Below, piece after piece: positions 1 through 64,000 of a DNA stretch of 64,000 bases. The notes beneath the pieces are model-generated. The model worked only from the letters and a program-made list of their open reading frames with translations. It was not told where the DNA came from and searched no databases. The DNA is from Nonomuraea turkmeniaca. Its GTDB lineage: Bacteria > Actinomycetota > Actinomycetes > Streptosporangiales > Streptosporangiaceae. How positions within the stretch are numbered: position 1 is the first letter of the stretch; each line of letters begins with the position of its first letter. The DNA lies in NCBI RefSeq assembly GCF_005889735.1, contig NZ_VCKY01000010.1:1-64000 (forward strand), written 5' to 3'. Made by a program: the position numbers and the translations under genes.

Positions 1-301
1 GGTCGGCCACGTCGTCCCGCTCGGCGGCCTGCCGGCGTTGCTCGGCCAGGATGGGCGGCAGGTTGTTCATGTCGAGCTCGGTGGTGACGCCGAACTTCAG
101 CGCCTCCTCCAGGTCGCCGTCCCACGCGTGCGCGTGCGCGTCGATCAGGCCGGGCAGCAGGGTCTTGCCGGCGCCGTCCACCTCCACGTCCACCGGCCCG
201 GCGGTGACCTCCGCGATGCGGCCGCCGTCAATGAGGACGTCCGCCTGCGGCACGGTCCGCTCGCCGTCGAAAACACGAACATTACGGATCAAGGTACGCA
301 T
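1..301 (-). CDS. Amidohydrolase family protein, N-terminal part
   Basis: The gene starts with ATG at 301 and runs off the left edge, so only about 100 N-terminal residues are present. They show the usual amidohydrolase opening: a small beta-sandwich (MRTLIRNVRVFDGERT, then VLIDGGRIAEV) followed by the metal-binding segment LLPGLIDAHAHAWDG, whose HxH pair would bind the catalytic metal. This fits imidazolonepropionase-like or prolidase-like cytosolic hydrolases; the substrate cannot be told from this part. About 50 AT-rich bases upstream (305-355) contain a weak dyad, TAGTT-N23-AACTA, likely part of the promoter. The neighbouring protease ends before this region, so the gene is probably transcribed alone or with genes outside the window. 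Confidence 0.8.
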   Translation of the reverse strand, partial: MRTLIRNVRVFDGERTVPQADVLIDGGRIAEVTAGPVDVEVDGAGKTLLPGLIDAHAHAWDGDLEEALKFGVTTELDMNNLPPILAEQRRQAAERDDVAD

Positions 302-360
302 TGTCGCTCCCATCTAGTTCTATACCTGATAGTACGACATCTAACTATTAGGAGCAAGAA

Positions 361-392
361 GGAGGGCACGGACCCCGCGGCCCGTGCCCTCC
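361..392 (-). terminator. Rho-independent-type hairpin after the M36 protease gene
   Basis: GGAGGGCACGG (361-371) pairs perfectly with CCGTGCCCTCC (382-392) around a 10-base loop. It lies 12 bases past the protease stop codon, and on the minus strand it is followed by TTCTTGCTC, a partial T-run. Confidence 0.75.
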
Positions 393-403
393 TCACGAAC
401 GGA

Positions 404-3307
404 TCAGTACGAGAACGCCTGGAACTCGGCCGCCCTGACCTGGTCCCGCTGCGGGCTGGCCGTGGCGCAGTCCGTCGCGGAGTTCGGATCGTCGTCCTGC
501 TCACCCGCGTACAGCGGGTTGCCCGTGCACTGCGTGCTGAGCACACGGAGCATCAGGTGCGTGGCACTCGCGGTCCGGACGTCGAACGACTTGAAGATCA
601 TGTCCGCGCCCCTGGGCCGCGGCAGCGTCGTGTGGAACGCGTCCGCGGGGCTGGTGTAGATCTTCGTGTAGTTCGCCGGATCGGCGCAGCCCGACGCGCA
701 GGCCAGCACCTCGAAGGCACGCAGGGAGGAGAAGCGGTTCTGGCCGCCGGGGTCGGCGGGGTCGTTGATGTTGGGACGGAGCATGGAGCTGACCTGCACT
801 CGGCGGATCTTGACGGGCGTGTCGCCCGCCAGGTCCACGACCACCGACTTGCCGGCCGGGGCGCCGGTGAGCGAGGCCCAGTTCGTGGCCTCGGTCTCGT
901 CGATCAGCTTGGCCTGGTTGACGCCGTCGCCCGAGGCCGCGGCGCCGCTCGCCGCCGAGGCGTGGTTACGCGGCAGCGCCAGTGGCAGGGGCAGCTTCAC
1001 ACCGGGGAGCACCGCGAACTTCAGCCGGCGGTGGCCGAAGCCGTTGCCCGCGACCACGAAGTCGTAGATGCCGGGCGTCATCTCGACCGTGTCGGCGAGC
1101 GGGGTGGCCGGGTCGGTGTCGGCGACCGGGACCACACGCCCCTCGTAGTCGCCGACGTACAGCCGCAGCGCCGCGTCCTTGGCCTCGCCCAGCGGCTTGA
1201 GCTGCAGCGAGCCGTTCTTGCCGACCGGGTTGACGAAGCTCGGCGTCGGGTCGGCGTCGTTCGGTCCGGTGCTGGCCGCGCCCTTGCCCAGGCCGTGCTC
1301 GGCGAACGCGCGCCACATGATGTCGTGGTTCTTGCCGCCGAAGCGCATCGCGTCGGCGGCGAGCAGCGCATCACGGTGATCGACGTAGCTGACCGCGCCC
1401 GAGGCCATCAGCAGCAGGGCGTCGAACGACACCTGCGCCCAGCGCCGGTTGCCCGGGCACTTCTCCACGGGCGTCTGACCGTCCGCGCACGAGCGCTGCT
1501 GCTTGGACGTGCCGTCGCCGTACCGCTTGATGAAGGCGGCGCGCACGTCGAACTGGGTGGCCGACCAGATCTCGCCGTCGGCGTGCACCTGCTGGCCGAC
1601 GATGTCGTAGGCGACGTCGCTGTAGTTGAGCGGCGACTTCGACATGTCGTAGTTCCTGATGCCGCGGACCTTGTCGCCCGTCACGTAGCCGCCGGTCACG
1701 TACGGCGTCACGCCCGCGGGCCGGAAGCCGTACTCGAAGAGGTACTCCATCGCGAACAGGTCGGAGGTGCTCTCGTTCATGGCGCCGGCCTGCGCGCCGC
1801 TCCACCCGGCGTTCGGGCCGGCGATCATGCGGCCGGAGATCGCGTGGGTGTATTCGTGGCCGATGACCGACATGTCATAGTCGCCGTCGACGCACGGCGC
1901 GTAGAAGGCGCCGGCGATCGGCTGCCACAGGTACATGTTGGTGATCGGCGCGACCCCGTCAGGGCCGGTGATCTGGTTGGCGTTGTCGCGTACCGACAAC
2001 ACCCGCGCGCCCGCCTGGGCGTTGCCCTGCTCGGGGTCGTTGCCGAGCCCGCCCCGGTCGCCGTTGTCCGACTGCATGTTCCAGGCGGTCTCGGTGAAGC
2101 CGAGCCGGTACGACCAGTCGTGCATGCGGTTGTGCATGGCGTTCAGGTTGGCGATCGCGGCCTCGAGGTCGGCCTCGCCTTCCTGGTCCAGCACCGCGGG
2201 GTTGCACTTGGCCTCGTACCAGGTGTTGCGCCACGGGAACGTGTAGTTCCTGCTCGGCGTGATCACGTTCGGGCGGGTGCCGACGGTGAACGGATCGCCG
2301 CTCGCCCGGTTCTCGAACGTCCTGGCCGCGTTGCCGAGGCTGGTGTTCGTCGGCTCGCCGGTGACGTGGTCGACGTCCCACGCCTTGCCGGTCGCCGGGT
2401 CGCCGCCGGCCACGTAGTCACAGCCGGGGTCGGGCAGGTGGCACCAGGTCTGCCGGGTGTCGACGGAGGAGTAGTCGTCACGCGGGTTCGCCGGGAACGC
2501 CTCCCAGTGCGGGTTGTCCGGGTCCTGGTGGTGGTCGACCAGGTTCTCCCGGACGAGGATGGCGCCGCTGACCGCGTCCACGTGCGTCGTGTACGCCGCC
2601 GCCTCGCCGTTCCCGCCGCCGATCAGCACGACCTGGTACGCACTGTGCACGCCGTCGGGCGCGGGCACCGCCACCGGGGTCGCCTGCTTGGTGGCCGCCG
2701 TGGCCAGGTCGATGCCGCCGTCCCTGGCCGCGATCTCCATCGCCTGCTGCGCGGTGATCGCGGCGGCCGGGGGCGCCTGCGTGGCACGTGACAAGGTGGA
2801 TGTGACGTGCCTGATCGTGCCGTCGACGACGCCGACCGCGACGAGCCCGTCCACACCGGCCGGCAGGTCCCCGAAACGCTGCCGCAGCAGCACGGCGTGG
2901 CCTGCGCCGATGGGGTTGACCGCGACCCGCTCCAGCGCGTCGACGGCCTCGGCCGGCAGGCCGAAGATGCTCTCGTTGTTCTTGAGGTAGGCGCGTGCGG
3001 CCTGCTCGGGGTCGGAGCCGAGGCCTTCGGCCAGGGGTTCGGAGCTGACGACGGCGGCCGGGGTGCCGAGAGCGTTCCAGCGGATCTCCGCGGCGGGGCC
3101 CGCCCTGCGGGCATTGGCGCCGGCGGGGGGCGGCACCTGGCCCTGCCGATTGTCCACGTCCGGCTTGCCGTGCTCTTCGGCCTGGAAGTCGTGGACGATG
3201 TTCGATTTGCCGGGTTCGCCTTGGGCGGCCCCGGTGGGGGCCAGGGCGGATGCGACTAACGCGACGACGATGAGGGTGCTGCTACGTAACCAGGACTTCG
3301 ATGACAC
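404..3307 (-). CDS. Secreted M36 (fungalysin-type) zinc metalloprotease with C-terminal discoidin-like domain
   Basis: This 967-residue secreted protease would degrade extracellular protein. I start it at GTG 3307 because AGGAGG sits 10 bases upstream and a signal peptide follows directly (basic N-terminus, hydrophobic TLIVVALVASALAP, Ala-rich cleavage region); the longer ORF start has neither. An FTP/PepSY-like propeptide covers about residues 40-250. The catalytic domain carries the gluzincin motif HEYTH near residue 480 and a downstream E-containing helix (NESTSDLFAMEYLFEYG) that supplies the third zinc ligand. The last ~150 residues (NQAKLIDETEATNWASL onward) look like an F5/8 type C (discoidin) module, probably for surface or glycan binding. 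It is monocistronic with a strong terminator. Confidence 0.93.
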   Translation of the reverse strand: MSSKSWLRSSTLIVVALVASALAPTGAAQGEPGKSNIVHDFQAEEHGKPDVDNRQGQVPPPAGANARRAGPAAEIRWNALGTPAAVVSSEPLAEGLGSDPEQAARAYLKNNESIFGLPAEAVDALERVAVNPIGAGHAVLLRQRFGDLPAGVDGLVAVGVVDGTIRHVTSTLSRATQAPPAAAITAQQAMEIAARDGGIDLATAATKQATPVAVPAPDGVHSAYQVVLIGGGNGEAAAYTTHVDAVSGAILVRENLVDHHQDPDNPHWEAFPANPRDDYSSVDTRQTWCHLPDPGCDYVAGGDPATGKAWDVDHVTGEPTNTSLGNAARTFENRASGDPFTVGTRPNVITPSRNYTFPWRNTWYEAKCNPAVLDQEGEADLEAAIANLNAMHNRMHDWSYRLGFTETAWNMQSDNGDRGGLGNDPEQGNAQAGARVLSVRDNANQITGPDGVAPITNMYLWQPIAGAFYAPCVDGDYDMSVIGHEYTHAISGRMIAGPNAGWSGAQAGAMNESTSDLFAMEYLFEYGFRPAGVTPYVTGGYVTGDKVRGIRNYDMSKSPLNYSDVAYDIVGQQVHADGEIWSATQFDVRAAFIKRYGDGTSKQQRSCADGQTPVEKCPGNRRWAQVSFDALLLMASGAVSYVDHRDALLAADAMRFGGKNHDIMWRAFAEHGLGKGAASTGPNDADPTPSFVNPVGKNGSLQLKPLGEAKDAALRLYVGDYEGRVVPVADTDPATPLADTVEMTPGIYDFVVAGNGFGHRRLKFAVLPGVKLPLPLALPRNHASAASGAAASGDGVNQAKLIDETEATNWASLTGAPAGKSVVVDLAGDTPVKIRRVQVSSMLRPNINDPADPGGQNRFSSLRAFEVLACASGCADPANYTKIYTSPADAFHTTLPRPRGADMIFKSFDVRTASATHLMLRVLSTQCTGNPLYAGEQDDDPNSATDCATASPQRDQVRAAEFQAFSY

Positions 3308-3441
3308 GGTTTGGTTCCCTCCTGCGTGTCCCGGGGTGCGCGGATCACGCGCACTCGCAAGAGGTAGCACCGCATTGACTGTCTGACAAGATCTGTGTGC
3401 GGACCGGCGGCCGGCGCCTCGGCGGACACGAAGAGTCGTTC

Positions 3442-3612
3442 TCAGCGACCATCCCTTACGTGGAATGCGGGTGCCTTGCCGAGCGCGCGCTCGAAACAGT
3501 CGACCAGCGCCGGCCTGCGCGCGTCGATGAGCGCACCCGCCTCAGGATGCTCCAGCGGGAGCAGCGCGTAACGAGCACAGAAATCTTGCTCGTGAGGCGA
3601 CAGCGAATATTC
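3442..3612 (-). pseudogene. Orphan coding fragment of unknown family
   Basis: A minus-strand frame reads EYSLSPHEQDFCARYALLPL ... LVDCFERALGKAP ... HVRDGR-stop for about 57 codons with coding-like GC-rich third positions and protein-like composition. There is no usable start codon: the frame runs back into the 3' end of the endonuclease-like gene. I read it as the surviving 3' end of a lost gene between the protease and the nuclease-like gene. I do not recognise the family. It is the only notable content of the 312-base gap 3308-3619 apart from the protease promoter. Confidence 0.35.
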
Positions 3613-3619
3613 ACGGCCC

Positions 3620-4846
3620 CTACTGCCTGACGTCCAGCCACACCAGGCGGTGGTCGGAGCTGGGGAACGGGAAGACGCCGGTCAGGCGGGACAGCGGGTC
3701 ACTCGACACCGGCCAGAAGACGCCACCGCCCGCCACCCGCAGCCGTTTGGCCGGCAGCACGTAGTCGGCGCGGAGGTTCCCGGGCGCGGTGTCGGCGAAG
3801 TCGGCGGTGTCGTATTTGGGGTCGCCCTTGTGGGTGGCGTTCGCGCCGCCCTGCAGCGCGGCGGCCTCCGTTGCGCCCCCGCTCGACGGCGCGAACCCGC
3901 CGTCGATCGCCGGGTGGTCGAGCAGCTGGTGGATGGCGTCCTGGTAGCTGTCGCCGTCGTGGGGATCGGCGTTCTGGTCGCCGGCGATCACGAAGGGCTC
4001 GCCGGGCCGGAGGCCGCCGCGCCGGCCGCGGTCGTCGTAGATGTAGCCGCCGCGGCCCGGGTGCGTGTAGTCGGCCCAGAGCCTGATCTCGTCGTGGTTG
4101 CGGCGGCCGTTGCGGTCCTCGGCCCCGTCGAAGGTGGGCGGCGTCGGGTGGCTGACCAGGAAGTGCACGGTACGGTGGCCGACGCGGACCGGCAGGTCCC
4201 AGTGACTCTTGGAGGACAGGCGGAACACCTGGAGCTCCTCCGGCGAGTACCAGTCGGCTGGCTCGGGCGTCGCCGGGTCGTCGGGGAGGACGGCGCCGGG
4301 CATGTCCTTCCACAGGAACTTCTGGAACGTGCGCACGCCGCTCAGGTCGATCGGATACCTCGAGTAGACCGCCATGCCGAACTGCCCCGGGAAGGCCCCG
4401 AAGCCGAACGCGTCGTCGCCGTAGCCGGGCGCGCCGGGCGTGGTCACGACGGAGCCGTTGTTGTTCAGGTCGAAGCCGGAGGCGATGCCGGTGTTGCTGG
4501 GAGCGGTGTACCGGTACCGGTAGGTGATCGGCCGCGCGCCGCCCTGCCCGATCGACAGGTAGTTGTCCTGGAAGAGGCGGATGGCCGCGCCGGCGGCGTC
4601 GTAGTCGAACTCGTTGATGAGCAGGACGTCGGGTCGGGCCCGCTGGATGATCTCGGCGATGACCTTCACCTGCGTGTTGTCCGGCGTGGAAAGGTCGCTG
4701 ACGAGCTGGCCTTCGACGTTGCGGTTGAGCGAGGCGTTGAAGGTGGCGAACCGGGCGGTGCGGCTCGCGGCCTCGGCCGTGCCCGGCGCCAAGGGCAGGA
4801 GCGCTGCCGCGGCGGCGGCGACGGACAGGACTCGACGGAATATCAC
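3620..4846 (-). CDS. Secreted endonuclease/exonuclease/phosphatase-fold protein
   Basis: 408 residues with GTG start at 4846, GAGGTG seven bases upstream, and a classical signal peptide (MIFRRVLSVAAAAAALLPLAPGTAEA). The mature part follows the EEP (DNase I-like) fold: FATFNASLN near the N-terminus, VLLINEFDYD with the metal-binding Glu, FLVSHPTPP, the AGDQNADP motif (catalytic Asp/Asn) and the terminal SDHRLVWLDV with the catalytic His. Family members cleave phosphodiesters in nucleic acids, sphingomyelin or inositol phosphates. Export suggests nutrient or phosphate scavenging; the exact substrate is not visible. The gene is divergent from the GntR regulator at 4956, which might control it. 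Confidence 0.88.
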   Translation of the reverse strand: MIFRRVLSVAAAAAALLPLAPGTAEAASRTARFATFNASLNRNVEGQLVSDLSTPDNTQVKVIAEIIQRARPDVLLINEFDYDAAGAAIRLFQDNYLSIGQGGARPITYRYRYTAPSNTGIASGFDLNNNGSVVTTPGAPGYGDDAFGFGAFPGQFGMAVYSRYPIDLSGVRTFQKFLWKDMPGAVLPDDPATPEPADWYSPEELQVFRLSSKSHWDLPVRVGHRTVHFLVSHPTPPTFDGAEDRNGRRNHDEIRLWADYTHPGRGGYIYDDRGRRGGLRPGEPFVIAGDQNADPHDGDSYQDAIHQLLDHPAIDGGFAPSSGGATEAAALQGGANATHKGDPKYDTADFADTAPGNLRADYVLPAKRLRVAGGGVFWPVSSDPLSRLTGVFPFPSSDHRLVWLDVRQ

Positions 4847-4955
4847 GATCTTTCACCTCGCTGAGGGGCTGGCCCGGTGGACCGGATCATGGCATCTCCT
4901 ATGAGGCCGCGCCAGTGCGCGAAGATAGACTTCTACGGTCAGCCAGGAGTAAGAC

Positions 4956-5750
4956 ATGCCGACGTTCCCTCAGGGAAAACCGCGGCCGCGCCTCACCGGG
5001 TCGCAGGGGGGCGAGCCGAAATATCAGGCCATCTACCGTGATCTGCTCGCCCAGATCGACGGTGGCGCGTTCGCGCCCGGTGAGCCGCTGCCCGCGCAGC
5101 GGGAGCTGAGCGACTATTACGGGGTCAGCCTGATGACCGTGCGGCAGGCGTTGCAGCGGCTGAGCGCGGAGGGGCGCATCGAGCAGCGGCAGGGGCTCGG
5201 CACGTTCGTGGCGGGGAACGTGATCCCCTACCAGATGAACAGCCTGGGCAGCCTGGCCGAGGATCTCGCCGGACAGGGGATCGACCTGCGGACGGTGCTG
5301 CTCGGCACGCGCCGTGCCCTGCCGCCGGCGGCGGTGCGGGCGGAGCTGGGGCTGGGCACTGACGCCGAGGTCACGGTCATCGAACGGCTGCGGGTCGTGG
5401 ACGGCTCCCCCGTGATCCACCAGGTGTCGTACACGCCGCTCGACCTGGGCGGGGAGGCCGGGGGCGGCGAGCTGGAGCGCACCCCGCTCTACCGGCTGAT
5501 CGAGGAGCGGTGCGGGGTGTCGCCGGCCTGGGCCACCGAGGCGATCAGGCCGGTCGTGTTGTCGGAGGAGCAGGCCGCGCTGCTGCGGCGGCCGGTGGGC
5601 GATGCGGCGCTCATGAGCACCCGGGTCACCTATGACGCGGTGGACCGGGCGGTGCTGGCGGACCGGGCCGTCATGTGCGCCGCCCAGATCGTGTTCACCA
5701 CCCGGCGCCAGGTGCGGGAACCGGCCGTCTCGCTGCGCCTCGACGCCTGA
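4956..5750 (+). CDS. GntR family transcriptional regulator, HutC/UTRA type
   Basis: 264 residues, ATG preceded by AGGAG at good spacing. The N-terminal winged helix-turn-helix is clear (YQAIYRDLLAQIDGGAFAPG, then LPAQRELSDYYGVSLMTVRQ, then GRIEQRQGLGTFV). From about residue 95 the UTRA effector domain follows (DLRTVLLGTRRALPP ... VTVIERLRVVDGSPVIHQVS). Such regulators repress sugar, amino-acid or morphogenesis genes until a small ligand binds. It is divergent from the secreted EEP-fold gene and convergent with trpA, so the 110-base divergent gap is the likely site of autoregulation. I could not pick out a convincing palindrome there. Confidence 0.92.
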   Translation: MPTFPQGKPRPRLTGSQGGEPKYQAIYRDLLAQIDGGAFAPGEPLPAQRELSDYYGVSLMTVRQALQRLSAEGRIEQRQGLGTFVAGNVIPYQMNSLGSLAEDLAGQGIDLRTVLLGTRRALPPAAVRAELGLGTDAEVTVIERLRVVDGSPVIHQVSYTPLDLGGEAGGGELERTPLYRLIEERCGVSPAWATEAIRPVVLSEEQAALLRRPVGDAALMSTRVTYDAVDRAVLADRAVMCAAQIVFTTRRQVREPAVSLRLDA

Positions 5751-5760
5751 GACGACCCGT

Positions 5761-6564
5761 TCACGTGGCCGCGACGCTTGCGGCCTTTCGCACACCGGCC
5801 GCGAGTTCCCTGGCCACCGCCTCGACCGCGGCCAGACCGGACGCCCGGTCCGGGGCGTCCATGAGCGCGCGGACGAAGGCCGAGCCGACGATCACGCCGT
5901 CGGCGAAGCCCGCGACCTCGGCGGCCTGCGCGCCGGTGCCCACGCCGAGCCCCACGCACACGGGCAGATCCGTGACCTCCTTGGTCCGAGCGACCAGGTC
6001 CTTCGCGGTCGTGCTCACCAGGTCCCGCTCGCCGGTCACCCCCATGAGGGAGGCCGCGTACAGGAAGCCGCGCGAGGACCGGGCGGCCAGCGCCAGCCGC
6101 TCCGGCGTGGAGGTCGGCGCCACGAGGTGCACGCGGTCGAGCCCGTGTTCGTCGGCCGCCGCGTGCCAGCCGGCGGCCTCGTCGGGGATGAGGTCCGGGG
6201 TGATCATGCCGGCGCCGCCCGCGGCGGCCAGATCCGCCGCGAACCGCGCGACCCCGTAGCGGTCGACGAGCGTCCAGTACGTCATGACGAGCGCCGGCGC
6301 CCCGGCCTCCCGTACCGCGGTGAACCCGTCCGCCGGGGTGGCGCCGCCGACGAGCGCCGCCTCGGTGGCCCGCTGGATGAGCGGGCCGTCCATGAGCGGG
6401 TCGGAGTACGGCAGGCCCACCTCCAGGACGTCAACGCCGCCGGCCACCATGGCCCGCATCGCCGCCACCGACGTCGCGACGTCGGGAAAGCCGACCGGCA
6501 GGTACCCGATGAGCGCGGCCCGCCCCTCGCTCTTGGCTCGTTCGATGGTCGCCCGGGCGCTCAT
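5761..6564 (-). CDS. trpA: Tryptophan synthase alpha subunit
   Basis: 267 residues, normal length. It cleaves indole-3-glycerol phosphate to indole and glyceraldehyde 3-phosphate and passes indole to TrpB. Diagnostic segments are [30 protein letters not shown] (containing the catalytic Glu and Asp), and the phosphate-binding [27 protein letters not shown]. The ATG overlaps the trpB stop by four bases (ATGA), so translation is coupled. No trpC, trpD or trpE lies in this window; trpBA is a two-gene unit here. Confidence 0.97.
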
Positions 6565-7799
6565 TCGCCGCTCCCCTCCCCCAGCAGGCCGAAGTAGCGG
6601 GCCGCCGTGTCCACGTCCTTGTCGCCGCGGCCGGACAGGTTGACGAGCACGATCCCGTCCGGTCCCAGCCGCCGGCCCTCCCGGATCGCGCCGGCCAGCG
6701 CGTGCGCGCTCTCGATGGCCGGGATGATCCCCTCGGTACGGCACAGCAGCGCGAACGCCTCCATGGCCTCCGCGTCCGGCACCGACGCGTACCGCGCCCG
6801 GCCGATGTCGTGCAGCCAGGCGTGTTGCGGCCCGACCCCCGGATAGTCGAGCCCCGCGGAGATCGAGTGGCTCTCCACGGTCTGCCCGTGCGCGTCCTGC
6901 AACACGAACGTCCGGGTCCCGTGCAGGATGCCGAGGCCACCGCCGGAGACGGACGCCGCGTGCCGCCCGGTCTCGACCCCGTCGCCCCCGGCCTCCAGCC
7001 CCACCAGCTCCACCTCCGGGTCGTCGAGGAAGGCGTGGAAGATCCCGATCGCGTTGGAGCCGCCCCCGACGCAGGCGCACACGACGTCGGGCAGCCGCCC
7101 GGCCAGCGCCAGCGTCTGCCGGCGCGCCTCCACCCCGATGACCTGCTGGAGCTCGCGCACCATCGTCGGGAACGGATGCGGCCCGGCCGCCGAGCCGATC
7201 AGGTAATGGGTGTTCTCGACGTTGGTCACCCAGTCGCGCATGGCCTCGTTCATGGCGTCCTTGAGCGTGCGCGAGCCCGACGTCACGGGGATCACCTCGG
7301 CGCCGAGTAGCCGCATCCTGACCACGTTGAGCGCCTGGCGCCTCATGTCGACCTCGCCCATGTAGACCACGGCGTCCAGGCCGAGCAGCGCGGCGGCCGT
7401 GGCGGTGGCCACGCCGTGCTGGCCCGCGCCCGTCTCGGCGATGACGCGGGTCTTGCCCATGCGCAGGGTGAGCAGCGCCTGGCCGATCGCGTTGTTGATC
7501 TTATGGGATCCGGTGTGGTTGAGGTCCTCGCGCTTGAGCAGGATGCGCGCCGGAGCTCGGCCGCCGGCGTGCCGAGCGAACCGCGGGGCCTCGGTGATGA
7601 GGCTCGGTCGGCCCACGTACGTGCGGTGCAGCTCGTCGAGCCGCCCCATGAACTCCGGTTCCGCCAGCGCGTCCCGGTACGCGGCATCCAGCTCCTCCAG
7701 GGCGGCCACCAGCGCTTCCGGGATGAACCGGCCGCCGAACCTGCCGAAATACGGCCCGGTCCGCCCGGTGAGCGGTGTCCGCGCGGCTTGTGCGTGCAT
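6561..7799 (-). CDS. trpB: Tryptophan synthase beta subunit
   Basis: 412 residues, normal length for the TrpB1 type. This PLP enzyme condenses indole with serine to make tryptophan. Visible are the N-terminal [13 protein letters not shown], the PLP lysine in [14 protein letters not shown], the catalytic Glu in [10 protein letters not shown], and the PLP-phosphate loop [10 protein letters not shown]. The ATG at 7799 has a GGGGAG ribosome site about seven bases upstream. The promoter and an 18-base palindrome lie directly upstream (7821-7878), indicating its own regulation separate from the sulfur operon behind it. Confidence 0.97.
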
Positions 7800-7820
7800 C
7801 GTCGGCTCCCCTCTCGTTCA

Positions 7821-7838
7821 GTTCTAGTCTTCTAGAAC
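7821..7838. promoter_or_regulatory. Perfect 18-base palindrome, candidate trp operator
   Basis: GTTCTAG-TCTT-CTAGAAC is perfectly symmetric around a four-base centre. It lies just after the inferred trpBA start site and 21 bases before the trpB ATG. The CTAG-N4-CTAG core is the same arrangement as in the E. coli TrpR operator. CTAG is normally rare in high-GC actinomycete DNA, so two copies in register are unlikely to be chance. The binding protein is unknown. Confidence 0.55.
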
Positions 7839-7848
7839 AGCTACTTCG

Positions 7849-7878
7849 AGGCTAGCCGTGCGAACTCCGGCGCGTCAA
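7849..7878 (-). promoter_or_regulatory. Sigma70-type promoter for trpBA
   Basis: On the minus strand, TTGACG (7878-7873) is separated by 18 bases from TAGCCT (7854-7849). Transcription would start near 7842, immediately before the 7821-7838 palindrome. The -35 box lies inside the foot of the terminator stem of the upstream sulfur operon. Confidence 0.5.
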
Positions 7879-7909
7879 CGGTGGCCGCCCGTGGCGGCCA
7901 CCGTTGACG
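7873..7909 (-). terminator. Perfect 17-bp hairpin ending the sulfonate operon
   Basis: The arm 7873-7889 pairs without mismatch with 7893-7909 around the three-base loop CGT. It begins three bases after the FMN reductase stop codon. There is no T-run, as is common for actinomycete terminators. Confidence 0.85.
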
Positions 7910-7911
7910 TA

Positions 7912-8433
7912 CTACGACAACGCCCGCTCCCCCAGCACCGCGGCCACCTGCGGGGCGACCCGGTCGGCCCAGGCCGCCAGGACCTCGTCCAGGTGCGGGA
8001 GTTGCGCTTCGAGCACCGCCAGCCCCGGGGTGGGCACGGTGGCGCCGAGCTCCACCAGCAGTGGCCGCAGGTGCACCTCGACCGCCAGCGCGTGCTTGGG
8101 ATCCCCCATGACCAGCAGCGGCAGCGCCGCCTTGCCGGCCAGCGCGTCCGCCGGCAGCCGGTCGAGGAAGGACTTGAGCAGCCCGGTGTAGGTGCCCTTG
8201 TACGTGGGGCCGGCCACCACGAGCACGCTCGACTCGGCCACCAGCTCCAGCGCCACCTCCACCCCGGGGGACGCACCGGGCGCGAGCAGCTGCGGGCCTA
8301 GTGCGGACAGGTCCACCACCTCGTGAGGACCGGCCGTGCCGATCCGCGCGGCGATCGCCTCCGCGGCCGCGACCGCGACGGTCCGCGTCCTGGAGCCCTC
8401 CCGGGGGTTGCCGACCAGCGTGACGATGCTCAT
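7912..8433 (-). CDS. NAD(P)H-dependent FMN reductase, SsuE-like
   Basis: 173 residues of the flavodoxin-like FMN reductase family. It would reduce FMN for the flavin monooxygenase encoded just upstream. The N-terminal flavin-binding loop VTLVGNPREGSRT and the central VVAGPTYKGTYTGLLKSFLDRLP are characteristic. The ATG overlaps the monooxygenase stop codon (ATGA), and this is the last gene of the ssu-like operon, followed by a strong hairpin. The pairing of a two-component monooxygenase with its reductase is typical of organosulfur catabolism. Confidence 0.9.
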   Translation of the reverse strand: MSIVTLVGNPREGSRTRTVAVAAAEAIAARIGTAGPHEVVDLSALGPQLLAPGASPGVEVALELVAESSVLVVAGPTYKGTYTGLLKSFLDRLPADALAGKAALPLLVMGDPKHALAVEVHLRPLLVELGATVPTPGLAVLEAQLPHLDEVLAAWADRVAPQVAAVLGERALS

Positions 8434-9761
8434 CCGGCCACCACCAGTTCCTGCCGCGCGGCGTACTGGGACGCGGGCCGGGCCAGGCCGTAGTTGTCGC
8501 GGAGCGTGCGGCCCTCGTACTCGTGCCTGAACAACCCTCTCGTCTGCAGTTCGGGCACCACGTGGTCCACGAAGTCGGACAGGCCGGCGGGCAGGATCGG
8601 CGGCATGATGTTGAATCCGTCGGCCGCGCCGTCGAGGAACCACTCCTGGATCTGGTCGGCGATCTGCTCGGGGGTGCCGGCGACGACGCGGTGACCGCGC
8701 CCGCCGGCCAGGCGGCCGAGCAGCTGCCTGACCGTGAGGCGCTCGCGCCTGGCCAGGTCCACGACCAGCTTGCGGCGGCTCTGGGCGCCCTCCGTCTCGA
8801 CCGGCACGTCGGGCAGCGGTTCGTCCAGCGCGTCCTCGGTCAGGTCGATGCCGGTCATGTGGGACAGCTGCGCCAGCCCGTACGCGGGGATGATGAGGTC
8901 CTCCAGCTCCTTCTCCAGCCGCAGCGCCTCCCGCTCGGTCGAGCCGATGATCGGCGAGATCCCCGGCAGGACCAGCAGCTCGTCCGGCCGGCGGCCGTAC
9001 CCGGCCAGGCGGCCCTTCAGGTCGGCGTAGAACTCCTGCCCCTCGGCGAGCGTCTGCTGCGCGGTGAAGACGGCCTCGGCGTAGCGGGCGGCGAACTCCT
9101 TGCCGTCCTCCGACGACCCGGCCTGCACCAGGAGCGGGTGGCCTTGAGGCGAGCGGGAGGTGTTGAGCGGGCCGCGCACCGCGAAGTGCTCGCCCGCGTG
9201 CTCGATCGCATGGATCTTGCCGATGTCGGCATAGTGGCCGCGGACGCGGTCGCCCAGGATCGCGTCGTCCTCCCAGCTGTCCCACAACTTCCGCACGACC
9301 TCCAGGAACTCGGTGGCCCTGGCGTAGCGGGCGGCGTGCGCGGGCCGCTCGACGCCGAAGTTGCCGGCCTCGGCCTCGCCGGCCGAGGTGACGATGTTCC
9401 AGCCGGCCCGGCCGCCGCTGATGTGGTCGAGCGAGGCGAACTTGCGTGCCACGTGGAAGGGCTCGTTGTACGTCGTCGACACGGTCGCGATGAGGCCGAT
9501 GTGGTCGGTGACCGCGGCCAGGGCCGACAACAACGTCAGCGGCTCGAGCCCGCCCAGCGCGTTGTGTGCGACGTTGCCGTGCAGGGCCACGCCGTCGGCG
9601 AGGAAGACCGAGTCGAGCTTGCCGCGCTCGGCGATCCTGGCCAGATCCTGGTAGTGGCGTACGTCGGTGAGCCGGGCCGGCTCGGTGCGCGGGTGCCGCC
9701 AGGCCGCCTCGTGGTGGCCCACGCCCATGAGGAAGGCGTTGAGGTGGAGCTTTCTCGTCAC
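8430..9761 (-). CDS. LLM-class flavin monooxygenase, NtaA/SnaA/DszA type
   Basis: 443 residues. GTG start at 9761 with GGAGG five bases upstream, overlapping the permease stop (GTGA). Family features are KLHLNAFLMGVGHHEAAWRHP at the start, a TIM-barrel body with LDHISGGRAGWNIVTSA, and RSPQGHPLLVQAGSS. Members use FMNH2 from a partner reductase to oxidise sulfones, sulfonates, nitrilotriacetate or similar small molecules. With an SsuABC-like importer in front and an FMN reductase behind, the best inference is oxygenolytic release of sulfite from an imported organosulfur compound. The exact substrate is unknown, and the DszA/NtaA subgroup differs from true SsuD. Confidence 0.9.
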   Translation of the reverse strand: MTRKLHLNAFLMGVGHHEAAWRHPRTEPARLTDVRHYQDLARIAERGKLDSVFLADGVALHGNVAHNALGGLEPLTLLSALAAVTDHIGLIATVSTTYNEPFHVARKFASLDHISGGRAGWNIVTSAGEAEAGNFGVERPAHAARYARATEFLEVVRKLWDSWEDDAILGDRVRGHYADIGKIHAIEHAGEHFAVRGPLNTSRSPQGHPLLVQAGSSEDGKEFAARYAEAVFTAQQTLAEGQEFYADLKGRLAGYGRRPDELLVLPGISPIIGSTEREALRLEKELEDLIIPAYGLAQLSHMTGIDLTEDALDEPLPDVPVETEGAQSRRKLVVDLARRERLTVRQLLGRLAGGRGHRVVAGTPEQIADQIQEWFLDGAADGFNIMPPILPAGLSDFVDHVVPELQTRGLFRHEYEGRTLRDNYGLARPASQYAARQELVVAG

Positions 9762-10717
9762 GTTGTCCTCCAGGTGGAGAAGCGGCGCTCGACGGCGACC
9801 AGGAGCAGGTTGAACAGCAGGCCGAGCACGGAGATCGTGATGATGCCGGCGTACATGTCGGGGATGCGGAAGCTGGACTGGGTGTCCAGGATGAGGTAGC
9901 CGAGCCCGGCCTTGGCGCCGACCATCTCGGCGAACAGCAGCACGAGGATCGAGTACGCGCCCGCCAGCCGCACGCCGGTGAAGATCGTGGGCACGGCGGC
10001 GGGCAGGATCACCTTCTGGAACAGGCGGACCGGGCCGAGGCCCATGGACCTGGCCGACTTGATGAGCAGGGGTTCGACGGTCTTCACGCCGCTGATGGTG
10101 TTGAGCAGGATCGGCCACGAGCACGCGTACAGGACGAAGGTGATCTTCGTGGTCTCGCCGATGCCGAGGATCAGCGTGAACACCGGCAGCAGCGCCACCG
10201 CCGAGGTGTTGCGGAAGAGCTCGAGCAGCGGGGTCAGGAAGTCGGCGACCGGGCGGTACCAGCCGATCAGCAGGCCGAGCGGGATGGCCAGCACGATGGC
10301 CAGGCCGAAGCCGGCCAGGGAGCGGGCCAGGGAGGCCTGCAGGTGCTCGGGGAGTTGGCCGCTGATCAGGAGGTCGTACCCGGCGACGAGGCTCTCGGAG
10401 AGCGGGGGGACGAAGACGCGGTCCAGCACGCCGAGCCTGGGCAGGACCTCCCAGGCGGCCAGGAGGAGCAGGATGGCCGCCGAGTTGACGGCGGCCCGCC
10501 GGGCCGCGCGCCCCCAGCTCACCGCCCGAGCCGCACGTTGCGTCTGCGGGCCGGCCGTGTCCTCGCGTGTCTCCGGACCGGCCGTGTCGTCGTGTGTCTC
10601 CGGACCGGCCGTGTCGTCCTGTGCCTCCGGACCGGCCGTGTCCTCGTGTGCTTCGTCGTCGGGCAGGTCGTACCAGTGGAGGTCGCCGGGCGGCGTCTCC
10701 TGGCGGGTGTCAGCCAT
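9758..10717 (-). CDS. ABC transporter permease, SsuC/TauC type
   Basis: 319 residues with about six membrane segments and the BPD inner-membrane signature (LFAEMVGAKAGLGYLI region). It would form the channel for sulfonate or related anions. The ATG at 10717 lies inside the end of the ATPase gene (8-base overlap). Before the first membrane helix is an unusual acidic region made of four nine-residue repeats (consensus D-D-T-A-G-P-E-T-x, about residues 25-60), encoded by a 27-bp minisatellite. SsuC proteins do not normally carry it, and it would lie on the cytoplasmic side. Spacing and overlaps tie the gene to ssuB and the monooxygenase. Confidence 0.93.
   Translation of the reverse strand: MADTRQETPPGDLHWYDLPDDEAHEDTAGPEAQDDTAGPETHDDTAGPETREDTAGPQTQRAARAVSWGRAARRAAVNSAAILLLLAAWEVLPRLGVLDRVFVPPLSESLVAGYDLLISGQLPEHLQASLARSLAGFGLAIVLAIPLGLLIGWYRPVADFLTPLLELFRNTSAVALLPVFTLILGIGETTKITFVLYACSWPILLNTISGVKTVEPLLIKSARSMGLGPVRLFQKVILPAAVPTIFTGVRLAGAYSILVLLFAEMVGAKAGLGYLILDTQSSFRIPDMYAGIITISVLGLLFNLLLVAVERRFSTWRTT
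10538..10645. repeat. Four tandem 27-bp repeats inside the ssuC-like gene
   Basis: Four imperfect copies of a 27-base unit encode the nine-residue repeats EDTAGPEAQ, DDTAGPETH, DDTAGPETR and EDTAGPQTQ. The unit is a multiple of three, so copy-number changes would keep the frame. Confidence 0.9.
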
Positions 10718-11516
10718 GGGAGATCGCCACCTCTCGCTCCTGGACCTGCGCCGCCGCCACCTCGTCGCGCAGCAGCTTCCACACGTGGTGGCGGTACTCG
10801 CCGAAGACCGGGTCGGCCCGCAGGTCACCCTCGCGCGAGTCGAACGCGATCTCCACGACCTCCTTGATCCGGCCGGGCCTGGAGGTCATCACCGCGACCC
10901 GCTCCCCCAGGTAGACGGCCTCGTCGATGCCGTGCGTGATGAAGATGACCGTCTTGCCGGTGTGCTGCCAGACACGGAGCAGCTCTTCCTGCAGGGACTC
11001 GCGGGTCTGCGCGTCCAGCGCGGCGAATGGCTCGTCCATCAGCAGCACGTCCGGGTCGAAGGCGAGGCTGCGGGCGATGGCCACCCGCTGCCGCATGCCG
11101 CCGGACAACTCGTGCGGGTAGCGGTCCTCGAACCCGGTCAGGCCGACGAGCGCGAGATGCTCACGTGCCCGCCGGGCCCGCTCCTTCCGTGGCGCGGCCT
11201 TGGCCTCCAGTCCGAACTCGACGTTGGCCTGGGCGGTGCGCCAGGGGAACAGGGCGTACTGCTGGAAGACGATCCCCCGGTCGAGCCCGGGGCCCGTGAC
11301 GGGCGCGCCGTCGATGACGATCTCCCCTGCCGTCGGCGGTGTCAGCCCGGCGACCAGGTCGAGGAGCGTGGACTTGCCGCAGCCGCTGGGGCCCACGAGC
11401 GTGAGGAACTCACCCTCGCGTACGTCGAGGTCCACGCCGGACAGCGCGGTGAACGGCTCGCCGGCGTCCCTGACGGGGAAGGTCTTGGTGACGTTCCTGA
11501 TGCCGATTCTGCTCAT
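10710..11516 (-). CDS. ABC transporter ATP-binding protein, SsuB/TauB type
   Basis: 268 residues with Walker A VGPSGCGKST, Q-loop IVFQQYALFPW, the ABC signature HELSGGMRQRVAIARS, Walker B VLLMDEPFAALDAQTR and the switch His in FITHGIDEAVYL. It powers uptake through the adjacent permease. The sequence type (DVREGEFLTLVGPSGCGKST) matches the nitrate/sulfonate/taurine group. The start overlaps the binding-protein stop by four bases, and its own end overlaps the permease start. Confidence 0.94.
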   Translation of the reverse strand: MSRIGIRNVTKTFPVRDAGEPFTALSGVDLDVREGEFLTLVGPSGCGKSTLLDLVAGLTPPTAGEIVIDGAPVTGPGLDRGIVFQQYALFPWRTAQANVEFGLEAKAAPRKERARRAREHLALVGLTGFEDRYPHELSGGMRQRVAIARSLAFDPDVLLMDEPFAALDAQTRESLQEELLRVWQHTGKTVIFITHGIDEAVYLGERVAVMTSRPGRIKEVVEIAFDSREGDLRADPVFGEYRHHVWKLLRDEVAAAQVQEREVAISHG

Positions 11517-12526
11517 GATCCGCTCCCGCCGGCGTAAGGGTTGAACTCGTTGGTGTAGAGGTCGGCCGCCTTGACCTGGCCGGGCTTGATCTCGCCTTCG
11601 CGCTGCAGCCAGTCGATCCAGGTCTGGAACTCCTTCTCGGCGATGACGCCGCCCTTGCCGGCGATGCCGGTGCTCTTCCAGAACTTCACGGTGTCGGCGG
11701 TCTCGTTGCGGCCGCGCTTGGCGATGATCTGCTCGAACGTGGCGATGACCTCCTCGCGGGAGTGCGTCTGCGCCCATTCGATGGCCATGGCGAAGCCGCT
11801 CACGAAGGTCTTGGTGGTGGTCGGGTTCTCGGCGATGAAGTCCTCGCGCAGGACGGTGGCTCCCGCGGTGAACGGGCCGAGCAGGCCCACGTCGGTGAAC
11901 AGCGGCCGCAGCCCGCCGCGCTCGAGCGCCTTGTCCTTGAGCACGCCGCCGAGCGTGCCGACGTCGAGCTGACCCTGCCGGAGGGCCTGCTCGGTGTTGA
12001 CCGGCGGGATCACCACGAGCTGGACCTGCTTGATCTCCTCGGGCGTCAGCCCCTCGCGCTTGAGATACTCCTTGATGACGGCCTCGTGGTGCGCGCCGAG
12101 CGTGTTGACGCCGATCTTTTTGCCAATGAGGTCGCGGGCGGTCTTGATGGGGCTGTTCTCGTTGACGTAATAGCCGTTGAAGCTGTCCTTGTCGGAGCCG
12201 TAGTAGCCGATCACCGCCTTGATCGGGGCCCTGGCCGCCTTGAGCTTGATGATGGCGCCGTCGAAGGCGCCGCCGAAGTCGGTCTGGCCGGTGGCCGCGG
12301 ACTGGATGTCCTGGGGTCCCGAGGTGGTGTTGCCCACCCACTTCAGCTTGACGTCGCCGAGAAAGCCGAGCTCCTCGGCCAACTCGGGGTAGGTGACGTT
12401 GCCGGCGCTGCCCTGGTAGCGCAGCACCTTCACCTCTGAGTCCGCGGATTTCGCCTCGGCGCCGCCGCAACCGGCCAGGACGGCGGGGAGCAGCGCGGCC
12501 ATGAGGGCATGTCTGAGCTTGATCAC
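11513..12526 (-). CDS. ABC substrate-binding lipoprotein, SsuA-like
   Basis: 337 residues. GTG start at 12526 with AGAGGAAC upstream; the longer ORF start would place extra residues before the signal peptide. The export signal ends in VLAGC, so the protein is lipid-anchored outside the membrane. The NMT1/SsuA fold is visible in VLRYQGSAGNVTYPELAEEL, TGQTDFGGAFDGAI, DLIGKKIGVNTLGAHHEAVI and NTEQALRQGQLDVGTLGG. It would capture a sulfonate-like solute for the importer. It is the first large gene of the operon and sits 47 bases after the leader peptide, so the leader probably controls all five genes. Confidence 0.92.
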   Translation of the reverse strand: MIKLRHALMAALLPAVLAGCGGAEAKSADSEVKVLRYQGSAGNVTYPELAEELGFLGDVKLKWVGNTTSGPQDIQSAATGQTDFGGAFDGAIIKLKAARAPIKAVIGYYGSDKDSFNGYYVNENSPIKTARDLIGKKIGVNTLGAHHEAVIKEYLKREGLTPEEIKQVQLVVIPPVNTEQALRQGQLDVGTLGGVLKDKALERGGLRPLFTDVGLLGPFTAGATVLREDFIAENPTTTKTFVSGFAMAIEWAQTHSREEVIATFEQIIAKRGRNETADTVKFWKSTGIAGKGGVIAEKEFQTWIDWLQREGEIKPGQVKAADLYTNEFNPYAGGSGS

Positions 12527-12573
12527 GATGAGTTCCTCTGGGGGAGGGAAGGGGGTCTGCCTGAGGTGCGTGA

Positions 12574-12645
12574 TCAGCGACACTGCGCGCTGGCGACGTG
12601 GCCGAAGTCCACGTGCGGGCGCCGGGTCAGGTAGAGGCCGCTCAT
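12574..12645 (-). CDS. Cysteine-containing leader peptide of the organosulfur operon
   Basis: A 23-residue ORF, too short for routine gene calling, begins MSGLYLTRRPHVDFG and ends VASAQCR-stop. Short peptides with an RR-x-HVD core and a terminal SA-x-C are a recurring leader type ahead of sulfur-assimilation operons in actinomycetes. They are thought to sense charged tRNA-Cys through ribosome position. The ATG is only seven bases from the -10 box, so the mRNA would start at or next to the AUG and be read without a ribosome site. The 47 bases between its stop and ssuA include a C-rich run (CCCCCTTCCCTCCCCC) next to AGAGG, which could mask the ssuA ribosome site. Confidence 0.75.
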   Translation of the reverse strand: MSGLYLTRRPHVDFGHVASAQCR

Positions 12646-12652
12646 ACGTACG

Positions 12653-12681
12653 ACGCTACGGATCTCGAAAGACAAAGTCAA
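12653..12681 (-). promoter_or_regulatory. Sigma70-type promoter of the leader/ssu operon
   Basis: On the minus strand, TTGACT (12681-12676) and TAGCGT (12658-12653) are separated by exactly 17 bases. The leader peptide ATG follows seven bases after the -10 box, consistent with a leaderless transcript. Confidence 0.7.
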
Positions 12682-12682
12682 C

Positions 12683-12708
12683 ATTTCCTACATGACATAC
12701 ATGGAAAT
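12683..12708. promoter_or_regulatory. Inverted repeat between the ssu promoter and the ABM gene
   Basis: ATTTCC (12683-12688) and GGAAAT (12703-12708) form a dyad with a 14-base centre, directly upstream of the ssu -35 box and about 40 bases before the divergent ABM start. It could bind an activator or repressor acting on either gene. Confidence 0.35.
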
Positions 12709-12748
12709 CCCCCTCGCTAGGCTCCTCGTATCGATCTATGGAGGGCCG

Positions 12749-13081
12749 ATGATCTTCATTACCGCCAAGTTCCGCATCCTGCCCGAGCACGCCGACCGCT
12801 GGCCGCAGATCTCCGCCGAGTTCACCGAGGCGACCCGCGCCGAGCCCGGCTGCCTGTGGTTCGACTGGTCGCGCAGCATCGAGGACCCGAACGAGTACGT
12901 CCTGGTCGAGGCGTTCCGCGACGACACGGCCGGGGCCGCGCACGTGCGGTCGGACCACTTCAAGCAGGCCCAGCGCACGCTGCCGGACTACCTGGCGGAG
13001 ACGCCGCGCATCGTCAACGCCACAGTGCCGCAGGACGGCTGGTCGGAGCTCGGCGAGCTGGCCGTGCCGCCGCGGGGTTAG
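12749..13081 (+). CDS. Antibiotic biosynthesis monooxygenase (ABM) domain protein
   Basis: 110 residues. ATG 12749 has GGAGGG five bases upstream; the in-frame ATG at 12692 lies in the shared promoter and lacks a site. The small ferredoxin-like fold is seen in MIFITAKFRILPEHADRWPQ, EPGCLWFDWSRSIEDPNEYV, and HFKQAQRTLPDYL. Members are cofactor-free monooxygenases or quinol-modifying enzymes such as YgiN. It is divergent from the sulfonate operon, so a role linked to oxidative sulfur metabolism is possible but not shown. Its stop overlaps the convergent small ORF at 13078. Confidence 0.85.
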   Translation: MIFITAKFRILPEHADRWPQISAEFTEATRAEPGCLWFDWSRSIEDPNEYVLVEAFRDDTAGAAHVRSDHFKQAQRTLPDYLAETPRIVNATVPQDGWSELGELAVPPRG

Positions 13082-13281
13082 TCCACGCGGACGTTGCCGT
13101 AGGTGAAGAGGCTGATCGGGCCGGGGCCGGCGGGCACCGGCCCCGCCGGAGTCCGCCCGCACACCGCCGGCGGCCGAGCCTGGGTAGCGGCCGTTGGGCC
13201 AGACCAGGTAGTTGCCACGGCGGCCGGTGATGGCGTCGCGGTACTCCTGACGCACGTCGGCGGGCTCGCGTGGGCGCTCAC
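13078..13281 (-). pseudogene. Small frameshifted ORF downstream of the WXG-like gene
   Basis: A GTG at 13281 overlaps the WXG-like stop (GTGA) and opens a 67-codon frame ending GPGPISLFTYGNVRVD. In the first half the coding-like codon pattern lies in a different frame (DVRQEYRDAITGRRGNYLVW, then PNGRYPGSAAGG), with G/C at almost every third position. The pattern then shifts frame for the tail. So either this is a decayed gene with frameshifts, or a real short coupled gene with unusual codons. The proline-rich stretch and YGNV ending recur 1.5 kb away at 14657. The family is not recognised. Confidence 0.4.
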
Positions 13282-13568
13282 TGGCTCGTCAGGTCGGCGG
13301 CGTCCTGGCGGAGTTGCCTGGCCCGGCGGCGGAGGTTGTCGGCGGTGGCGAGGCAGGAATCCTCGAGCTCGCCCATCTCGCGCCGGAGCCGGACGGCGTG
13401 CGAGAGATACCGCTCCACAGACGGGCCCCTCCAGAAGCCCTCGAACTCCCCATGCCGCGCGGGGATGCCGTCGAAAGCGTCGACCAGGCCTTTGGCGTAC
13501 CTGGTGAAGGCGGACGCGAGCGCCTCCTTCGCGGCGGCGTCCCTGAGCAGCTGCTGTTTGGTCGTCAC
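13278..13568 (-). CDS. WXG100-like small helical protein
   Basis: 96 residues, almost entirely helical, with a W-R-G turn at residues 46-48 (EFEGFWRGPSVERYLSHAVR) in the middle of a predicted hairpin. This is the hallmark of ESX/type VII substrates of about 100 residues. The GTG start at 13568 overlaps the stop of the next gene upstream (GTGA). No EccC-type ATPase or other secretion component lies nearby, so secretion would need a locus elsewhere. The ending RRRARQLRQDAADLTSQ has no clear YxxxD/E signal. Confidence 0.6.
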   Translation of the reverse strand: MTTKQQLLRDAAAKEALASAFTRYAKGLVDAFDGIPARHGEFEGFWRGPSVERYLSHAVRLRREMGELEDSCLATADNLRRRARQLRQDAADLTSQ

Positions 13569-14599
13569 GGCCTGGCACTCCCTGTCTTCAACGCCTCGAT
13601 TCCGGGCAGGTCGGTGTTGCTGCGGATGACGGTGAACCACGCCCGCTCGCGCAACCCCTCCGCCCCGGCGCCCGGCTTCAGCGCGTTGTGCAGCGCGTCC
13701 GCCAGTGCAGTCTCGTAGGCGGGGTTGCCGGTGTCGGCGTCCAGGAGGACGCCGGACTCCTTCGGGTGCTCGGCCAGCAGTTGCTGGAACGCGTCCGGGT
13801 TGGCCGTGTACGCCTGGGCGAGGTTGTGGAGGTTCCAGTCCGGGTCCGTGGGTTCGGCCTCCTGCGGGCGGTTCAGCAGGTTGATGGCCACCCGGTTGAG
13901 GAACGTGCTGGATTGGCCGGCCAGCGCGACCAGCGTCGTCAGGACGTCCGCCGGGGCGGTAACCACCATCTCGTACCATTCGCCGCCGAGCCGCCCGGTG
14001 CGTTCGGCGCTGGCGAAGGCGGCGGCCAGCTGTCCTGGGGTGGAGGCGGCCGCTCGTCCGAGCGCTTCGGGCTGGAGCCCTCGGTGTTGCCCGGCGGCCT
14101 GGGTGTCGATCCACTCGCGGAAGATCTTCACGAACGCATCGGGGCCGCCGAGCCCGGCCAGCAGCGCGGCCGCGTAGGCCGGGTCGCCGACCTTGCCCTT
14201 GAGCGGCCCGGCGGCCTTCCTGAGCCAGTTGTCGCCGGGCAGGTACCGGTCGTGGTTCTGGAACGTCTCGGCGAGCTCGTTCGCGTCGGTCACGGCGGCC
14301 GACACGGCCTCGGTCTCGCTGCCGAACGGGAAGGTCCCGGTGAGCATGCCCTTCTCGCGTACCGGCACCAGCTGCTCGATGGTGTCGATGCGCCACTTCA
14401 GGTCCTGCTGCGACTCGTCGTAGAAGGACCAGGTGCGGTGCATGGCTCCGGTGCCCTGGCGGCCGGCCCAGTCCTCGCCTGCCTCGGCGATGGCCGCGTC
14501 GAGTCCTGACCGGGTCCTGGTCAGGGCCTGTTTGCCCGCCTCCATCCGGCGGATCAGCTCATGTGCGCCTCGGGGGTCGATCCCCACGAACTCCCCCAT
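13565..14599 (-). CDS. Hypothetical protein with N-terminal WXG100-like segment
   Basis: 344 residues, ATG preceded by GGGAGGG. The first ~90 residues resemble a WXG100 hairpin (HELIRRMEAGKQALTRTRSG, then GEDWAGRQGTGAM with W-A-G at 44-46). The rest is helical without a recognised catalytic motif. Segments such as DPAYAAALLAGLGGPDAFV and TANPDAFQQLLAEHPKESGV look like the repeated helical modules of large actinomycete proteins near type VII-like loci. Coupling to the 96-residue WXG protein suggests the two products act as a pair. I cannot assign a function; toxin-like or structural roles are both possible. Confidence 0.7.
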   Translation of the reverse strand: MGEFVGIDPRGAHELIRRMEAGKQALTRTRSGLDAAIAEAGEDWAGRQGTGAMHRTWSFYDESQQDLKWRIDTIEQLVPVREKGMLTGTFPFGSETEAVSAAVTDANELAETFQNHDRYLPGDNWLRKAAGPLKGKVGDPAYAAALLAGLGGPDAFVKIFREWIDTQAAGQHRGLQPEALGRAAASTPGQLAAAFASAERTGRLGGEWYEMVVTAPADVLTTLVALAGQSSTFLNRVAINLLNRPQEAEPTDPDWNLHNLAQAYTANPDAFQQLLAEHPKESGVLLDADTGNPAYETALADALHNALKPGAGAEGLRERAWFTVIRSNTDLPGIEALKTGSARP

Positions 14600-14656
14600 G
14601 AACCCTCCCAGAGGGTGTGGTTACAGGGCGGAAGTCAAGCACACCGGGCGTTGCGG

Positions 14657-14757
14657 CTAGATGCGTTCGACATTCCCATAAGCAACCGGAATCACGCGAG
14701 AGGCGAGAGGGGCCGTCGGAGTCGGCGCGGCGGAGATCAGCTGCGCGAGGTCACCGT
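14657..14757 (-). pseudogene. Orphan C-terminal tail with YGNV ending
   Basis: A minus-strand frame reads DLAQLISAAPTPTAPLAS then RVIPVAYGNVERI-stop with no start codon; upstream it merges into the 3' end of the FAH-family gene. The Pro/Thr-rich linker followed by a hydrophobic stretch and YGNV matches the tail at 13078-13130. It is probably the 3' remnant of a gene of the same family. The remaining gap 14600-14772 holds only the promoter of the 344-residue gene. Confidence 0.35.
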
Positions 14758-14772
14758 GGGGGCGGTGATCGC

Positions 14773-15648
14773 CTACGTCTGAGCCGTCATCCGGTCCAGG
14801 CCCCTGACGACGGTGGTGGTCAGGGTGCCGATCTCGGAGATGCCGATGGTCACGGTGTCCCCGTCCTGCAGCGTGAACGGCAGGTCGGGGACCAGGCACG
14901 TGCCGGTGGCCAGCACCGCGCCGTCCGGGAAGGAGTCGGCCCGGTACAGGTAGCCGGCCAGGTCGTCCAGGCGGCGGTGCAGCTGCGACGTGGAGGCCTT
15001 GCCGTCCCACACCGTCTCCCCTGCCCGGCCGATGGTGAGCGTGATGTCCAGCGCGTACGGATCCGCGACCTCCCACGCGGGCCGGATCGCCGGCCCCACC
15101 GCGCACGCGCCCAGGTAGATCTTGGCCTGCGGCAGGTAGAGCGGGTTGATCCCTTCGATGGTCCGCGAGCTCACGTCGTCGACCACCGTGTAGCCGACGA
15201 TCTCGCCGGCCGTGTTGAGCACCAGCCCCAGCTCCGGCTCAGGGACGTCGACCTCCGAGTCGGCCCGCACCGCGATGCGCCCGCCGTCCCCGGACACCTT
15301 CCACGCCGCCGACTTGAAGAACAGCTCGGGCCGCTCGGCATCGTAGACCAGCTCGTACACGTCGGCGGCCCGCTCGCTCTCCAGCACCCGCGCCTCGCGC
15401 GAGCGCCGGTACGTCACGCCCGCCGCCCAGACCTCCATCACCCCGTCCACCGGCGCCAGCCTGCGTACCGAGCCCGACGGGTGCCGGGTCCCGTCCGCCC
15501 CGGCGCACCGCTCGCGCAGTTCCCCGGACGACAACCGCAACAATTCGCCGACGGTCGTGACCCCGGGCAGCTCCACCACCTGTCCGCCGTCATCGACGCC
15601 GACCGCGGCCGCGCCGGTCAGGGGGCTGACGAACCGTACGATGTGCAT
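14773..15648 (-). CDS. Fumarylacetoacetate hydrolase (FAH) family protein
   Basis: 291 residues. The C-terminal FAH fold is recognisable in VWAAGVTYRRSREAR, PELFFKSA, the metal-binding acidic cluster around VDVPEPELGLVLN, GYTVVDDVSSRTIEG and LPQAKIYLGACAVGPAI. The family includes C-C bond hydrolases, decarboxylases and 2-keto-3-deoxy sugar acid dehydratases acting on catabolic intermediates in the cytosol. The sequence style (LYLPQAKIYLGACAVGP) is close to sugar-acid or arabonate-type members. No pathway genes surround it, so the substrate is open. Confidence 0.88.
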   Translation of the reverse strand: MHIVRFVSPLTGAAAVGVDDGGQVVELPGVTTVGELLRLSSGELRERCAGADGTRHPSGSVRRLAPVDGVMEVWAAGVTYRRSREARVLESERAADVYELVYDAERPELFFKSAAWKVSGDGGRIAVRADSEVDVPEPELGLVLNTAGEIVGYTVVDDVSSRTIEGINPLYLPQAKIYLGACAVGPAIRPAWEVADPYALDITLTIGRAGETVWDGKASTSQLHRRLDDLAGYLYRADSFPDGAVLATGTCLVPDLPFTLQDGDTVTIGISEIGTLTTTVVRGLDRMTAQT

Positions 15649-15803
15649 GGCTGCTCCTAGCTCCGAACATCAGATGAAGACGTCTGTGAAGCAGTTTCCC
15701 CTACGGCACTTTTCCGCACCCCTCGGGGGCAGGCCGGCTCGCCCCGCACGACGGCCCGCATGCGTTCGGGCCGGCGGATGCCGGAGCATGCGGCGTCTAC
15801 GGG

Positions 15804-17321
15804 TCAGATCACCTCGAAGTCGGCCATCATCGCCATGTCCTCGTGTTCGAGGTTGTGGCAGTGCAGCATGTAGCGGCCCCGGTAGCCGTGGAAGCGGGCG
15901 AGCACGTCCACGACCTCGTACGGGCGCACGTCCACCGTGTCCTTCCAGCCGCCGTCGGTGGCGGCCGGCGGCCGGCCGTTGCGGGCGAGCACCTGGAAGT
16001 GGGCCAGGTGGACGTGCACCGGATGGTGGAAGTCGCTGGTGAGGCGCCAGACCTCGGCCGTGCCCAGGCGGGGCCGGGCCAGCGGGACGCCGGGCCGGTA
16101 CGAGTGGCCGTTGATCGTCCAGGCGTTCCCCGTCCTGCGGAAGTCGAACGTCCGGGTGGCCACCGCCGCCGGCCGGGCCTCAGGGTGGGACAGCCTCCGC
16201 GGCACGGCGCTGTCGTCGGCGGCTCGCCGGGTGACGCGGAACCGCATGACGTTTCCGGCCGAACCGGTGGCCAGGGTGTTGACGAGGGTGACCGTGCTGC
16301 CGACGGGGTAGGCGGAGAAGTCGACCACCACGTCGTACCGCTCCCCCGGCGCGATCGGGATCGTGTCGTGCGCGATGGGCACGGCCAGGAGGCCGGCGTC
16401 ACTGCCGATTTGGACGAAGCGACCGCCGGGGGCGAGCTGAAGCCGGTAGCGGCGGGCGTTGGACGCGTTCAGCAGCCGCAGGCGGTGGCGGGTGGCCGTC
16501 ACCTCGGCCACCGGCCAGGGTGCGCCGTTGACGAGGATCACGTCGCCCTCGACGCCCTCCATGTAGTCGCCCCCGAAGGAACCGGCGCTGTGCGGGTCCG
16601 GGTAGCGGAAGGAGCCGTCCGTGTCGAAGGCCCGGTCGCAGATCATCAGCGGCAGCTCACGCTCCCCCCGAGGCAGCGGCAACGCGTCCTCCTCGTCGTC
16701 CCGCACCAGCACCATCCCGGCCAGCCCTCGCCACACCTGCGGCGCGGTGTGGTCCATGCGGTGATCGTGGTACCAGAGCGTGGCGGCCCGCTGGTCCAGC
16801 GGGTAGTGGTAGTCCTTCACGGTCTGGTGCCGGGTCTCCGCGTGCTGGCGCCCCGCGGCGTGGCCGCCGGGCCGGGCCTCGCCGTGACCGTGGTGGTCCG
16901 CGGCGTAGTTCGCGGGCACGACCAGGTCCGTCGGGTAGCCGTCGGAGTCCTGCGGGTTGACGCCGCCGTGCAAGTGGGTGGAGGTCGGCACGGGCAGCTC
17001 GTTGCGGACGGCGATCGTGGCTCGCTCCCCGCGCCGCAGCTCGAACGTCGGCCCGGGGAACGTCCCGCCATACCCCCAGACCTCGGTGGTCGTACCCGGG
17101 ATGATCTCGGCCGCCGCCACCCGCTGCGTCACCTCGTACCGGCCAGGACGCACCGGCCGGGCGACCTCGGGAACCGGCAGCGGCACCGTGAACGGCCGGG
17201 GCAGCGGCAACCGGCTGGCGAGCAGTTGCCCCGAGGTCTCGGCGAGTGCCCCGCATCCGGCGGCCGCCATCCCCGCTCCGCCGAGCATCCCGAGGAACGC
17301 CCGCCGCGAGACGGCCCTCAT
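15804..17321 (-). CDS. Multicopper oxidase, Tat-exported (CotA/bilirubin-oxidase-like)
   Basis: 505 residues. ATG at 17321 overlaps the upstream stop (ATGA). The twin-arginine signal SRRAFLGMLGGAGMAAAGC ends in a possible lipobox. All four copper motifs are present: HLHGG, WYHDHRMDH, HPVHVHLAHFQV and HCHNLEHEDMAMM. The enzyme would couple oxidation of a phenolic, bilirubin-like or metal-ion substrate to oxygen reduction at the cell surface. A His/Gly-rich insertion (DHHGHGEARPGGHAAGRQH) lies between the first two motifs and could bind extra metal. It is co-transcribed with the small membrane protein and divergent from a two-component system. Confidence 0.94.
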   Translation of the reverse strand: MRAVSRRAFLGMLGGAGMAAAGCGALAETSGQLLASRLPLPRPFTVPLPVPEVARPVRPGRYEVTQRVAAAEIIPGTTTEVWGYGGTFPGPTFELRRGERATIAVRNELPVPTSTHLHGGVNPQDSDGYPTDLVVPANYAADHHGHGEARPGGHAAGRQHAETRHQTVKDYHYPLDQRAATLWYHDHRMDHTAPQVWRGLAGMVLVRDDEEDALPLPRGERELPLMICDRAFDTDGSFRYPDPHSAGSFGGDYMEGVEGDVILVNGAPWPVAEVTATRHRLRLLNASNARRYRLQLAPGGRFVQIGSDAGLLAVPIAHDTIPIAPGERYDVVVDFSAYPVGSTVTLVNTLATGSAGNVMRFRVTRRAADDSAVPRRLSHPEARPAAVATRTFDFRRTGNAWTINGHSYRPGVPLARPRLGTAEVWRLTSDFHHPVHVHLAHFQVLARNGRPPAATDGGWKDTVDVRPYEVVDVLARFHGYRGRYMLHCHNLEHEDMAMMADFEVI

Positions 17322-17713
17322 GACGTGCTCACCCGGCGCCAGGTCCAGGCGGTGAACACGGCGGACATCCCGAAGATCGCCATGCCCAGCGGGAAGTGCA
17401 GCGCGATGACCCGGTCCTGCCCCGCCGCCACCTGCACGGTCTCGGCCACCACGAGGCCGAGACCGGCCAGGGCGGGCCACAGCGGCCCCCGGCCCGGCCG
17501 CCACAGCAGGATCGCGGCCACGAGCTGCAGGTACAGCACGCTGTGCGTGAACCCCGCGTTGTTCCTGTGCCAGGTCAGCAGGTCGACGTCGCCGGTGAGG
17601 AAGAGCCCGGCCAGCGCCGCCTGCCCGAGCACCCCGGCCAGGTGCACGGTCGCCGTCACCCGGAGCGACCAGACGATCCAGGAGGTGGTGGTTGATGAGG
17701 TCATGGCCGCCAT
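17318..17713 (-). CDS. Four-helix membrane protein upstream of the multicopper oxidase
   Basis: 131 residues with about four hydrophobic segments (VTATVHLAGVLGQAALAGLFL, HSVLYLQLVAAILLW, PALAGLGLVVAETVQVAAG, PLGMAIFGMSAVFTAW). Polar residues such as WHRNNAGFTHS and ALHFPLG near the ends could bind metal or haem. The start is either ATG 17713 or ATG 17704, and neither has a strong ribosome site. It is translationally coupled to the multicopper oxidase, so it may assist that enzyme or take part in the same redox process. I do not recognise a named family. Confidence 0.7.
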   Translation of the reverse strand: MAAMTSSTTTSWIVWSLRVTATVHLAGVLGQAALAGLFLTGDVDLLTWHRNNAGFTHSVLYLQLVAAILLWRPGRGPLWPALAGLGLVVAETVQVAAGQDRVIALHFPLGMAIFGMSAVFTAWTWRRVSTS

Positions 17714-17857
17714 GGTGCGACCCCGCACGCCGGGGCGGCGTCGCCCGGCGGAGGGCACTCGGGCGTACTCCCGTGGTGGTATGGCGCGTGCCCGCGCCCG
17801 GAAACGTACGACCGGGGGGTGACGTCCGGTGTGGACGGCCTCCCCTACCTTGTGAGC

Positions 17858-18976
17858 ATGAACAGCCGGAGGATCGACGCGCTCGTGGCGGCGGGCGCAC
17901 TGGTGGCGATCACGGGAGGCACGTACGCGAACCTGTCGTGGACCGGCCCGGGCGAGCGGCCGCTCGACCCGGCGGGGGTGACGCTGATCGTCGTCGCGTC
18001 CCTGTCGCTGAGCTGGCGGCGGGCGGCGCCGCTGGCCGCCGGGCTGGTCGCGGCGGCGGCCGGGATCGCCTACTACTTCGCCCACTACCCCGGCGTGTTC
18101 GCCGCCGCGCCCGCGCTGGCCTCGGTCTACACCCTCGCCTCGCTCGGCCGCCGCAAGGCGGCGATCTGGCTGGCGGTGACGCTGGCCGTGGCGGTGTACG
18201 GGCTCATGGCGCTGGCCGACCAGGATCCGGCGCTCGGCGACGGGATGACGCTGCTGAGCGGCTGGCTGGTGGCGATGGTGGTGGTCGGCGAGGTGGCCAG
18301 GGGCCGCCGGGCGTACCTGCGGGCCGTGGAGGAGCGCGCGGAGGAGGCCGAGCGCACCCGCGAGGAGGCGGCGCTGCGCCGGGCGGGCGAGGAACGGCTG
18401 TGGATCGCCCAGGAGCTGCACGACTCGCTCACGCACAGCATCTCCGTGGTGAACGTGCAGGCCGCGGTGGCCATGGAGCTGCTGGAGCGGGACCCGGCGC
18501 GGACCCGCGAGGCGCTGGCGGCGATCAAGGAGTCAGGGCACGAGGCCATGAACGAGCTGCGTGCCACGCTGGGCGTGCTGCGCCAGGCCGCCCCCGACGG
18601 CGGGCTCGCCGGGCTGCCGCGGCTGGTGTCCAGGGCCGAGGGGGCGGGGCTGCGGGTGTCGTACACCGTTTCCGGCGCCCCGTACGCGGCGCCGCCCGAG
18701 GTCGACCGGGCCGCGTACCGGATCGTGCAGGAGGCGCTGACGAACGTGCTGCGGCACGCGGGCGCGGCGGCGGTCGCGGTGGCCGTCGGCTACGATCCGG
18801 CGGGGATCACGCTGCGGGTGGACAACGACGGCGAGGCGGGCACGGCAGGTCCGGGAATGGGGTTGATCGGGATGCGCGAGCGCGCGGTCGCCGTCGGCGG
18901 GTCGCTGACCGCCGGCCCGGGCGAGGACGGCGGCTTCAGCGTGCGCGCGGAGCTGCCCGTTCCGGTGCGGTCGTGA
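17858..18976 (+). CDS. Sensor histidine kinase, NarL/DesK-type (HisKA_3)
   Basis: 372 residues from ATG 17858. I prefer this start because TACCTT lies six bases before it, as expected of a leaderless message; the longer GTG start has no support. About five membrane helices in the first 150 residues are followed by a coiled coil, the phospho-acceptor region WIAQELHDSLTHSISVVNVQ, and an HATPase_c domain (EALTNVLRHAG, later GPGMGLIGMRERA). It is coupled to the response regulator by a GTGA overlap. It is divergent from the multicopper oxidase operon, which is a plausible target; the signal is unknown. Confidence 0.92.
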   Translation: MNSRRIDALVAAGALVAITGGTYANLSWTGPGERPLDPAGVTLIVVASLSLSWRRAAPLAAGLVAAAAGIAYYFAHYPGVFAAAPALASVYTLASLGRRKAAIWLAVTLAVAVYGLMALADQDPALGDGMTLLSGWLVAMVVVGEVARGRRAYLRAVEERAEEAERTREEAALRRAGEERLWIAQELHDSLTHSISVVNVQAAVAMELLERDPARTREALAAIKESGHEAMNELRATLGVLRQAAPDGGLAGLPRLVSRAEGAGLRVSYTVSGAPYAAPPEVDRAAYRIVQEALTNVLRHAGAAAVAVAVGYDPAGITLRVDNDGEAGTAGPGMGLIGMRERAVAVGGSLTAGPGEDGGFSVRAELPVPVRS

Positions 18977-19638
18977 TCAGCGTCCTGCTGGCCGACGACC
19001 AGCCGCTCATCCGGGCCGGTTTCAAGGCGCTGCTCGAGCTGACCGACGACATCGCGGTGGTCGGTGAGGCCGGCGACGGGGCGCAGGCCGTGGAGCTGGC
19101 CCGGCGGCTGCGGCCGGACGTGGCGCTGCTGGACGTGCGGATGCCGCTGCTCGACGGCATCCAGGCCACGCGCAGGATCGGCGCGGATCCGGAGCTGGAC
19201 GGGGTGCGGGTGGTGATCCTCACCAACTACGCGCTCGACGAGTACGTCTTCGCCGCGCTCCGGGCCGGGGCCAGCGGGTTCCTGCTCAAGGACATCGAGC
19301 CGGGCGACCTGCTGCAGTCGGTGCGGGTGGCCGCCCGGGGCGACGCGTTGTTGTCGCCGTCGGTGACGCGCCGCCTCATCGAGGAGTACGTCAGCACGCC
19401 GCCGCGGCCGGCGCCCGTGCCGGAGGCGGAGCGGTTGACCGGGCGGGAGCGGGAGATCGTCGCCCTGGTGGGACGGGGCATGTCGAACGAGGAGATCGCC
19501 GCGCATCTGGTGATCAGCGAGGCCACCGCCAAGACGCATGTGAGCAGGTCGATGACGAAGCTGGGGGTGCGTGACCGGGCGCAGCTGGTCGTGTTCGCGT
19601 ACGAGTCCGGGCTGGTGGTTGCCGGCGGGCAGGGTTAG
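18973..19638 (+). CDS. Response regulator, NarL/LuxR type
   Basis: 221 residues. The receiver domain has the acidic pocket LLADDQ, the phospho-Asp in VALLDVRMP, and the conserved Thr/Lys region ILTNY ... GFLLKDIEP. The C-terminal LuxR helix-turn-helix reads LTGREREIVALVGRGMSNEEI, then ISEATAKTHVSRSMTKLGVRDR. GTG start overlaps the kinase stop. It would bind promoters when phosphorylated by the kinase; the shared upstream region 17714-17857 is a candidate. Its stop codon lies in a 13-bp tandem duplication. Confidence 0.95.
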   Translation: MISVLLADDQPLIRAGFKALLELTDDIAVVGEAGDGAQAVELARRLRPDVALLDVRMPLLDGIQATRRIGADPELDGVRVVILTNYALDEYVFAALRAGASGFLLKDIEPGDLLQSVRVAARGDALLSPSVTRRLIEEYVSTPPRPAPVPEAERLTGREREIVALVGRGMSNEEIAAHLVISEATAKTHVSRSMTKLGVRDRAQLVVFAYESGLVVAGGQG

Positions 19639-19651
19639 CGGGCAGGGTTAG
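19626..19651. repeat. Two tandem copies of a 13-bp unit at a convergent gene end
   Basis: CGGGCAGGGTTAG occurs at 19626-19638 and again at 19639-19651. The first copy contains the response-regulator stop codon; the second contains, on the other strand, the stop of the 34-residue membrane peptide. Confidence 0.8.
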
Positions 19652-19752
19652 AAGGCCAGCAGGAACTCGTAGAAGTTCAGCAGCCAGACCAGCATCCACA
19701 GCAGGACGGCGGGAAGCCGGACAGCTCCCCGTCCGCTTCCGTCAGCATGCAA
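19648..19752 (-). CDS. Small single-span membrane peptide (34 residues, TTG start)
   Basis: A TTG at 19752 with GAGGG six bases upstream opens a 34-codon ORF. An in-frame TGA lies four codons upstream, leaving TTG as the only sensible start. The product has a short polar N-terminus (HADGSGRGAVRLP) and one hydrophobic helix rich in Leu and aromatics (AVLLWMLVWLLNFYEFLLAF). The second half uses only G/C-ending codons, a strong sign of coding. It lies 83 bases downstream of the L,D-transpeptidase gene on the same strand. Small Leu/Trp membrane peptides can be regulators or toxins; nothing here decides. Confidence 0.55.
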   Translation of the reverse strand: MHADGSGRGAVRLPAVLLWMLVWLLNFYEFLLAF

Positions 19753-19834
19753 CGCGATCCCTCAACGCCTTTCGTGCCCGGCGACGATATCTCCCCAGTC
19801 TGCGTCCATCCGCCTGCCCTCGCGCACCGGCCGG

Positions 19835-21010
19835 TCAGCCGTTGACGGGCTTGCCGAGCGCACTGCCGGCGAGCCAGTCCTCCCAGGACTTGGCCCACGG
19901 CGTCGGCCCGTTGCCGAACTGCAGTTTCCTCGACGTACCCGTCACCTCGATGATGTCGCCCCGCTGGGTGAACTCGTAGAACCAGCGGGCGTTCTCCGGG
20001 CTGGCGTTCACGCACCCGTGGCTGACGTTACGGCTGCCCTGGGCTCCGGTCGACCATGGTGCCGCGTGGAAGAAGGTGCCGCTGTAGGTCATGCGGACGT
20101 TCCATTTGGTGCGGATGCGGTACTCGCCGGGCTCGCCGATGGTGGCCGAGTCCATGACGATGTCCGCCGCCTTCTCCTGGGCGATCATGACGCCGGAGTA
20201 GCTGTCGTCGCCCGGTCTGCCGAGGCTGACCGGGATGGTCTTGACGACCTCTCCGTTCTCCCTGACGACCGCCCGGTGGGTCTTGTTGCTGACCTTGGTG
20301 ATGTGCTCCGGCCCGACGGTGAAGGTCAGGCTGCGGTCCTTGGTGCCCCACAGCCCTTCACCGGCGCGCAGGCCGGTCAGGTGCGCCTCCACCGTGACCT
20401 TCTCGCCGACCGGCCAGTACTCGCGCGGCCTGAACTGCACCTCCCGGTCGCTCACCCAGCTCCAGGCGCCCTCGACCGGCTCGGACATGCGCACCACGAG
20501 GGCCCGCTCGATCCTGGCACGGTCCTCCTTGGCGGTGATCGGCTGGGACAGCAGCAACTGCACGGGCATGCCGACGCCGACCTTCTCGCCGTCCAGGGGC
20601 GACATGCCGCTCGCCAGGACGCGTTTCGGCTTCAGCGTGGTGAACGTCGACCGCGCCGCCACCGGCTTGCCGTCCGTGCCCGTCGCCTCCGCGCTGACGG
20701 TGTACGCCGTCGACGGCCGTAACGCCCACCGGGGACGCCACGTCCCGTCCGCGGCCACCGAGCCGCGTACCTCCCGGCCCTTGGCGTCGGCGACGGCCAG
20801 TTTGGTGACCTTGCCGTCGGTGACCTTGACACTGATCCCGGTGTCCGGAGGCACCTTCTTCGTGCCGTCGGCAGGGGTGAGCGCCAGCTTGGCCACCGGC
20901 CCCTGCTCCGCGGGCTTGCCCGGCGTCGACGTGCCGCCGCCGGAGGTGCATCCGGCGATCAGGAGCGCTGCCGCGGCGAGGGCACTCGCGATGGTCCGGC
21001 CGTTCCGCAT
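19835..21010 (-). CDS. L,D-transpeptidase lipoprotein (YkuD) with Ig-like domains
   Basis: 391 residues. The signal peptide ends LLIAGC (lipobox), placing it on the outer face of the membrane. Two Ig-like domains (about 45-250: LALTPADGTKKVPPDTGISV; LASGMSPLDGEKVGVGMPV) precede the YkuD catalytic domain. That domain has the signature SRNVSHGCVNASPENARWFY with the nucleophilic Cys, and the upstream His in TFFHAAPW. The domain order matches mycobacterial LdtMt-type enzymes that make 3-3 cross-links in peptidoglycan or attach proteins to it. It is probably transcribed with the small membrane peptide downstream. Confidence 0.95.
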   Translation of the reverse strand: MRNGRTIASALAAAALLIAGCTSGGGTSTPGKPAEQGPVAKLALTPADGTKKVPPDTGISVKVTDGKVTKLAVADAKGREVRGSVAADGTWRPRWALRPSTAYTVSAEATGTDGKPVAARSTFTTLKPKRVLASGMSPLDGEKVGVGMPVQLLLSQPITAKEDRARIERALVVRMSEPVEGAWSWVSDREVQFRPREYWPVGEKVTVEAHLTGLRAGEGLWGTKDRSLTFTVGPEHITKVSNKTHRAVVRENGEVVKTIPVSLGRPGDDSYSGVMIAQEKAADIVMDSATIGEPGEYRIRTKWNVRMTYSGTFFHAAPWSTGAQGSRNVSHGCVNASPENARWFYEFTQRGDIIEVTGTSRKLQFGNGPTPWAKSWEDWLAGSALGKPVNG

Positions 21011-21064
21011 CGTTGATGCCTCCCGTGCCTGACAAATGGGTCACCGGTGGACTTTCTTCCCGAG

Positions 21065-21320
21065 ATGGCGGGCTTGACACTCCGGTGCCGGCCGCGTGCC
21101 CGGCCCCGGTGTGGGTGACCGCCGCGGGCTCGGCCCAGGCGGGCGCGGCGGTCCGGGCTTCCGGAAGCACGCGGACGATCACGGTCGCGCTGCCCAGGAG
21201 CACCTTCGGCACGCGGGGCCGGGGTGGCGGTTCGCGGTCGTGCTGACCGGGCAGTCCCAGGCGGACGTGCTCAACCCGCTGACCGGCCCGGTCGCCGTGC
21301 CTGCCGTCCCGGTCCCCTGA
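21065..21320 (+). pseudogene. Remnant of a secreted glucodextranase-type C-terminal domain
   Basis: Plus-strand coding pattern reads TRTITVALPRSTFGTRGRG and then, after a frameshift near 21225, GWRFAVVLTGQSQADVLNPL ... VPAVPVP-stop. The motif order (hydrophobic strand, LP+STFGT-G-GW-F-VVLTGQ) resembles the C-terminal glycan-binding module of glucodextranase/pullulanase-type enzymes. No intact start or catalytic part is present. It fills most of the 335-base gap between the L,D-transpeptidase and cytochrome b genes. The family assignment is from memory of the motif and needs a profile search. Confidence 0.4.
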
Positions 21321-21345
21321 TCATTCGTCGCGGGCTCGGCGACTT

Positions 21346-22857
21346 TCAGGCTCGCCACGCGCGTTGCGCGGCGTCCCGGACGCGGCGCCTGACCGGAGGC
21401 GGGACGTCGCCGTTCGGCGCGGGCGGCAGGGCCGGTGGCGCCGGTGGCACGAGCACCGCGGTCTCCTCCTCGGTGACCGGCCGCTCGACCTCGGCGAACC
21501 CGCCCTCCGAGCCGCGTACGATCACGCCCGTCTCCACGCCGTGGGCGGTGGTGTGCCGGTCGCGGGCCCGCAGCCCCAGGGCGATGCGCCGGGCGACCAC
21601 GAAGCCCAGCACCGGCCCGGCCACGACCGCGACACGGAAGATCCAGGTCGTCGCGTTCAGCGAGATGTGGAACGTCGCGGCGATCAGGTCGTTGCCGCCG
21701 GCCATCCACAACACGCCGTAGAAGACGACCCCGGCGACGCCGATGCCGACCCGGTTCGGCACCTCGCGCGGCCGGTCCAGCAGGTGGTGGACGGCGTTGT
21801 CACGGGTGATCCACCGCTCGGCGAACGGGTACAGCGCCAGCCCGGTGAACAGCAGCCCCGGCGCCACCAGCGCGGGGATCAGCACGCTCATGGTGACCGT
21901 GAAGCCGAACACGGTGAACTCCCACGGCGGCATGATCCGCAGTGCGCCCTCCATGAAACCCATGTACCAGTCCGGCTGCGAGCCCGCGCTGACCGTGCTC
22001 GGCACGTACGGGCCGTACAGCCAGATCGGGTTGACCTGGAACACGGTGGCGAGCAGCGCGACCACCCCGAGCACCCACAGGAAGAACACCGTCGTCTTGG
22101 CCACGAACGCCGGGAAGAACGGCGCGCCCCGCACCACCCGGTCCGTGAGCCCCTTGGCGCGGAACTGGGTGTGCGTCTGCCGCCAGGTCAGCACCACCGC
22201 GTGCAGCGGGATGAGCACCAGCAACAACCCGGGGATCAGCAGCACGTGAATGCTGTACAGCCGGGCGATGATGTCATCGCCGGGAAACTCCCCGCCGAAC
22301 AGGAACGCCGCCAGATACGTCCCCACCAGCGGGATCGACAGCGTGATCCCGTGCAGGATCCGCAGCCCGGCGCCGGACAGCAGGTCGTCGGGCAGCGAGT
22401 AGCCGAACAGCCCGTTGAACATCACCAGCACGAACAGCACCACGCCGATCAGCCAGTTCAGGTCACGAGGCTTGCGGAACGCGCCGGTGAAGAAGTTCCG
22501 CAGCAGGTGGGCGACGATGGCGGCGAGGAAGACGAGCGTGGCCCAGTGGTGCATCTGCCGCATCAGCAGACCGCCCCGCACCTCGAAGCTGATCTCCAGT
22601 GCGGAGGCGTACGCCTGGCTCATCCGCACACCGCGCAGCGGCACGTACGCGCCGTTGTAGAGCACCTCCTCCATCGTCGGCTTGAAGAAGAACGTGAGGA
22701 ACACGCCGGTGAGCAGGACGACCACGAAGGAGTACAGCGCGATCTCCCCGAGTAAGTACGTCCAGTGGTCGGGGAAGACCTTGCGCATCGCCTTCTTCAT
22801 GAAGGCGGCCCCGCCGATCCGGTCGTCCAGCGCCTTGGCCAGTGAACTGCCCTTCAT
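21346..22857 (-). CDS. Cytochrome bc1 complex cytochrome b subunit (QcrB-type), stand-alone copy
   Basis: About 503 residues (ATG 22857, or GTG 22860 one codon earlier). It has the paired haem histidines in MRQMHHWATLVFLAAIVAHL and IHVLLIPGLLLVLIPLHAVV, the quinol-site PDWY in QPDWYMGFMEG (actinobacterial form of PEWY), and about nine membrane helices. The C-terminus is a long cytosolic Pro-rich tail. The usual partners, QcrC and the Rieske protein QcrA, are not in this window, so this is probably a second copy. It could replace the housekeeping subunit under some condition or serve a separate redox chain. Confidence 0.93.
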   Translation of the reverse strand: MKGSSLAKALDDRIGGAAFMKKAMRKVFPDHWTYLLGEIALYSFVVVLLTGVFLTFFFKPTMEEVLYNGAYVPLRGVRMSQAYASALEISFEVRGGLLMRQMHHWATLVFLAAIVAHLLRNFFTGAFRKPRDLNWLIGVVLFVLVMFNGLFGYSLPDDLLSGAGLRILHGITLSIPLVGTYLAAFLFGGEFPGDDIIARLYSIHVLLIPGLLLVLIPLHAVVLTWRQTHTQFRAKGLTDRVVRGAPFFPAFVAKTTVFFLWVLGVVALLATVFQVNPIWLYGPYVPSTVSAGSQPDWYMGFMEGALRIMPPWEFTVFGFTVTMSVLIPALVAPGLLFTGLALYPFAERWITRDNAVHHLLDRPREVPNRVGIGVAGVVFYGVLWMAGGNDLIAATFHISLNATTWIFRVAVVAGPVLGFVVARRIALGLRARDRHTTAHGVETGVIVRGSEGGFAEVERPVTEEETAVLVPPAPPALPPAPNGDVPPPVRRRVRDAAQRAWRA

Positions 22858-22922
22858 CACAACCCCGTCAGGTCGGTGGTCCGTTCACCTCCATGACGGT
22901 GTAGGGCGGCGAAATGTGACAT

Positions 22923-23585
22923 TCAGGCGAAGCGTTCAACCGTGACCGGGATCAAGCCCTGCTCGCGGATGGCCTGCCGGTGGTGGTGGAGCAGCGCGCC
23001 GAGCGTGGCGAGCGGCCCCGCGCCCAGTCGTACGGTGACGTCCACGCACCAGGCGATGCCGGCCCCGATGCGGCGCAGCTCCCACGTGAAGCCGTGGCCG
23101 CTCACGCTGCCCGACGCCTTGCCGACCACGCGCGCGTCACCGGTCGGCTCAAGCCGCAGCGCCGCCTGCGCGGCGGCCAGCCCGTCCGCACCCAGCTCGC
23201 CGGCGAACAGGATCCGGTAGCGGCGCGCCTTGGCCGGCGCGCTGCCCAGGTGCAGCGGCGAGGACGTGGGAAGGGGCTGGCGGCGCCGGAAGTGCTCGCG
23301 CAGCCGGTCCTCCTCCGGCAGCTCGCCCCCGCCGAGGTAGGCGTAGGCGTCGCGGGCGTCCTGCCGGCTCACCGGCGTCACCCGACTGCGCAGGGCGCCG
23401 TTGGCCCGGATGGCGCGACTCACCTCCGGGGCCGCCAGCCACTCACCGGTCTCCGATCCCCATTCGGCGCTGTCGATGCCGGCCGCGGTGAAGTCCTCGC
23501 AGAGCACGAACTCCTCCACCAGCACTCCTGCCGGTGAACGGTCGTATGCCGAGGTGGAGATCAGATAGTAGTCCATTCCCCGCAT
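22923..23585 (-). CDS. Hypothetical protein
   Basis: 220 residues if started at ATG 23585 (GAGG just upstream), 217 if at ATG 23576 (MDYYLISTSAYDRSP). The codon pattern is clearly coding across the whole length. No signal peptide or membrane helix is apparent. The C-terminal half (YRILFAGELGADGLAAAQAA ... WCVDVTVRLGAGPLATLGAL) looks alpha/beta and ends in a helical HHHRQAIREQGLIPVTVERFA. It lies just upstream of the lone cytochrome b gene in the same direction (65-base gap) and may share its transcript. I do not recognise the family. Confidence 0.7.
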   Translation of the reverse strand: MRGMDYYLISTSAYDRSPAGVLVEEFVLCEDFTAAGIDSAEWGSETGEWLAAPEVSRAIRANGALRSRVTPVSRQDARDAYAYLGGGELPEEDRLREHFRRRQPLPTSSPLHLGSAPAKARRYRILFAGELGADGLAAAQAALRLEPTGDARVVGKASGSVSGHGFTWELRRIGAGIAWCVDVTVRLGAGPLATLGALLHHHRQAIREQGLIPVTVERFA

Positions 23586-23708
23586 GATCCTCGGCCCGGG
23601 AACGCCGGATCAAGCAACGCGCCGGTCCGGCCGTCCGCCAAGTCGATTCATCCGGAAAGCGGTCTCCCACGAACCAGGTACGAACGACAGTTGTCGAACT
23701 CATATGGG

Positions 23709-23734
23709 GCGGTCCCGGCGAAAGCCGGGACCGC
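23709..23734. terminator. Perfect 11-bp hairpin with GAAA tetraloop
   Basis: GCGGTCCCGGC (23709-23719) and GCCGGGACCGC (23724-23734) close a stable GAAA loop. It lies in the 269-base gap between the divergent hypothetical gene and the polysaccharide deacetylase. With no gene ending here, it may be a 5'-UTR structure of the deacetylase or a terminator left by a lost gene. The rest of the gap (23735-23854) shows nothing I recognise. Confidence 0.55.
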
Positions 23735-23854
23735 GTTCACGGCGGAACGGCGAGCCTGGGGGCGGAGAGCGGCAGCTCGCGTGACCAGCGGAGCCCCCGT
23801 GCGAGCGCGACCATCCGACACAGTCGCACCGGGGGCGGTGCGCTAGGGGGACAA

Positions 23855-24754
23855 ATGAACATCGGTGCTAGATCGTGCTGGACGGCACGGCCTCGGGCGA
23901 GACGGGGGACGGCGAGGATGCTCGCCACGGCAGTCCTGAGCACGGCGACATGCGGCGCCGGCCTGCTGACGGCCGATTCTGGAACGGTCCAAGCAGCGGT
24001 CCATCCCGGCTTCAAGGACGGCGGCGTCCCGGCTGCCGCGGCGGCGCCACAAGCCGGCGCCGATCTGGCGGAAACCTGGTCGAAGGCGTCGCAGGCGCTG
24101 CTCCACCCGCTGTTGACCGCGGCTCAGGACGTGCGAGGCCGCCCGGTCGACTGCCGCCGTGTCAAGTGCGTGGCGCTCACCTTCGACGACGGCCCCGGCC
24201 AGTACACGGACGCGTTGCTGCGCCAGTTGCGGGCCCATCGCGCGCGGGCCACGTTCTTCGTCGTGGGGCAGAACGTCGCCGCGTACCCCGGCATCCTGCG
24301 CCGCACCGTCGCGGCCGGGCACGAGATCGGCAGCCACACCTGGTCGCACTCCGACCTGACCCGGCTGTCGCCGGTGGGCGTGCGTGCCGAGCTGGCCCGC
24401 ACCGACCAGGCGATCAGGGCCGCGACGGGGCTCGTGCCCCGTCTCATGAGGCCGCCGTACGGGGCGTTCAACGCCTCTGTGCGGATGCAGACGACGCGTC
24501 CCCTGGTGATGTGGAGCGTGGACACGCTCGACTGGTTGCACCGCGACAGCACCAGGGTCGCCAAGAAGACGATCAAGTCGGTACGCCCCGGCAGCATCGT
24601 GCTCTTCCACGACATCCACCCCACGACCGTGCGGGCCATGCCGCGGATTCTGAAGACCCTGTCGGCGCGCGGCTACAAGTTCGTCACCGTCAGCCACTTG
24701 TTCGGCGGCAAGCCGCCGCGCCTGGTCTACAGCGGCGTCTCCAGCCTCCTCTGA
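23855..24754 (+). CDS. Secreted polysaccharide deacetylase (NodB domain)
   Basis: 299 residues, ATG preceded by AGGGGGAC. A long Arg-rich signal sequence (to about residue 48, ending VQAAV) is followed by a short linker and the NodB domain. Motifs are ALTFDDGPGQYTDALL (catalytic and metal Asp), GHEIGSHTWSHSDL (metal His pair), RLMRPPYGAFN and VMWSVDTLDW, with IVLFHDIHPTT near the end. It would remove N-acetyl or O-acetyl groups from peptidoglycan, chitin or xylan outside the cell. It is a single gene, convergent with the Vgb-like lipoprotein gene two bases away. Confidence 0.94.
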   Translation: MNIGARSCWTARPRARRGTARMLATAVLSTATCGAGLLTADSGTVQAAVHPGFKDGGVPAAAAAPQAGADLAETWSKASQALLHPLLTAAQDVRGRPVDCRRVKCVALTFDDGPGQYTDALLRQLRAHRARATFFVVGQNVAAYPGILRRTVAAGHEIGSHTWSHSDLTRLSPVGVRAELARTDQAIRAATGLVPRLMRPPYGAFNASVRMQTTRPLVMWSVDTLDWLHRDSTRVAKKTIKSVRPGSIVLFHDIHPTTVRAMPRILKTLSARGYKFVTVSHLFGGKPPRLVYSGVSSLL

Positions 24755-24755
24755 C

Positions 24756-25808
24756 CTATCCCGAGGTTGTCCGGATGAGGAGCAACGCGTCCTGGCCGGA
24801 CGCGGCGCCCCACACCTCGCCCGGGCGCCCGTGGATCTGGCGCACCTGCGCGGCCTCGCCGTTCGCGGGGGTGAAGCGCTCGGTGGCGGGGTCGAAGCTG
24901 ATCAGCCGGTCGCTGCCGAAGTCGCTGATCCACACGATGTCGGCGGAGTCGACGTAGACGGCGTACGGCTGGGGGGCGTCCCCGGGGAGCGGCCATTCCT
25001 TCCAGGCTCCGGAGGCGGGGTCGTAACGGCCCAGGCGGCCGCCGTTCCACTCGCTGACCCAGACGCGGCCGGTGCTGTCGGCCCAGACACGGCGGGCGCC
25101 CTGACCCGCGGTCGGGGGTTCGAGGACCGTGGCGCGGCCGGTGTCCGGGGTGATCCTGGCGATGTGGCTGCCGGCCAGCGAGGCGTAGTAGACGTCGCCG
25201 TCCGGGGTGGTGGTGATCCCGTACGGGCCGGCGCCGCGCGGGGCGTCGTACACGTCGATCTTGCCCGAGTCCGGGGCGAGGCGGCCGTAGACGCCGCTCT
25301 GGCCGGTGAACCAGAGCACGCCCTTGGCGTCGAACACCGCCGTGTTGAGGTCGGCGCCCGCGCGGTCGCCGGGGAGCGGGTAGGCGCGGACCTGGCGGCT
25401 CTCGGCGTCGACCCGGACGATCGCGTTGAGGCCGCTGTCGGTCACCCAGGCGTGGCCGCCCGGCCCGGTGATGACGCCGTGCGGCCGGGAGCCGTCACCC
25501 AGCGGCACCTGCGTGACCTTGCCGGTCTTGGGGTCGAGATGGCCGAGGTAGCCCGCGTGCTGCGCGGTGAACCACACGCCGCCGTCGGCGGCCGGGGCCA
25601 CGTCGTGCGGCCCGGCCCCGCTCGGCACCTCGAACCGCTGAACGGCCGGCCCGGCGTTCCGCGCCGGGGCATCCGTCTGAGGCGGAGCGCCGGTCTGCGC
25701 GGGTGCGGTGGTCCGGGGAGGTGCGGCGGGCGATGCGGTGCAGGCGGCGAGCACGAGGAACACCGCCAGCGGTGCGCTTCGCGTCAGTACGCTTGCCAAG
25801 CGGGTCAC
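24756..25808 (-). CDS. Virginiamycin B lyase-like beta-propeller lipoprotein
   Basis: 350 residues from GTG 25808 with AAGGAG six bases upstream. The signal peptide ends VLAACTA (lipobox), then a Pro/Thr/Ala linker leads into a propeller of about six to seven blades (FEVPSGAGPHDVAPAADGGV; LGHLDPKTGKVTQVPLGDGS; HGVITGPGGHAWVTDSGLN). The repeats match the Vgb/streptogramin lyase and SMP-30 families. Only some members cleave streptogramin B, and a membrane-anchored form is atypical for a resistance enzyme, so I would not infer antibiotic resistance. It starts two bases after the phosphatase gene ends, in one operon. Confidence 0.85.
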   Translation of the reverse strand: MTRLASVLTRSAPLAVFLVLAACTASPAAPPRTTAPAQTGAPPQTDAPARNAGPAVQRFEVPSGAGPHDVAPAADGGVWFTAQHAGYLGHLDPKTGKVTQVPLGDGSRPHGVITGPGGHAWVTDSGLNAIVRVDAESRQVRAYPLPGDRAGADLNTAVFDAKGVLWFTGQSGVYGRLAPDSGKIDVYDAPRGAGPYGITTTPDGDVYYASLAGSHIARITPDTGRATVLEPPTAGQGARRVWADSTGRVWVSEWNGGRLGRYDPASGAWKEWPLPGDAPQPYAVYVDSADIVWISDFGSDRLISFDPATERFTPANGEAAQVRQIHGRPGEVWGAASGQDALLLIRTTSG

Positions 25809-25810
25809 GG

Positions 25811-26554
25811 CTACTCCTTCAATGATCGCCATTCGTCGACGCCGATCCTGGCCACCGGGTCGCCGTCGCCAGGGACGAAGACGAACGTGTCGCCCTCGGC
25901 CGAGGACAGGCCGGTGGCGCGGGCCAGGTTGAATCCGTGCGAGACCAGCACGGTGTTGACGCCCGCGGCGGGACGGGCGTCCAGCAGGCGGCGCAGCGCC
26001 GCGGCCAGCGCGGCGTCGTCGGCGCCTGGGTAGACCTCGTTGATGAGGTCACGGCTCTCCCGCGCCTGGCCGAACGCGAGCTCGGCGGTCTCTCGAGTGC
26101 GCCGGTAGGGGCTGGCGAGCACCTGGCCGATGGGGATGCGCAGCCTTCTGACGGCCTGGCCGATCTCCCGCGCCTGCGCCCTGCCCTCCTCGGAGAGGTT
26201 GCGCTGGGTGGCAGGGTCGGCGAGGTCCGGCGTGGGGTCGTCCTGGGTGGCCTCGCTCGCCGTGTGACGGACGTAGAGCACGTAGCCACCGCGCCGCAAC
26301 CGCGCGACGAGCCCGGCATCCGCCGTGGCCGGTCCGGCGCCCGCCGTGGCCTGCCCGGTCGGCGAGGCCCCGGGTGCGGTGGGCGTCGCTTCAGCCGAGG
26401 GTGACGTCGTCTGGGGCGCGGGTGATGCGGGCGCGGGCGTCGCGGGCACCGGTGTCGCAGGCGCGGGCGCGGACGTCGCGGGCGGGGAGGCCTGGGCGCC
26501 GCATCCGGCCAGGAGACAGGCGCAGGCGGCGAGCAGCGCCAAGCTGGACCTCAC
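25811..26554 (-). CDS. Histidine phosphatase (phosphoglycerate-mutase-like) lipoprotein
   Basis: 247 residues from GTG 26554. The start is supported by a -10 box seven bases upstream (leaderless message) and by the signal peptide that follows at once (VRSSLALLAACACLLAGCGA, lipobox LAGC). A low-complexity Pro/Ala/Thr stretch of about 55 residues follows. The catalytic domain has YVLYVRHTASEATQ (nucleophilic His, RHT instead of the usual RHG), ASPYRRTRETAELAFG, and VLVSHGFNL with the second His. It is a surface-anchored phosphatase of unknown substrate, in an operon with the Vgb-like protein. Confidence 0.9.
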   Translation of the reverse strand: MRSSLALLAACACLLAGCGAQASPPATSAPAPATPVPATPAPASPAPQTTSPSAEATPTAPGASPTGQATAGAGPATADAGLVARLRRGGYVLYVRHTASEATQDDPTPDLADPATQRNLSEEGRAQAREIGQAVRRLRIPIGQVLASPYRRTRETAELAFGQARESRDLINEVYPGADDAALAAALRRLLDARPAAGVNTVLVSHGFNLARATGLSSAEGDTFVFVPGDGDPVARIGVDEWRSLKE

Positions 26555-26561
26555 GCCCTCG

Positions 26562-26589
26562 ACGCTACGCCCGCCGACCGCAAAGTCAT
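26562..26589 (-). promoter_or_regulatory. Promoter of the phosphatase/Vgb-like operon
   Basis: On the minus strand, ATGACT (26589-26584) and TAGCGT (26567-26562) are 16 bases apart. The -10 box is identical to that of the ssu leader, and again only seven bases separate it from the start codon, predicting a leaderless mRNA. Confidence 0.55.
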
Positions 26590-26675
26590 GTAAAACGCAA
26601 GCAGCCCCACCCCCAGACGTGCCTGAACTTTTCCTGAAACGCCCTCGTATCTCGTGATGTGAGCGGTGATCGCGC

Positions 26676-27272
26676 ATGAACCCCCGTCAGAAAGGACGCA
26701 GCGGCACCGGCAGCAGGGACACCGCGCAGGCCGGCCGGCCCGGCCTGCGCGGGCTGCGGGCCGCGGTGTTCGCGGTCGTCTGCGTGTACGCCGCTCTGGG
26801 GATGCACATGCTGGCCGGGGGCCCAGGCGCCGGCCTGGGGACCGTCGCCGCGGCGACCGCCGCGACCGGGGCGGGCGCGTTCTTCCTGGCCCGCCGTCGC
26901 CGCTCCATGGGGACGCTGGTCGTGGCCTCGTTCACGGCCCAGTACGGCATGCATCAGCTGTTCAGCTCGGGTGCCACGACCTTGTCGGACCATCACGGCG
27001 GAGGCGGGCTCCAAGCGGGGATCGGCATGCTGGCGGCCCACGTGATGGTCACGATCATGTGCGCGTGGTGGCTGGAGCGGGGCGAGACGGCGCTGGTGAC
27101 GCTCCTGCTGTTGCTGGCCTGCTCCCTACGGAGCCTGTGGCTCACCGCCAGGCTCTCGACCTCCCCGCCACCCCGTCCGGGCCCGATCACGGCAGTCGCG
27201 TCCGGCGTTCTCGCACCCCAGGTCCTGGCCTGGACGATGTGCCGCCGGGGACCGCCGCGTACCGCAGGATGA
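26676..27272 (+). CDS. Membrane protein of unknown function
   Basis: 198 residues from ATG 26676. About four to five hydrophobic helices are visible (LRAAVFAVVCVYAALGMHML, GLGTVAAATAATGAGAFFLA, GIGMLAAHVMVTIMCAWWLE, ETALVTLLLLLACSLRSLWL). A His-containing loop (FTAQYGMHQLFSSGATTLSD, then HHGGGG) sits between helices and could bind a metal. The long C-terminal tail is Pro/Thr-rich. The next gene is a decayed PepSY-type transporter-like protein, a family tied to iron or copper handling, so a metal link is possible. No ribosome site of standard strength is apparent. Confidence 0.65.
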   Translation: MNPRQKGRSGTGSRDTAQAGRPGLRGLRAAVFAVVCVYAALGMHMLAGGPGAGLGTVAAATAATGAGAFFLARRRRSMGTLVVASFTAQYGMHQLFSSGATTLSDHHGGGGLQAGIGMLAAHVMVTIMCAWWLERGETALVTLLLLLACSLRSLWLTARLSTSPPPRPGPITAVASGVLAPQVLAWTMCRRGPPRTAG

Positions 27273-27375
27273 CGTGAGTCCGCAGCCCACGTGACGAACA
27301 CGTCCGTGCGGCCGTCTCGTCGTGGCCGGACGCCGGCCGCGACCGTCCCCTGCTGTTCGCGCACGCCGCTGTCGT

Positions 27376-28080
27376 GTGCGTGCCTCCGGAACGGAGCCCA
27401 CCGGCACGTATCTGTGGTGGACCGGCCGCCGCACCCGCGGGAAGGCTCCGGGCTCGGCCCGCGGCCGGCTGCGCCGCCTGCACGTCTGGGTAGGGGTCGG
27501 CTCGGACGCGGTGGTCGTGTTCCTAGTGCTCTCCGGGCTGCCCTGGTCGGGCGTGTGGGGCGACGGGCTGCAGCGGATCCAGGAGCGTACCGGCTCTACC
27601 GCCCCGAACGCCGGCGACTTCCCGCACACCTCCACTCCACCCCTGTCCGGTGACCTCTCCGCCCACCCCGACGCCAAGGTGCCATGGGCGGCGGAACGGC
27701 TGCCCGTCCCCGAGTCCGCGAGCTCCGCGTCGTACGGATGGGCCGAGTACGGCACCATGGCCAAGGTCGTCGAGCAGGGCATCGCGCTGCACGAGGGCCG
27801 CAGGTACGGCCCGGCCAACCTGGTCGTGATGCTCGCCGCCTGCCTGGCGCTCATCACGCTCGTGGTCACCGGCGTGTGGATGTGGTGGAAACGCCGCCCG
27901 CGAGGCCGCGCCGGAGCGCCCGCCCGCCCGTCGGACCGGCGCACCGCGTACGGGGTGATCGCCGTCATGGCGGTGCTCGGGCTGCTGTTCCCCCTGGCGG
28001 GGGTCACGATGGCGGCGACCCTGCTGCTGGACCGGCTCGTGTTGCGGCGCATCCCGGCGGTCGCGCGGTTCGCCGGCTGA
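27376..28080 (+). pseudogene. Truncated PepSY-associated membrane protein
   Basis: The frame reads GTYLWWTGRRTRGKAPG, LRRLHVWVGVGSDAVVVFLV, LSGLPWSGVWGDGLQRIQER, then after a short stretch YGWAEYGTMAKVVEQGIALH and three more membrane segments to the stop at 28080. Full-length PepSY-TM proteins are roughly 450-500 residues; here the first helix and PepSY domain are missing, and the second PepSY domain seems deleted between LPVPESA and SASYGWAEYG. The GTG at 27376 is only the first possible start, with no ribosome site. The remains are a damaged gene, although a short stable product cannot be excluded. Confidence 0.6.
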
Positions 28081-28083
28081 GGA

Positions 28084-30018
28084 TCAACCGCCGGCCGGGT
28101 ACGGCGGGCCGAGGCTCCAGGCGTGGGCCGTCTGGTCCCTGCTGCCGCTGACGGCGATCGGCCGGCCGTCGAGCAGACCGATCGCCACCGACCAGACGCA
28201 GTCGGCGTGCCCGGTGAACGGCGTGCCGAGTTGTTTCCTCGTGCCCAGGTCCCACACCCGCACGGTCGTGTCCTCGCCACCGGTCACGGCCACGGGCGTG
28301 CCGTCCAGGTTGGCGATCGCGACCGACCAGACCCACCCGGAGTGCCCGGCCATCGGCGCACCGAGCTGCTTCCTGGCGCCCAGATCCCACACCCGCACCG
28401 TCATGTCCTCGCCGCCGGTGACCGCGACCGGCGTGCCGTCCAGATTGCCGATCGCGACCGACCGCACCCACCCGGAGTGCCCGGTCATCGGTGCACCGAG
28501 CTGCTTCCTGGAGTTCAGGTCCCACACCCGCACGGTCGCGTCGTCGCCGGCGGTCACCGCGAGCGGCGTGCCGCCGACCTGGCCGACGGCCACCGCCCAC
28601 ACCGCGCCCTGGTGGCCGGCCAGGGGCGTGCCGAGTTGCTCGCCCGTCCGCAGGTCCCAGACGCGGGCGGTGCCGTCGGCGGAGGCCGTGACGGCGGCGT
28701 GCGTGCCGCCGATCCGGCCGGTCGCCACGCCCTTGACGTCGCCTTCGTGCCCGGCCAGAGTTCGTGATCCGCCCTTGGCGAGGTCCCATACGCGGGCCGT
28801 GTCGTCGTCGCCGGCGGTGACGGCGATCGGCACGCCGTCGAGCTGGTCCAGCGCGGCGCCTCTGACCCACTCCGTGTGGCCGGCGAGCGGCTGCCCGATC
28901 GGCTGCGAGGTACGCAGGTTCCAGACGCGGGCGGTCTCGTCGTCCGAGCCCGTCAGCGTGACGGGAACGCCGTCGAGCGTGCCGACGGCCACCGCCCGCA
29001 CGTCGTTGGTGTGGCCGGACAGCGGCTTGCCGATCTCCTTGCCGAACGGGGTGCCCTGCGCGGTCGTGCGTACGGGCCCGGGGTCGCGGACGACGGCCGG
29101 CTCCGGCCACATCGCCACCGCCAGCACCACGGCCGCGACCGCCGCGGCGACGGCCGCCAGCGCGCTCCGTGGCACCCTCCGCTTGGGTTCGGGCGGCGGC
29201 TCGGTGAGCCCCGCGGCCGGGAGGGTGTCGCCGCCGGTCAGGGCGCGGACCAGGTCGTCGGCGGCGAGCCGGCGTTCGGGGTCCTTGTCCAGGCAGGCGC
29301 TCACCAGAGGTGACAACGATTCCGGCACGCCGGTCAGGTCCGGCTCCTCGTACAGGAGTGCGTGCAGCACCGCCGGGACCGTCGCGCCCGCGAACGGCCG
29401 GCGCCCGGTGGCCGCGTACACCATCGTGGCGGCCCAGCTGAACACGTCCGCGGCCGGCCCGATCTGGTCGGAGCTGACCTGCTCGGGCGCCGTGTAGCCG
29501 GGCGTGCCGAACGCCCCGGACTGGGTGACCGCGTGATCGAGCGCCCGCGAGATGCCGAAGTCGATCACCACCGGGCCCTCGGGTCCGAGGATGACGTTGG
29601 CGGGCTTGAAGTCGCGGTGCACGACCCCGGCGCGGTGGATCGCGGCCAGCGCGGTCGCGGTCGCGATCGCCAGCCGATCCAGCCCGCCGCCGGTACGCGG
29701 CCCCTCCTGCCTGACCACGCGGTCGAGGGACTCGCCGCGCACGTACTCGCTCACGATGTACGGCCGGTCCTCGTGCATCCCCATGTCGAGCACCCGGGCG
29801 GTGCAGAACGGCGCCACCCGTCGCGCGAGATCCACCTGCCGGAAGAACCTGCGCCGCTCTTCTGCGTCCTCCGACATCCGGGCGTGCAGGACCTTGATCG
29901 TGACCTCGTCGCCGGACGGGCTCAGGCCGCGATACACCGTGCCCTGGCCACCCTCACCGAGGAAACCGGTGAGCCGGTAGCCGGAGATCTGCCCGAGTTC
30001 GGGCTGTGGACGCGACAA
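28084..30018 (-). CDS. Membrane Ser/Thr protein kinase with C-terminal WD40 propeller
   Basis: 644 residues. The TTG start at 30018 (AAGGTG four bases before it) is the only start that keeps the whole kinase domain. Kinase motifs: GEGGQGTVYRGL (P-loop), VTIKVLHAR (Lys), VVHRDFKPANVIL (catalytic loop), VVIDFGIS (DFG) and GTPGYTAPEQV. After a Pro-rich linker, one membrane helix (ALAAVAAAVAAVVLAVAMW) leads to about seven WD40 repeats with near-identical units (GHSGWVRSVAIGNLDGTPVA; VTGGEDMTVRVWDLG). The propeller would be outside the cell and could sense or bind a ligand. Two adjacent blades are almost identical at DNA level, pointing to recent duplication. It is convergent with the PepSY remnant. 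Confidence 0.94.
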   Translation of the reverse strand: MSRPQPELGQISGYRLTGFLGEGGQGTVYRGLSPSGDEVTIKVLHARMSEDAEERRRFFRQVDLARRVAPFCTARVLDMGMHEDRPYIVSEYVRGESLDRVVRQEGPRTGGGLDRLAIATATALAAIHRAGVVHRDFKPANVILGPEGPVVIDFGISRALDHAVTQSGAFGTPGYTAPEQVSSDQIGPAADVFSWAATMVYAATGRRPFAGATVPAVLHALLYEEPDLTGVPESLSPLVSACLDKDPERRLAADDLVRALTGGDTLPAAGLTEPPPEPKRRVPRSALAAVAAAVAAVVLAVAMWPEPAVVRDPGPVRTTAQGTPFGKEIGKPLSGHTNDVRAVAVGTLDGVPVTLTGSDDETARVWNLRTSQPIGQPLAGHTEWVRGAALDQLDGVPIAVTAGDDDTARVWDLAKGGSRTLAGHEGDVKGVATGRIGGTHAAVTASADGTARVWDLRTGEQLGTPLAGHQGAVWAVAVGQVGGTPLAVTAGDDATVRVWDLNSRKQLGAPMTGHSGWVRSVAIGNLDGTPVAVTGGEDMTVRVWDLGARKQLGAPMAGHSGWVWSVAIANLDGTPVAVTGGEDTTVRVWDLGTRKQLGTPFTGHADCVWSVAIGLLDGRPIAVSGSRDQTAHAWSLGPPYPAGG

Positions 30019-30254
30019 TGCCCACCTTCTTCATGGCAGCAGGGACCTCAGCACTGGATACTACGATCGACATGGAATACCTGGATTACCCGAAAAGGCG
30101 ACATAAGTAGTCATATGCCGCCCTTTCTGGCGAGCATCATCAAGAAGACATTCAGCGTTTTCCGGTTGCTCATCTCGGAGTAGTCCTGGCACTACCGCCG
30201 GGACGGGTCGCAGCGCCATGGAGATCCGGTCGGGCGGCGGCGAGCGTAGACGGC

Positions 30255-31664
30255 ATGACTTTCGTGACCACTACCCTCCTGCTCGCGGCGCTGGCCGTCG
30301 TGCCGGCCACGCAGGACGACTGGGAGCCGTGCACCGGCGCGGACCGGCCCGCGGACATGGAATGCGCCTCCGTCGAGGTGCCGCTCGACTGGGCGAAGCC
30401 GAACGGCCGCACTCTTACGCTGCGCATCGCCCGGCTGCCCGCGACCGGCACGAGGACCGGCACCGTGGTCAGCATCCCGGGTGGACCCGGCGGGTCGGGG
30501 ATCGACGACCTCACGTACTACGGGAAGAGCTTCGCGCACCTGCGGGACCGGTTCGACGTGGTCAGCCTCGAGCCGCGCAACGCGACCACGTACGGCCGGC
30601 TGCCGCAGCGGTGCTTCGCGACCGGCCCCTGGCTCACCCGGCCCGACAGCCGGGACGAGTACGCCCGGCTCGGTGTGACCGTGCGGGCGAAGGCGCAGGA
30701 GTGCAGGAAACTCGACCCCGAGTTCTTCGACCACCTCGACTCGGCCTCCGTCGCGCGGGACATCGACGCCGTACGCGCCGTCATCGGCGAGGAGCGGCTG
30801 AGCTTCATCGCCACCTCCTACGGTGGCGTGCCGGCGGTCGCCTACGCCCGGCTGTTCCCTGCGCGGGTCCGGGCCATGTACCTGGACGGGGCCGTCAACC
30901 AGTTGCGTGACGCCGCCACGGAGGCTCGGGTCCGGTACCGGACGTACGAGACGCAGTTCGGCCGGTTCGTGGCGTGGTGCGGGTCGTCCGGGGCGTGCGG
31001 CGAGGACGTGGAGGGGCGGTGGCGGCGGCTGGTGGACGCGGCGGACCGGGCGCCGATCCCGGTGGCGGGCGAGCGGGTGGCGTACAGCGGGTTCGACCTG
31101 CAGGTGGCCGCGATGCCGCACCTGGTGGGGCCGGGTCCGGCGCCCGAGTACCCACGCTGGCGACAGCTCGCCCAGGCCATCGCGCGGGCGGAGGAAGGGG
31201 ACGCCGGCGGGTTCGCCGCCTACGTGAAGGCCGGGGTCGGGAGCCTCAAGCCGCCGTCGTTCGTGGGCATGAACGCCACGATGTGCGCCGACGGGCTGCG
31301 CTTCCGCGACCATCGCGAGTACCGGGCGGTGCGGGCGCTCGGCGAGCAGGTCTCGCCGAACCTGGACGGGATGGGGTTGTGGCACCGGCTCGGCTGCACG
31401 GGCTGGCCCGCGCCGGTGACCAACCCGGCCGCGCGGCTGCCCGCCGGTCTGCCGCCGTTCCTCGGCGCGGGCACGTGGACCGACTACGACGACACCGCCG
31501 ACCTCGTGCGGCGGGTGCCGGGGTCGGCGACTGTCCGGTACGACGGTCATGGGCACGGGCTCTACCTGACCGGGAACGGCTGCGTCATCGCGCACGCGAA
31601 CGCGTACCTGACCGACCTGCGCCTGCCCCCGCCCGGCACCACCTGTCGCCCAGGGGGTTCGTGA
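30255..31664 (+). CDS. Secreted alpha/beta hydrolase, S33 tripeptidyl-aminopeptidase-like
   Basis: 469 residues with a short signal peptide (MTFVTTTLLLAALAVVPATQ). Typical elements are CASVEVPLDWAKPNGRTL, the oxyanion region IPGGPGGSGIDDL, the nucleophile elbow ATSYGGVPAVAYARLFP (Ser in T-S-Y-G-G; the usual first Gly is replaced) and the catalytic His in YDGHGHGLYLTGNGC. Cysteine pairs such as WCGSSGAC fit an exported protein. Relatives release N-terminal tripeptides or act as esterases. Spacing from the divergent kinase gene is 236 bases, which holds nothing I can name beyond two ORFs of about 20 codons. It ends before a 50-bp tandem repeat. Confidence 0.9.
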   Translation: MTFVTTTLLLAALAVVPATQDDWEPCTGADRPADMECASVEVPLDWAKPNGRTLTLRIARLPATGTRTGTVVSIPGGPGGSGIDDLTYYGKSFAHLRDRFDVVSLEPRNATTYGRLPQRCFATGPWLTRPDSRDEYARLGVTVRAKAQECRKLDPEFFDHLDSASVARDIDAVRAVIGEERLSFIATSYGGVPAVAYARLFPARVRAMYLDGAVNQLRDAATEARVRYRTYETQFGRFVAWCGSSGACGEDVEGRWRRLVDAADRAPIPVAGERVAYSGFDLQVAAMPHLVGPGPAPEYPRWRQLAQAIARAEEGDAGGFAAYVKAGVGSLKPPSFVGMNATMCADGLRFRDHREYRAVRALGEQVSPNLDGMGLWHRLGCTGWPAPVTNPAARLPAGLPPFLGAGTWTDYDDTADLVRRVPGSATVRYDGHGHGLYLTGNGCVIAHANAYLTDLRLPPPGTTCRPGGS

Positions 31665-31710
31665 CCACGGGCCTGGGCGACAGCGATCAGCCCCCGCCCG
31701 ACCACCGGCA

Positions 31711-31810
31711 GGGGCAGCCGCGAACCGGCCGCCGCGGGCAGCAGCGCCGCGACGGCCGGTGGGGCAGCCGCGAGCCGGCCGCCGCGGGCAGCGGCACCGC
31801 GACGGCCGGT
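31711..31810. repeat. Tandem duplication of a 50-bp hairpin unit (convergent terminator)
   Basis: Two adjacent 50-base copies (31711-31760 and 31761-31810) differ at only three positions. Each contains a long inverted repeat (ACCGGCCG-C-CGCGG against CCGCG-A-CGGCCGGT). They lie between the S33 gene and the convergent DUF5682-like gene, so they probably act as a doubled bidirectional terminator. Confidence 0.8.
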
Positions 31811-31816
31811 TCGCAG

Positions 31817-34558
31817 TCAGGCCAGCAGGGCCGCCACCGCCAGCGCCGGCTCCGGGTACTCGGCCAGCAGCGCGCCGACCTCCTCATGATCGGTTCCGGA
31901 GGCGGTGCGCCACTCGCCGGCGCACCCCAGCAACCCCGCCACCGCGTCGCACGCCGCCGGATGCCCCATGAGCAACTCGGTCACCGGCCCCGACGCCACC
32001 GGCACGGAGGCGGCCTTCGGCCGGGCCGGACGGGCGGACCACGGCGGCGTCCAGGCGTCCACGGCGGCCAGGCTTCCGGGGAAGGTCCGCCCGGCCTCCC
32101 GCACGAGCGCCGGCATCAGCTCGCTCGCCTGATCCCGCAACGTCGTGATCAGCCTGGGCAACCACGGCAGCAACACGTTGTCCGGCAACCTCCCGAACGC
32201 CTTGGAGATCACCTCCACCACGAAGCCCGACAGCGCCGGGACGGGCTCCATGGCCTGTACGAACCCCATGATGTACTGCGGGAACGACGGCACGACCAGC
32301 GGATTGGCCAGCAGCTCGTCGCAGCGCGAACGCAGCTCGCCCTGCGTCAGCAGCCCGAGCTGGGTCCGCGCGGCCCACAACACCGCCACCTTGGCCGGCG
32401 ACTCGGGATGCGACTGCCGCACGGCGAGCTCCAGCTGCGCCCGATCACAGCCCAGCGCCAGCGCCAGGCTCTCCATCGAGAACAGGAACCCCAGCATGGC
32501 GGCCACCTGCCGCACCCCGGTGTCGTCGTCCACGAAGGCGGTGGGCAGCAGCGTGCAGTAATGCGCGTACCCGGCGGTCGCGAACTCCTCGCACCAGGTG
32601 GGCAGCTCCGGCTCATTCGCCCGGTAGTAGGCCATCAGCCGCCGGATCCGCCGCAGCACCTCGGGCGCGTCGTCCACGCTCCGCTCGGTCGCCAGCAGCT
32701 CAACGGCCCGCGCCCCGAGCTCGTCGGCGAACCGTTTGCTGCCCAGGTAGAGCACGGCGTCCTCGACGGCCGCGAGCGCTACGGCCGCCGTCGCCTTGGG
32801 ATGCCAGACCTTGCGCCGCAGGCGCTGCTCCAGCACCTGCTCGATGGTGACGCCCTCGTAGCCGAGCTCGATGATGGAGCGCTGGTGCTTGCCGAAGGAC
32901 AGGTCCCAGCTCTCCTGGATCGACCGCTCCCCCAGCCGCCGCTCGCCCATGATCGGCCGGACCGCGTCGTGCGGCAGCAGGTACCGCAGCATCCACAGCA
33001 GGTCGGAGCAGGGCACCAGGTGGGGGTCGGCGTTGAGATCGAGCAGCGCCCGCTGGATCGTGCGTTTCGTCAGGTCCAGGCCGAGCGGCTCGAGCCGGTC
33101 GTAGACGTTCTTGGCCAGCGGCGGCAGGGCGTCGTAGCCGACCTCGCCGACGCGGTCGCCGCCGAGCAGGATCTCGCACAGCCGGCGCACGTCCCTGCGG
33201 CCCGGGACGACGTCCTTCTCGATGCAGGTGACGGCCGCGTCCTGGAAGTCGTACGGGGTGGGCCTGGCCCGGTTGCGCAGGCCGGCGAGCAGGATCGACG
33301 TCTCGAACACGGCGATCGCGTCGGCGGTGCTGGCCAGGTAGCCGTTGCGGCGGGCCAGCCGGACGATGTCCACGCACCAGCCGAGCAGCTCCGACTGGTC
33401 CAGCTCGTCGAGGACGGGCGGCCGCGACAGGAACCCCGTCAGCTTGTCGGCCGGCGCGATCTCCGGCTTGGGGGCGGGCAGCTTGGTGACTCGCTTGCGC
33501 GTGCCCTTCTGCCCGGCCAGCTGGAACGGCGTCAGGCCGCTGCGGGCCACCGCCTTGGCCCAGGTCGCCGCCGCGATCGACACCGAGCCCGAGGCGAGGC
33601 CGAACTGGGCCTCGATGGCCGAGTGGCTGGACGGGATGAGGCCGTACAGCCACGTGGTGCCGGTCCGCGGGGTGATCTCGAAGGGGGCGGTGGAGCGCAG
33701 GCCGAACTGCTCGACGTGGCTGGCGGCGTGGAAGGCGCCGCACACGTACAGGCAGTCGGCCGGGTCGGCGCCCGATGTGGCCAGGTGCTCGCGCATCCTG
33801 GTCCACATGTAGCGCTCGCGGTCCTCGTCCACGGCCAGCCGCCGCTCGTCGGGGTTGAGGCGACGGAACAGGCTGCCGATCAGCACCATGACCTGGCGGT
33901 AGGTGTCGTAGTCCGCGCCGGACAGCGGCTGCTCGACGTACTGGTCCCACCATTCCGACCAGTGCCGCACCTTGCCGTGATGCAGCAGGTGCTCCTCCAG
34001 CTCGGCGAAGCGGGGGCGCAGGTCGCCGATCTCGACGCCGACCGCGTCTCCGTGCAGGCCCGCTTCCTCCTCCTTTGGGCCGTGCTGGGGCTCCTCCTTG
34101 GGCGCCCACTGGAAGACGTGGTCGGTCGAGCGGTCCACCAGGACCAGCTCCACGCCCGGCGTTTCGAGCGCGTACGAGATGGCCTGGTATTCGGCCGACG
34201 CCTCTGTGATGGGCGCCACCACGCTGAGCGGCGCCCAATCTTTGGGAAAACCGTCGAGGTCGGTCGCGAACGCCTGCACCGCCACCGGCAGCCGGCAGTT
34301 GCGCAACTCGGTCAGCAGCGGCCGCAGGTCCTCGCACAACTCCAGATAGATGACCTTCGGCTGCTTCTCGCGCAGCCGTCGCACCATCGCCAGGCCCGAG
34401 GCCGGCGAGTGGTGGCAGACCGGGAAGATCTCCAACTCCTCACGCAGCGCCCGGTCGACGTCGTTCACCATCCCCGACAGGATGCCCGACACGGTGTCGC
34501 CGCCGAACTCCCGCGCCGCCTGAGCGAGCTGCTCCCGCAGCGGGTCGAACGTGCTCAT
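31817..34558 (-). CDS. DUF5682-like protein of a MoxR/vWA multi-gene system
   Basis: 913 residues, ATG 34558 overlapping the MoxR stop (ATGA). The N-terminus has PVCHHSPASGLAMVRRL (His pair at 49-50) followed by KVIYLELCEDLRPLLTEL, the pattern of DUF5682, which has been related to the TIKI/EreA/ChaN-type hydrolase fold. DCLYVCGAFHAASHV near residue 270 may supply a further His. The remaining two thirds are helical (for example YEGVTIEQVLEQRLRRKVWH). No signal peptide is present, so it is cytosolic. It is the last gene of the operon. In related systems the protein is the presumed effector paired with the AAA+ and vWA components; that is inference here. Confidence 0.85.
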   Translation of the reverse strand: MSTFDPLREQLAQAAREFGGDTVSGILSGMVNDVDRALREELEIFPVCHHSPASGLAMVRRLREKQPKVIYLELCEDLRPLLTELRNCRLPVAVQAFATDLDGFPKDWAPLSVVAPITEASAEYQAISYALETPGVELVLVDRSTDHVFQWAPKEEPQHGPKEEEAGLHGDAVGVEIGDLRPRFAELEEHLLHHGKVRHWSEWWDQYVEQPLSGADYDTYRQVMVLIGSLFRRLNPDERRLAVDEDRERYMWTRMREHLATSGADPADCLYVCGAFHAASHVEQFGLRSTAPFEITPRTGTTWLYGLIPSSHSAIEAQFGLASGSVSIAAATWAKAVARSGLTPFQLAGQKGTRKRVTKLPAPKPEIAPADKLTGFLSRPPVLDELDQSELLGWCVDIVRLARRNGYLASTADAIAVFETSILLAGLRNRARPTPYDFQDAAVTCIEKDVVPGRRDVRRLCEILLGGDRVGEVGYDALPPLAKNVYDRLEPLGLDLTKRTIQRALLDLNADPHLVPCSDLLWMLRYLLPHDAVRPIMGERRLGERSIQESWDLSFGKHQRSIIELGYEGVTIEQVLEQRLRRKVWHPKATAAVALAAVEDAVLYLGSKRFADELGARAVELLATERSVDDAPEVLRRIRRLMAYYRANEPELPTWCEEFATAGYAHYCTLLPTAFVDDDTGVRQVAAMLGFLFSMESLALALGCDRAQLELAVRQSHPESPAKVAVLWAARTQLGLLTQGELRSRCDELLANPLVVPSFPQYIMGFVQAMEPVPALSGFVVEVISKAFGRLPDNVLLPWLPRLITTLRDQASELMPALVREAGRTFPGSLAAVDAWTPPWSARPARPKAASVPVASGPVTELLMGHPAACDAVAGLLGCAGEWRTASGTDHEEVGALLAEYPEPALAVAALLA

Positions 34559-35670
34559 GACAGGGTGGCGATCGCCTCGCGGCCGCCCTCGAGGAACTCC
34601 TGCCACGGCCCGCCGTCCTTCTTGCTGCGGGGCTCGACGACGCCGTGCCAGTACTTGTTCAGGATCGCCAGGTCCTCGGGGGTGCGCCGGGCCAGCGACC
34701 CGACCAGCGACCCCGCCAGGGTCTGCGCGCGCAGCACCCGGTCGCCGAAGAACTGACTGTGCAGGATCGCGTCCTCGAGCACGCCGATCTGCTCGGCCGT
34801 GGACAACGCCGACTCCAGCTTCTCGTCGTCGCTGGTGGCCGACGCCGCGGCGGACCGCAGGTCGGCGAAGCTCTGCAGCAGGATGTCCAGCAGCGTGGGC
34901 GGCAGGTCCAGCTCGATCTGGTGCCTGCGCAGCAGCTCCTCGGTCCGGAAGCGGACGATCTCCGCCTCGCTCTTCTTGTTGGTCACCACAGGGATGCGGA
35001 CGAAGTTGAAGCGGCGCTTGAGCGCCGACGACAGGTCGTTGACACCCCGGTCGCGGCTGTTGGCGGTGGCGATGATGGAGAAGCCGGGCTGGGCGAAGAC
35101 GATGTTGTGGTCGTCGAGCTCCGGGATGGAGACGTACTTCTCCGACAGGATCGAGATCAGCGCGTCCTGCACGTCGCTGGTCGAGCGGGTCAGCTCCTCG
35201 AAACGGCCGATCACGCCGTTCTCCATCGCCGTCATGATCGGCGAGGGGATCATGGACTCGCGGGACTGGCCCTTGGCGATGACCATGGACACGTTCCACG
35301 AGTATTTGATGTGGTCCTCGGTGGTGCCGGCGGTGCCCTGCACCACGAGCGTGGAGTTACGGCAGATGGCCGCGGCCAGCAGCTCGGCCAGCCAGCTCTT
35401 GCCGGTGCCCGGGTCGCCGATCAGCAGCAGGCCCCGGTCCGAGGCCAGGGTCACGATGCTGCGCTCGACGAAGCTGCGGTCGCCGAACCACTTCTGCGGG
35501 ATCTCCCTGTCGAGCCCGTCGGAGCGTTCGGAGCCGAGGATGAACAGCCGGATCATGCGAGGGCTGAGCCGCCACGTGAACGGCTTGGGACCGTCGTCGA
35601 TCGACTCCAGCCAGTCGAGCTCCTCGGCGTACTTCACCTCTGCGGGGGCGCGCAGCATATCGTCACTCAT
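34555..35670 (-). CDS. MoxR-type AAA+ ATPase
   Basis: 371 residues, ATG 35670 with AGGAG about eight bases upstream. Walker A is GDPGTGKSW (residues 85-93). The body has the MoxR arrangement: IPSPIMTAMENGVIGRFEEL, DALISILSEKYVSIPEL, the sensor-1 segment FSIIATANSRDRGVNDLSSA, and ALKRRFNFVRIPVV with the arginine finger. MoxR ATPases act as chaperones that load or remodel proteins together with a vWA partner, which is the next gene upstream. It is coupled to the DUF5682-like gene by ATGA and lies 11 bases from the vWA gene. Confidence 0.94.
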   Translation of the reverse strand: MSDDMLRAPAEVKYAEELDWLESIDDGPKPFTWRLSPRMIRLFILGSERSDGLDREIPQKWFGDRSFVERSIVTLASDRGLLLIGDPGTGKSWLAELLAAAICRNSTLVVQGTAGTTEDHIKYSWNVSMVIAKGQSRESMIPSPIMTAMENGVIGRFEELTRSTSDVQDALISILSEKYVSIPELDDHNIVFAQPGFSIIATANSRDRGVNDLSSALKRRFNFVRIPVVTNKKSEAEIVRFRTEELLRRHQIELDLPPTLLDILLQSFADLRSAAASATSDDEKLESALSTAEQIGVLEDAILHSQFFGDRVLRAQTLAGSLVGSLARRTPEDLAILNKYWHGVVEPRSKKDGGPWQEFLEGGREAIATLS

Positions 35671-35681
35671 GCGAAGTTCTC

Positions 35682-37103
35682 CTAGGTGAGGAAGTTCTTG
35701 AGCTCGAAGACGAGCTTGCGGATGTGGCCCGAGATCACCGGGGTGCCCAGGTCCTTGAGCTTCTTGCGGAACCACGGGTCGACGCTCTGGACGCCAGAGC
35801 TGTTCACCGAGCCCACGGGGATGAACTTCACCCCTGAGCGGTGGACGGCCTCGATGCCGTCGAACAGCGGCTGGGAGCGGTCGAACTCGTAGAAGTCGGA
35901 GATCCACACCATCACGGTGTTACGCGGATCGGTGATCTTCGGGCGGGCCATGGCCATCGCGACCGGGCCGTCGTTGCCGCCACCGAGGTTGGTACGCAGC
36001 AGGACCTCGAACGGGTCGTGCACCCATGGGGTCAGGTCGAGCGCCTGGGTGTCGTACGCGATCAGGTGCACGTCGACCTTGGGAAGCCCGGCGAAGATCG
36101 AGGCCAGGATGGTGCAGTTGACCATCGAGTCCACCATCGAACCCGACTGGTCCACGACCACGATCATCCGGGCCGGAGTGGTGCGCCGGGCGGTCTGCTT
36201 GTAGAAGAGCCGGTCCACGTAGAGCCGCTGGTCCTCGGGGCTCCAATTGGTGAGGTTCTTCCAGATGGTGCGATCGAGGTCGAGGTTGCGGAAGACCCGC
36301 TTCGGCGGCACCGACCGGTCGATCGTGCCCGCGGTGGCCTTCTCGACCTGGGTACGCAGCACCTCGGCGACCTCGTCCACGTACTTGCGGATCAGCGCCT
36401 TGGCATTGGCCAGCGCGACGCCGGACAGGTTGGACTTGTCCCGCAGCAACTGCTCGATGAGCGACATGCTGGGCGTGAGCTGTCTGGCCAGGGCAGGGTC
36501 GGCGAGCACTTCGCGCAGGTGCATGCGCTTGACCAGGTCGCCCTCCAGCCCGGCGAGCAACGCGGCCAACTCCTCGTTGCCCGGGCTGTGGCGCAGCCCA
36601 CCAGGCTCGCAACCCATGCCGTGCTCGAACCAGGCCGCGTCCTTCTTCCACGCCTCCAACTGGCCGGCGGTGACATTGCCCGAGCCCGTGGCGAACACGT
36701 TGAGCAGCAGCTTGGAGACCAGGGCCGCGCGGCGGACCTCGTCTCCTTCCTCGTGGTCCCGCTCCGCCATCAGGCCCTCGAACCCGGCGGCCAGGTCGGG
36801 AAAACGTTGCACGAGGTTGTCGACCGAGATGCCCGGGTCGAGCAGGGCCGGCGGGAGGCCGAGGTCGCCGACGATGGCCATGCTGGCGGTCTCCAACGCG
36901 GGCTGCTCGTCGGGGCTGAACAGCCGCGACAGCAGCCGCCAGTAGAGCACCTGCCGCCGGGTCATATCAGCACTCTGCCCGGCGCCTTGTTCGGAGGCTG
37001 CCTGGCCCGCGCCTTCGGAGGCTGCCTGCCCGGCGCCTTGCTCCCGGAGGTCGTCGTCCGTGATGTCGTCGTCCGTGATGTCGTCGTCCGTGATGTCGGT
37101 CAT
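35682..37103 (-). CDS. vWA-domain protein with acidic repeat N-terminus
   Basis: 473 residues. The C-terminal vWA domain has the MIDAS motif DQSGSMVDS (318-326), with later metal residues in TNLGGGNDGPVAM and VWISDFYEF. The middle part (50-310) is helical. The first 47 residues are odd: three copies of DITDD-type repeats from a 15-bp tandem unit, then Gly/Ala/Gln repeats (EQGAGQAASEGAGQAASEQG). ATG 37103 is supported by its ATGA overlap with the gene before; an ATG at codon 47 is an alternative. It would be the metal-dependent adaptor partner of the MoxR ATPase. Confidence 0.92.
   Translation of the reverse strand: MTDITDDDITDDDITDDDLREQGAGQAASEGAGQAASEQGAGQSADMTRRQVLYWRLLSRLFSPDEQPALETASMAIVGDLGLPPALLDPGISVDNLVQRFPDLAAGFEGLMAERDHEEGDEVRRAALVSKLLLNVFATGSGNVTAGQLEAWKKDAAWFEHGMGCEPGGLRHSPGNEELAALLAGLEGDLVKRMHLREVLADPALARQLTPSMSLIEQLLRDKSNLSGVALANAKALIRKYVDEVAEVLRTQVEKATAGTIDRSVPPKRVFRNLDLDRTIWKNLTNWSPEDQRLYVDRLFYKQTARRTTPARMIVVVDQSGSMVDSMVNCTILASIFAGLPKVDVHLIAYDTQALDLTPWVHDPFEVLLRTNLGGGNDGPVAMAMARPKITDPRNTVMVWISDFYEFDRSQPLFDGIEAVHRSGVKFIPVGSVNSSGVQSVDPWFRKKLKDLGTPVISGHIRKLVFELKNFLT
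37051..37095. repeat. Three perfect 15-bp tandem repeats in the vWA gene
   Basis: TCGTCGTCCGTGATG is present three times without mismatch, encoding the DDDIT-type acidic repeat at the protein's extreme N-terminus. A second, looser repeat follows at about 36979-37044. Confidence 0.9.
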
Positions 37104-38488
37104 TTCCGCAGCAGCCGTCCTGCCCGCTCTCGGAGCACCGCGACCGCGTCACCGGCCTTCGCCTCGGCCTTGACCACCTTGGGGTCGGTGGGCCCCATCG
37201 CCCAGTCGCCGGTGTGCACGGCGACGGGCTTCTTCTTGACCGTGGCCTGCACCGCGATCGGCTGCAGCGTCCACCGTCCGCCGTCCCAGTGCAGCAGCCC
37301 GAGACACGCTGTGGACGCCGCCACCAGCTCGGGCGTGAGCGGCGTGCTCGACGGCAGCCGGTCCAGGTCCAGCGCGAGCATGTTGCCGCCGCCCAGCTCC
37401 AGCGTCTCTCCGTCGACCGTGTAGCCCTCGATGAAGACGGGCTCGGCGATCCTGACGGGATGGCGGTCGAGCGGCGGGACCGGCGCCGCGACGGCCGCGC
37501 CGAGCTGGACGCGGGCGGTCGCGAACGGATCGGCCTCCTCGCCCGCGCGCGCCCGGTCGTCGTGCCACACCAGGTCGCCGCCGCCCAGCAGCGGCATGTC
37601 CGTGATCTCCAGGGTGCGGTGCTCGGCCAGCGCGCCCAGCAGCACCGGGTGGCCGCCCATCAGCCGCCACACGGCCGGGCCGACGATCGTGTCGACCTTC
37701 GCCGCGGCCACGCTCGTGCGTACGAGCCTGGCCGGAGCGCCTCCGGCCGGCTCGAAGACGCCGTGGACCTGGACGCGTACGACCGTGGCGTGCTCGTGCA
37801 CGTCGGCGCCCAGGATCAGCAGCCGCCCCGACACCTGCTCTGCGCCGCCGTTCCAGGGACCGGACTGCGACAGCAACAGGGCACGCGACCACAGATCGGC
37901 CCATCTCCGCGCTGGCACGTGCTCCATCGTGCTCACCGGGCACGAGGCCCGCAGCTCCGCCGCCAGGCCGTCGAGCAGCACCGCCAGCCCGCGCAGCTCC
38001 GGCACGGCGAGCAGGGCCTCGATCGCCTGATCGGAAGAGGAGACGACATCGTGGTCGACGCCACGCCAGCCCACGATGGCCAGCTCCCGCAGCCACACCC
38101 GGCACCCGGCGAGCAGATTGTCCGGGTGGTCGCCCGTTCCCGGGGCCGCCTCCCAGGCGGCTCGCGTCCGTCCGAGCGCCGCGTCGAGGCTTCCGAGCAG
38201 GGCATCGTGCACCGCCCCCGTCAACGCGGCCCGCCCGCCGGCCAGGGCCGCCAGATGCTCGTCGCCGATCGACCCCGCGACCACCTTCTCCACGGACTCG
38301 CCGATGCGATCGCCGAGCGGGCTGGCCGCCAGCGCGCCCGCGAGCGCGCTCAGCGCCGCCGCCGGCTCCTCACCGATCCGCGCGAACCCGTGCACCAGCG
38401 CGTCGTCGAACCCCGCCACCAGCTCAAGCGCCTCGTCGACCCCCGCCGGCGACCCGCTGCCCAGCTCACCAAGCTGTACATCGAGCAT
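37100..38488 (-). CDS. Unrecognised partner protein of the MoxR/vWA operon
   Basis: 462 residues from ATG 38488, part of a TGATG overlap with the preceding mini-ORF; a GTG two codons earlier is possible. The first ~200 residues are helical and Ala/Leu-rich. The second half is beta-rich with LLILGADVHEHATVVRVQVH, TVDGETLELGGGNMLALDLD and HWDGGRWTLQPIAVQATVKK. No catalytic motif, membrane segment or Cys cluster stands out. Position between the SWIM-like and vWA genes, with overlaps on both sides, shows it belongs to the system. It corresponds by place to the accessory DUF5691/bpX-type proteins of such operons, but I cannot confirm which family. Confidence 0.75.
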   Translation of the reverse strand: MLDVQLGELGSGSPAGVDEALELVAGFDDALVHGFARIGEEPAAALSALAGALAASPLGDRIGESVEKVVAGSIGDEHLAALAGGRAALTGAVHDALLGSLDAALGRTRAAWEAAPGTGDHPDNLLAGCRVWLRELAIVGWRGVDHDVVSSSDQAIEALLAVPELRGLAVLLDGLAAELRASCPVSTMEHVPARRWADLWSRALLLSQSGPWNGGAEQVSGRLLILGADVHEHATVVRVQVHGVFEPAGGAPARLVRTSVAAAKVDTIVGPAVWRLMGGHPVLLGALAEHRTLEITDMPLLGGGDLVWHDDRARAGEEADPFATARVQLGAAVAAPVPPLDRHPVRIAEPVFIEGYTVDGETLELGGGNMLALDLDRLPSSTPLTPELVAASTACLGLLHWDGGRWTLQPIAVQATVKKKPVAVHTGDWAMGPTDPKVVKAEAKAGDAVAVLRERAGRLLRK

Positions 38489-38529
38489 CAGCACACCACC
38501 TCCGCGCCCGCGAAACGTATGCCGGTCAT
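38488..38529 (-). CDS. 13-codon coupling mini-ORF
   Basis: ATG 38529 overlaps the SWIM-like stop (TGATG) and the ORF encodes MTGIRFAGAEVVC, ending in a TGA that overlaps the next ATG, again as TGATG. A ribosome could pass from gene to gene by termination-reinitiation. It is more likely a coupling device than a source of a functional peptide. Confidence 0.35.
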   Translation of the reverse strand: MTGIRFAGAEVVC

Positions 38530-39020
38530 CAGCGCACCGCCCCCATCGCCGGGAACCAGTGCAGCTCCGCCAGCGGCTCGGTGCTCTCGGGCACCTCCAG
38601 ATAGGCCAGGTGCCGCAGGAACCGGCTGAACACCACGGCCGCCGGCGTGCGCTCGACCAGCCTGTTGAGGCTGTTGATCAGGTCGCCGTGCTCGGCCACC
38701 TCCACCCGCAGGTAGCGGGCCACCCGGTCCATGCCGTACTGCAGGACCGCCTCGTCGGCCAGCATGCGTATGTGCTTGCATGCGTAGCCGTGCAGCGCGC
38801 CGCACGGCCGGTTGTTGTTCGTGCTGCAGCTCAGCGCATGGGTGCCGGCGGTGATCGACGAGACGTAGACCCGCTCTATGTCGGACCCGCTCGACACGAC
38901 ACCCTGGAGCCGGCCGTCGGCCAGCTCGACGAACGGCACCTTCGCCAGCTTGCGCGGCTCGACGGGCGGCACCACCCGTACCACACTGCGTTGCTCCCAC
39001 GCGGCTCTGTCCGCGTCCAC
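38529..39020 (-). CDS. SWIM-like zinc-finger protein, first gene of the MoxR/vWA operon
   Basis: 163 residues from GTG 39020, which has GAGG just upstream; the 198-residue alternative starts in sequence with poor codon pattern. Cysteines and a histidine fall in a SWIM-like order: C65, C73 and the C81-K-H83 ending (SCSTNNNRPCGALHGYACKH). The spacing of the first pair differs from the classic CxC. SWIM domains bind DNA or proteins. A longer SWIM protein often opens such operons, so this one is compact. The C-terminal half is helical (YGMDRVARYLRVEVAEHGDL). Confidence 0.7.
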   Translation of the reverse strand: MDADRAAWEQRSVVRVVPPVEPRKLAKVPFVELADGRLQGVVSSGSDIERVYVSSITAGTHALSCSTNNNRPCGALHGYACKHIRMLADEAVLQYGMDRVARYLRVEVAEHGDLINSLNRLVERTPAAVVFSRFLRHLAYLEVPESTEPLAELHWFPAMGAVR

Positions 39021-39191
39021 GACCTCAGAACCTCCCGCCCCAGCCGCCCCGCGCCCTTGCAGGCGGAAGTGCCCACACCTTCGCAAGCGGCTGATCAATT
39101 GATCCGCGAACCTACCCGACCCCACCGACAGAACGGGGAGAAACGATCAAACCACCTGCTCGACCCGCCGCCGTTCCGTGCCTCCAGCACC

Positions 39192-39422
39192 TCATGCGCG
39201 ACCGCGCCCCCGCAGAGCCCGCATTGTCCCGGCGGCATCGCCCGGCGAGCCGCCGATCGGCGTCACGTCCATGCCATGGGCGTTGGCGAACGCGGCGAAC
39301 CGGTCCGCGTCAGGGCCACTGGCCAGGACCTGGGTGGCGAGCCCGCGAAGCGGGACGGGGGCCATGATCGCGCCGTCCACCTCGCCGTAGCCGAGCAGCG
39401 CCACCTGAGAGCCGTCATCCAA
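39192..39422 (-). pseudogene. Internally deleted NAD(P)-dependent dehydrogenase (6PGDH/DUF1932-like)
   Basis: A TTG at 39422 with GGAGG eight bases upstream opens 76 codons: QVALLGYGEVDGA looks like the start of a Rossmann fold, but it continues directly into AIMAPVPLRGLATQVLASGP ... VTPIGGSPGDAAG. In the family that second segment comes well over 50 residues later. The end then degenerates into MRALRGRGRA. The gene therefore kept its promoter, start and two short blocks but lost most of the enzyme. Confidence 0.5.
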
Positions 39423-39449
39423 TGGGCCGCCCTCCGATCGAGTCCGCCG

Positions 39450-39472
39450 TATCGTTGACACTATTGTTGATA
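39450..39472. promoter_or_regulatory. Possible regulator site upstream of the dehydrogenase remnant
   Basis: An AT-rich 23-base stretch is bounded by TATC and GATA and carries a direct repeat (GTTGACA, GTTGATA). Its TTGTTGA-type composition recalls GntR/FCD-family operators. It lies 28 bases upstream of the remnant's start codon. Confidence 0.3.
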
Positions 39473-39563
39473 TTCCAGCATGAGGGCGGCGAACGTCCGC
39501 ACCGCCCGAAAACTCTTCGACGGCACGGTCTTCCCCCGGCCGCACCCCGCCCGTGGACGCGGG

Positions 39564-39860
39564 TCAGGCCACGTGCTCCTTGATGGCCACGCTGGTCAGC
39601 GCGAGCAGCAGCTCCAGGTCGGGCGTCGCGTCCACGTGGACGGCCACCCAGGCCCGGTCGGAGCAGGCCTGCACCTGGCGGCAGTCCAGCAGGTACGGCT
39701 CCAGCCGGTCGATCGCCGGGGCGGTCAGGCGGACCTGGACCTCGTCGCTCCCCGTCAGCCGCAGGATCTCGGTGCCGCGCACGGCGAACGTCACGCCGCG
39801 CCGGGTGTCGCGGACCGCCAGCGCCGGCCAGGACCGTAGCTCGGCCACGGCGCGCGCCAC
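39564..39860 (-). CDS. Small alpha/beta protein, possibly luciferase-like DUF5519 type
   Basis: 98 residues from GTG 39860 with GAGGACC upstream; the longer ORF has poor codon pattern before that point. Sequence reads VAELRSWPALAVRDTRRGVT, FAVRGTEILRLTGSDEVQVR, LTAPAIDRLEPYLLDCRQV, WVAVHVDATPDLELLLALTS. This is the pattern of small proteins annotated as luciferase-domain/DUF5519, whose real function is unknown. No catalytic residues are evident. It stands alone between two decayed genes. Confidence 0.6.
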   Translation of the reverse strand: MARAVAELRSWPALAVRDTRRGVTFAVRGTEILRLTGSDEVQVRLTAPAIDRLEPYLLDCRQVQACSDRAWVAVHVDATPDLELLLALTSVAIKEHVA

Positions 39861-39959
39861 GTAGGGTCCTCGCCGTTCAGCAGCCCGTCGCCTGACGGTA
39901 ATTCCCACCTCTCCATGCTGAAGGACACCCGTCCTTCGCGTCACCGGCCGTTCTGCAAC

Positions 39960-40199
39960 CGTTATCAACGCTCAGCGGTGCACGATCAGCCAGGTCGCGA
40001 TCGCGGGTCACGGGGCCGGAGCGGTTGCCGATGATGTGCGGCCTGCCGCACGGGAAGGTGACGGGCGCTCTCGCCGCGTCCGGGCGACGCGGATCTTGTC
40101 CGTGAGCTCGTCGAGTCGCCGGTAGCGGCGGACGGGCAGGCGCGGCGAGTGCGCCCGGCCACGGCCGAAGCGGCGCTCCGGTTTGCTCAGCAGCTTCAC
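39960..40199 (-). pseudogene. Frameshifted gene remnant of unknown family
   Basis: From GTG 40199 a well-coded frame gives KLLSKPERRFGRGRAHSPRL then PVRRYRRLDELTDKIRVART. Near 40060 the coding pattern moves to another frame, APVTFPCGRPHIIGNRSGPV then TRDRDLADRAPLSVDNG, and fades. Both parts look like real protein, so a single frameshift has broken the gene. I do not recognise it. The remaining bases up to 40316 are the chitinase promoter region. Confidence 0.4.
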
Positions 40200-40245
40200 A
40201 TATTGACGCCACCGCAGGTAAGGATTAACGTCGTCTCATAACTTA

Positions 40246-40271
40246 AAGGAAACTTTCCTAATAGTTTCCTT
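40246..40271. promoter_or_regulatory. Palindromic operator-like element upstream of the chitinase gene
   Basis: AAGGAAACT (40246-40254) and AGTTTCCTT (40263-40271) are perfect inverted repeats with an 8-base centre. Inside, AGGAAA-C-TTTCCT (40247-40259) is itself a palindrome. It lies 45-70 bases before the ATG, in the AT-rich promoter. A similar TCCGAAA-C-TTTCGGA element precedes the GH30 gene at 59653. Confidence 0.55.
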
Positions 40272-40316
40272 GGCATCCCGCCCCCTGTACACCCCCCAAC
40301 AGGATGTCGGAGCATC

Positions 40317-41966
<1,650 letters not shown>

Positions 41967-41982
41967 CATTTTTTCGTAACAA

Positions 41983-42013
41983 AAAGGGCCGACTCTCCAC
42001 GAGTCGGCCCTTT
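41983..42013 (+). terminator. Terminator of the chitinase gene
   Basis: AAAGGGCCGACTC and GAGTCGGCCCTTT form a perfect 13-bp stem around TCCAC. The stem ends in TTT, and it lies 17 bases after the chitinase stop codon. Confidence 0.92.
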
Positions 42014-42091
42014 CTGCCTTATTGACATATTCGTCCCTTATCGCCAAGGTCTCTTTTGTCCTGATGTCTCCCTCACCTTCGAGGAGCCTTC

Positions 42092-43642
42092 ATGCATTCC
42101 GGACTACGCAAGGGCGTGCTCGGCGCGATCACCGCCGTCGCCGTTGCCGTCTCCCCCTTAGCCTTCACCGGCACCGCCAGCGCCCACGGCAGTGACAATG
42201 CCGTACGCAAGCTGGTCGAGGCCGTCTCCGGCAAGAACGTCAAGAAGCACCTGTCGGCCTTCCAGGCGATCGCCGACGCCAACGGCGGAACGCGCGTGTC
42301 CGGCACCCCCGGCTTCGACGCCTCCCGCGACTACGTGGCACGCAAGCTCCGCGGCGCCGGGTACGACGTGACGATCCAGCCGTTCGAGTTCACCTTCGAC
42401 GGTTACAAGACGCCGCCGGTGCTCAAGCGGACCAGCCCGGACCCGAAGACGTACTCATACGGGTTCTTCAGCGACTACGTGGCGATGGGCGACTCTCCCG
42501 CCGGCGCCGTCAGTGGCACGATCCAACCCGTTGACCTGGTGCTGCCGCCCGGCCCCACGGCCAACAGCTCGACCTCGGGCTGCGAGGCGAGCGACTTCGC
42601 CGGCTTCGTGCCCGGCAACATCGCGCTCATGCAGCGCGGCACCTGCAACTTCCGCATCAAGGTCGACAACGCCATGGCGGCGGGCGCGGCCGGGGTCATC
42701 GTGTTCAACGAGGGGCAGACCGGCCGCACCGAGGTGGACCTGAACCCGGTGCTCAGCGGGCCCGGCGTGACGATCCCGTCGTTCTTCGCCCGCTTCTCGG
42801 TCGGCCAGGAGCTGGCCGCCGCCGCGGGCACCACGGTGCAGATGAACTACGACCCGATCGTCGAGACCCGGACCACGTACAACGTGATCGCCCAGAGCAA
42901 GCGCGGCAACCCGGACAACGTGGTGATGCTCGGCGCCCACCTCGACAGCGTCCAGGAGGGGCCCGGCATCAACGACAACGGCTCGGGCAGCGCCGGCGTC
43001 CTGGAGGTCGCGCTCCAGGCCGCCAAGATCAGGCCGAAGAACCAGCTGCGCTTCGCCTTCTGGGGCGCTGAGGAGTTCGGCCTGCTCGGCTCCGAACACT
43101 ACGTCGCCGCGCTGACGGCGGAGGAGCGGGCCAAGATCACCCTCTACCTCAACTTCGACATGATCGCCTCGCCGAACTACACCTTCGGGATCTACGACGG
43201 CGACGGTGACGCGTTCGGCGTCGCGGGCCCGCCCGGATCGGACGTGATCGAGGAGGACTTCGAGAAGTTCTTCGCCGGGCGCGGTCAGCCGTACAAGGCG
43301 ACGGCCTTCACCGGCCGCTCCGACTACGGGCCCTTCATCGAGGTCGGGATCCCGGCGGGCGGCCTCTTCACCGGGGCCGAGGTGCTCAAGACCGCGGAGG
43401 AGGCCGCGATCTTCGGCGGCACGGCGGGCGTCCCGCTCGACCCCTGCTACCACAGCGTCTGCGACACCATCAAGAACATCAACGACAAGGCGCTGGACGT
43501 CAACTCGGACGCGATCGCCGCCCTGACGGCGAAGTACGCCTTCAACACCGGGACGATCCCCACCGACCCGGCCCCGGCGCCTGCCGCCCGCAGCGCCACC
43601 GCCCACACGCACACGCACAAGCCCGCCGACTCGGCCGGCTGA
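42092..43642 (+). CDS. Secreted M28 zinc aminopeptidase with PA domain
   Basis: 516 residues, ATG preceded by GAGGAG. Signal peptide ends about residue 31 (FTGTASAHG). After a propeptide-like part, a protease-associated (PA) domain (about 150-250: FVPGNIALMQRGTCNFRIKV, AAGVIVFNEG) interrupts the peptidase. Metal ligands are in VVMLGAHLDSVQEGPGINDN, FAFWGAEEFGLLGS, YLNFDMIAS and CYHSVCDT; the EE pair provides the catalytic base. It resembles Streptomyces griseus aminopeptidase-type enzymes extended by a PA domain. The C-terminal tail is Pro/Ala and His rich (TAHTHTHKPADSAG). Confidence 0.95.
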   Translation: MHSGLRKGVLGAITAVAVAVSPLAFTGTASAHGSDNAVRKLVEAVSGKNVKKHLSAFQAIADANGGTRVSGTPGFDASRDYVARKLRGAGYDVTIQPFEFTFDGYKTPPVLKRTSPDPKTYSYGFFSDYVAMGDSPAGAVSGTIQPVDLVLPPGPTANSSTSGCEASDFAGFVPGNIALMQRGTCNFRIKVDNAMAAGAAGVIVFNEGQTGRTEVDLNPVLSGPGVTIPSFFARFSVGQELAAAAGTTVQMNYDPIVETRTTYNVIAQSKRGNPDNVVMLGAHLDSVQEGPGINDNGSGSAGVLEVALQAAKIRPKNQLRFAFWGAEEFGLLGSEHYVAALTAEERAKITLYLNFDMIASPNYTFGIYDGDGDAFGVAGPPGSDVIEEDFEKFFAGRGQPYKATAFTGRSDYGPFIEVGIPAGGLFTGAEVLKTAEEAAIFGGTAGVPLDPCYHSVCDTIKNINDKALDVNSDAIAALTAKYAFNTGTIPTDPAPAPAARSATAHTHTHKPADSAG

Positions 43643-43655
43643 CACCCACCACCGG

Positions 43656-43684
43656 CGCGCCCGCAGCCACGTGCTGCGGGCGCG
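43656..43684 (+). terminator. Terminator of the M28 peptidase gene
   Basis: CGCGCCCGCAGC and GCTGCGGGCGCG form a perfect 12-bp stem around CACGT, followed by TTTATC. Confidence 0.9.
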
Positions 43685-43699
43685 TTTATCGCGCCTCGG

Positions 43700-43893
43700 G
43701 TGAAGGCGCTGGTTCTCGCGCTCGCCATGGCGACGGCAGCCGGCGGGCGGCCCGGGCGTCCCCGGTGAGTTCACCTTCGGGCCCAACGGGGTGGCCGACG
43801 TGGCCGGCTACCACTACGAGATCACCGGCGAAGTGTCCTCGGCCTGGGTGCCCGCCGGCCCCGACGGAAGTGCCACTGTCAACGCCCCAGCTC
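43700..43893 (+). pseudogene. Remnant of a secreted LamG/RHS-like protein
   Basis: GTG 43700 opens a signal-like start (VKALVLALAMATAAGG). After a frameshift, the coding pattern continues as FTFGPNGVADVAGYHYEITG, SAWVPAGPDGSATVN, a motif typical of segments between LamG or RHS-like repeats in large secreted actinomycete proteins. It then runs antisense into the aldo/keto reductase 3' end. Only the two ends of a formerly large gene seem to survive. The family call is tentative. Confidence 0.4.
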
Positions 43894-44727
43894 GCTCACC
43901 TGCTGGGGCGTCAGGGACACCGTCGAGGCGGCGAGGTTCTCTTCCAGGTGGGCGACCGACGAGGTGCCGGGGATGGTGAGCATCACCGGGGAGTGGGCCA
44001 GCAGCCAGGCGAGGCTGACCTGGGCGGGCGTGGCTCCGACGGCTTTGGCGACGTGGTCCACGGGGCCGCCCGGCGCCGCCAGGGCGCCCTTGGCGATGGG
44101 GCTGTAGGCGATGAACCCGATCCCCTGCTCCTCGCAGTGCCGCAGCACGTCCTCCGAGAACCGGTTGGTGAGGTTGTAGCGGTTCTGCACGGTGACGATG
44201 TCGACGATGCCGCGCGCCCGTTCCAGCTCCTCGACGCTCACCTCCGACAGCCCCACATGGGCGATCTTGCCCTCGTCCCGCAGCGCCTTGAGCTCGCCGA
44301 GCTGGTCCTCCAGCGGCACCAGCGGGTCGATGCGGTGCAGCTGGAGCAGGTCGATCCGGTCCAGCCCGAGCCTGCGCAGGCTCATCTCGACCTCCTGCCG
44401 CAGGTACGCGGGGCGCCCCACGGCATGCCACTCCCCCGGCCCGGTCCGCACGAACCCGGCCTTGGTCGCGACGAGCAGCCCCTCCGGGTACGGGTGCAGC
44501 GCCTCCCGGATGAGCTCCTCGTTGACGTAGGGCCCGTAGGAGTCGGCAGTGTCGATGAGGTCCACACCCAGCTCGACAGCCCGGCGCAGCACCCGGACAC
44601 ACTCGTCGTGGTCGCGGGGCGGCCCCCAGACCCCGGGCCCGGTGAGACTCATGGCCCCGAAGCCGAGGCGGTGCACGGTCTTGCCGCCGATGGTGAACGT
44701 GCCGGTGGACTGGAGCTCTATGGACAT
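43879..44727 (-). CDS. Aldo/keto reductase
   Basis: 282 residues, NADPH-dependent oxidoreductase with a TIM barrel. Active-site residues: Asp and Tyr in LIDTADSYGPYVNEELI, Lys in VATKAGF, His in LLQLHRIDP. The NADPH-binding end is IPGTSSVAHLEENLAAS. It lies 51 bases after the sulfatase gene on the same strand and is probably the last gene of the sugar operon. It could reduce a sugar aldehyde or keto group, although this family is broad. The ATG has GGAG nine bases upstream. Confidence 0.93.
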   Translation of the reverse strand: MSIELQSTGTFTIGGKTVHRLGFGAMSLTGPGVWGPPRDHDECVRVLRRAVELGVDLIDTADSYGPYVNEELIREALHPYPEGLLVATKAGFVRTGPGEWHAVGRPAYLRQEVEMSLRRLGLDRIDLLQLHRIDPLVPLEDQLGELKALRDEGKIAHVGLSEVSVEELERARGIVDIVTVQNRYNLTNRFSEDVLRHCEEQGIGFIAYSPIAKGALAAPGGPVDHVAKAVGATPAQVSLAWLLAHSPVMLTIPGTSSVAHLEENLAASTVSLTPQQVSELGR

Positions 44728-44778
44728 GCGGGGACACTCCGTCTGAACGTCGAGGCGTACTCTCTCACGGACATCGTG

Positions 44779-46137
44779 TCACTTGCGCTGATGGCCGAAC
44801 CTGACCGGCTTGGGGCCGTGGAGCCGGACCTCCGGGTCGCTCATCGCCTGGGGCCGGGCAGGCAGTTCGACGGCCGGCTCGATCACCGGCTCCGCACCCT
44901 CGGCCGCCGCGATCCTGCGGCCGAGCCGCTCCCGCAGCTCCGCCGCCACCTCGGCGTGCGACGGCAGTCCGGCGAGGTTGACCAGCTCGTGCGGGTCGTT
45001 CTCCAGGTCGTACAGGGCCTGCTCGCGATAGCGGTCGGCGGCCGGGTCGTCCCACGGGTGGGCGCCCTCGGCGACCGCGTAGTACTTCCAGCGGGACGTG
45101 CGGATGCCGCGCCCCACCTCCGACTCGCTGACCTGGAAGAACACCTCGTCAGGCCATGGAGCCCGGGCATCGCGGGCCAGCGGCAGCAACGACCGCCCCT
45201 GCATCTCCCCAGGCACGGGCAGCCCGGCGGCCTCCAGCAGCGTGGGCGGCAGGTCGATCGTGCTGACCGGGCGGGAGATCGTGCCGCCTCCGTCGAAGCC
45301 CGGGCCGCGCAGCGCCAGTGGCACGCGGAGCGAGGCGTCGTGGCAGGAGCGCTTGTACTCGCCGTTGCGGGTCTTGAAGTGGTTGCCGTGGTCGGAGGTG
45401 TACGCCACGATCGTGTCGTCCAGCAGGTCCATGCTGCGCAACGCGTCGAGCAGCCGCCCGAGCCCCTCGTCCAGGCGTTTGACCTGCCCCAGGTAGCCGC
45501 CCATGTGCTGGTGCGCGGTGCCGCCGAGCGCGGCCAGGTCCGGCGGCATCCAGGTGCCCTGGTAACGCTCCTCGTAGCCGTCGGGCGCGGGGTAGTTGTC
45601 CACCTCGTTCTGGTGGTGCGGCTCCAGGAACGACACGAACAGGTAGAACGGCTCGTCGTGGTGGTCGGCGACGAACCTGATCGCCGCGTCCACGAGCGCG
45701 TCGGAGCGGTAGCCGGGCAGCATGACGGGATCGTTCGCCTCGTCGAACACGACCGTGCGGTAGGCGTCGGAGGTGTGCTCCAGCGCGTTGGCCGCCAGCC
45801 AGGACTGGTAGCCGCCCCGCTGGTCCGCCGGCACCGGCTCGCTGCCGGCCAGATGCCACTTGCCGATGTAGCCGGTGGCGTAGCCGGCCGCGCCGAAGTG
45901 GTGCGCCAGCGTGCGCTCCTCGGGCGGCAGCACGCGGCCGTTGCGGTAGACGCCGGTCGTGGTCGGGTAGCGACCCGTCTGCAGGGCGGCGCGGGCGGGG
46001 GCGCACACCGGCTGAGGGGTGAGCGCGACCGCGGCCCGCGTGCCGTGTCCGGCCATCCTTTCGAGGTTGGGGGTGAGCGGGCCGACGGTGTCCCACCGCT
46101 GCTGGTCGGTGAAGACGACGATCACGTTCGGACGCAA
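44779..46137 (-). CDS. Type I sulfatase
   Basis: 452 residues without signal peptide, so probably cytosolic. The N-terminal VIVVFTDQQRWDTVG supplies the metal Asp. CAPARAALQTGRYP is the C-x-P-x-R signature with Cys45 to be converted to formylglycine, which needs a maturation enzyme encoded elsewhere. GYIGKWHLAG and YTSDHGNHF hold further catalytic Lys/His and metal ligands. The position behind an ABC importer predicts desulfation of an imported sulfated sugar or glycoside. An export-free form fits substrates that are taken up while still sulfated. Confidence 0.94.
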   Translation of the reverse strand: MRPNVIVVFTDQQRWDTVGPLTPNLERMAGHGTRAAVALTPQPVCAPARAALQTGRYPTTTGVYRNGRVLPPEERTLAHHFGAAGYATGYIGKWHLAGSEPVPADQRGGYQSWLAANALEHTSDAYRTVVFDEANDPVMLPGYRSDALVDAAIRFVADHHDEPFYLFVSFLEPHHQNEVDNYPAPDGYEERYQGTWMPPDLAALGGTAHQHMGGYLGQVKRLDEGLGRLLDALRSMDLLDDTIVAYTSDHGNHFKTRNGEYKRSCHDASLRVPLALRGPGFDGGGTISRPVSTIDLPPTLLEAAGLPVPGEMQGRSLLPLARDARAPWPDEVFFQVSESEVGRGIRTSRWKYYAVAEGAHPWDDPAADRYREQALYDLENDPHELVNLAGLPSHAEVAAELRERLGRRIAAAEGAEPVIEPAVELPARPQAMSDPEVRLHGPKPVRFGHQRK

Positions 46138-46152
46138 GAAGACGACTCCTGA

Positions 46153-46959
46153 CTAACGTAGGCCGGTCAGCGCGATGCCACGCACGAAGTAGCGCTGGGT
46201 GAAGATGAACAGGATGGCAGTGGGGACGAAGAGGATCACAGAGCCGGCCGCCGTCAGGTGCCAGAGCGTGAAGTACTCCTGGTTGAACAGGGTGAGCCCG
46301 ACTGGGATGGTACGCATCTCCGGCGTGCTGGTGGCGACCAGCGGCCAGAGGAACTCGTTCCACTGGAAGACGAAGGTGAACAACCCGAGCACGGCGAGCG
46401 CGGGACGCGTCTGCGGCAGGATGACGCTCCGGTAGATCCGCAGCTCCGAGGCGCCGTCGATGCGGGCCGCGTTGATCAGGTCGTCGGGGATGGGCTGGAT
46501 GAACTGCCGCATGAGGAAGATCCCGAACGCGTCCATGAGGAACGGCGTGATCAGCCCCTGGTACGTGTTCAGCCACCCCATGTTGGCCATCAGCACGTAC
46601 AGCGGGATCATCCGCACGAAGAACGGCACCATCAGCGTCGCCAGCAACGCCACGAACAGGGTGTTGCGCAGCGGGAAGCGGAACTTGGCGAACACGTACC
46701 CGACGAGCGGGTCGAACAGCAGGTGCGCCAGCGTGATGGCGCCGGCCACGACGAGGCTGTTGACGATGAAGTTGCCGAACGGCGCGCGGGCGAACAGCTC
46801 CGCGTAGTTGCCCCACTGGGGCGAGTCGGGCACCAGCACCGCGTTCGCCGCCAACGTCTCCGCCTCGGTCTGCAGCGACAGCGAGACCATGTAGAGCAGC
46901 GGCACGACCGTGATCAGGGAGGCGATCACCAGCAACGTGTAGAGCAGAGCTTTCCGCAT
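46153..46959 (-). CDS. Carbohydrate ABC permease, MalG type
   Basis: 268 residues with six membrane helices and the EAA-loop ELRIYRSVILPQTRPALAVLG preceded by DDLINAARIDGAS. The start codon overlaps the MalF-type stop by one base (TGATG), so translation is coupled. With the MalF partner it forms the channel of a CUT1-type sugar importer; the ATPase is not in the operon and is probably a shared MsiK-like protein, as common in actinomycetes. Confidence 0.95.
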   Translation of the reverse strand: MRKALLYTLLVIASLITVVPLLYMVSLSLQTEAETLAANAVLVPDSPQWGNYAELFARAPFGNFIVNSLVVAGAITLAHLLFDPLVGYVFAKFRFPLRNTLFVALLATLMVPFFVRMIPLYVLMANMGWLNTYQGLITPFLMDAFGIFLMRQFIQPIPDDLINAARIDGASELRIYRSVILPQTRPALAVLGLFTFVFQWNEFLWPLVATSTPEMRTIPVGLTLFNQEYFTLWHLTAAGSVILFVPTAILFIFTQRYFVRGIALTGLR

Positions 46960-47834
46960 CAGTACGTCACCTCCCCGCGCCGCCCTGCCCGCAACTGCAC
47001 CAGCGTGAACGCCACGATCACGACCAGCAGCAGCACCGACTGGGCCGACGAGTAGCCGAAGTCCCTGGTGCGGAAGGCGACGTTGAAGATGTGGAAGACC
47101 GACAGGTCGGTGGCGTCGCCAGGACCGCCGTTGGTGATGATGTACGCCTGCCCGAACGCCTGCAGTCCCGAGATCACCGCCATCACCGACACGAACAACG
47201 TCGTAGGCGCCAGCAGCGGCAGCGTGATCCGCCAGAAACGTGTCCACCCGTCCGCGCCGTCGATCTTGGCGGCCTCGTGGTAGGTCTCGGGGATGCCCTG
47301 CAGCCCGGCCAGGAACAACACCATCGTGTACCCCACGTTCTGCCACAACGTGACCGCGGCGATCGTGAGCAGCGGCGCGGTGTTGAGCCACTGCTGGCCC
47401 GGCAGCCCGAGCGCGTCCAGCATCCGGTTGAGCACGCCGAGCTCCGGATCGAGGATGTTGCGCCAGAGCAGCCCGACGATCGCCACCGAGGTCAGGTACG
47501 GCACCAGCAGCAGCACCCGGAACACCACCCGGCCCTTGAGCGGCTGGTCCAGCGCGAGCGCCAGGACCAGCCCGAGCACGATCGACCCGATCACCACCAG
47601 CACCGAGAACGCCACGGTGACCAGGAACGAGTGCCGCACCGCCGGATCGGCGAGGGCCTGGGTGTAGTTGCCGAGCCCCGTCCACTGGTCGGCCTGCGGA
47701 CCGGTGCGGAAGCTGGTGGCCACCACGTTCCCGATCGGCAGGTAGAAGAAGGCCGCGAAGAACAGGATCGCCGGGGTGAGGAAGAGGTAGGCGGTCCGCG
47801 CGTAACGGCCCGACAGCGTGCGGGGCCTGCTCAT
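46959..47834 (-). CDS. Carbohydrate ABC permease, MalF type
   Basis: 291 residues, six membrane helices starting with YLFLTPAILFFAAFFYLPIG. The EAA loop is YHEAAKIDGADGWTRFWRIT, then LPLLAPTT. The typical end GQAYIITNGGPGDATDLSVF is present. It lies 43 bases downstream of the binding-protein gene and is coupled to the MalG-type gene. Confidence 0.95.
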   Translation of the reverse strand: MSRPRTLSGRYARTAYLFLTPAILFFAAFFYLPIGNVVATSFRTGPQADQWTGLGNYTQALADPAVRHSFLVTVAFSVLVVIGSIVLGLVLALALDQPLKGRVVFRVLLLVPYLTSVAIVGLLWRNILDPELGVLNRMLDALGLPGQQWLNTAPLLTIAAVTLWQNVGYTMVLFLAGLQGIPETYHEAAKIDGADGWTRFWRITLPLLAPTTLFVSVMAVISGLQAFGQAYIITNGGPGDATDLSVFHIFNVAFRTRDFGYSSAQSVLLLVVIVAFTLVQLRAGRRGEVTY

Positions 47835-47877
47835 GGCCTCACTCCGTTCGGCGGCTCGGTCGCCGTACGCCGCCGCC

Positions 47878-49143
47878 TCACTTGAGGAATCCCTCCGCGG
47901 TCTGGGTGAACGTGGCGAGGGCCTCGGCGGCCGGCTGGTTCTGGATGAGCACCTGCTGGTACATGACCTTGAGCTGCTCCTCCCACTTGCCGAGCTGCCC
48001 GGTGAGCCGCACCTGCTGGGAGGAGTCCTTGGCGGTCGGCAGGGCGTCGGCGAAGACCTTGATGGCCTCGTTCGTCTGCACCTCGGGCAGCTTCGTCCAG
48101 GAGACGCGCGGCATGAGCATGCCGGTCTCCTTGGTGGCGGCCTGCTCGACCTCGATGGCGGTGATGCGCTTGATGAAGTCCCACGACAGCTCGGGGCGGG
48201 TGGCCTTGGCCGGCACGAACATGCTGACCCCGGCCGCCTGCGTGGCCTGCGTCTTGTTCTTCAGCGGCGGGGCGACGCCCAGCTCGATGTCGGGGCTGGT
48301 CTTCCTGATCGGGTCCAGGTCCCACGGGCCGGTGAAGATCATCGCGGCGCGCTTGGCCGAGAACAACTTCTGCGGGCCCGAGTAGTCGGTGCCCGACACC
48401 GGCACCGGCGCCACCTTGTGCTTGTGGATCAGGTCGGCCTGGAACTGCAGGGCGGCGACCGCGTCCGCCCGCGGCTCCATGATCTTGCCGGTCTGCGTGT
48501 CGTAGGGGGTGACGCCGGCCTGCACCATCCACGGCCACATGTAGGTGTAGTCCTGGTTGAGCGCGACGCCGTACACGCCGTCCTTGGTGAGCTTCTGGGC
48601 GGCGGCCAGGAACTCCTCCCACGTGGTGGGCACCTCCACGCCGGCGTCCCTGAGCATCGCCTTGTTGTAGAAGAGCGTGTTGCAGGTGAAGTGCAGCTGC
48701 ACCCCGTACACCTTGCCCTGGTACGAGTTGCGCTCGACGGTCACCGGCTGCCAGTCGGAGGGGAAGCCCATCGCCTGGCCGTCGCGGTCGACGAAGTCCT
48801 GCAGCGAGCGGGCGTTGCCGGAGACCGCGAACTCCTGCACCCACCCGCCGGGCTCCTCGACCAGGTCCGGCACGGTCCCTGAGGCGAAGTCGGCCAGCAG
48901 CCTGGTACGCAGGTCCGGCCACTGGTACTTCTGCAGGTTGACCTTGACCTTGTTGGCCTGCTCGAACTCGGCGATCGCCTTGCGGTAGGCCTGGTAGTCG
49001 TGGCCGGCGTTCCAGTAGACGGTGAACGTGCCGGGCTCGGTGGCGGGCGCGGTGGGGGCGCCCGCGCAGGACGACAGGACCGGCACGGCGGCGGCCGCAC
49101 CGGCCAGGCGGAGCAGGTCACGGCGGGAGAGGGTGGGGGACAT
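47878..49143 (-). CDS. Sugar ABC substrate-binding lipoprotein
   Basis: 421 residues. The signal has a twin-arginine motif and a lipobox (SRRDLLRLAGAAAAVPVLSSC), so export by Tat and lipid anchoring are likely. The body is a family 1 solute-binding protein (FTVYWNAGHDYQAYRKAIAE, WPDLRTRLLADFASGTVPDL, LHFTCNTLFYNKAMLRDAG, AAMIFTGPWDLD). It delivers an oligosaccharide, perhaps sulfated in view of the sulfatase downstream, to the MalFG-type permeases. It starts 14 bases after the LacI-type gene ends. Confidence 0.95.
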   Translation of the reverse strand: MSPTLSRRDLLRLAGAAAAVPVLSSCAGAPTAPATEPGTFTVYWNAGHDYQAYRKAIAEFEQANKVKVNLQKYQWPDLRTRLLADFASGTVPDLVEEPGGWVQEFAVSGNARSLQDFVDRDGQAMGFPSDWQPVTVERNSYQGKVYGVQLHFTCNTLFYNKAMLRDAGVEVPTTWEEFLAAAQKLTKDGVYGVALNQDYTYMWPWMVQAGVTPYDTQTGKIMEPRADAVAALQFQADLIHKHKVAPVPVSGTDYSGPQKLFSAKRAAMIFTGPWDLDPIRKTSPDIELGVAPPLKNKTQATQAAGVSMFVPAKATRPELSWDFIKRITAIEVEQAATKETGMLMPRVSWTKLPEVQTNEAIKVFADALPTAKDSSQQVRLTGQLGKWEEQLKVMYQQVLIQNQPAAEALATFTQTAEGFLK

Positions 49144-49157
49144 CTCGCATTTCCCTT

Positions 49158-50159
49158 CTAGGAAGAGCCTCGCCGCAGGAAGGTCCAGGAGCGGACGATC
49201 TCACGGGCGGGCGGAGCCTCCTCGGCCTGGAGGCGGTCGAACAGCAGCCGCACGATGTCGGTGTAGTCGTGCCTGAGCGGGCCGACGGTGCTGAGCTGCG
49301 GGGTGGTGATGAGACCCTCGTCGATGTTGCCGACACCGACGATCGCGACGTCGCCGGGCACGCTCAGCCCGGCGTCCCGCGCGGCCCCGATGGCGCTGAT
49401 CGCGGCGCGGTCGGACGCCGCGAAGATCGCGTCGGGGCGGTCGGGCGAGCGCAGGAGCTCGGTGGCGGTCTGGTACGCCGCCACGCGGTCGTCGGCGCCC
49501 GAGGTGATGATGCGTTCCGTCACGCCGTGCCGGTCGAGCGCCGTGGTGTAACCGAGCAGCCGGCCGACCGGCCGGTCCCGGTAGAGCTCATGGCGGTGCG
49601 CCAGGAACGCGATGCGCCGCCTGCCCTGCGCCAGCAGGTGCTCGACGGCCTCCACGCAGGCCTCCGTCTCCGGGGTACGGACGACGTCGCAGCCCTCCAG
49701 CCCGCTCTCGTTGCTCAGCACCACCATCGGCAGGCCGGTGGCGGCGAGCCCGCTGAGCAGGTCATGCGTGAGGTGGTCGCCTACCACGTTGATCAGCGCG
49801 CCGTCGGCGATGCCGCCGCGCAGCACGTCGATCGCCGCGTTCGCGCGGGCGTCGGAGTAGACGGCCAGGGTCACCACGGAGTAGCCGCGGGCGTCGGCCA
49901 TCTCGTGCAGGTCCCTGGCCAGCCGCTCGTCGGTCGGCACCCCGCCGATGGAGCTCAACACCAGACAGACCCGCTGGGTGCGGCGCTTGCGCAGGCTCCT
50001 CGCGGCCTGGTTGGGGGTGTAGCCGAGCCGCCTGGCGGCGTCGAGCACCCGCTGCCTCGTCTCGGCGGCGACGGGACGGTCCCGGCCACTGAGCACGTAG
50101 GAGACGGTCGCGACGGACACGTTCGCGAGTTCGGCCACTTGTCGTGCTGTAGGTCTCAT
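49158..50159 (-). CDS. LacI family transcriptional repressor
   Basis: 333 residues from ATG 50159. The DNA-binding domain reads TARQVAELANVSVATVSYVL, then TRQRVLDAARRLGYTPNQAA with the LacI hinge helix. A periplasmic-binding-like sensor domain follows (VCLVLSSIGGVPTDERLARD ... IFAASDRAAISAIGAARDAG). It is the first gene of the ABC/sulfatase operon and should repress it until a sugar derived from the substrate binds. Two inverted repeats, one at its start codon and one about 110 bases upstream, are likely operators. No good ribosome site precedes the ATG. Confidence 0.95.
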   Translation of the reverse strand: MRPTARQVAELANVSVATVSYVLSGRDRPVAAETRQRVLDAARRLGYTPNQAARSLRKRRTQRVCLVLSSIGGVPTDERLARDLHEMADARGYSVVTLAVYSDARANAAIDVLRGGIADGALINVVGDHLTHDLLSGLAATGLPMVVLSNESGLEGCDVVRTPETEACVEAVEHLLAQGRRRIAFLAHRHELYRDRPVGRLLGYTTALDRHGVTERIITSGADDRVAAYQTATELLRSPDRPDAIFAASDRAAISAIGAARDAGLSVPGDVAIVGVGNIDEGLITTPQLSTVGPLRHDYTDIVRLLFDRLQAEEAPPAREIVRSWTFLRRGSS

Positions 50160-50180
50160 GCTAGTCGAATAACATAGCAT
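50158..50180. promoter_or_regulatory. Inverted repeat over the LacI-type start codon
   Basis: ATGCTA (50158-50163) and TAGCAT (50175-50180) are separated by 11 bases, and the site overlaps the start codon. It may serve for autoregulation. Confidence 0.4.
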
Positions 50181-50267
50181 TCCCGACAGGAATACAAGGT
50201 AATTCCCCTCTCTCATCTCGCTGTGGGGCTGTGCGGCTCAGGAGTGGGACGCTCAGCATCTGTATGC

Positions 50268-50283
50268 TGTTAAACGATTAACA
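50268..50283. promoter_or_regulatory. LacI-family operator
   Basis: TGTTAAACGATTAACA has 6-base perfect arms and the LacI-family core AA-n-CG-n-TT. It lies upstream of the LacI-type gene, in a promoter-proximal AT-rich segment. Confidence 0.65.
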
Positions 50284-50332
50284 TCGCGGGTCCCCACGAC
50301 CGTACTCCTTCACCTCACTACGGATCAACCCG

Positions 50333-50480
50333 TCATTTGAGGATGCGTGGCGGGTTGGCCGGCAGGTCGACGAACGTACGCATCCAGGCGGCGGCGGTTC
50401 CACGAACTCCTGATCGTGCGCGCCGCCACCCGGCCGGTGTCGGCGGTCTGCTCGCCGGGCACGGATGTCCGCTTCCCTTC
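50333..50480 (-). pseudogene. Short 3' gene remnant
   Basis: A minus-strand frame ends AAAWMRTFVDLPANPPRILK-stop (stop at 50333) with strongly coding third positions. Further upstream the pattern continues in another frame (PGEQTADTGRVAARTIRSSW). It looks like the frameshifted end of a lost gene of unknown family. The rest of the 520-base gap (50160-50679) holds the two LacI-type sites and, from about 50560, an AT-rich promoter region for the gene at 50680. Confidence 0.35.
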
Positions 50481-50679
50481 GCAGCGTGCGGTACTGCGTC
50501 GGATGCGGACAAACGCGCGAAAAGCTCACTTCGAACGGGGCATCTGGATGTTTCGACCGCGTTTCATCTTGATCTTAAACAGACGAAAAAATCATGTCTT
50601 GACCAGGTATGCGGATCATGTCACGCTTCGTGCGAAATGATCTAGTTCCCGAAATCTGCCACGAAGGGCCAGGGGACGA

Positions 50680-51429
50680 ATGGGGCATTTATCCACCCTC
50701 CGCACCATTTCACATTCCTTTCTCCATCTCGAGGTCGACGACGCGGAAGCCGCCTCGCTGACCCCATGGACCGGCCACGTCCGCTACACCCCCAAGTACG
50801 GCGGCCGGAAGACGACCGCCGAGAGCTGGGCCCTCGAACTGGCCCCCAAGTCCGCCCTCGCGGCAGGCGTCAACTCGGTCCGCGGGCGGGAGCGTGAGCG
50901 CTTCTCGCTGAGCGGCGGCGAAGTCGTCGTCTACGACTGCGAGGATCCGGCCGACGCCCGATGGGTCGCGTGGCTGGGTCCGTGGCACATGGCGCACGGG
51001 CTCTTCTACGCCCCCGAGTGGGAATCGTCCGACATCGTCGACACCTTCAGCCGGGTGACGTGGGTCGACACCCCCGAAGGGCTGACGGCCGACGGCGGCT
51101 CGCGCTTCGACGTCTCCATGGAGTTCTACGCGACCTGGATCGCGGGCGTCGGCACCATGATGGTCGAGTCCAAGCAGGCCGGAGTCAGCCGGATCCCCAA
51201 CTGGCGAGGGTACGCCGCGAGTTCGGGCGAACTGTGGCGGATGCCCGCGCCGCCCTCGGGTGAAGAGACGCCGTTCCTCCTGGTCACCGAGACCGCCATC
51301 GCGACCCTCTACCCCTGGGACGCCCCGAGCGACGGCAAGGCGAGCGTGTCGGCTCGCGCGGCGGCAGGCAGCGCGGAGACCGCCGCCGGCTTCCTGAGCA
51401 AGGTCAAGCGCGTCGAGTGGCAGGCATGA
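50680..51429 (+). CDS. Hypothetical protein, first gene of the MauD/MauE-like operon
   Basis: 249 residues, ATG preceded by AGGGGA. No signal peptide or membrane helix is visible, so it is probably cytosolic. The sequence is rich in Trp (WTGHVRYTPKYGGRKTTAES, DARWVAWLGPWHMAHGLFYA, SMEFYATWIAGVGTMMVESK) and predicted mainly beta. It ends one base before the MauD-like gene, so it belongs to that operon. It could be a maturation or scaffold factor for the exported Cys-rich protein; I do not recognise a family. Confidence 0.7.
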   Translation: MGHLSTLRTISHSFLHLEVDDAEAASLTPWTGHVRYTPKYGGRKTTAESWALELAPKSALAAGVNSVRGRERERFSLSGGEVVVYDCEDPADARWVAWLGPWHMAHGLFYAPEWESSDIVDTFSRVTWVDTPEGLTADGGSRFDVSMEFYATWIAGVGTMMVESKQAGVSRIPNWRGYAASSGELWRMPAPPSGEETPFLLVTETAIATLYPWDAPSDGKASVSARAAAGSAETAAGFLSKVKRVEWQA

Positions 51430-51430
51430 C

Positions 51431-51937
51431 GTGGAGCCGTTGACGGCGGCGGTCGTCATCCTGGCCATTCTCGTCATCATCCTCTTCGCGGCCGGCGCCG
51501 GGCTCTACCGGCGGGTCCGTGAACTGGAGCTGGCCACCTACAGCGGCGTCGGCATGCGCCTCAGCACCGGCCCCGACACGCAGGCGAACGCACTGGCCGT
51601 TCCCGGCGGCACCACCATGGTCATCAAGGTCAATCGTCGCTGCCCCATCTGCGACGATGTCCTGCTCGCGGCTGCCAAGCTGGCGACCGACCTCCCTCCG
51701 GACCTGTCGTTCGCGGTGTTGTCCGACGATCCAGGGTTCGACAAACCCCTGCCCGACTCCATCAGGGTGATCAAGGATCCGGCGACCTGGCGAGCGGCCG
51801 GCGTGCCGTACACCCCGGCGCTGCTCGTCGTGGACGAGAACGGCGTCGTGGGCTTCACCTCCCCAGTGGGATCCGGAGAGGCGCTCGTGGAGATGGTCGA
51901 GCGTGCGGTGGCGAACAGAAAGGAAAAGCAGCTGTGA
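51431..51937 (+). CDS. MauD-like membrane-anchored thioredoxin-fold protein
   Basis: 168 residues from GTG 51431. One N-terminal membrane helix (LTAAVVILAILVIILFAAGA) leaves a thioredoxin-like domain outside. The active site is C71-P-I-C74 in IKVNRRCPICDDVLLAAAKL, with a cis-Pro type loop at GVPYTPALLVVDENGVVG. MauD-type proteins help form disulfides in methylamine dehydrogenase light chain. Here the immediate downstream product is an exported Cys-rich protein, so the same job is likely. The stop overlaps that gene's GTG (GTGA). Confidence 0.85.
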   Translation: MEPLTAAVVILAILVIILFAAGAGLYRRVRELELATYSGVGMRLSTGPDTQANALAVPGGTTMVIKVNRRCPICDDVLLAAAKLATDLPPDLSFAVLSDDPGFDKPLPDSIRVIKDPATWRAAGVPYTPALLVVDENGVVGFTSPVGSGEALVEMVERAVANRKEKQL

Positions 51938-52446
51938 CGGCCGAAAAGCAGATCTCCATCCTCGATCAGATTCCCAGCGCCCACGAAATGCCCGAGCAGG
52001 CGTTACCCACCCTCGTGGGCGCCAAGCGGGAAGGGTGGAGCAGGCGCCGCATCCTGGGCCTGGCCACCGGAGCCGCGGTGGCGACCGGGCTGGGCGTCCT
52101 CGACCTCCTGCCCTGGTCGAAGCCGCGCGCCGCGGCGGCCGCCTCCTACACCGCATGGAGTACCTGCCGGGGCTACGTGAACGCCAGCACCGTCTGCACG
52201 CCCTCGAGCGCGCTGTACTCCGGCAACTGCTCCGGCTCGTGGCACCGCAACGACGGCGGGTCCGGTACCTGCTACAACTTCCGCTACACCCACTACGCCA
52301 CGACCTGCGACGGTCACAACGCGTGGAGGTGGACCGGCGGCAGCACCACCAGCACCCGCCGCAAGTGCTCCGACGGCTGGTACGAGTACAACGACTGCGG
52401 CGGCGGCCGGGTCTCCCGCTTCTCCATCTGCCGTACGGCGATCTGA
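51934..52446 (+). CDS. Tat-exported Cys-rich protein, possibly methylamine dehydrogenase light-chain-like
   Basis: 170 residues. An unusually long n-region (about 36 residues, SAHEMPEQALPTLVGAKREG) precedes the twin-arginine motif SRRRILGLATG and a hydrophobic core. The mature part of about 100 residues has eight Cys and several Trp in YTAWSTCRGYVNASTVCTP, NCSGSWHRNDGGSGTCYNF, CDGHNAWRWTGG and CSDGWYEYNDCGGG. The YNDC element and the MauD/MauE-like neighbours recall methylamine dehydrogenase light chain, which has more Cys and a Trp-derived cofactor. Folding before Tat export would have to leave disulfides to the surface machinery. The function is not established. Confidence 0.7.
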   Translation: MTAEKQISILDQIPSAHEMPEQALPTLVGAKREGWSRRRILGLATGAAVATGLGVLDLLPWSKPRAAAAASYTAWSTCRGYVNASTVCTPSSALYSGNCSGSWHRNDGGSGTCYNFRYTHYATTCDGHNAWRWTGGSTTSTRRKCSDGWYEYNDCGGGRVSRFSICRTAI

Positions 52447-52455
52447 CCGCGCCCG

Positions 52456-53187
52456 ATGAGCGATCCCACGACCACATCCGTCCGCCTGTTGCTGCCCGGG
52501 GTGGCATTGATCGTGGCGGCGGAGGCACTGGTGCTGTCCCTGAGGCTGACGGGCGCGGACACCAGAGGCTTCACCTGGCTGGTGGCGGCCCTCGTCGCCG
52601 GCTTCTCCCTCTCCGGCTCCGTTTGAAGCCTGAACAGCGCCTGGGTGCTGTCCTCGTCGGTCCGGCGGGGTGCTGATATCGCCGGCTTCATCGCCGGGTT
52701 GTTCGCAGGAGCGGGCGCCGTCACGTTCGTGCTGGTGCTCGTCGGATCTGTGCTTCGAGCACCGTTCCCGACGGTGGTTCTGCAGATCCTCGTCGCCGCG
52801 GCGGCGGTTGTCCTCCTGCTCCGTGAGCTGGATGTGCTCTCCTTCCCGTTGCTCCAGAACGCGCGGCTGGTGCCGCAGTTCGTCACCAGGATTCCCTTCT
52901 GGGGCGCCGTGCAGTTCGGTGCCGAGATGGGCACGGGAATGCGCACGTACTCGCCGACGGGGCTGCCGCACATCCTGGCGATCTCGATCCTGTTCCTGGC
53001 GTCCTGGGAGGAAGCGCTCCTCGCGGGGGCCGGCTTCGCGGCGGCGCGGGCGTTGATGCTCCTGACGTTCGCCGCGGCACGGGACAGGATGGAGGCGGAC
53101 ACGGCGTTCTCTTTCACCCTGCCGAGGCTGAAGGTGCTGTTCGTCGTTCTCGCACTGCCCGTAGTGACGATGCTGGTGATCGGGTGA
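52456..53187 (+). pseudogene. Polytopic membrane protein gene interrupted by an in-frame TGA
   Basis: ATG 52456 opens a hydrophobic protein (VRLLLPGVALIVAAEALVLS, TWLVAALVAGFSLSGSV) that stops at TGA 52624-52626. The very same frame then continues without interruption (SLNSAWVLSSSVRRGADIAG, FIAGLFAGAGAVTFVLVLVG, PTGLPHILAISILFLASWEE) to 53187, where it overlaps the MauE-like GTG. Total length is 243 sense codons plus the TGA. The simplest reading is a TGG-to-TGA nonsense mutation in one gene of DsbD/MauF-like topology. Re-initiation at GTG 52645 could still make a shorter protein, and translational readthrough is possible. Confidence 0.65.
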
Positions 53188-53570
53188 TCGTCATCGTCGT
53201 CCGCTACGGGCTGGGCATCCTCCTGGCGCTGGCCGTGCTCGGGAAGGCGCGTCACTTCGCCGCGTTCCAGAGCAGCCTGGCGCCCTTCGGGCTCCGCGGG
53301 CGGATCGCCCAGGTGGGCGCCTTCACGGTGGTGACCGTGGAGGCGCTCGCCGCGCTGACCGCCTTCTCTCCCGTCGCCGACGTGGTCGTGGGCGTGATCG
53401 CGACCTGTCTGGGCGCTTCCTTCACGGCCGCGCAGACGTATCTCCTGGCCGTGGGCGAGCAGGCCCCCTGCCTGTGTTTCGGCCGCCAGGAGCGGGCGTC
53501 GACACGCACGTGGGCCCGGGCGGCACTCGTCCTGCTGATGGGATTGACGTTGTGGGGCGTCGCGGCCTGA
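53184..53570 (+). CDS. MauE/DoxX-like redox-associated membrane protein
   Basis: 128 residues with four membrane helices (VIVVRYGLGILLALAVLGKA, VGAFTVVTVEALAALTAF, VVVGVIATCLGASFTAAQTY, WARAALVLLMGLTLWGVAA). The loop motif C96-L-C98-F-G in GEQAPCLCFGRQ matches the MauE group, which passes electrons or disulfides to MauD. GTG start overlaps the end of the preceding membrane gene. It completes a set of thiol-redox proteins around the Tat-exported Cys-rich product. Confidence 0.85.
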   Translation: MIVIVVRYGLGILLALAVLGKARHFAAFQSSLAPFGLRGRIAQVGAFTVVTVEALAALTAFSPVADVVVGVIATCLGASFTAAQTYLLAVGEQAPCLCFGRQERASTRTWARAALVLLMGLTLWGVAA

Positions 53571-53575
53571 GAGCC

Positions 53576-53603
53576 ACTCAACCTTTCGCGGATGTCGTTG
53601 AGT
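53576..53603. promoter_or_regulatory. Inverted repeat between the MauE-like and ECF sigma genes
   Basis: ACTCAAC and GTTGAGT are perfect 7-base arms around 14 bases. It contains AACC followed about 13 bases later by GTCGTTG, which could be an ECF-type -35/-10 pair for autoregulation. It is also placed to be a weak terminator of the redox operon. Confidence 0.35.
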
Positions 53604-53640
53604 GTTGTAGATGAGGCATCCCCGACGGAGGGCTGGGCCG

Positions 53641-54144
53641 GTGACAGATGACGGCTTCCGCGAGTTCGTGGCCACGCGCGGTCTGGCACTGTCGCGCATG
53701 GCCTACCTGATCACGGGAGACCACGCCCTGGCCGAAGATCTGGTGCAGGAAACCCTGGTCAAGGTCGCGGCGCGCTGGCGGAAGCTCACGCAGGAAGGCG
53801 ACCCGGAGCCCTACGTCCGCAAGGTCCTGATCAATCAGCTGCGGACGTGGCGGCGCCCCCGCCGGCTGGCGTTCGTGTCGACCGCGGACCTCCCCGAGCC
53901 GTCGCCGTCCACGGACGAGTCCGCGCAGACAGATCTGAAGGTCGCGCTCTTGCGGGCGCTGAGCGTGCTCGGGAGCAGGCAGCGGATCGTGCTCTATCTC
54001 AGGTTCTACGAGGACCTCACGGAGAGCGCTGTGGCCGCTGAGCTGGGCTGCTCCATCGGTACGGTCAAACGCCACACCCATGACGCGCTCAAACGCCTGC
54101 GCCAGATGGCTCCGCAACTACTCGAGACGGAGGTGCGCTCGTGA
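53641..54144 (+). CDS. ECF RNA polymerase sigma factor, SigE-family type
   Basis: 167 residues from GTG 53641, with GGAGGG about nine bases upstream. Region 2 is LALSRMAYLITGDHALAEDL, VQETLVKVAARWRKL; region 4 is LGSRQRIVLYLRFYEDLTES, then LGCSIGTVKRHTHDALKRLR. It directs transcription of a small regulon under an extracytoplasmic signal. It is coupled by GTGA to a membrane-anchored propeller-like protein that probably acts as its regulator. Possible targets are itself, the adjacent redox operon and the multicopper oxidase gene. Confidence 0.93.
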   Translation: MTDDGFREFVATRGLALSRMAYLITGDHALAEDLVQETLVKVAARWRKLTQEGDPEPYVRKVLINQLRTWRRPRRLAFVSTADLPEPSPSTDESAQTDLKVALLRALSVLGSRQRIVLYLRFYEDLTESAVAAELGCSIGTVKRHTHDALKRLRQMAPQLLETEVRS

Positions 54145-55232
54145 AACCGCCCCTCGGTGCCGCTTATGACCAGCTCGACCAGGACGTACGCGACTACGCC
54201 GACGCCGGCAAGGCGCTTGCCACGCTGCGCGTCCGCAGAATCCGCAGGGCGGTGATCGCCGGATCGGCCGCCCTCGTGGTGGTCGCCGCCGGAGTCGCCT
54301 TCCAGCAGCGCCAGCCCGCGCCTCCGGACGCCGTGGCGACAGTGGCGCCCCCGACGCATGTCGTGGAGCCGCCCGCCGAAGCGCCGGCGCTGCCCGCCAC
54401 CGGTGCCGTCGGGCGGGGCGCCCTGGTGTACACGGCCTGCCAGGGGCAGTGCCCGACCTTCCTGGTGCTCACCGACGGCCGACAGTATCTGCTGGGCGAG
54501 CGGACCGTCAATCCGCCGGGCAACATCACCCTCTCCCCTGACGGGCGCTGGCTCGGCCGGCCCGTCAACGGTGGGTACGAAGTCAGGGACCTCCTGGCCG
54601 GCGTGGTGCACACGCTCCCGCCCCCGGCCGGAGGCGCCGCGGACAGCGCCTACAGCCCGTGGGCGTGGTCCGCGGACTCGCAACGGCTGCTCGTCGGCCA
54701 CCACGCCAGCGGGAACGTCGGCAGGTACGTGACGCTGGAGCTCCCGAGCGGCCACACCAGCGAGCTCGACCCGCCTCCTGGACACGAGCCGATCGGCCTG
54801 CTGCCCTCGGGTGACGTCCTTCTTCTCATGGAGAGCAAGCAGGACAAGCTGCCGTACGAACGCGTCACGCTCGTGCACGCGGACAACGGCCTCGTCGTCC
54901 GCCTCACGTCCGGAGCGGGTGTCCTCGCCGACACCACCCACGGGCTGTCGATCCAGGTGTCCGGGGAGCGGGTCTTCACTCTGGAGTACTCCGGCGACCA
55001 GATCACGGTCCTGGAGTTCGACCTTGCGGGCAAGCCGATGGCCCGCCGGCCGCTGCCGGCCGACCAGTTCCCGGTCGGGCCGGTCGACGGCGGCTTCGCC
55101 GTCATCCAGGTCCCCCAGGACCAGGCCAAGGGACGGCAGAAGCTGGAGACCATCACCCCGTCCGGGCGCCGGTTGTTGTTCGAGGTCCCCGGGCAGGCCG
55201 CCGTCGTCCTGCCAGGAGGCGCACGGCACTGA
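54141..55232 (+). CDS. Membrane-anchored beta-propeller-like protein coupled to the sigma factor
   Basis: 363 residues. The first ~35 residues are cytosolic and charged (DQLDQDVRDYADAGKALATL), then one membrane helix (AVIAGSAALVVVAAGVAF) and an outside domain. That domain has propeller-like repeats (LVLTDGRQYLLGERTVNPPG, NITLSPDGRWLGRPVNGGYE, WAWSADSQRLLVGHHASGNV) and a pair C-Q-G-Q-C. The layout fits an anti-sigma or sensor partner of SigE-family factors, although no zinc anti-sigma motif is seen. GTG start overlaps the sigma gene stop. Confidence 0.8.
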   Translation: MKPPLGAAYDQLDQDVRDYADAGKALATLRVRRIRRAVIAGSAALVVVAAGVAFQQRQPAPPDAVATVAPPTHVVEPPAEAPALPATGAVGRGALVYTACQGQCPTFLVLTDGRQYLLGERTVNPPGNITLSPDGRWLGRPVNGGYEVRDLLAGVVHTLPPPAGGAADSAYSPWAWSADSQRLLVGHHASGNVGRYVTLELPSGHTSELDPPPGHEPIGLLPSGDVLLLMESKQDKLPYERVTLVHADNGLVVRLTSGAGVLADTTHGLSIQVSGERVFTLEYSGDQITVLEFDLAGKPMARRPLPADQFPVGPVDGGFAVIQVPQDQAKGRQKLETITPSGRRLLFEVPGQAAVVLPGGARH

Positions 55233-55296
55233 CGCTCGGTACGGGTCCGCGTGGCGTAGAGCCATCTCCTGTTACTCTCCGTTACCTTGCCTACTC

Positions 55297-56772
55297 ATGG
55301 ATGCTCTGACATATGCGTGGAGGTCCGGCGCGTACGTGACTCGCAGGCGGTTGCTGGTCACCGGCGCGTTCGCGGCCATGGGCGCGGTCACGGGATCGGC
55401 CGGGACGGCGGTGGCGCAGCCGCGCGGGATGACGCTGCGGGCCCGTCCCGCGAAGGTCTCCCTGGGGCGGCGCACGGTCTCCACCTGGACGTACAACGGC
55501 GTCGTGCCGGGCCCGTCGATCGAGGCCACGGCCGGGGAGACCGTCAGGGTGCCGCTGATCAACGCGCTGCCTGCGAACACCACCGTGCACTGGCACGGGA
55601 TCAGGATCGACCCGCGCATGGACGGCGCGCCCGGGTTCAGCCAGGAGCCCACGCGGCCCGGCGAGCGGTTCGATTACGTCTTCCGGGTGCCGGACCCCGG
55701 GACGTACTTCTACCACTCGCACGTCGGCACCCAGCCCGACCGCGGCCTGTACGGGCCGCTGATCGTCGCCGACCCGCGTGAGCCGCTGAGCTACGACCAG
55801 GAGATCACGGTGCTGCTCGACGACTGGCTGGACGGCATCAGCGGCACTCCCGACGACGCGCTGCGCCGGCTGAACGCGAGCACCCAGCACGACGACACGC
55901 TGCGCAGCGCGGTGCTCGGGGGCGTGGCGGCGGAAATGCATCATCCGCTCTACCTCATCAACGGGCGCGCGCCGGACGCGCCCGCGACCTTCCACAGCGC
56001 GCCGGGGCGGCGGGTCAGGTTCCGGGTGATCAACGCGGCCGCCGACACCCCGTTCCGCGTCGCGCTCGGCGGCCACGAGCTGACTGTCACCCACACCGAC
56101 GGGTTCCCGTGCAAGCCGGTCACCGTCGACTCCATCCTCATCGGCATGGGCGAGCGGTACGACTTCCTCGTGCGGCTCGGCTCGGGCGCGTTCCCGCTGG
56201 TCGCGCTGGCGGAGGGGAAGCGGGCACGGGCGTTCGCCGTGGTGCGGACGTCGCGCAGGGCGGCCACACCCGCGAAGGACGCCAAGGTGGCGCAACTCAC
56301 CGGGCGGATGTTGAACTATGAGGACTTGAGGGCGCCACGCGCCGACCAGCTCCCCCGCCCGTCCAGGGTCGTCACCGTGCGGCTCGGCATGCGGCCGTCC
56401 GGCAACGAGTGGACCCTCAACGACCGGCTCGCCGCCGACCCCATGCGGGTGCAGGTGGACCGCGGGGAGACCATCCGCATCGTGCTGGACAACGAGTCGC
56501 CCATGTGGCATCCGATGCACCTGCACGGGCACACGTTCCAGGTCAACGTGAACGGGTTGCGGGGGCCGCGCAAGGACACCGTGAACATCAAGCCGCGCGA
56601 GCGCCTGGAGATCGACGTGCTCGCCGACAACCCCGGTGAGTGGATGTTCCACTGCCACAACCTGTACCACCAGGAGCAGGGCATGATGGGCGCGCTCGGC
56701 TACGGCCCGCCGCCGCGTCGCGGCACGACCCACACGGGCATGCATCGCCCGGCCCACAAGCGCACGCACTAG
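55297..56772 (+). CDS. Multicopper oxidase, Tat-exported (second copy)
   Basis: 491 residues from ATG 55297; a GTG at 55336, just before the Tat motif TRRRLLVTGAFAAMG, is an alternative. Copper motifs: HWHGIR, FYHSHVG, HPMHLHGHTFQV and FHCHNLYHQEQGMM, with Met as axial ligand in the last. It is a three-domain laccase/copper-oxidase type with a His-containing C-terminus (HTGMHRPAHKRTH). It shares little with the first oxidase (15804) apart from the copper motifs. TACCTT eight bases before the ATG could be the -10 box of a leaderless message. The position after the sigma factor and redox operon suggests a common oxidative theme. Confidence 0.94.
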   Translation: MDALTYAWRSGAYVTRRRLLVTGAFAAMGAVTGSAGTAVAQPRGMTLRARPAKVSLGRRTVSTWTYNGVVPGPSIEATAGETVRVPLINALPANTTVHWHGIRIDPRMDGAPGFSQEPTRPGERFDYVFRVPDPGTYFYHSHVGTQPDRGLYGPLIVADPREPLSYDQEITVLLDDWLDGISGTPDDALRRLNASTQHDDTLRSAVLGGVAAEMHHPLYLINGRAPDAPATFHSAPGRRVRFRVINAAADTPFRVALGGHELTVTHTDGFPCKPVTVDSILIGMGERYDFLVRLGSGAFPLVALAEGKRARAFAVVRTSRRAATPAKDAKVAQLTGRMLNYEDLRAPRADQLPRPSRVVTVRLGMRPSGNEWTLNDRLAADPMRVQVDRGETIRIVLDNESPMWHPMHLHGHTFQVNVNGLRGPRKDTVNIKPRERLEIDVLADNPGEWMFHCHNLYHQEQGMMGALGYGPPPRRGTTHTGMHRPAHKRTH

Positions 56773-56777
56773 GGAAC

Positions 56778-56811
56778 GCGCACGGCGTACCCGTTTACGT
56801 ACGCCGTGCGC
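56778..56811 (+). terminator. Terminator of the second multicopper oxidase gene
   Basis: A 13-bp perfect stem starts GCGCACGGCGTAC and closes GTACGCCGTGCGC around an 8-base loop, six bases after the stop codon. Its right arm overlaps the first bases of the TetR remnant. Confidence 0.88.
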
Positions 56812-57265
56812 ACCGCACGCCGCCTGGGCAGCAGGCTGGGCGCCGGCGCCACTTCGCTCTACCGGCACGTGGCCAACAAGGACGAGCTGTTCGAGCTGGC
56901 CGTGGACGAGGTCTACGGCCAGCTGGCGCTGCCCGCGCCGGACGACCCGGCCGCGTGGCGGGCCACGGTGACCGAGGTCGCCCACGGGCTGCGGGCGACG
57001 ATCCTGCGTCACCCGTGGGTGGCCGCCAAGCTCGGCGAGGCGGGGCTGTCCTACCTCGGGCCCAACGTGCTACGCCGCTCGGAGCACCTGCTCGCCGTCC
57101 TCGAGCGGGGCGGGTTCTCGCCGCGGGAGGCCGATCGGGCCATGAACGCCGTCGTCGCGTACGTGCTGGGGGTGGCCACCGGCGGAGAACGAGGACAGCT
57201 TCGACCATGGCCTCCAGCGCCTCCTCGACGGCCTCGAAGCCCACCTCCGCACGACCTTCCAGTAG
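56795..57265 (+). pseudogene. TetR-family regulator remnant (deleted and frameshifted)
   Basis: The frame begins inside the DNA-binding domain (LGSRLGAGATSLYRHVANKD, ELFELAVDEVYGQL) with the first helices missing. The TetR C-terminal domain continues through READRAMNAVVAYVLGVATG. Then a deletion/frameshift near 57185 joins it to another frame holding the usual last helix, NEDSFDHGLQRLLDGLEAHL, and a stop at 57265. About 50 residues seem lost there. It cannot bind DNA as a normal dimer. Confidence 0.75.
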
Positions 57266-57306
57266 TCGCCGAACGATGCGATGCGCGTGGCAGATGCGCT
57301 AAGGGG

Positions 57307-57536
57307 ATGCTCATCGCCGATCTGCTCGCTCTCGTGGCGAGGGAGCCCGGGGACGTGCGGTCCGGGTGATGGGGGTGCTGCCGACCACGCGTTACCAGCT
57401 CGCCGACGCCGCGGCGGTCGTCCGCGCCTCGTCGGGGGCACGTTCGGCGATCGAGGGCTGGAAGAAGCCGGACGTGCGATGCGCGGCGCTGATCGACACG
57501 CTGGTGGCGGAGGCTGCTTTAGCCGTATATCGCTGA
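57307..57536 (+). pseudogene. Short coupled ORFs, probably remnant of an unknown gene
   Basis: ATG 57307 encodes MLIADLLALVAREPGDVRSG-stop; the stop overlaps ATG 57369, which opens 55 codons (VLPTTRYQLADAAAVVRASS, SAIEGWKKPDVRCAALIDTL) ending at 57536. The third-position pattern is coding-like in both parts. The two pieces may be one gene split by a frameshift. The 84 bases up to the next gene hold its ribosome site and an AT-rich promoter. No family is recognised. Confidence 0.35.
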
Positions 57537-57621
57537 CTTTTGTCGCCATACGTAGCCACATATATGGACGCTGCCCCAAACGCGAGTTACGCTCCGCTAG
57601 CTCCTACATGGGGGGGGATCC

Positions 57622-58881
57622 ATGAGCTACACGCTGTTACGCGGGAATTTCGTCATCCGATATCCGGACCTTCCGCGGCAGGGGCCAGAGCCCGACGGCG
57701 ACACGGTCAAGTTCCTGCCCGACAACCCCGTGCTGGTCGAGGCGCTGCCCCGGCACTCCGGCCGGCCGCCGGACATCAACCTCCGCGGCATCTCCGTACG
57801 CCTGGAGGCCATCGACGCGCTGGAGACCCACTTCGAGGAGACCCACCAGGAGCCGGCGGGGGCCGAGGCGGCCAGGGACGAGCTGCTGCGCCTGCTCGGC
57901 TTCGCCAACGTGGTCTTCTGGGAGGACCTGCCGAACAAGGTCCGCTCCGCCGACCAGGACTCGATCCGCGGTCACGTGCTCACCAACGGCATCGACGCGA
58001 ACGGGCGGCTGATCGCGTTCGTCTACGCGGGCGACCACCCGGGGGCCGACGGCTCCAGCGTGTTCCTGGACGGGCCGACGGCCGACGCTTCCGTCAACGC
58101 CGCGCTGCTGGCCACCGGGCTGGCCTATCCGGCGTTCTACGCGACGTTGCCCGCCGAGTTGCGTACGCACCTGGCGGACGTGTCGGCGGCGGCCCGGCAG
58201 AAGGCGCTCGCCACCGGGATCTGGCCACGCTCCACCGCTGACCCCGACGGCCCGGCGGCCATCCCCGACCTGGCGGCGGCCGAGCAGCTGGTGATGTGGC
58301 CGAAGTTGTTCCGCCGCATCGTGCCGTACCTCGCGGCCGGATTCCGCGACTTCGACGGCTTCGATGCCTGGCTGCGGGCCGACCCGGTGCACCGCGACGA
58401 CGCGTTGTTCCTGATCGACAAGCTGGAACGCGGCAACCTGCACGACGTCGTCCAGGCCTCCGGCCAGCAGATCCAGCTGACGGTGTGGCCCGAGAGGTTC
58501 ATCATCAACCCGGATCCCGCGCCGCCGGGCTCGACCGTGAACCCGCCGCTCATCGCCGCAGGCGACCTGCTGATCGTGGCGGCCCTGCCCGACCCCGTGG
58601 GTGCCGACCGCGGCGCGGAGTCGGTCACGTTGCTCAACGTCACGCCGGACCCGATCGATCTGTCGGGCTGGTGGTTGTCGGACGCCGCCAACACCCGCCA
58701 GAACCTGGGCGGAGCCGTGGCGGGCGGCGCCACGCTGCGGGTGGCGCTCGACGGGGCGCTGCGGCTCGGCAACCAGGGCGACGGCCTCGTCCTCGTCGAT
58801 CCCGGCGGGAACACGATCGACCAGGTGAGCTACAAGGGCGACCGGGTCCACGCGGGCCGGACCATCTGCTTCGGTCGCTGA
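57622..58881 (+). CDS. SNase-like nuclease domain fused to lamin-tail domain
   Basis: 419 residues, ATG preceded by a G-run. The N-terminal half resembles a thermonuclease (SNase) fold: GDTVKFLPDNPVLVEALPRH, INLRGISVRLEAIDALETHF (the usual R-x-x-G-I-D-A-P-E region), RLIAFVYAGDHPG, and ALLATGLAYPAFYATLPAEL. The C-terminus is a lamin-tail (LTD) Ig-like domain (VTLLNVTPDPIDLSGWWLSD, GGATLRVALDGALRLGNQGD, GLVLVDPGGNTIDQVSYKGD). LTD domains often accompany secreted or surface nucleases, but no signal peptide is present here. The catalytic Arg/Glu set looks incomplete, so activity is uncertain. Confidence 0.8.
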   Translation: MSYTLLRGNFVIRYPDLPRQGPEPDGDTVKFLPDNPVLVEALPRHSGRPPDINLRGISVRLEAIDALETHFEETHQEPAGAEAARDELLRLLGFANVVFWEDLPNKVRSADQDSIRGHVLTNGIDANGRLIAFVYAGDHPGADGSSVFLDGPTADASVNAALLATGLAYPAFYATLPAELRTHLADVSAAARQKALATGIWPRSTADPDGPAAIPDLAAAEQLVMWPKLFRRIVPYLAAGFRDFDGFDAWLRADPVHRDDALFLIDKLERGNLHDVVQASGQQIQLTVWPERFIINPDPAPPGSTVNPPLIAAGDLLIVAALPDPVGADRGAESVTLLNVTPDPIDLSGWWLSDAANTRQNLGGAVAGGATLRVALDGALRLGNQGDGLVLVDPGGNTIDQVSYKGDRVHAGRTICFGR

Positions 58882-58957
58882 ACCACCGGCCCTCTGGCCA
58901 AGGGCGGCGTCACGTCGCAGACTGGGCGTTCCGACCGGCGATACGAAGGAGTTCGCG

Positions 58958-59539
58958 ATGTTCATGGCGCGGTACATGACACGTTCGATGCTCAGGTTCG
59001 CGGTGGGGGCGGCGGCGGGGTACGTGCTCGCGGTGCGTCCGTGGCACCTCCGCTGGGGCGCCGACGACGGCGAGGTCCATGGCGAGATGGCAGGTGACGA
59101 CATCGTCAGCATGCCGCAGTACCAGGCGACCCGCGCCATCACCGTCGACGCCCTCCCGGCCGCCGTCTGGCCCTGGCTCGTCCAGCTGGGCGGCTACACG
59201 GAGGCGTCCGCGGAGGGAGACGCCACGATCGAACAGCAAGGCCTCAAGGTCGGCGACACGCTGCACCCCGGCGACGAGGGCGCCGTGTTCATCGTGGAGC
59301 AGGCCGATCCCCCGCACACGCTCGTGCTGGTCCATCGGGGCCAAGACGCCGCCACCACCTGCTCCATCTCGCTCCGCGAGGTGGACGACGCCAGGACCAG
59401 GATGGTGTTCCGCACCCGGATCAAGGCCGAGCCCGGTCTGAGCGGCACCCTCTTCCTGGCCAGGGTGGACCTGGCCGACTTCCTGACCGTGCGCAGGCAG
59501 ATGTTGACGATCAAGTCCCGCGCCGAGCCCGCGCGCTGA
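58958..59539 (+). CDS. SRPBCC (START-like) superfamily protein
   Basis: 193 residues, ATG with AAGGAG seven bases upstream. One N-terminal hydrophobic segment (MLRFAVGAAAGYVLAV) may anchor it. The rest follows the polyketide cyclase/SRPBCC pattern: ATRAITVDALPAAVWPWLVQ, LGGYTEASAEGDATIEQQGL, VGDTLHPGDEGAVFIVEQAD, LREVDDARTRMVFRTRIKAE. Such proteins bind hydrophobic ligands in a deep pocket. It is monocistronic with a strong terminator; the ligand is unknown. Confidence 0.85.
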   Translation: MFMARYMTRSMLRFAVGAAAGYVLAVRPWHLRWGADDGEVHGEMAGDDIVSMPQYQATRAITVDALPAAVWPWLVQLGGYTEASAEGDATIEQQGLKVGDTLHPGDEGAVFIVEQADPPHTLVLVHRGQDAATTCSISLREVDDARTRMVFRTRIKAEPGLSGTLFLARVDLADFLTVRRQMLTIKSRAEPAR

Positions 59540-59552
59540 CCGCGAGCAGCCG

Positions 59553-59586
59553 ACGGCGCCGTCCCCTTCCTGGGGGACGGCGCCGT
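59553..59586 (+). terminator. Terminator of the SRPBCC gene
   Basis: ACGGCGCCGTCCCC pairs perfectly with GGGGACGGCGCCGT around a 6-base loop, followed by TCGG. Confidence 0.9.
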
Positions 59587-59635
59587 TCGGTGTTGACGCG
59601 AGACCTTTCTGGCAATTACGGTTCCCGCGATTGGT

Positions 59636-59667
59636 GAAATGTTCGCCACATTTCCGAAACTTTCGGA
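59636..59667. promoter_or_regulatory. Two overlapping palindromes before the GH30 gene
   Basis: GAAATGT-TCGCC-ACATTTC (59636-59654) and TCCGAAA-C-TTTCGGA (59653-59667) share two bases. The second runs into the GGAGG ribosome site, so a bound repressor, or an RNA hairpin, could block both transcription and translation. Confidence 0.55.
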
Positions 59668-59673
59668 GGCACC

Positions 59674-61008
59674 ATGTTACGAGGACTTGTCGCGGTCACC
59701 TTGCTCGGTCTCCTGGTGGTGAACCCGGCGCATGCGGCGGAACCCCCGGCCATCACCGTGAACGAGCGCGTCACCCACCAACAGATCGACGGCTTCGGCA
59801 TCTCACAAGCGTTCCGCCGGAACGAGCTGCTCGAGGCGCTGACGCCGGCGCAGCAACGGGAGATCCTCGATCTGTGGTTCGACCGCGAGAAGGGGGCCGG
59901 GCTCAGCATTCTGCGCCTTGGCATCGGCTCCTCCCCCGCGGGCAGCCCTTACGACCACATGGTGTCGATCCAGCCGGAGAACCCGGGCGGCCCGGATGCC
60001 CCGCCCAAGTACGTGTGGGACGGCGACGACAACAGCCAGGTCTGGGTGGCCAAGGAGGCCAAGGCGTACGGCGTGAAGCGGTTCTTCGCCGACGCCTGGA
60101 GCGCGCCCGGCTACATGAAGACCAACGGCGACGACAAGAACGGCGGGAACCTGCTGCCGGAGTGGGAGAAGGCTTACGCCAACTACCTGCTGGCGTACAC
60201 GAAGTTCTACGCCAAGGAAGGCATCAAGATCACCGACCTGGGGTTCACGAACGAGCCCGACTGGACGGCCACGTACGCCTCCATGCGCTTCGCCCCGGAG
60301 CAGGCCGCGCAGTTCGTCAAGGTGCTCGGCCCGATCACCAAGGGCAGCGTGAACCTGGTCTGCTGCGACTCGTTCGGCTGGAACCAGGCCAAGGCGTACA
60401 CGGCGGCGATCGAGGCCGACCCCGAGGCCCGCCGCTGGGTGAAGACCCACGCCGGCCACACGTACGCCAGCCCCGTGGACGCCCCGCTGCCGACCAACAG
60501 GAAGTCCTGGATGTCGGAGTGGAACCCCAACGGCTCGACCTGGAACGAGGCCTGGGACGACGGCAGCGGCTACGACGGCTTCACGATCGCCCAGGCCATC
60601 CACGACGCGCTCACGCTGGGCGACGTCAGCGCCTACATCTACTGGCTGGGCGCCTCGCGCGGCACGACGAGGGCGTTCATGCAGGTCGACGACACGGCGA
60701 AGACGTACAAGGTGTCGAAGCGGTTGTGGGCGATGGCGGCCTACAGCCGGTTCATCCGGCCGGGCGCGGTCCGGGTGGACGCCGCGGCGGCGAACCCGGC
60801 GCTGAAGGTCTCGGCCTTCCGCAACCCGGACGGGTCGAAGGTGATCGTGGCGCTCAACACGAGCACCGAGGCCGTCTCGTGGAACGGCGTGCGCGGCCGG
60901 GCGACCGCGTACGTGACGAACAACGACAACTCGCTCACCCCGTCGGCCGTGACCGGCCACACGGTGACCCTCCAGCCGCGGGCCCTCACCACCATCGTGG
61001 TCCGCTGA
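59674..61008 (+). CDS. Secreted GH30 family glycoside hydrolase
   Basis: 444 residues with signal peptide (LVAVTLLGLLVVNPAHAAEP). The GH30 barrel starts HQQIDGFGISQAFRRNELLE; the acid/base Glu lies in DLGFTNEPDWTATYASM and the nucleophile Glu in SWMSEWNPNGS. WSAPGYMKTNGD and DVSAYIYWLGASRGTTRAF are also typical. The C-terminal beta-domain (ALKVSAFRNPDGSKVIVALN) completes the family architecture. Members include endo-xylanases, glucuronoxylanases and beta-1,6-glucanases. The palindromes upstream suggest regulation shared with the chitinase gene. Confidence 0.95.
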   Translation: MLRGLVAVTLLGLLVVNPAHAAEPPAITVNERVTHQQIDGFGISQAFRRNELLEALTPAQQREILDLWFDREKGAGLSILRLGIGSSPAGSPYDHMVSIQPENPGGPDAPPKYVWDGDDNSQVWVAKEAKAYGVKRFFADAWSAPGYMKTNGDDKNGGNLLPEWEKAYANYLLAYTKFYAKEGIKITDLGFTNEPDWTATYASMRFAPEQAAQFVKVLGPITKGSVNLVCCDSFGWNQAKAYTAAIEADPEARRWVKTHAGHTYASPVDAPLPTNRKSWMSEWNPNGSTWNEAWDDGSGYDGFTIAQAIHDALTLGDVSAYIYWLGASRGTTRAFMQVDDTAKTYKVSKRLWAMAAYSRFIRPGAVRVDAAAANPALKVSAFRNPDGSKVIVALNTSTEAVSWNGVRGRATAYVTNNDNSLTPSAVTGHTVTLQPRALTTIVVR

Positions 61009-61010
61009 TC

Positions 61011-61052
61011 GGCGGCGAGAGCCCGGAACGCGCTCCCCGGGCTCTCGCCGCC
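61011..61052. terminator. Bidirectional terminator between GH30 and MetE-like genes
   Basis: GGCGGCGAGAGCCCGG (61011-61026) and its exact complement (61037-61052) form a 16-bp stem. It starts two bases after the GH30 stop and ends eight bases before the convergent stop. Confidence 0.92.
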
Positions 61053-61060
61053 CCATGAGG

Positions 61061-62161
61061 TCAGCCCCACACCTCCTGGGCGGTCTCGACGATCAGACGG
61101 AGCTTGGCGAACTGCTGGTCGGCCGTCAGCTCGTTGCCCTCGACCGTGGAGGAGAACCCGCACTGCGGCGACAGGCAAATCTGGTCGAGGTCGACGAACT
61201 TGGCGGCCTCGTCGATGCGCCGCTTGAGCGTGTCCTTCGACTCCAGCCCGCCGTGCTTCGTCGTGACCAGCCCGAGCACGACCATCTTCCCCTTGGGCAC
61301 GTACCGCAGCGGCTCGAAGCCTCCGGACCGCTCGTCGTCGTACTCCAGGAAGAACCCGTCCACCTTCAGCTCCCCGAACAGCGCCTCCGCGACGAAGTCG
61401 TAGCTGCCCGAGGCGGCCCAGGAGGAGCGGAAGTTGCCGCGGCACATGTGCGTCGTGATCGTCATCCCGGCCGGCTTGGCCGCCAGCGCGGCGTTGATCT
61501 GCTTGATGTAGCGCAGGTGCATGTGCTCGGCGTCGTCGCCCCGCGACGCGAGCTCCGCCCGCTGCGCCGGGTCGTTCAGGTAGGCCAGGCTGGTGTCGTC
61601 GAACTGCAGGTACGTGCACCCCAGCGCGCCGATCCTGCGTACCTGCTCGGCGTAGGCCGCGCTGAGGTCACGCCAGAACTCCTCGACGTCCGGGTACACC
61701 TCCGGGTCGATGGCCGCCGGCCCGCCGCGGTAGTGCACCATGCTCGGCGACGGGATGGTCAGCTTCGGCACGGCGCTGGTCACGGTGTCCCGCAGGAACG
61801 TGAAGTCGTCGGCGAAGACCGGCTCGTTCAGCTTGATCCGGTCGTGCACGCGCAGCGCCGCCGGGGTGAACTCGATGTCGCCCTTCTCGTTGTGGAAGCG
61901 CACGGTGATGTGCTCGTCCGTGGCCTGGCCGATGCCGCCGAGCCGGTAGATGAAGTCCATGTGCCAGGAGGCCCGGCGGAACTCCCCGTCGGTCGCGCTC
62001 TGCAGCCCGATCTCCTCCTGCCTGCGCACCACCTCTTGGATGGCCGCGTCCTCCGCTGCCCGCAGCTCGTCACCCGTGAGGTTCTCGCGGGCACTGAGCA
62101 GGGACTGCGGGCGCAGGAGGCTGCCGACGTGGTCGGCGCGGAAAGGCGGTGAGGTACGCAT
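61061..62161 (-). CDS. Cobalamin-independent methionine synthase II family (MetE C-domain-like) protein
   Basis: 366 residues, shorter than true MetE (~750) because it is a single C-terminal-type barrel. RADHVGSLLRP and DGEFRRASWHMDFI are typical of the group. Zinc-ligand regions are ITTHMCRGNFRSSW and QICLSPQCGFSSTVEGNEL. Stand-alone members transfer methyl groups between small sulfur or other nucleophile substrates, and several sit in catabolic operons. It lies six bases after an acyl-CoA ligase gene, so the two probably act on one substrate. True methionine synthesis is not implied. Confidence 0.9.
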   Translation of the reverse strand: MRTSPPFRADHVGSLLRPQSLLSARENLTGDELRAAEDAAIQEVVRRQEEIGLQSATDGEFRRASWHMDFIYRLGGIGQATDEHITVRFHNEKGDIEFTPAALRVHDRIKLNEPVFADDFTFLRDTVTSAVPKLTIPSPSMVHYRGGPAAIDPEVYPDVEEFWRDLSAAYAEQVRRIGALGCTYLQFDDTSLAYLNDPAQRAELASRGDDAEHMHLRYIKQINAALAAKPAGMTITTHMCRGNFRSSWAASGSYDFVAEALFGELKVDGFFLEYDDERSGGFEPLRYVPKGKMVVLGLVTTKHGGLESKDTLKRRIDEAAKFVDLDQICLSPQCGFSSTVEGNELTADQQFAKLRLIVETAQEVWG

Positions 62162-62167
62162 TGCGGA

Positions 62168-63637
62168 TCAACTCCCGTAGAGCTTTCTGAGCGGGGCCTT
62201 GAGCAGCTTGCCCGCCGCGTTCTTGGGCAGTTCAGGGACGAATTCCAGATGTTTCGGGATTTTGAAGCGGGCCAGCCGGCCGTCCAGATGCTTGAGCAGC
62301 TCCTCGGCCTCGGCCGTCGCGCCCGGCCGCAACACGACCAGGGCCTTGCCCACTTCGCCCCACTGGTCGTCGGACACGCCGATCACCGCGCACTCGGCGA
62401 CCGCAGGGTGGCTGTAGAGCACGCTCTCCACCTCGGCGGGATAGATGTTCTCGCCGCCGGAGATGATCACGTCGTTGAGCCGGTCCGTGATGCGCACGTA
62501 GCCGTCCTCGTCGGCCACGCCGACGTCGCCGGAGCGGAACCAGCCGTCGGGCGAGAGCACCTTCGCGCTCTCCTCGGGGCGCCGCCAATAGCCGGACATG
62601 ACGTTGGGCCCCTGGACATGGACCTCGCCGGGCTCGCCTGGGGCCGCGTCCACGCCCCCGGCCGTGACCAGGCGCACGTCGGAGAAGAAGCACGGCACAC
62701 CGGCCGTGCCGGCCTTGTCGACGGAGTGCTCGGCCCCGAGGAAGAGCGCGCCGGGCGCGGTCTCGGTCATGCCGTAGCCCTGCAGGAACGTCAGCCCGCG
62801 CTCCTGGTAGGTGCTGATCAGCGGCAGGGGCACCGGCGCGCCCCCGCACAGCAGGTGGCGCAGGCTCGACAGATCGGCCTTCGCCCAGCGCGGGGACTGG
62901 GCGAGGACGTTGAACATCGACGGCACGCCGAACATCACCGTCACCCGCTCGGCCTCGATCAGGTCGAACGTGCGCTCCACGTCGAACGACGGCTCCAGGA
63001 TGGCCCGGCCCCCCTTGAGCACGGCGGGGATCAGCGTCTGCGCCAGCGCCGCGATGTGGAACATCGGGGCGCTGATCAGCATCACCTCGTCGTGCGCGAG
63101 CGGCACGTCCACCAGCAGGTTGACGGTGTTCCAGATGAGGTTGGCGTGCGTGAGCATGGCGCCCTTGGGCCGTCCCGTGGTGCCGGAGGTGTACATGATC
63201 AGGCACACGTCGTCCTGGGCGACCGGCTCGTCGATCGGCTCGGGCGCGCCCGACGCCAGCAGGTCCTCGTACTCCGCGGCCAGGATGTGCCGGCCGGGCA
63301 GCCCCTGACCGTCCAGCCCCTCGCCGAGCAGCAGGACCGACGCGTCCGCGTCCTCCAGGATGAAGCGCAGCTCGGGCGTCGCCAGCCGGGTGTTGAGCGG
63401 GACGAACACCGCTCCCAGCAACCCCGCCGCGAAGAACGTCTCGACCAGCGCGGGATGGTTCGGCCCGAGGTAGGCCACCCGGTCACCGCGTCCCACGCCC
63501 AGCGCGGAAGCCAGCCGGTACGTCCGTTCGCGCAGGTCACCGTAGGTGAAATCGTGCCCGCGGCAGGTCAGCGCCACCCGGCCGGGTGTCATGCGGGCCC
63601 TGCGCGCCGGCCACGATCCAAGCCCCTGGTTCCGCAT
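62168..63637 (-). CDS. AMP-forming acyl-CoA synthetase/ligase
   Basis: 489 residues. The adenylate-forming motifs are LIMYTSGTTGRPKGAMLTHA (P-loop), GYGMTETAP, GWFRSGDVGVADEDGYVRIT and the C-terminal catalytic Lys in LPKNAAGKLLKAPLRKL. It activates a carboxylic acid as acyl-AMP and then acyl-CoA. The type matches medium-chain or aromatic acyl-CoA ligases. It is the first gene of an operon with the MetE-like protein. A PaaX-type regulator gene upstream on the same strand supports an aromatic-acid or phenylacetate-like substrate. Confidence 0.94.
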   Translation of the reverse strand: MRNQGLGSWPARRARMTPGRVALTCRGHDFTYGDLRERTYRLASALGVGRGDRVAYLGPNHPALVETFFAAGLLGAVFVPLNTRLATPELRFILEDADASVLLLGEGLDGQGLPGRHILAAEYEDLLASGAPEPIDEPVAQDDVCLIMYTSGTTGRPKGAMLTHANLIWNTVNLLVDVPLAHDEVMLISAPMFHIAALAQTLIPAVLKGGRAILEPSFDVERTFDLIEAERVTVMFGVPSMFNVLAQSPRWAKADLSSLRHLLCGGAPVPLPLISTYQERGLTFLQGYGMTETAPGALFLGAEHSVDKAGTAGVPCFFSDVRLVTAGGVDAAPGEPGEVHVQGPNVMSGYWRRPEESAKVLSPDGWFRSGDVGVADEDGYVRITDRLNDVIISGGENIYPAEVESVLYSHPAVAECAVIGVSDDQWGEVGKALVVLRPGATAEAEELLKHLDGRLARFKIPKHLEFVPELPKNAAGKLLKAPLRKLYGS

Positions 63638-63680
63638 CAGTGCTCCTCCAGGCTCAAGTTAGGCCACTGGACGATCGCTG

Positions 63681-64000
63681 TCACCGTTCTGCCCAACTTT
63701 CGTCGGGCACCGTGTCGAGGAGCCGCTCGGCGATCGCCGCGGCCTCCGGCCTGAACCGCTCGTGCAGCGTGTGGCAGACCCGTTGCGCCTTCTCCGCGGG
63801 CCAATCGTGCGGCAGGTACCGCAGCGGGAGCCGCGGGTCGGTCCTGATGATCTGCAGCCAGCCGGTGAGCAACGTCAGCGAGCGGGCCAGGTCGTCGGGT
63901 GCGTCCGGCGCGGGGTCGGCCTGGTCCCAGCAGCGCAAAAAGGCCCGGTAACGCTCGCCCAGGCCGGCCAGGTCGTACGCGTCGCGTACCAGCGCCTGCA
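63681..64000 (-). CDS. PaaX family transcriptional regulator, C-terminal part
   Basis: The gene enters from the right edge and stops at 63681; about 106 C-terminal residues are visible. They match the PaaX C-terminal domain: LVRDAYDLAGLGERYRAFLR, LTLLTGWLQIIRTDPRLPLR, YLPHDWPAEKAQRVCHTLHE, RFRPEAAAIAERLLD. PaaX-type proteins repress phenylacetate and related aromatic pathways until the CoA thioester binds. It lies 43 bases ahead of the acyl-CoA ligase gene, whose product would make such a thioester, so it may regulate that operon. Confidence 0.8.
   Translation of the reverse strand, partial: QALVRDAYDLAGLGERYRAFLRCWDQADPAPDAPDDLARSLTLLTGWLQIIRTDPRLPLRYLPHDWPAEKAQRVCHTLHERFRPEAAAIAERLLDTVPDESWAER

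What the first reader, a model, noticed from the sequence alone, without database searches (positions are those of the whole stretch)
50680..53570. Dedicated thiol-redox operon around a Tat-exported Cys-rich protein
The order is unknown Trp-rich protein, MauD-like (C-P-I-C), Tat-exported protein with eight Cys, polytopic membrane protein, MauE-like (C-L-C-F-G), all overlapping or a few bases apart. It looks like the methylamine-dehydrogenase maturation set reduced to the light-chain branch, without a heavy chain. The exported product may carry a Trp-derived cofactor, or be a disulfide-stabilised secreted factor of a new kind.
Basis: partly seen in the sequence, partly recalled or inferred. Interest (0 to 1): 0.75.

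Follow-up and report, generated by a model that had tools for sequence, protein, structure and literature searches.

The report
Selenium-dependent operon maturing an exported protein
This actinomycete operon encodes a small exported, disulfide-rich protein together with its own maturation proteins, and one of these, a membrane protein related to MauF, very probably contains selenocysteine, the rare selenium amino acid, written as a UGA codon that looks like a stop.

Summary
The "polytopic membrane protein" is the 3' part of a longer gene (52456-53187) with one in-frame TGA (52624-52626). The TGA sits at the same place in 43 of 43 fetched hits; 93 of 95 whole-genome matches in the family read through one TGA, the other two starting beyond it. 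The protein is a MauF homologue (99.6%, E 5e-24), and the TGA falls on MauF's invariant Cys. Of 29 distant loci, 21 carry UGA there, 2 Cys, 6 unresolved. The genome has tRNA-Sec, selA, selB and selD. A strong tRNA-Sec occurs in 39 of 39 genomes with the gene against 12 of 41 without, within 10 kb of it in 19 of the 39. Hairpins follow the UGA. I read it as a new MauF-type selenoprotein in a mau-like module (MauD, MauE, MauF-Sec, Tat-exported Cys-rich substrate); no MauG was found. The substrate is not demonstrably a MADH light chain; its WxW and CxD motifs are invariant in 41 of 41, so a Trp-derived cofactor is possible, unproven.

The parts
50680..51429 (+). W1: soluble 249-aa Trp-rich protein, first gene of the operon, function unknown
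   Evidence: no Pfam or NCBIfam match of note; not related to MauJ (0.02%)
51431..51937 (+). W2: MauD-like thioredoxin-fold protein with N-terminal membrane anchor and C-P-I-C
   Evidence: profile comparison with MauD 96.8%, E 2.9e-10; no direct family hit
51934..52446 (+). W3: Tat-type exported Cys-rich protein, eight Cys, invariant WxW and CxD; presumed substrate
   Evidence: 63 proteins (window's own included); alignment; 41 divergent relatives
52456..53187 (+). W4: MauF-type membrane protein, 243 residues if UGA is read as Sec (residue 57)
52624..52626 (+). In-frame TGA, proposed selenocysteine codon; falls on MauF's invariant Cys
   Evidence: 43 of 43 hits; alignment with MauF Cys79
52634..52651 (+). 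Hairpin I of the proposed SECIS
   Evidence: register shifts by one base between subfamilies, so not scored as one helix
52652..52670 (+). Hairpin II of the proposed SECIS
   Evidence: 93.5% of cells paired in 27 sequences against 38-51% when slid
53184..53570 (+). W5: MauE, membrane protein with C-L-C-F-G
   Evidence: PF07291 67.1 bits, E 2.5e-18
53611..54144 (+). W6: SigE-family ECF sigma factor next to the operon; link to it inferred from co-conservation in close relatives
   Evidence: TIGR02983 166.3 bits, cut-off 141.55
54141..55232 (+). W7: protein following the sigma factor, probably membrane-anchored; function unknown
   Evidence: no family above cut-off

Best explanation
The operon is a selenium-dependent version of the mau (methylamine dehydrogenase) light-chain maturation machinery. 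A small Cys-rich protein is exported by Tat, and three membrane-linked redox proteins act on it: a MauD-like thioredoxin (CPIC), MauE (CLC), and a MauF-type polytopic protein that carries selenocysteine where classical MauF carries its invariant cysteine. Shown by sequence: the gene set, the MauF homology, the conserved in-frame UGA at the MauF Cys column with natural Cys versions, the hairpins, and a complete Sec machinery in the genome, often beside the operon in relatives. Inferred: that the UGA is translated as Sec here; that W4, which has no Cys of its own in the window, works through a transient selenenylsulfide with a partner (MauD, MauE or the substrate); and that the outcome is correct disulfide formation or reshuffling in the exported protein, perhaps around its invariant WxW and CxD motifs.
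For: 43 of 43 hits have TGA at this place; 93 of 95 matches in 80 of 295 genomes read through one TGA. Upstream of the TGA ten close relatives differ mostly at third codon positions (284/304/648). MauF homology 99.6%, E 5.3e-24, Sec57 on MauF Cys79; near relatives alone 96.8%, E 2.9e-10; MauA as negative control 0.2%. Distant loci: UGA 21, Cys 2, unresolved 6 of 29. Own genome: tRNA-Sec, selA, selD, selB. Strong tRNA-Sec in 39 of 39 genomes with W4 and 12 of 41 without; within 10 kb of W4 in 19 of the 39. Hairpins. Accessory genes MauE and MauD.
Against: No protein or selenium data. No Rfam SECIS match. The RNA signal is moderate: mean z -1.87 in 18 genes, 8 of them at or below -2, against 5 of 126 control windows; 352 of 500 shuffles reach the number of pairs with double-sided changes; 4 of 27 distinct near-relative sequences do not fold into both hairpins. 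No Cys version among near relatives. In the own genome tRNA-Sec is not on the operon's contig. The Actinoplanes locus L031 has no tRNA-Sec within its 16.5 kb and its genome was not searched. The maturation role and the direction of electron flow rest on analogy with mau.
Confidence: 0.82

Rival explanations
1. The UGA is a true stop: a 56-residue membrane peptide and a separate membrane protein of about 180 residues are made by termination and re-initiation.
For: No protein data; GTG starts lie downstream of the UGA; no Rfam SECIS.
Against: Same frame and same single codon in 43 of 43 hits; classical MauF and two distant relatives are continuous with Cys at this column; full Sec machinery present and often adjacent.
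Confidence: 0.05
2. The exported protein is a light-chain-like enzyme with a Trp-derived cofactor (TTQ- or CTQ-like), and the module builds it.
For: Invariant WxW and CxD in 41 of 41 divergent relatives; the accessory genes are those of the TTQ light chain; distant substrates resemble TTQ light chains.
Against: No MauG in the own genome (control rings in 2 of 14); no heavy chain found (control silent); the mature domain does not align with MauA.
Confidence: 0.25
3. The Cys-rich protein is the precursor of a ribosomally made, post-translationally modified peptide (RiPP), and the mau-like genes are its modifying enzymes.
For: PMC7794033 (passages read) reports mauE and mauD homologues in Streptomyces clusters with precursors of at least 8 Cys and proposes RiPPs. 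Substrates vary strongly while the helpers are conserved.
Against: A Tat-type leader and a folded-domain-like pattern of invariant residues; one distant substrate is fused to LGFP repeats (L113, E 8.2e-31) and one to FG-GAP-like repeats below cut-off (L119), which suits an anchored protein better.
Confidence: 0.15

Closest known systems
mau cluster (mauF-B-E-D-A-azu-J-G) of Paracoccus denitrificans PD1222 (L149) and relatives
   Same: MauE, MauD and MauF homologues beside a Tat-exported Cys-rich protein
   Different: No mauB and no mauG in the operon or found in the genome (the latter control silent); MauF Cys is a UGA; the exported protein does not align with MauA in its mature part; an extra gene W1 unrelated to MauJ
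MauF (4 sequences, alignment A7)
   Same: Whole membrane domain aligns over 184 columns; Sec57 lies on the invariant Cys of STWSPCG
   Different: Sec instead of Cys; flanking motif SGSV-U-SxNS in near relatives, SP-U-GxSM in distant ones
Known prokaryotic selenoprotein families (119 families or subfamilies in the table of PMC13188914, table read)
   Same: In-frame UGA followed by an RNA hairpin, a redox context and Cys homologues
   Different: No MauF-type family in that table; no NCBIfam or Pfam model of note matches W4
decRiPPter candidate families with mauE or mauD (PMC7794033, passages)
   Same: mauE or mauD homologues with Cys-rich precursors in actinomycetes
   Different: The passages read mention no MauF and no selenoprotein; not checked whether any of them is the same family

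Membership tests
Selenoprotein | conserved in-frame UGA inside one coding sequence | tested here: met
   43 of 43 hits; 93 of 95 matches; codon-like substitution upstream
Selenoprotein | Cys in homologues at the UGA column | tested here: met
   MauF, 4 of 4; 2 of 29 distant loci; none among near relatives
Selenoprotein | Sec machinery in the genome | tested here: met
   tRNA-Sec, selA, selB, selD
Selenoprotein | SECIS element directly after the UGA | tested here: inconclusive
   Conserved hairpins, but no Rfam match; SelB binding cannot be tested here
Selenoprotein | selenium present in the protein | not testable with these tools
   needs 75Se labelling or mass spectrometry
MauF | profile match over the membrane domain | tested here: met
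   99.6%, 184 columns; 96.8% for near relatives alone
MauF | invariant Cys of STWSPCG | tested here: not met
   position kept, residue replaced by UGA/Sec
MauE (PF07291) | score over the curated cut-off | tested here: met
   67.1 bits, cut-off 27
MauD (TIGR02661) | score over the curated cut-off | tested here: not met
   no match for the window protein; a distant relative scores 95.5 against 188.6; homology only by profile comparison
MADH light chain (PF02975 / TIGR02659) | match to the family model | tested here: not met
   none for the window protein nor PF02975 among the 38 members of A1
MADH light chain | two TTQ Trp and the conserved Cys pattern aligned with MauA | tested here: inconclusive
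   mature domain does not align; two invariant Trp exist; distant substrates align up to the first TTQ Trp
MADH system | MauG in the genome | tested here: not met
   no PF03150 match (control rings in 2 of 14 genomes)
MADH system | heavy chain in the genome | tested here: inconclusive
   no PF06433 match, but the control was silent

The most novel reading that the evidence does not exclude
A selenium-dependent MauF/MauD/MauE machine installs a new kind of protein-derived modification, built on the invariant WxW and CxD motifs, in a fast-evolving family of Tat-exported actinomycete proteins, without heavy chain or MauG; some lineages keep their whole Sec-decoding machinery beside this operon.
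Probability: 0.2. Interest if true: 0.93.

Novelty: new variant of a known kind. Interest (0 to 1): 0.85.

Why it matters
It adds what seems to be an undescribed membrane selenoprotein family in large-genome actinomycetes, and offers a reason why such a genome keeps Sec decoding although none of its formate-dehydrogenase-like genes carries a TGA. It points to the MauF cysteine as the working residue of a protein whose mechanism is, as far as I recall, unknown, and makes that testable. Gene callers that stop at UGA would cut such genes short, so the family is probably hidden in databases.

Tried and rejected

Results against my reading: in hairpin II the number of pairs with double-sided changes is reached by 352 of 500 shuffles and the number of pair types by 424 of 500, while cells paired and the covariation score are reached by 0 of 500 each. 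Hairpin I shifts by one base between subfamilies and was not scored. 12 of 41 genomes without W4 have a tRNA-Sec at E < 1e-11; with Rfam's own cut-off the figures are 39 of 39 and 15 of 41. selB in L138 scores 237.5, just under its cut-off of 242.25. Early notebook entries say 46 of 46 and 24 loci; the recount is 43 of 43 and 21 of 29.

Choice of data: A4 used 27 and A3 26 of the 43 near-relative hits; one search used 18 of the 43. The 80 genomes were picked by me: 37 with a Cys-rich hit and 43 others, two of which (G249, G001) proved to have W4. Relatedness of genomes is ignored in the Fisher test. Distances were entered by hand for 24 genomes whose tRNA-Sec and W4 share a contig; 19 are under 10 kb, 5 over 100 kb; the remaining 15 of the 39 had them on different contigs or far apart by my reading. 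In G252 the nearby W4 is a partial match that does not cover the UGA.

Papers: PMC13188914, Table 1 and text of section 7 parts 1-2 and a term search; PMC7794033, passages; all others as listings with abstract starts. No MauF-type selenoprotein was named in the listings of searches; preprints and most subscription papers are not held.

Full report
Observation. MauE is certain (PF07291, 67.1 bits, cut-off 27). MauD-like W2 has no direct family hit of note, but an alignment of 11 relatives matches five real MauD proteins at 96.8% (E 2.9e-10). W3 has a twin-arginine leader and eight Cys; the protein search returned 63 proteins, the window's own included, where named at all as hypothetical or uncharacterized or, once, by the twin-arginine signal. 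W1 has no family of note.

What was missed. Listing the ORFs around the membrane gene showed one in the same frame directly upstream, separated by a single codon, TGA (window 52624-52626). The window and all 41 other fetched loci have the same layout: 43 of 43 hits, always TGA, always between SG(S)(V/T/P) and (S/T)xNS. A whole-genome search with the full-length alignment found matches in 80 of 295 genomes of the family; 93 of 95 matches read through exactly one TGA, and the other two begin downstream of the site. Between ten close relatives the 44 codons upstream of the TGA change mostly at third positions (284/304/648 differences; downstream 366/137/585), so the upstream segment is translated.

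Cys versions and homology. Over the phylum, 33 of 396 genomes match, the own one included. Of the 29 distant loci fetched, 21 carry (S/G)PUGx(S/A)(M/L) motifs with UGA, 2 carry Cys (L089 SPCGQSM, L094 SPCGFAM), and 6 gave no motif with my pattern. Real mau clusters were fetched from annotated plasmids. MauF has the invariant motif STWSPCG in 4 of 4. Profile comparison of 16 W4 proteins with these four MauF gives 99.6%, E 5.3e-24 over 184 columns, with Sec57 on MauF Cys79; the 26 near relatives alone give 96.8%, E 2.9e-10; MauA as negative control gives 0.2%. W4 is therefore a MauF homologue with Sec in place of its Cys. No NCBIfam or Pfam match of note exists for it.

Sec machinery. The own genome has a tRNA-Sec (78.2 bits, gathering score 47; anticodon TCA). 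On the same contig lie selD (379.5 bits, cut-off 125) and selA running into the contig end (370.9, cut-off 267.9); another contig carries a stretch matching the end of selA (24.3 bits, cut-off 22.8) followed by selB (258.2, cut-off 242.25). Among 80 genomes chosen by me, 39 of 39 with W4 have a tRNA-Sec at E < 1e-11 against 12 of 41 without (Fisher 1.6e-12, relatedness ignored). The tRNA-Sec is within 10 kb of W4 in 19 of the 39. In L138 selA, selB (just under its cut-off) and tRNA-Sec abut the operon; in L139 selD, selA and tRNA-Sec do. In the own genome it is not on the operon's contig, and L031 shows none in its 16.5 kb. None of 19 formate-dehydrogenase-like stretches in the own genome contains a stop codon.

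SECIS. Two hairpins follow the UGA in 23 of 27 distinct near-relative sequences. Hairpin II is paired in 93.5% of cells in 27 sequences against 38-51% when slid; one pair occurs as UG, UA and GC. Against synonymous-codon randomisation the 45 bases after UGA have mean z -1.87 in 18 genes (8 at or below -2), while 126 control windows in the same genes have mean -0.11, SD 0.89 (5 at or below -2); 21 distant U genes have mean -1.56, several with the same two-hairpin layout. Rfam has no matching family. This is good but not decisive.

The exported protein. Among 41 divergent relatives upstream of W4 (2 of the 43 hits gave none by my filter), four Cys, both Trp of W-x-W and the Asp of C-x-D are invariant, and a fifth Cys is 40 of 41. 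It is not a demonstrable MADH light chain: no model match, and comparison with MauA aligns only the Tat leader. In distant versions of the module the exported protein aligns with MauA through the leader and on to the first TTQ Trp (96.1%, E 3.1e-9; part of that score is the leader), and one of them, L122, has TTQ light chains as eight of its nine PDB matches, E 0.037-1.3. Descent of the substrate from a light-chain-like protein is plausible but unproven for the window.

Mechanism. In Paracoccus MauE and MauD are essential for methylamine metabolism, and MauE has been proposed to help form disulfides of the light chain (PMC7794033, passages, citing van der Palen 1997). By analogy W2, W4 and W5 serve the exported W3. 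The window's W4 has no Cys, and Sec57 is the only invariant Cys-or-Sec column in 26 relatives, so it must react with a partner. I think it passes electrons between MauE's CLC and MauD's CPIC, or resolves wrong disulfides; this step is inference. Without MauG a TTQ made by the classical route is unlikely.

Verdict. A MauF-type selenoprotein in a mau-like maturation module: Sec about 0.95 likely, maturation role about 0.85, together 0.82. New variant of a known kind. The taxon is inferred as a streptosporangiaceous actinomycete from named near homologues; the genome itself is unnamed.

Noticed in passing
53611-55232: A SigE-type ECF sigma factor and a following protein of 363 residues are co-conserved with the operon in close relatives and may regulate it; the second may carry extracytoplasmic propeller-like repeats (PD40 E 0.074 only).
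   Followed up: partly
54811-56772: An ORF whose sequence looks like a Tat-exported multicopper oxidase (recalled motifs, no search made) lies downstream of the operon.
   Followed up: no
L034 (G231): Two divergent versions of the operon lie within a few kb of each other on opposite strands, both with the TGA; other genomes carry up to four W4 copies (G284).
   Followed up: partly
L113:4636-6438, L119:5325-6770: Distant exported proteins of the module are fused to LGFP repeats (E 8.2e-31) or FG-GAP-like repeats (below cut-off).
   Followed up: no
L134 and L135 (G000:C292, C310): selA of the own genome appears split by a contig break, its end lying before selB on another contig.
   Followed up: partly
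12 genomes (for example G003, G188, G212, G065): Genomes without W4 that still have a strong tRNA-Sec; their selenoproteins were not looked for.
   Followed up: no
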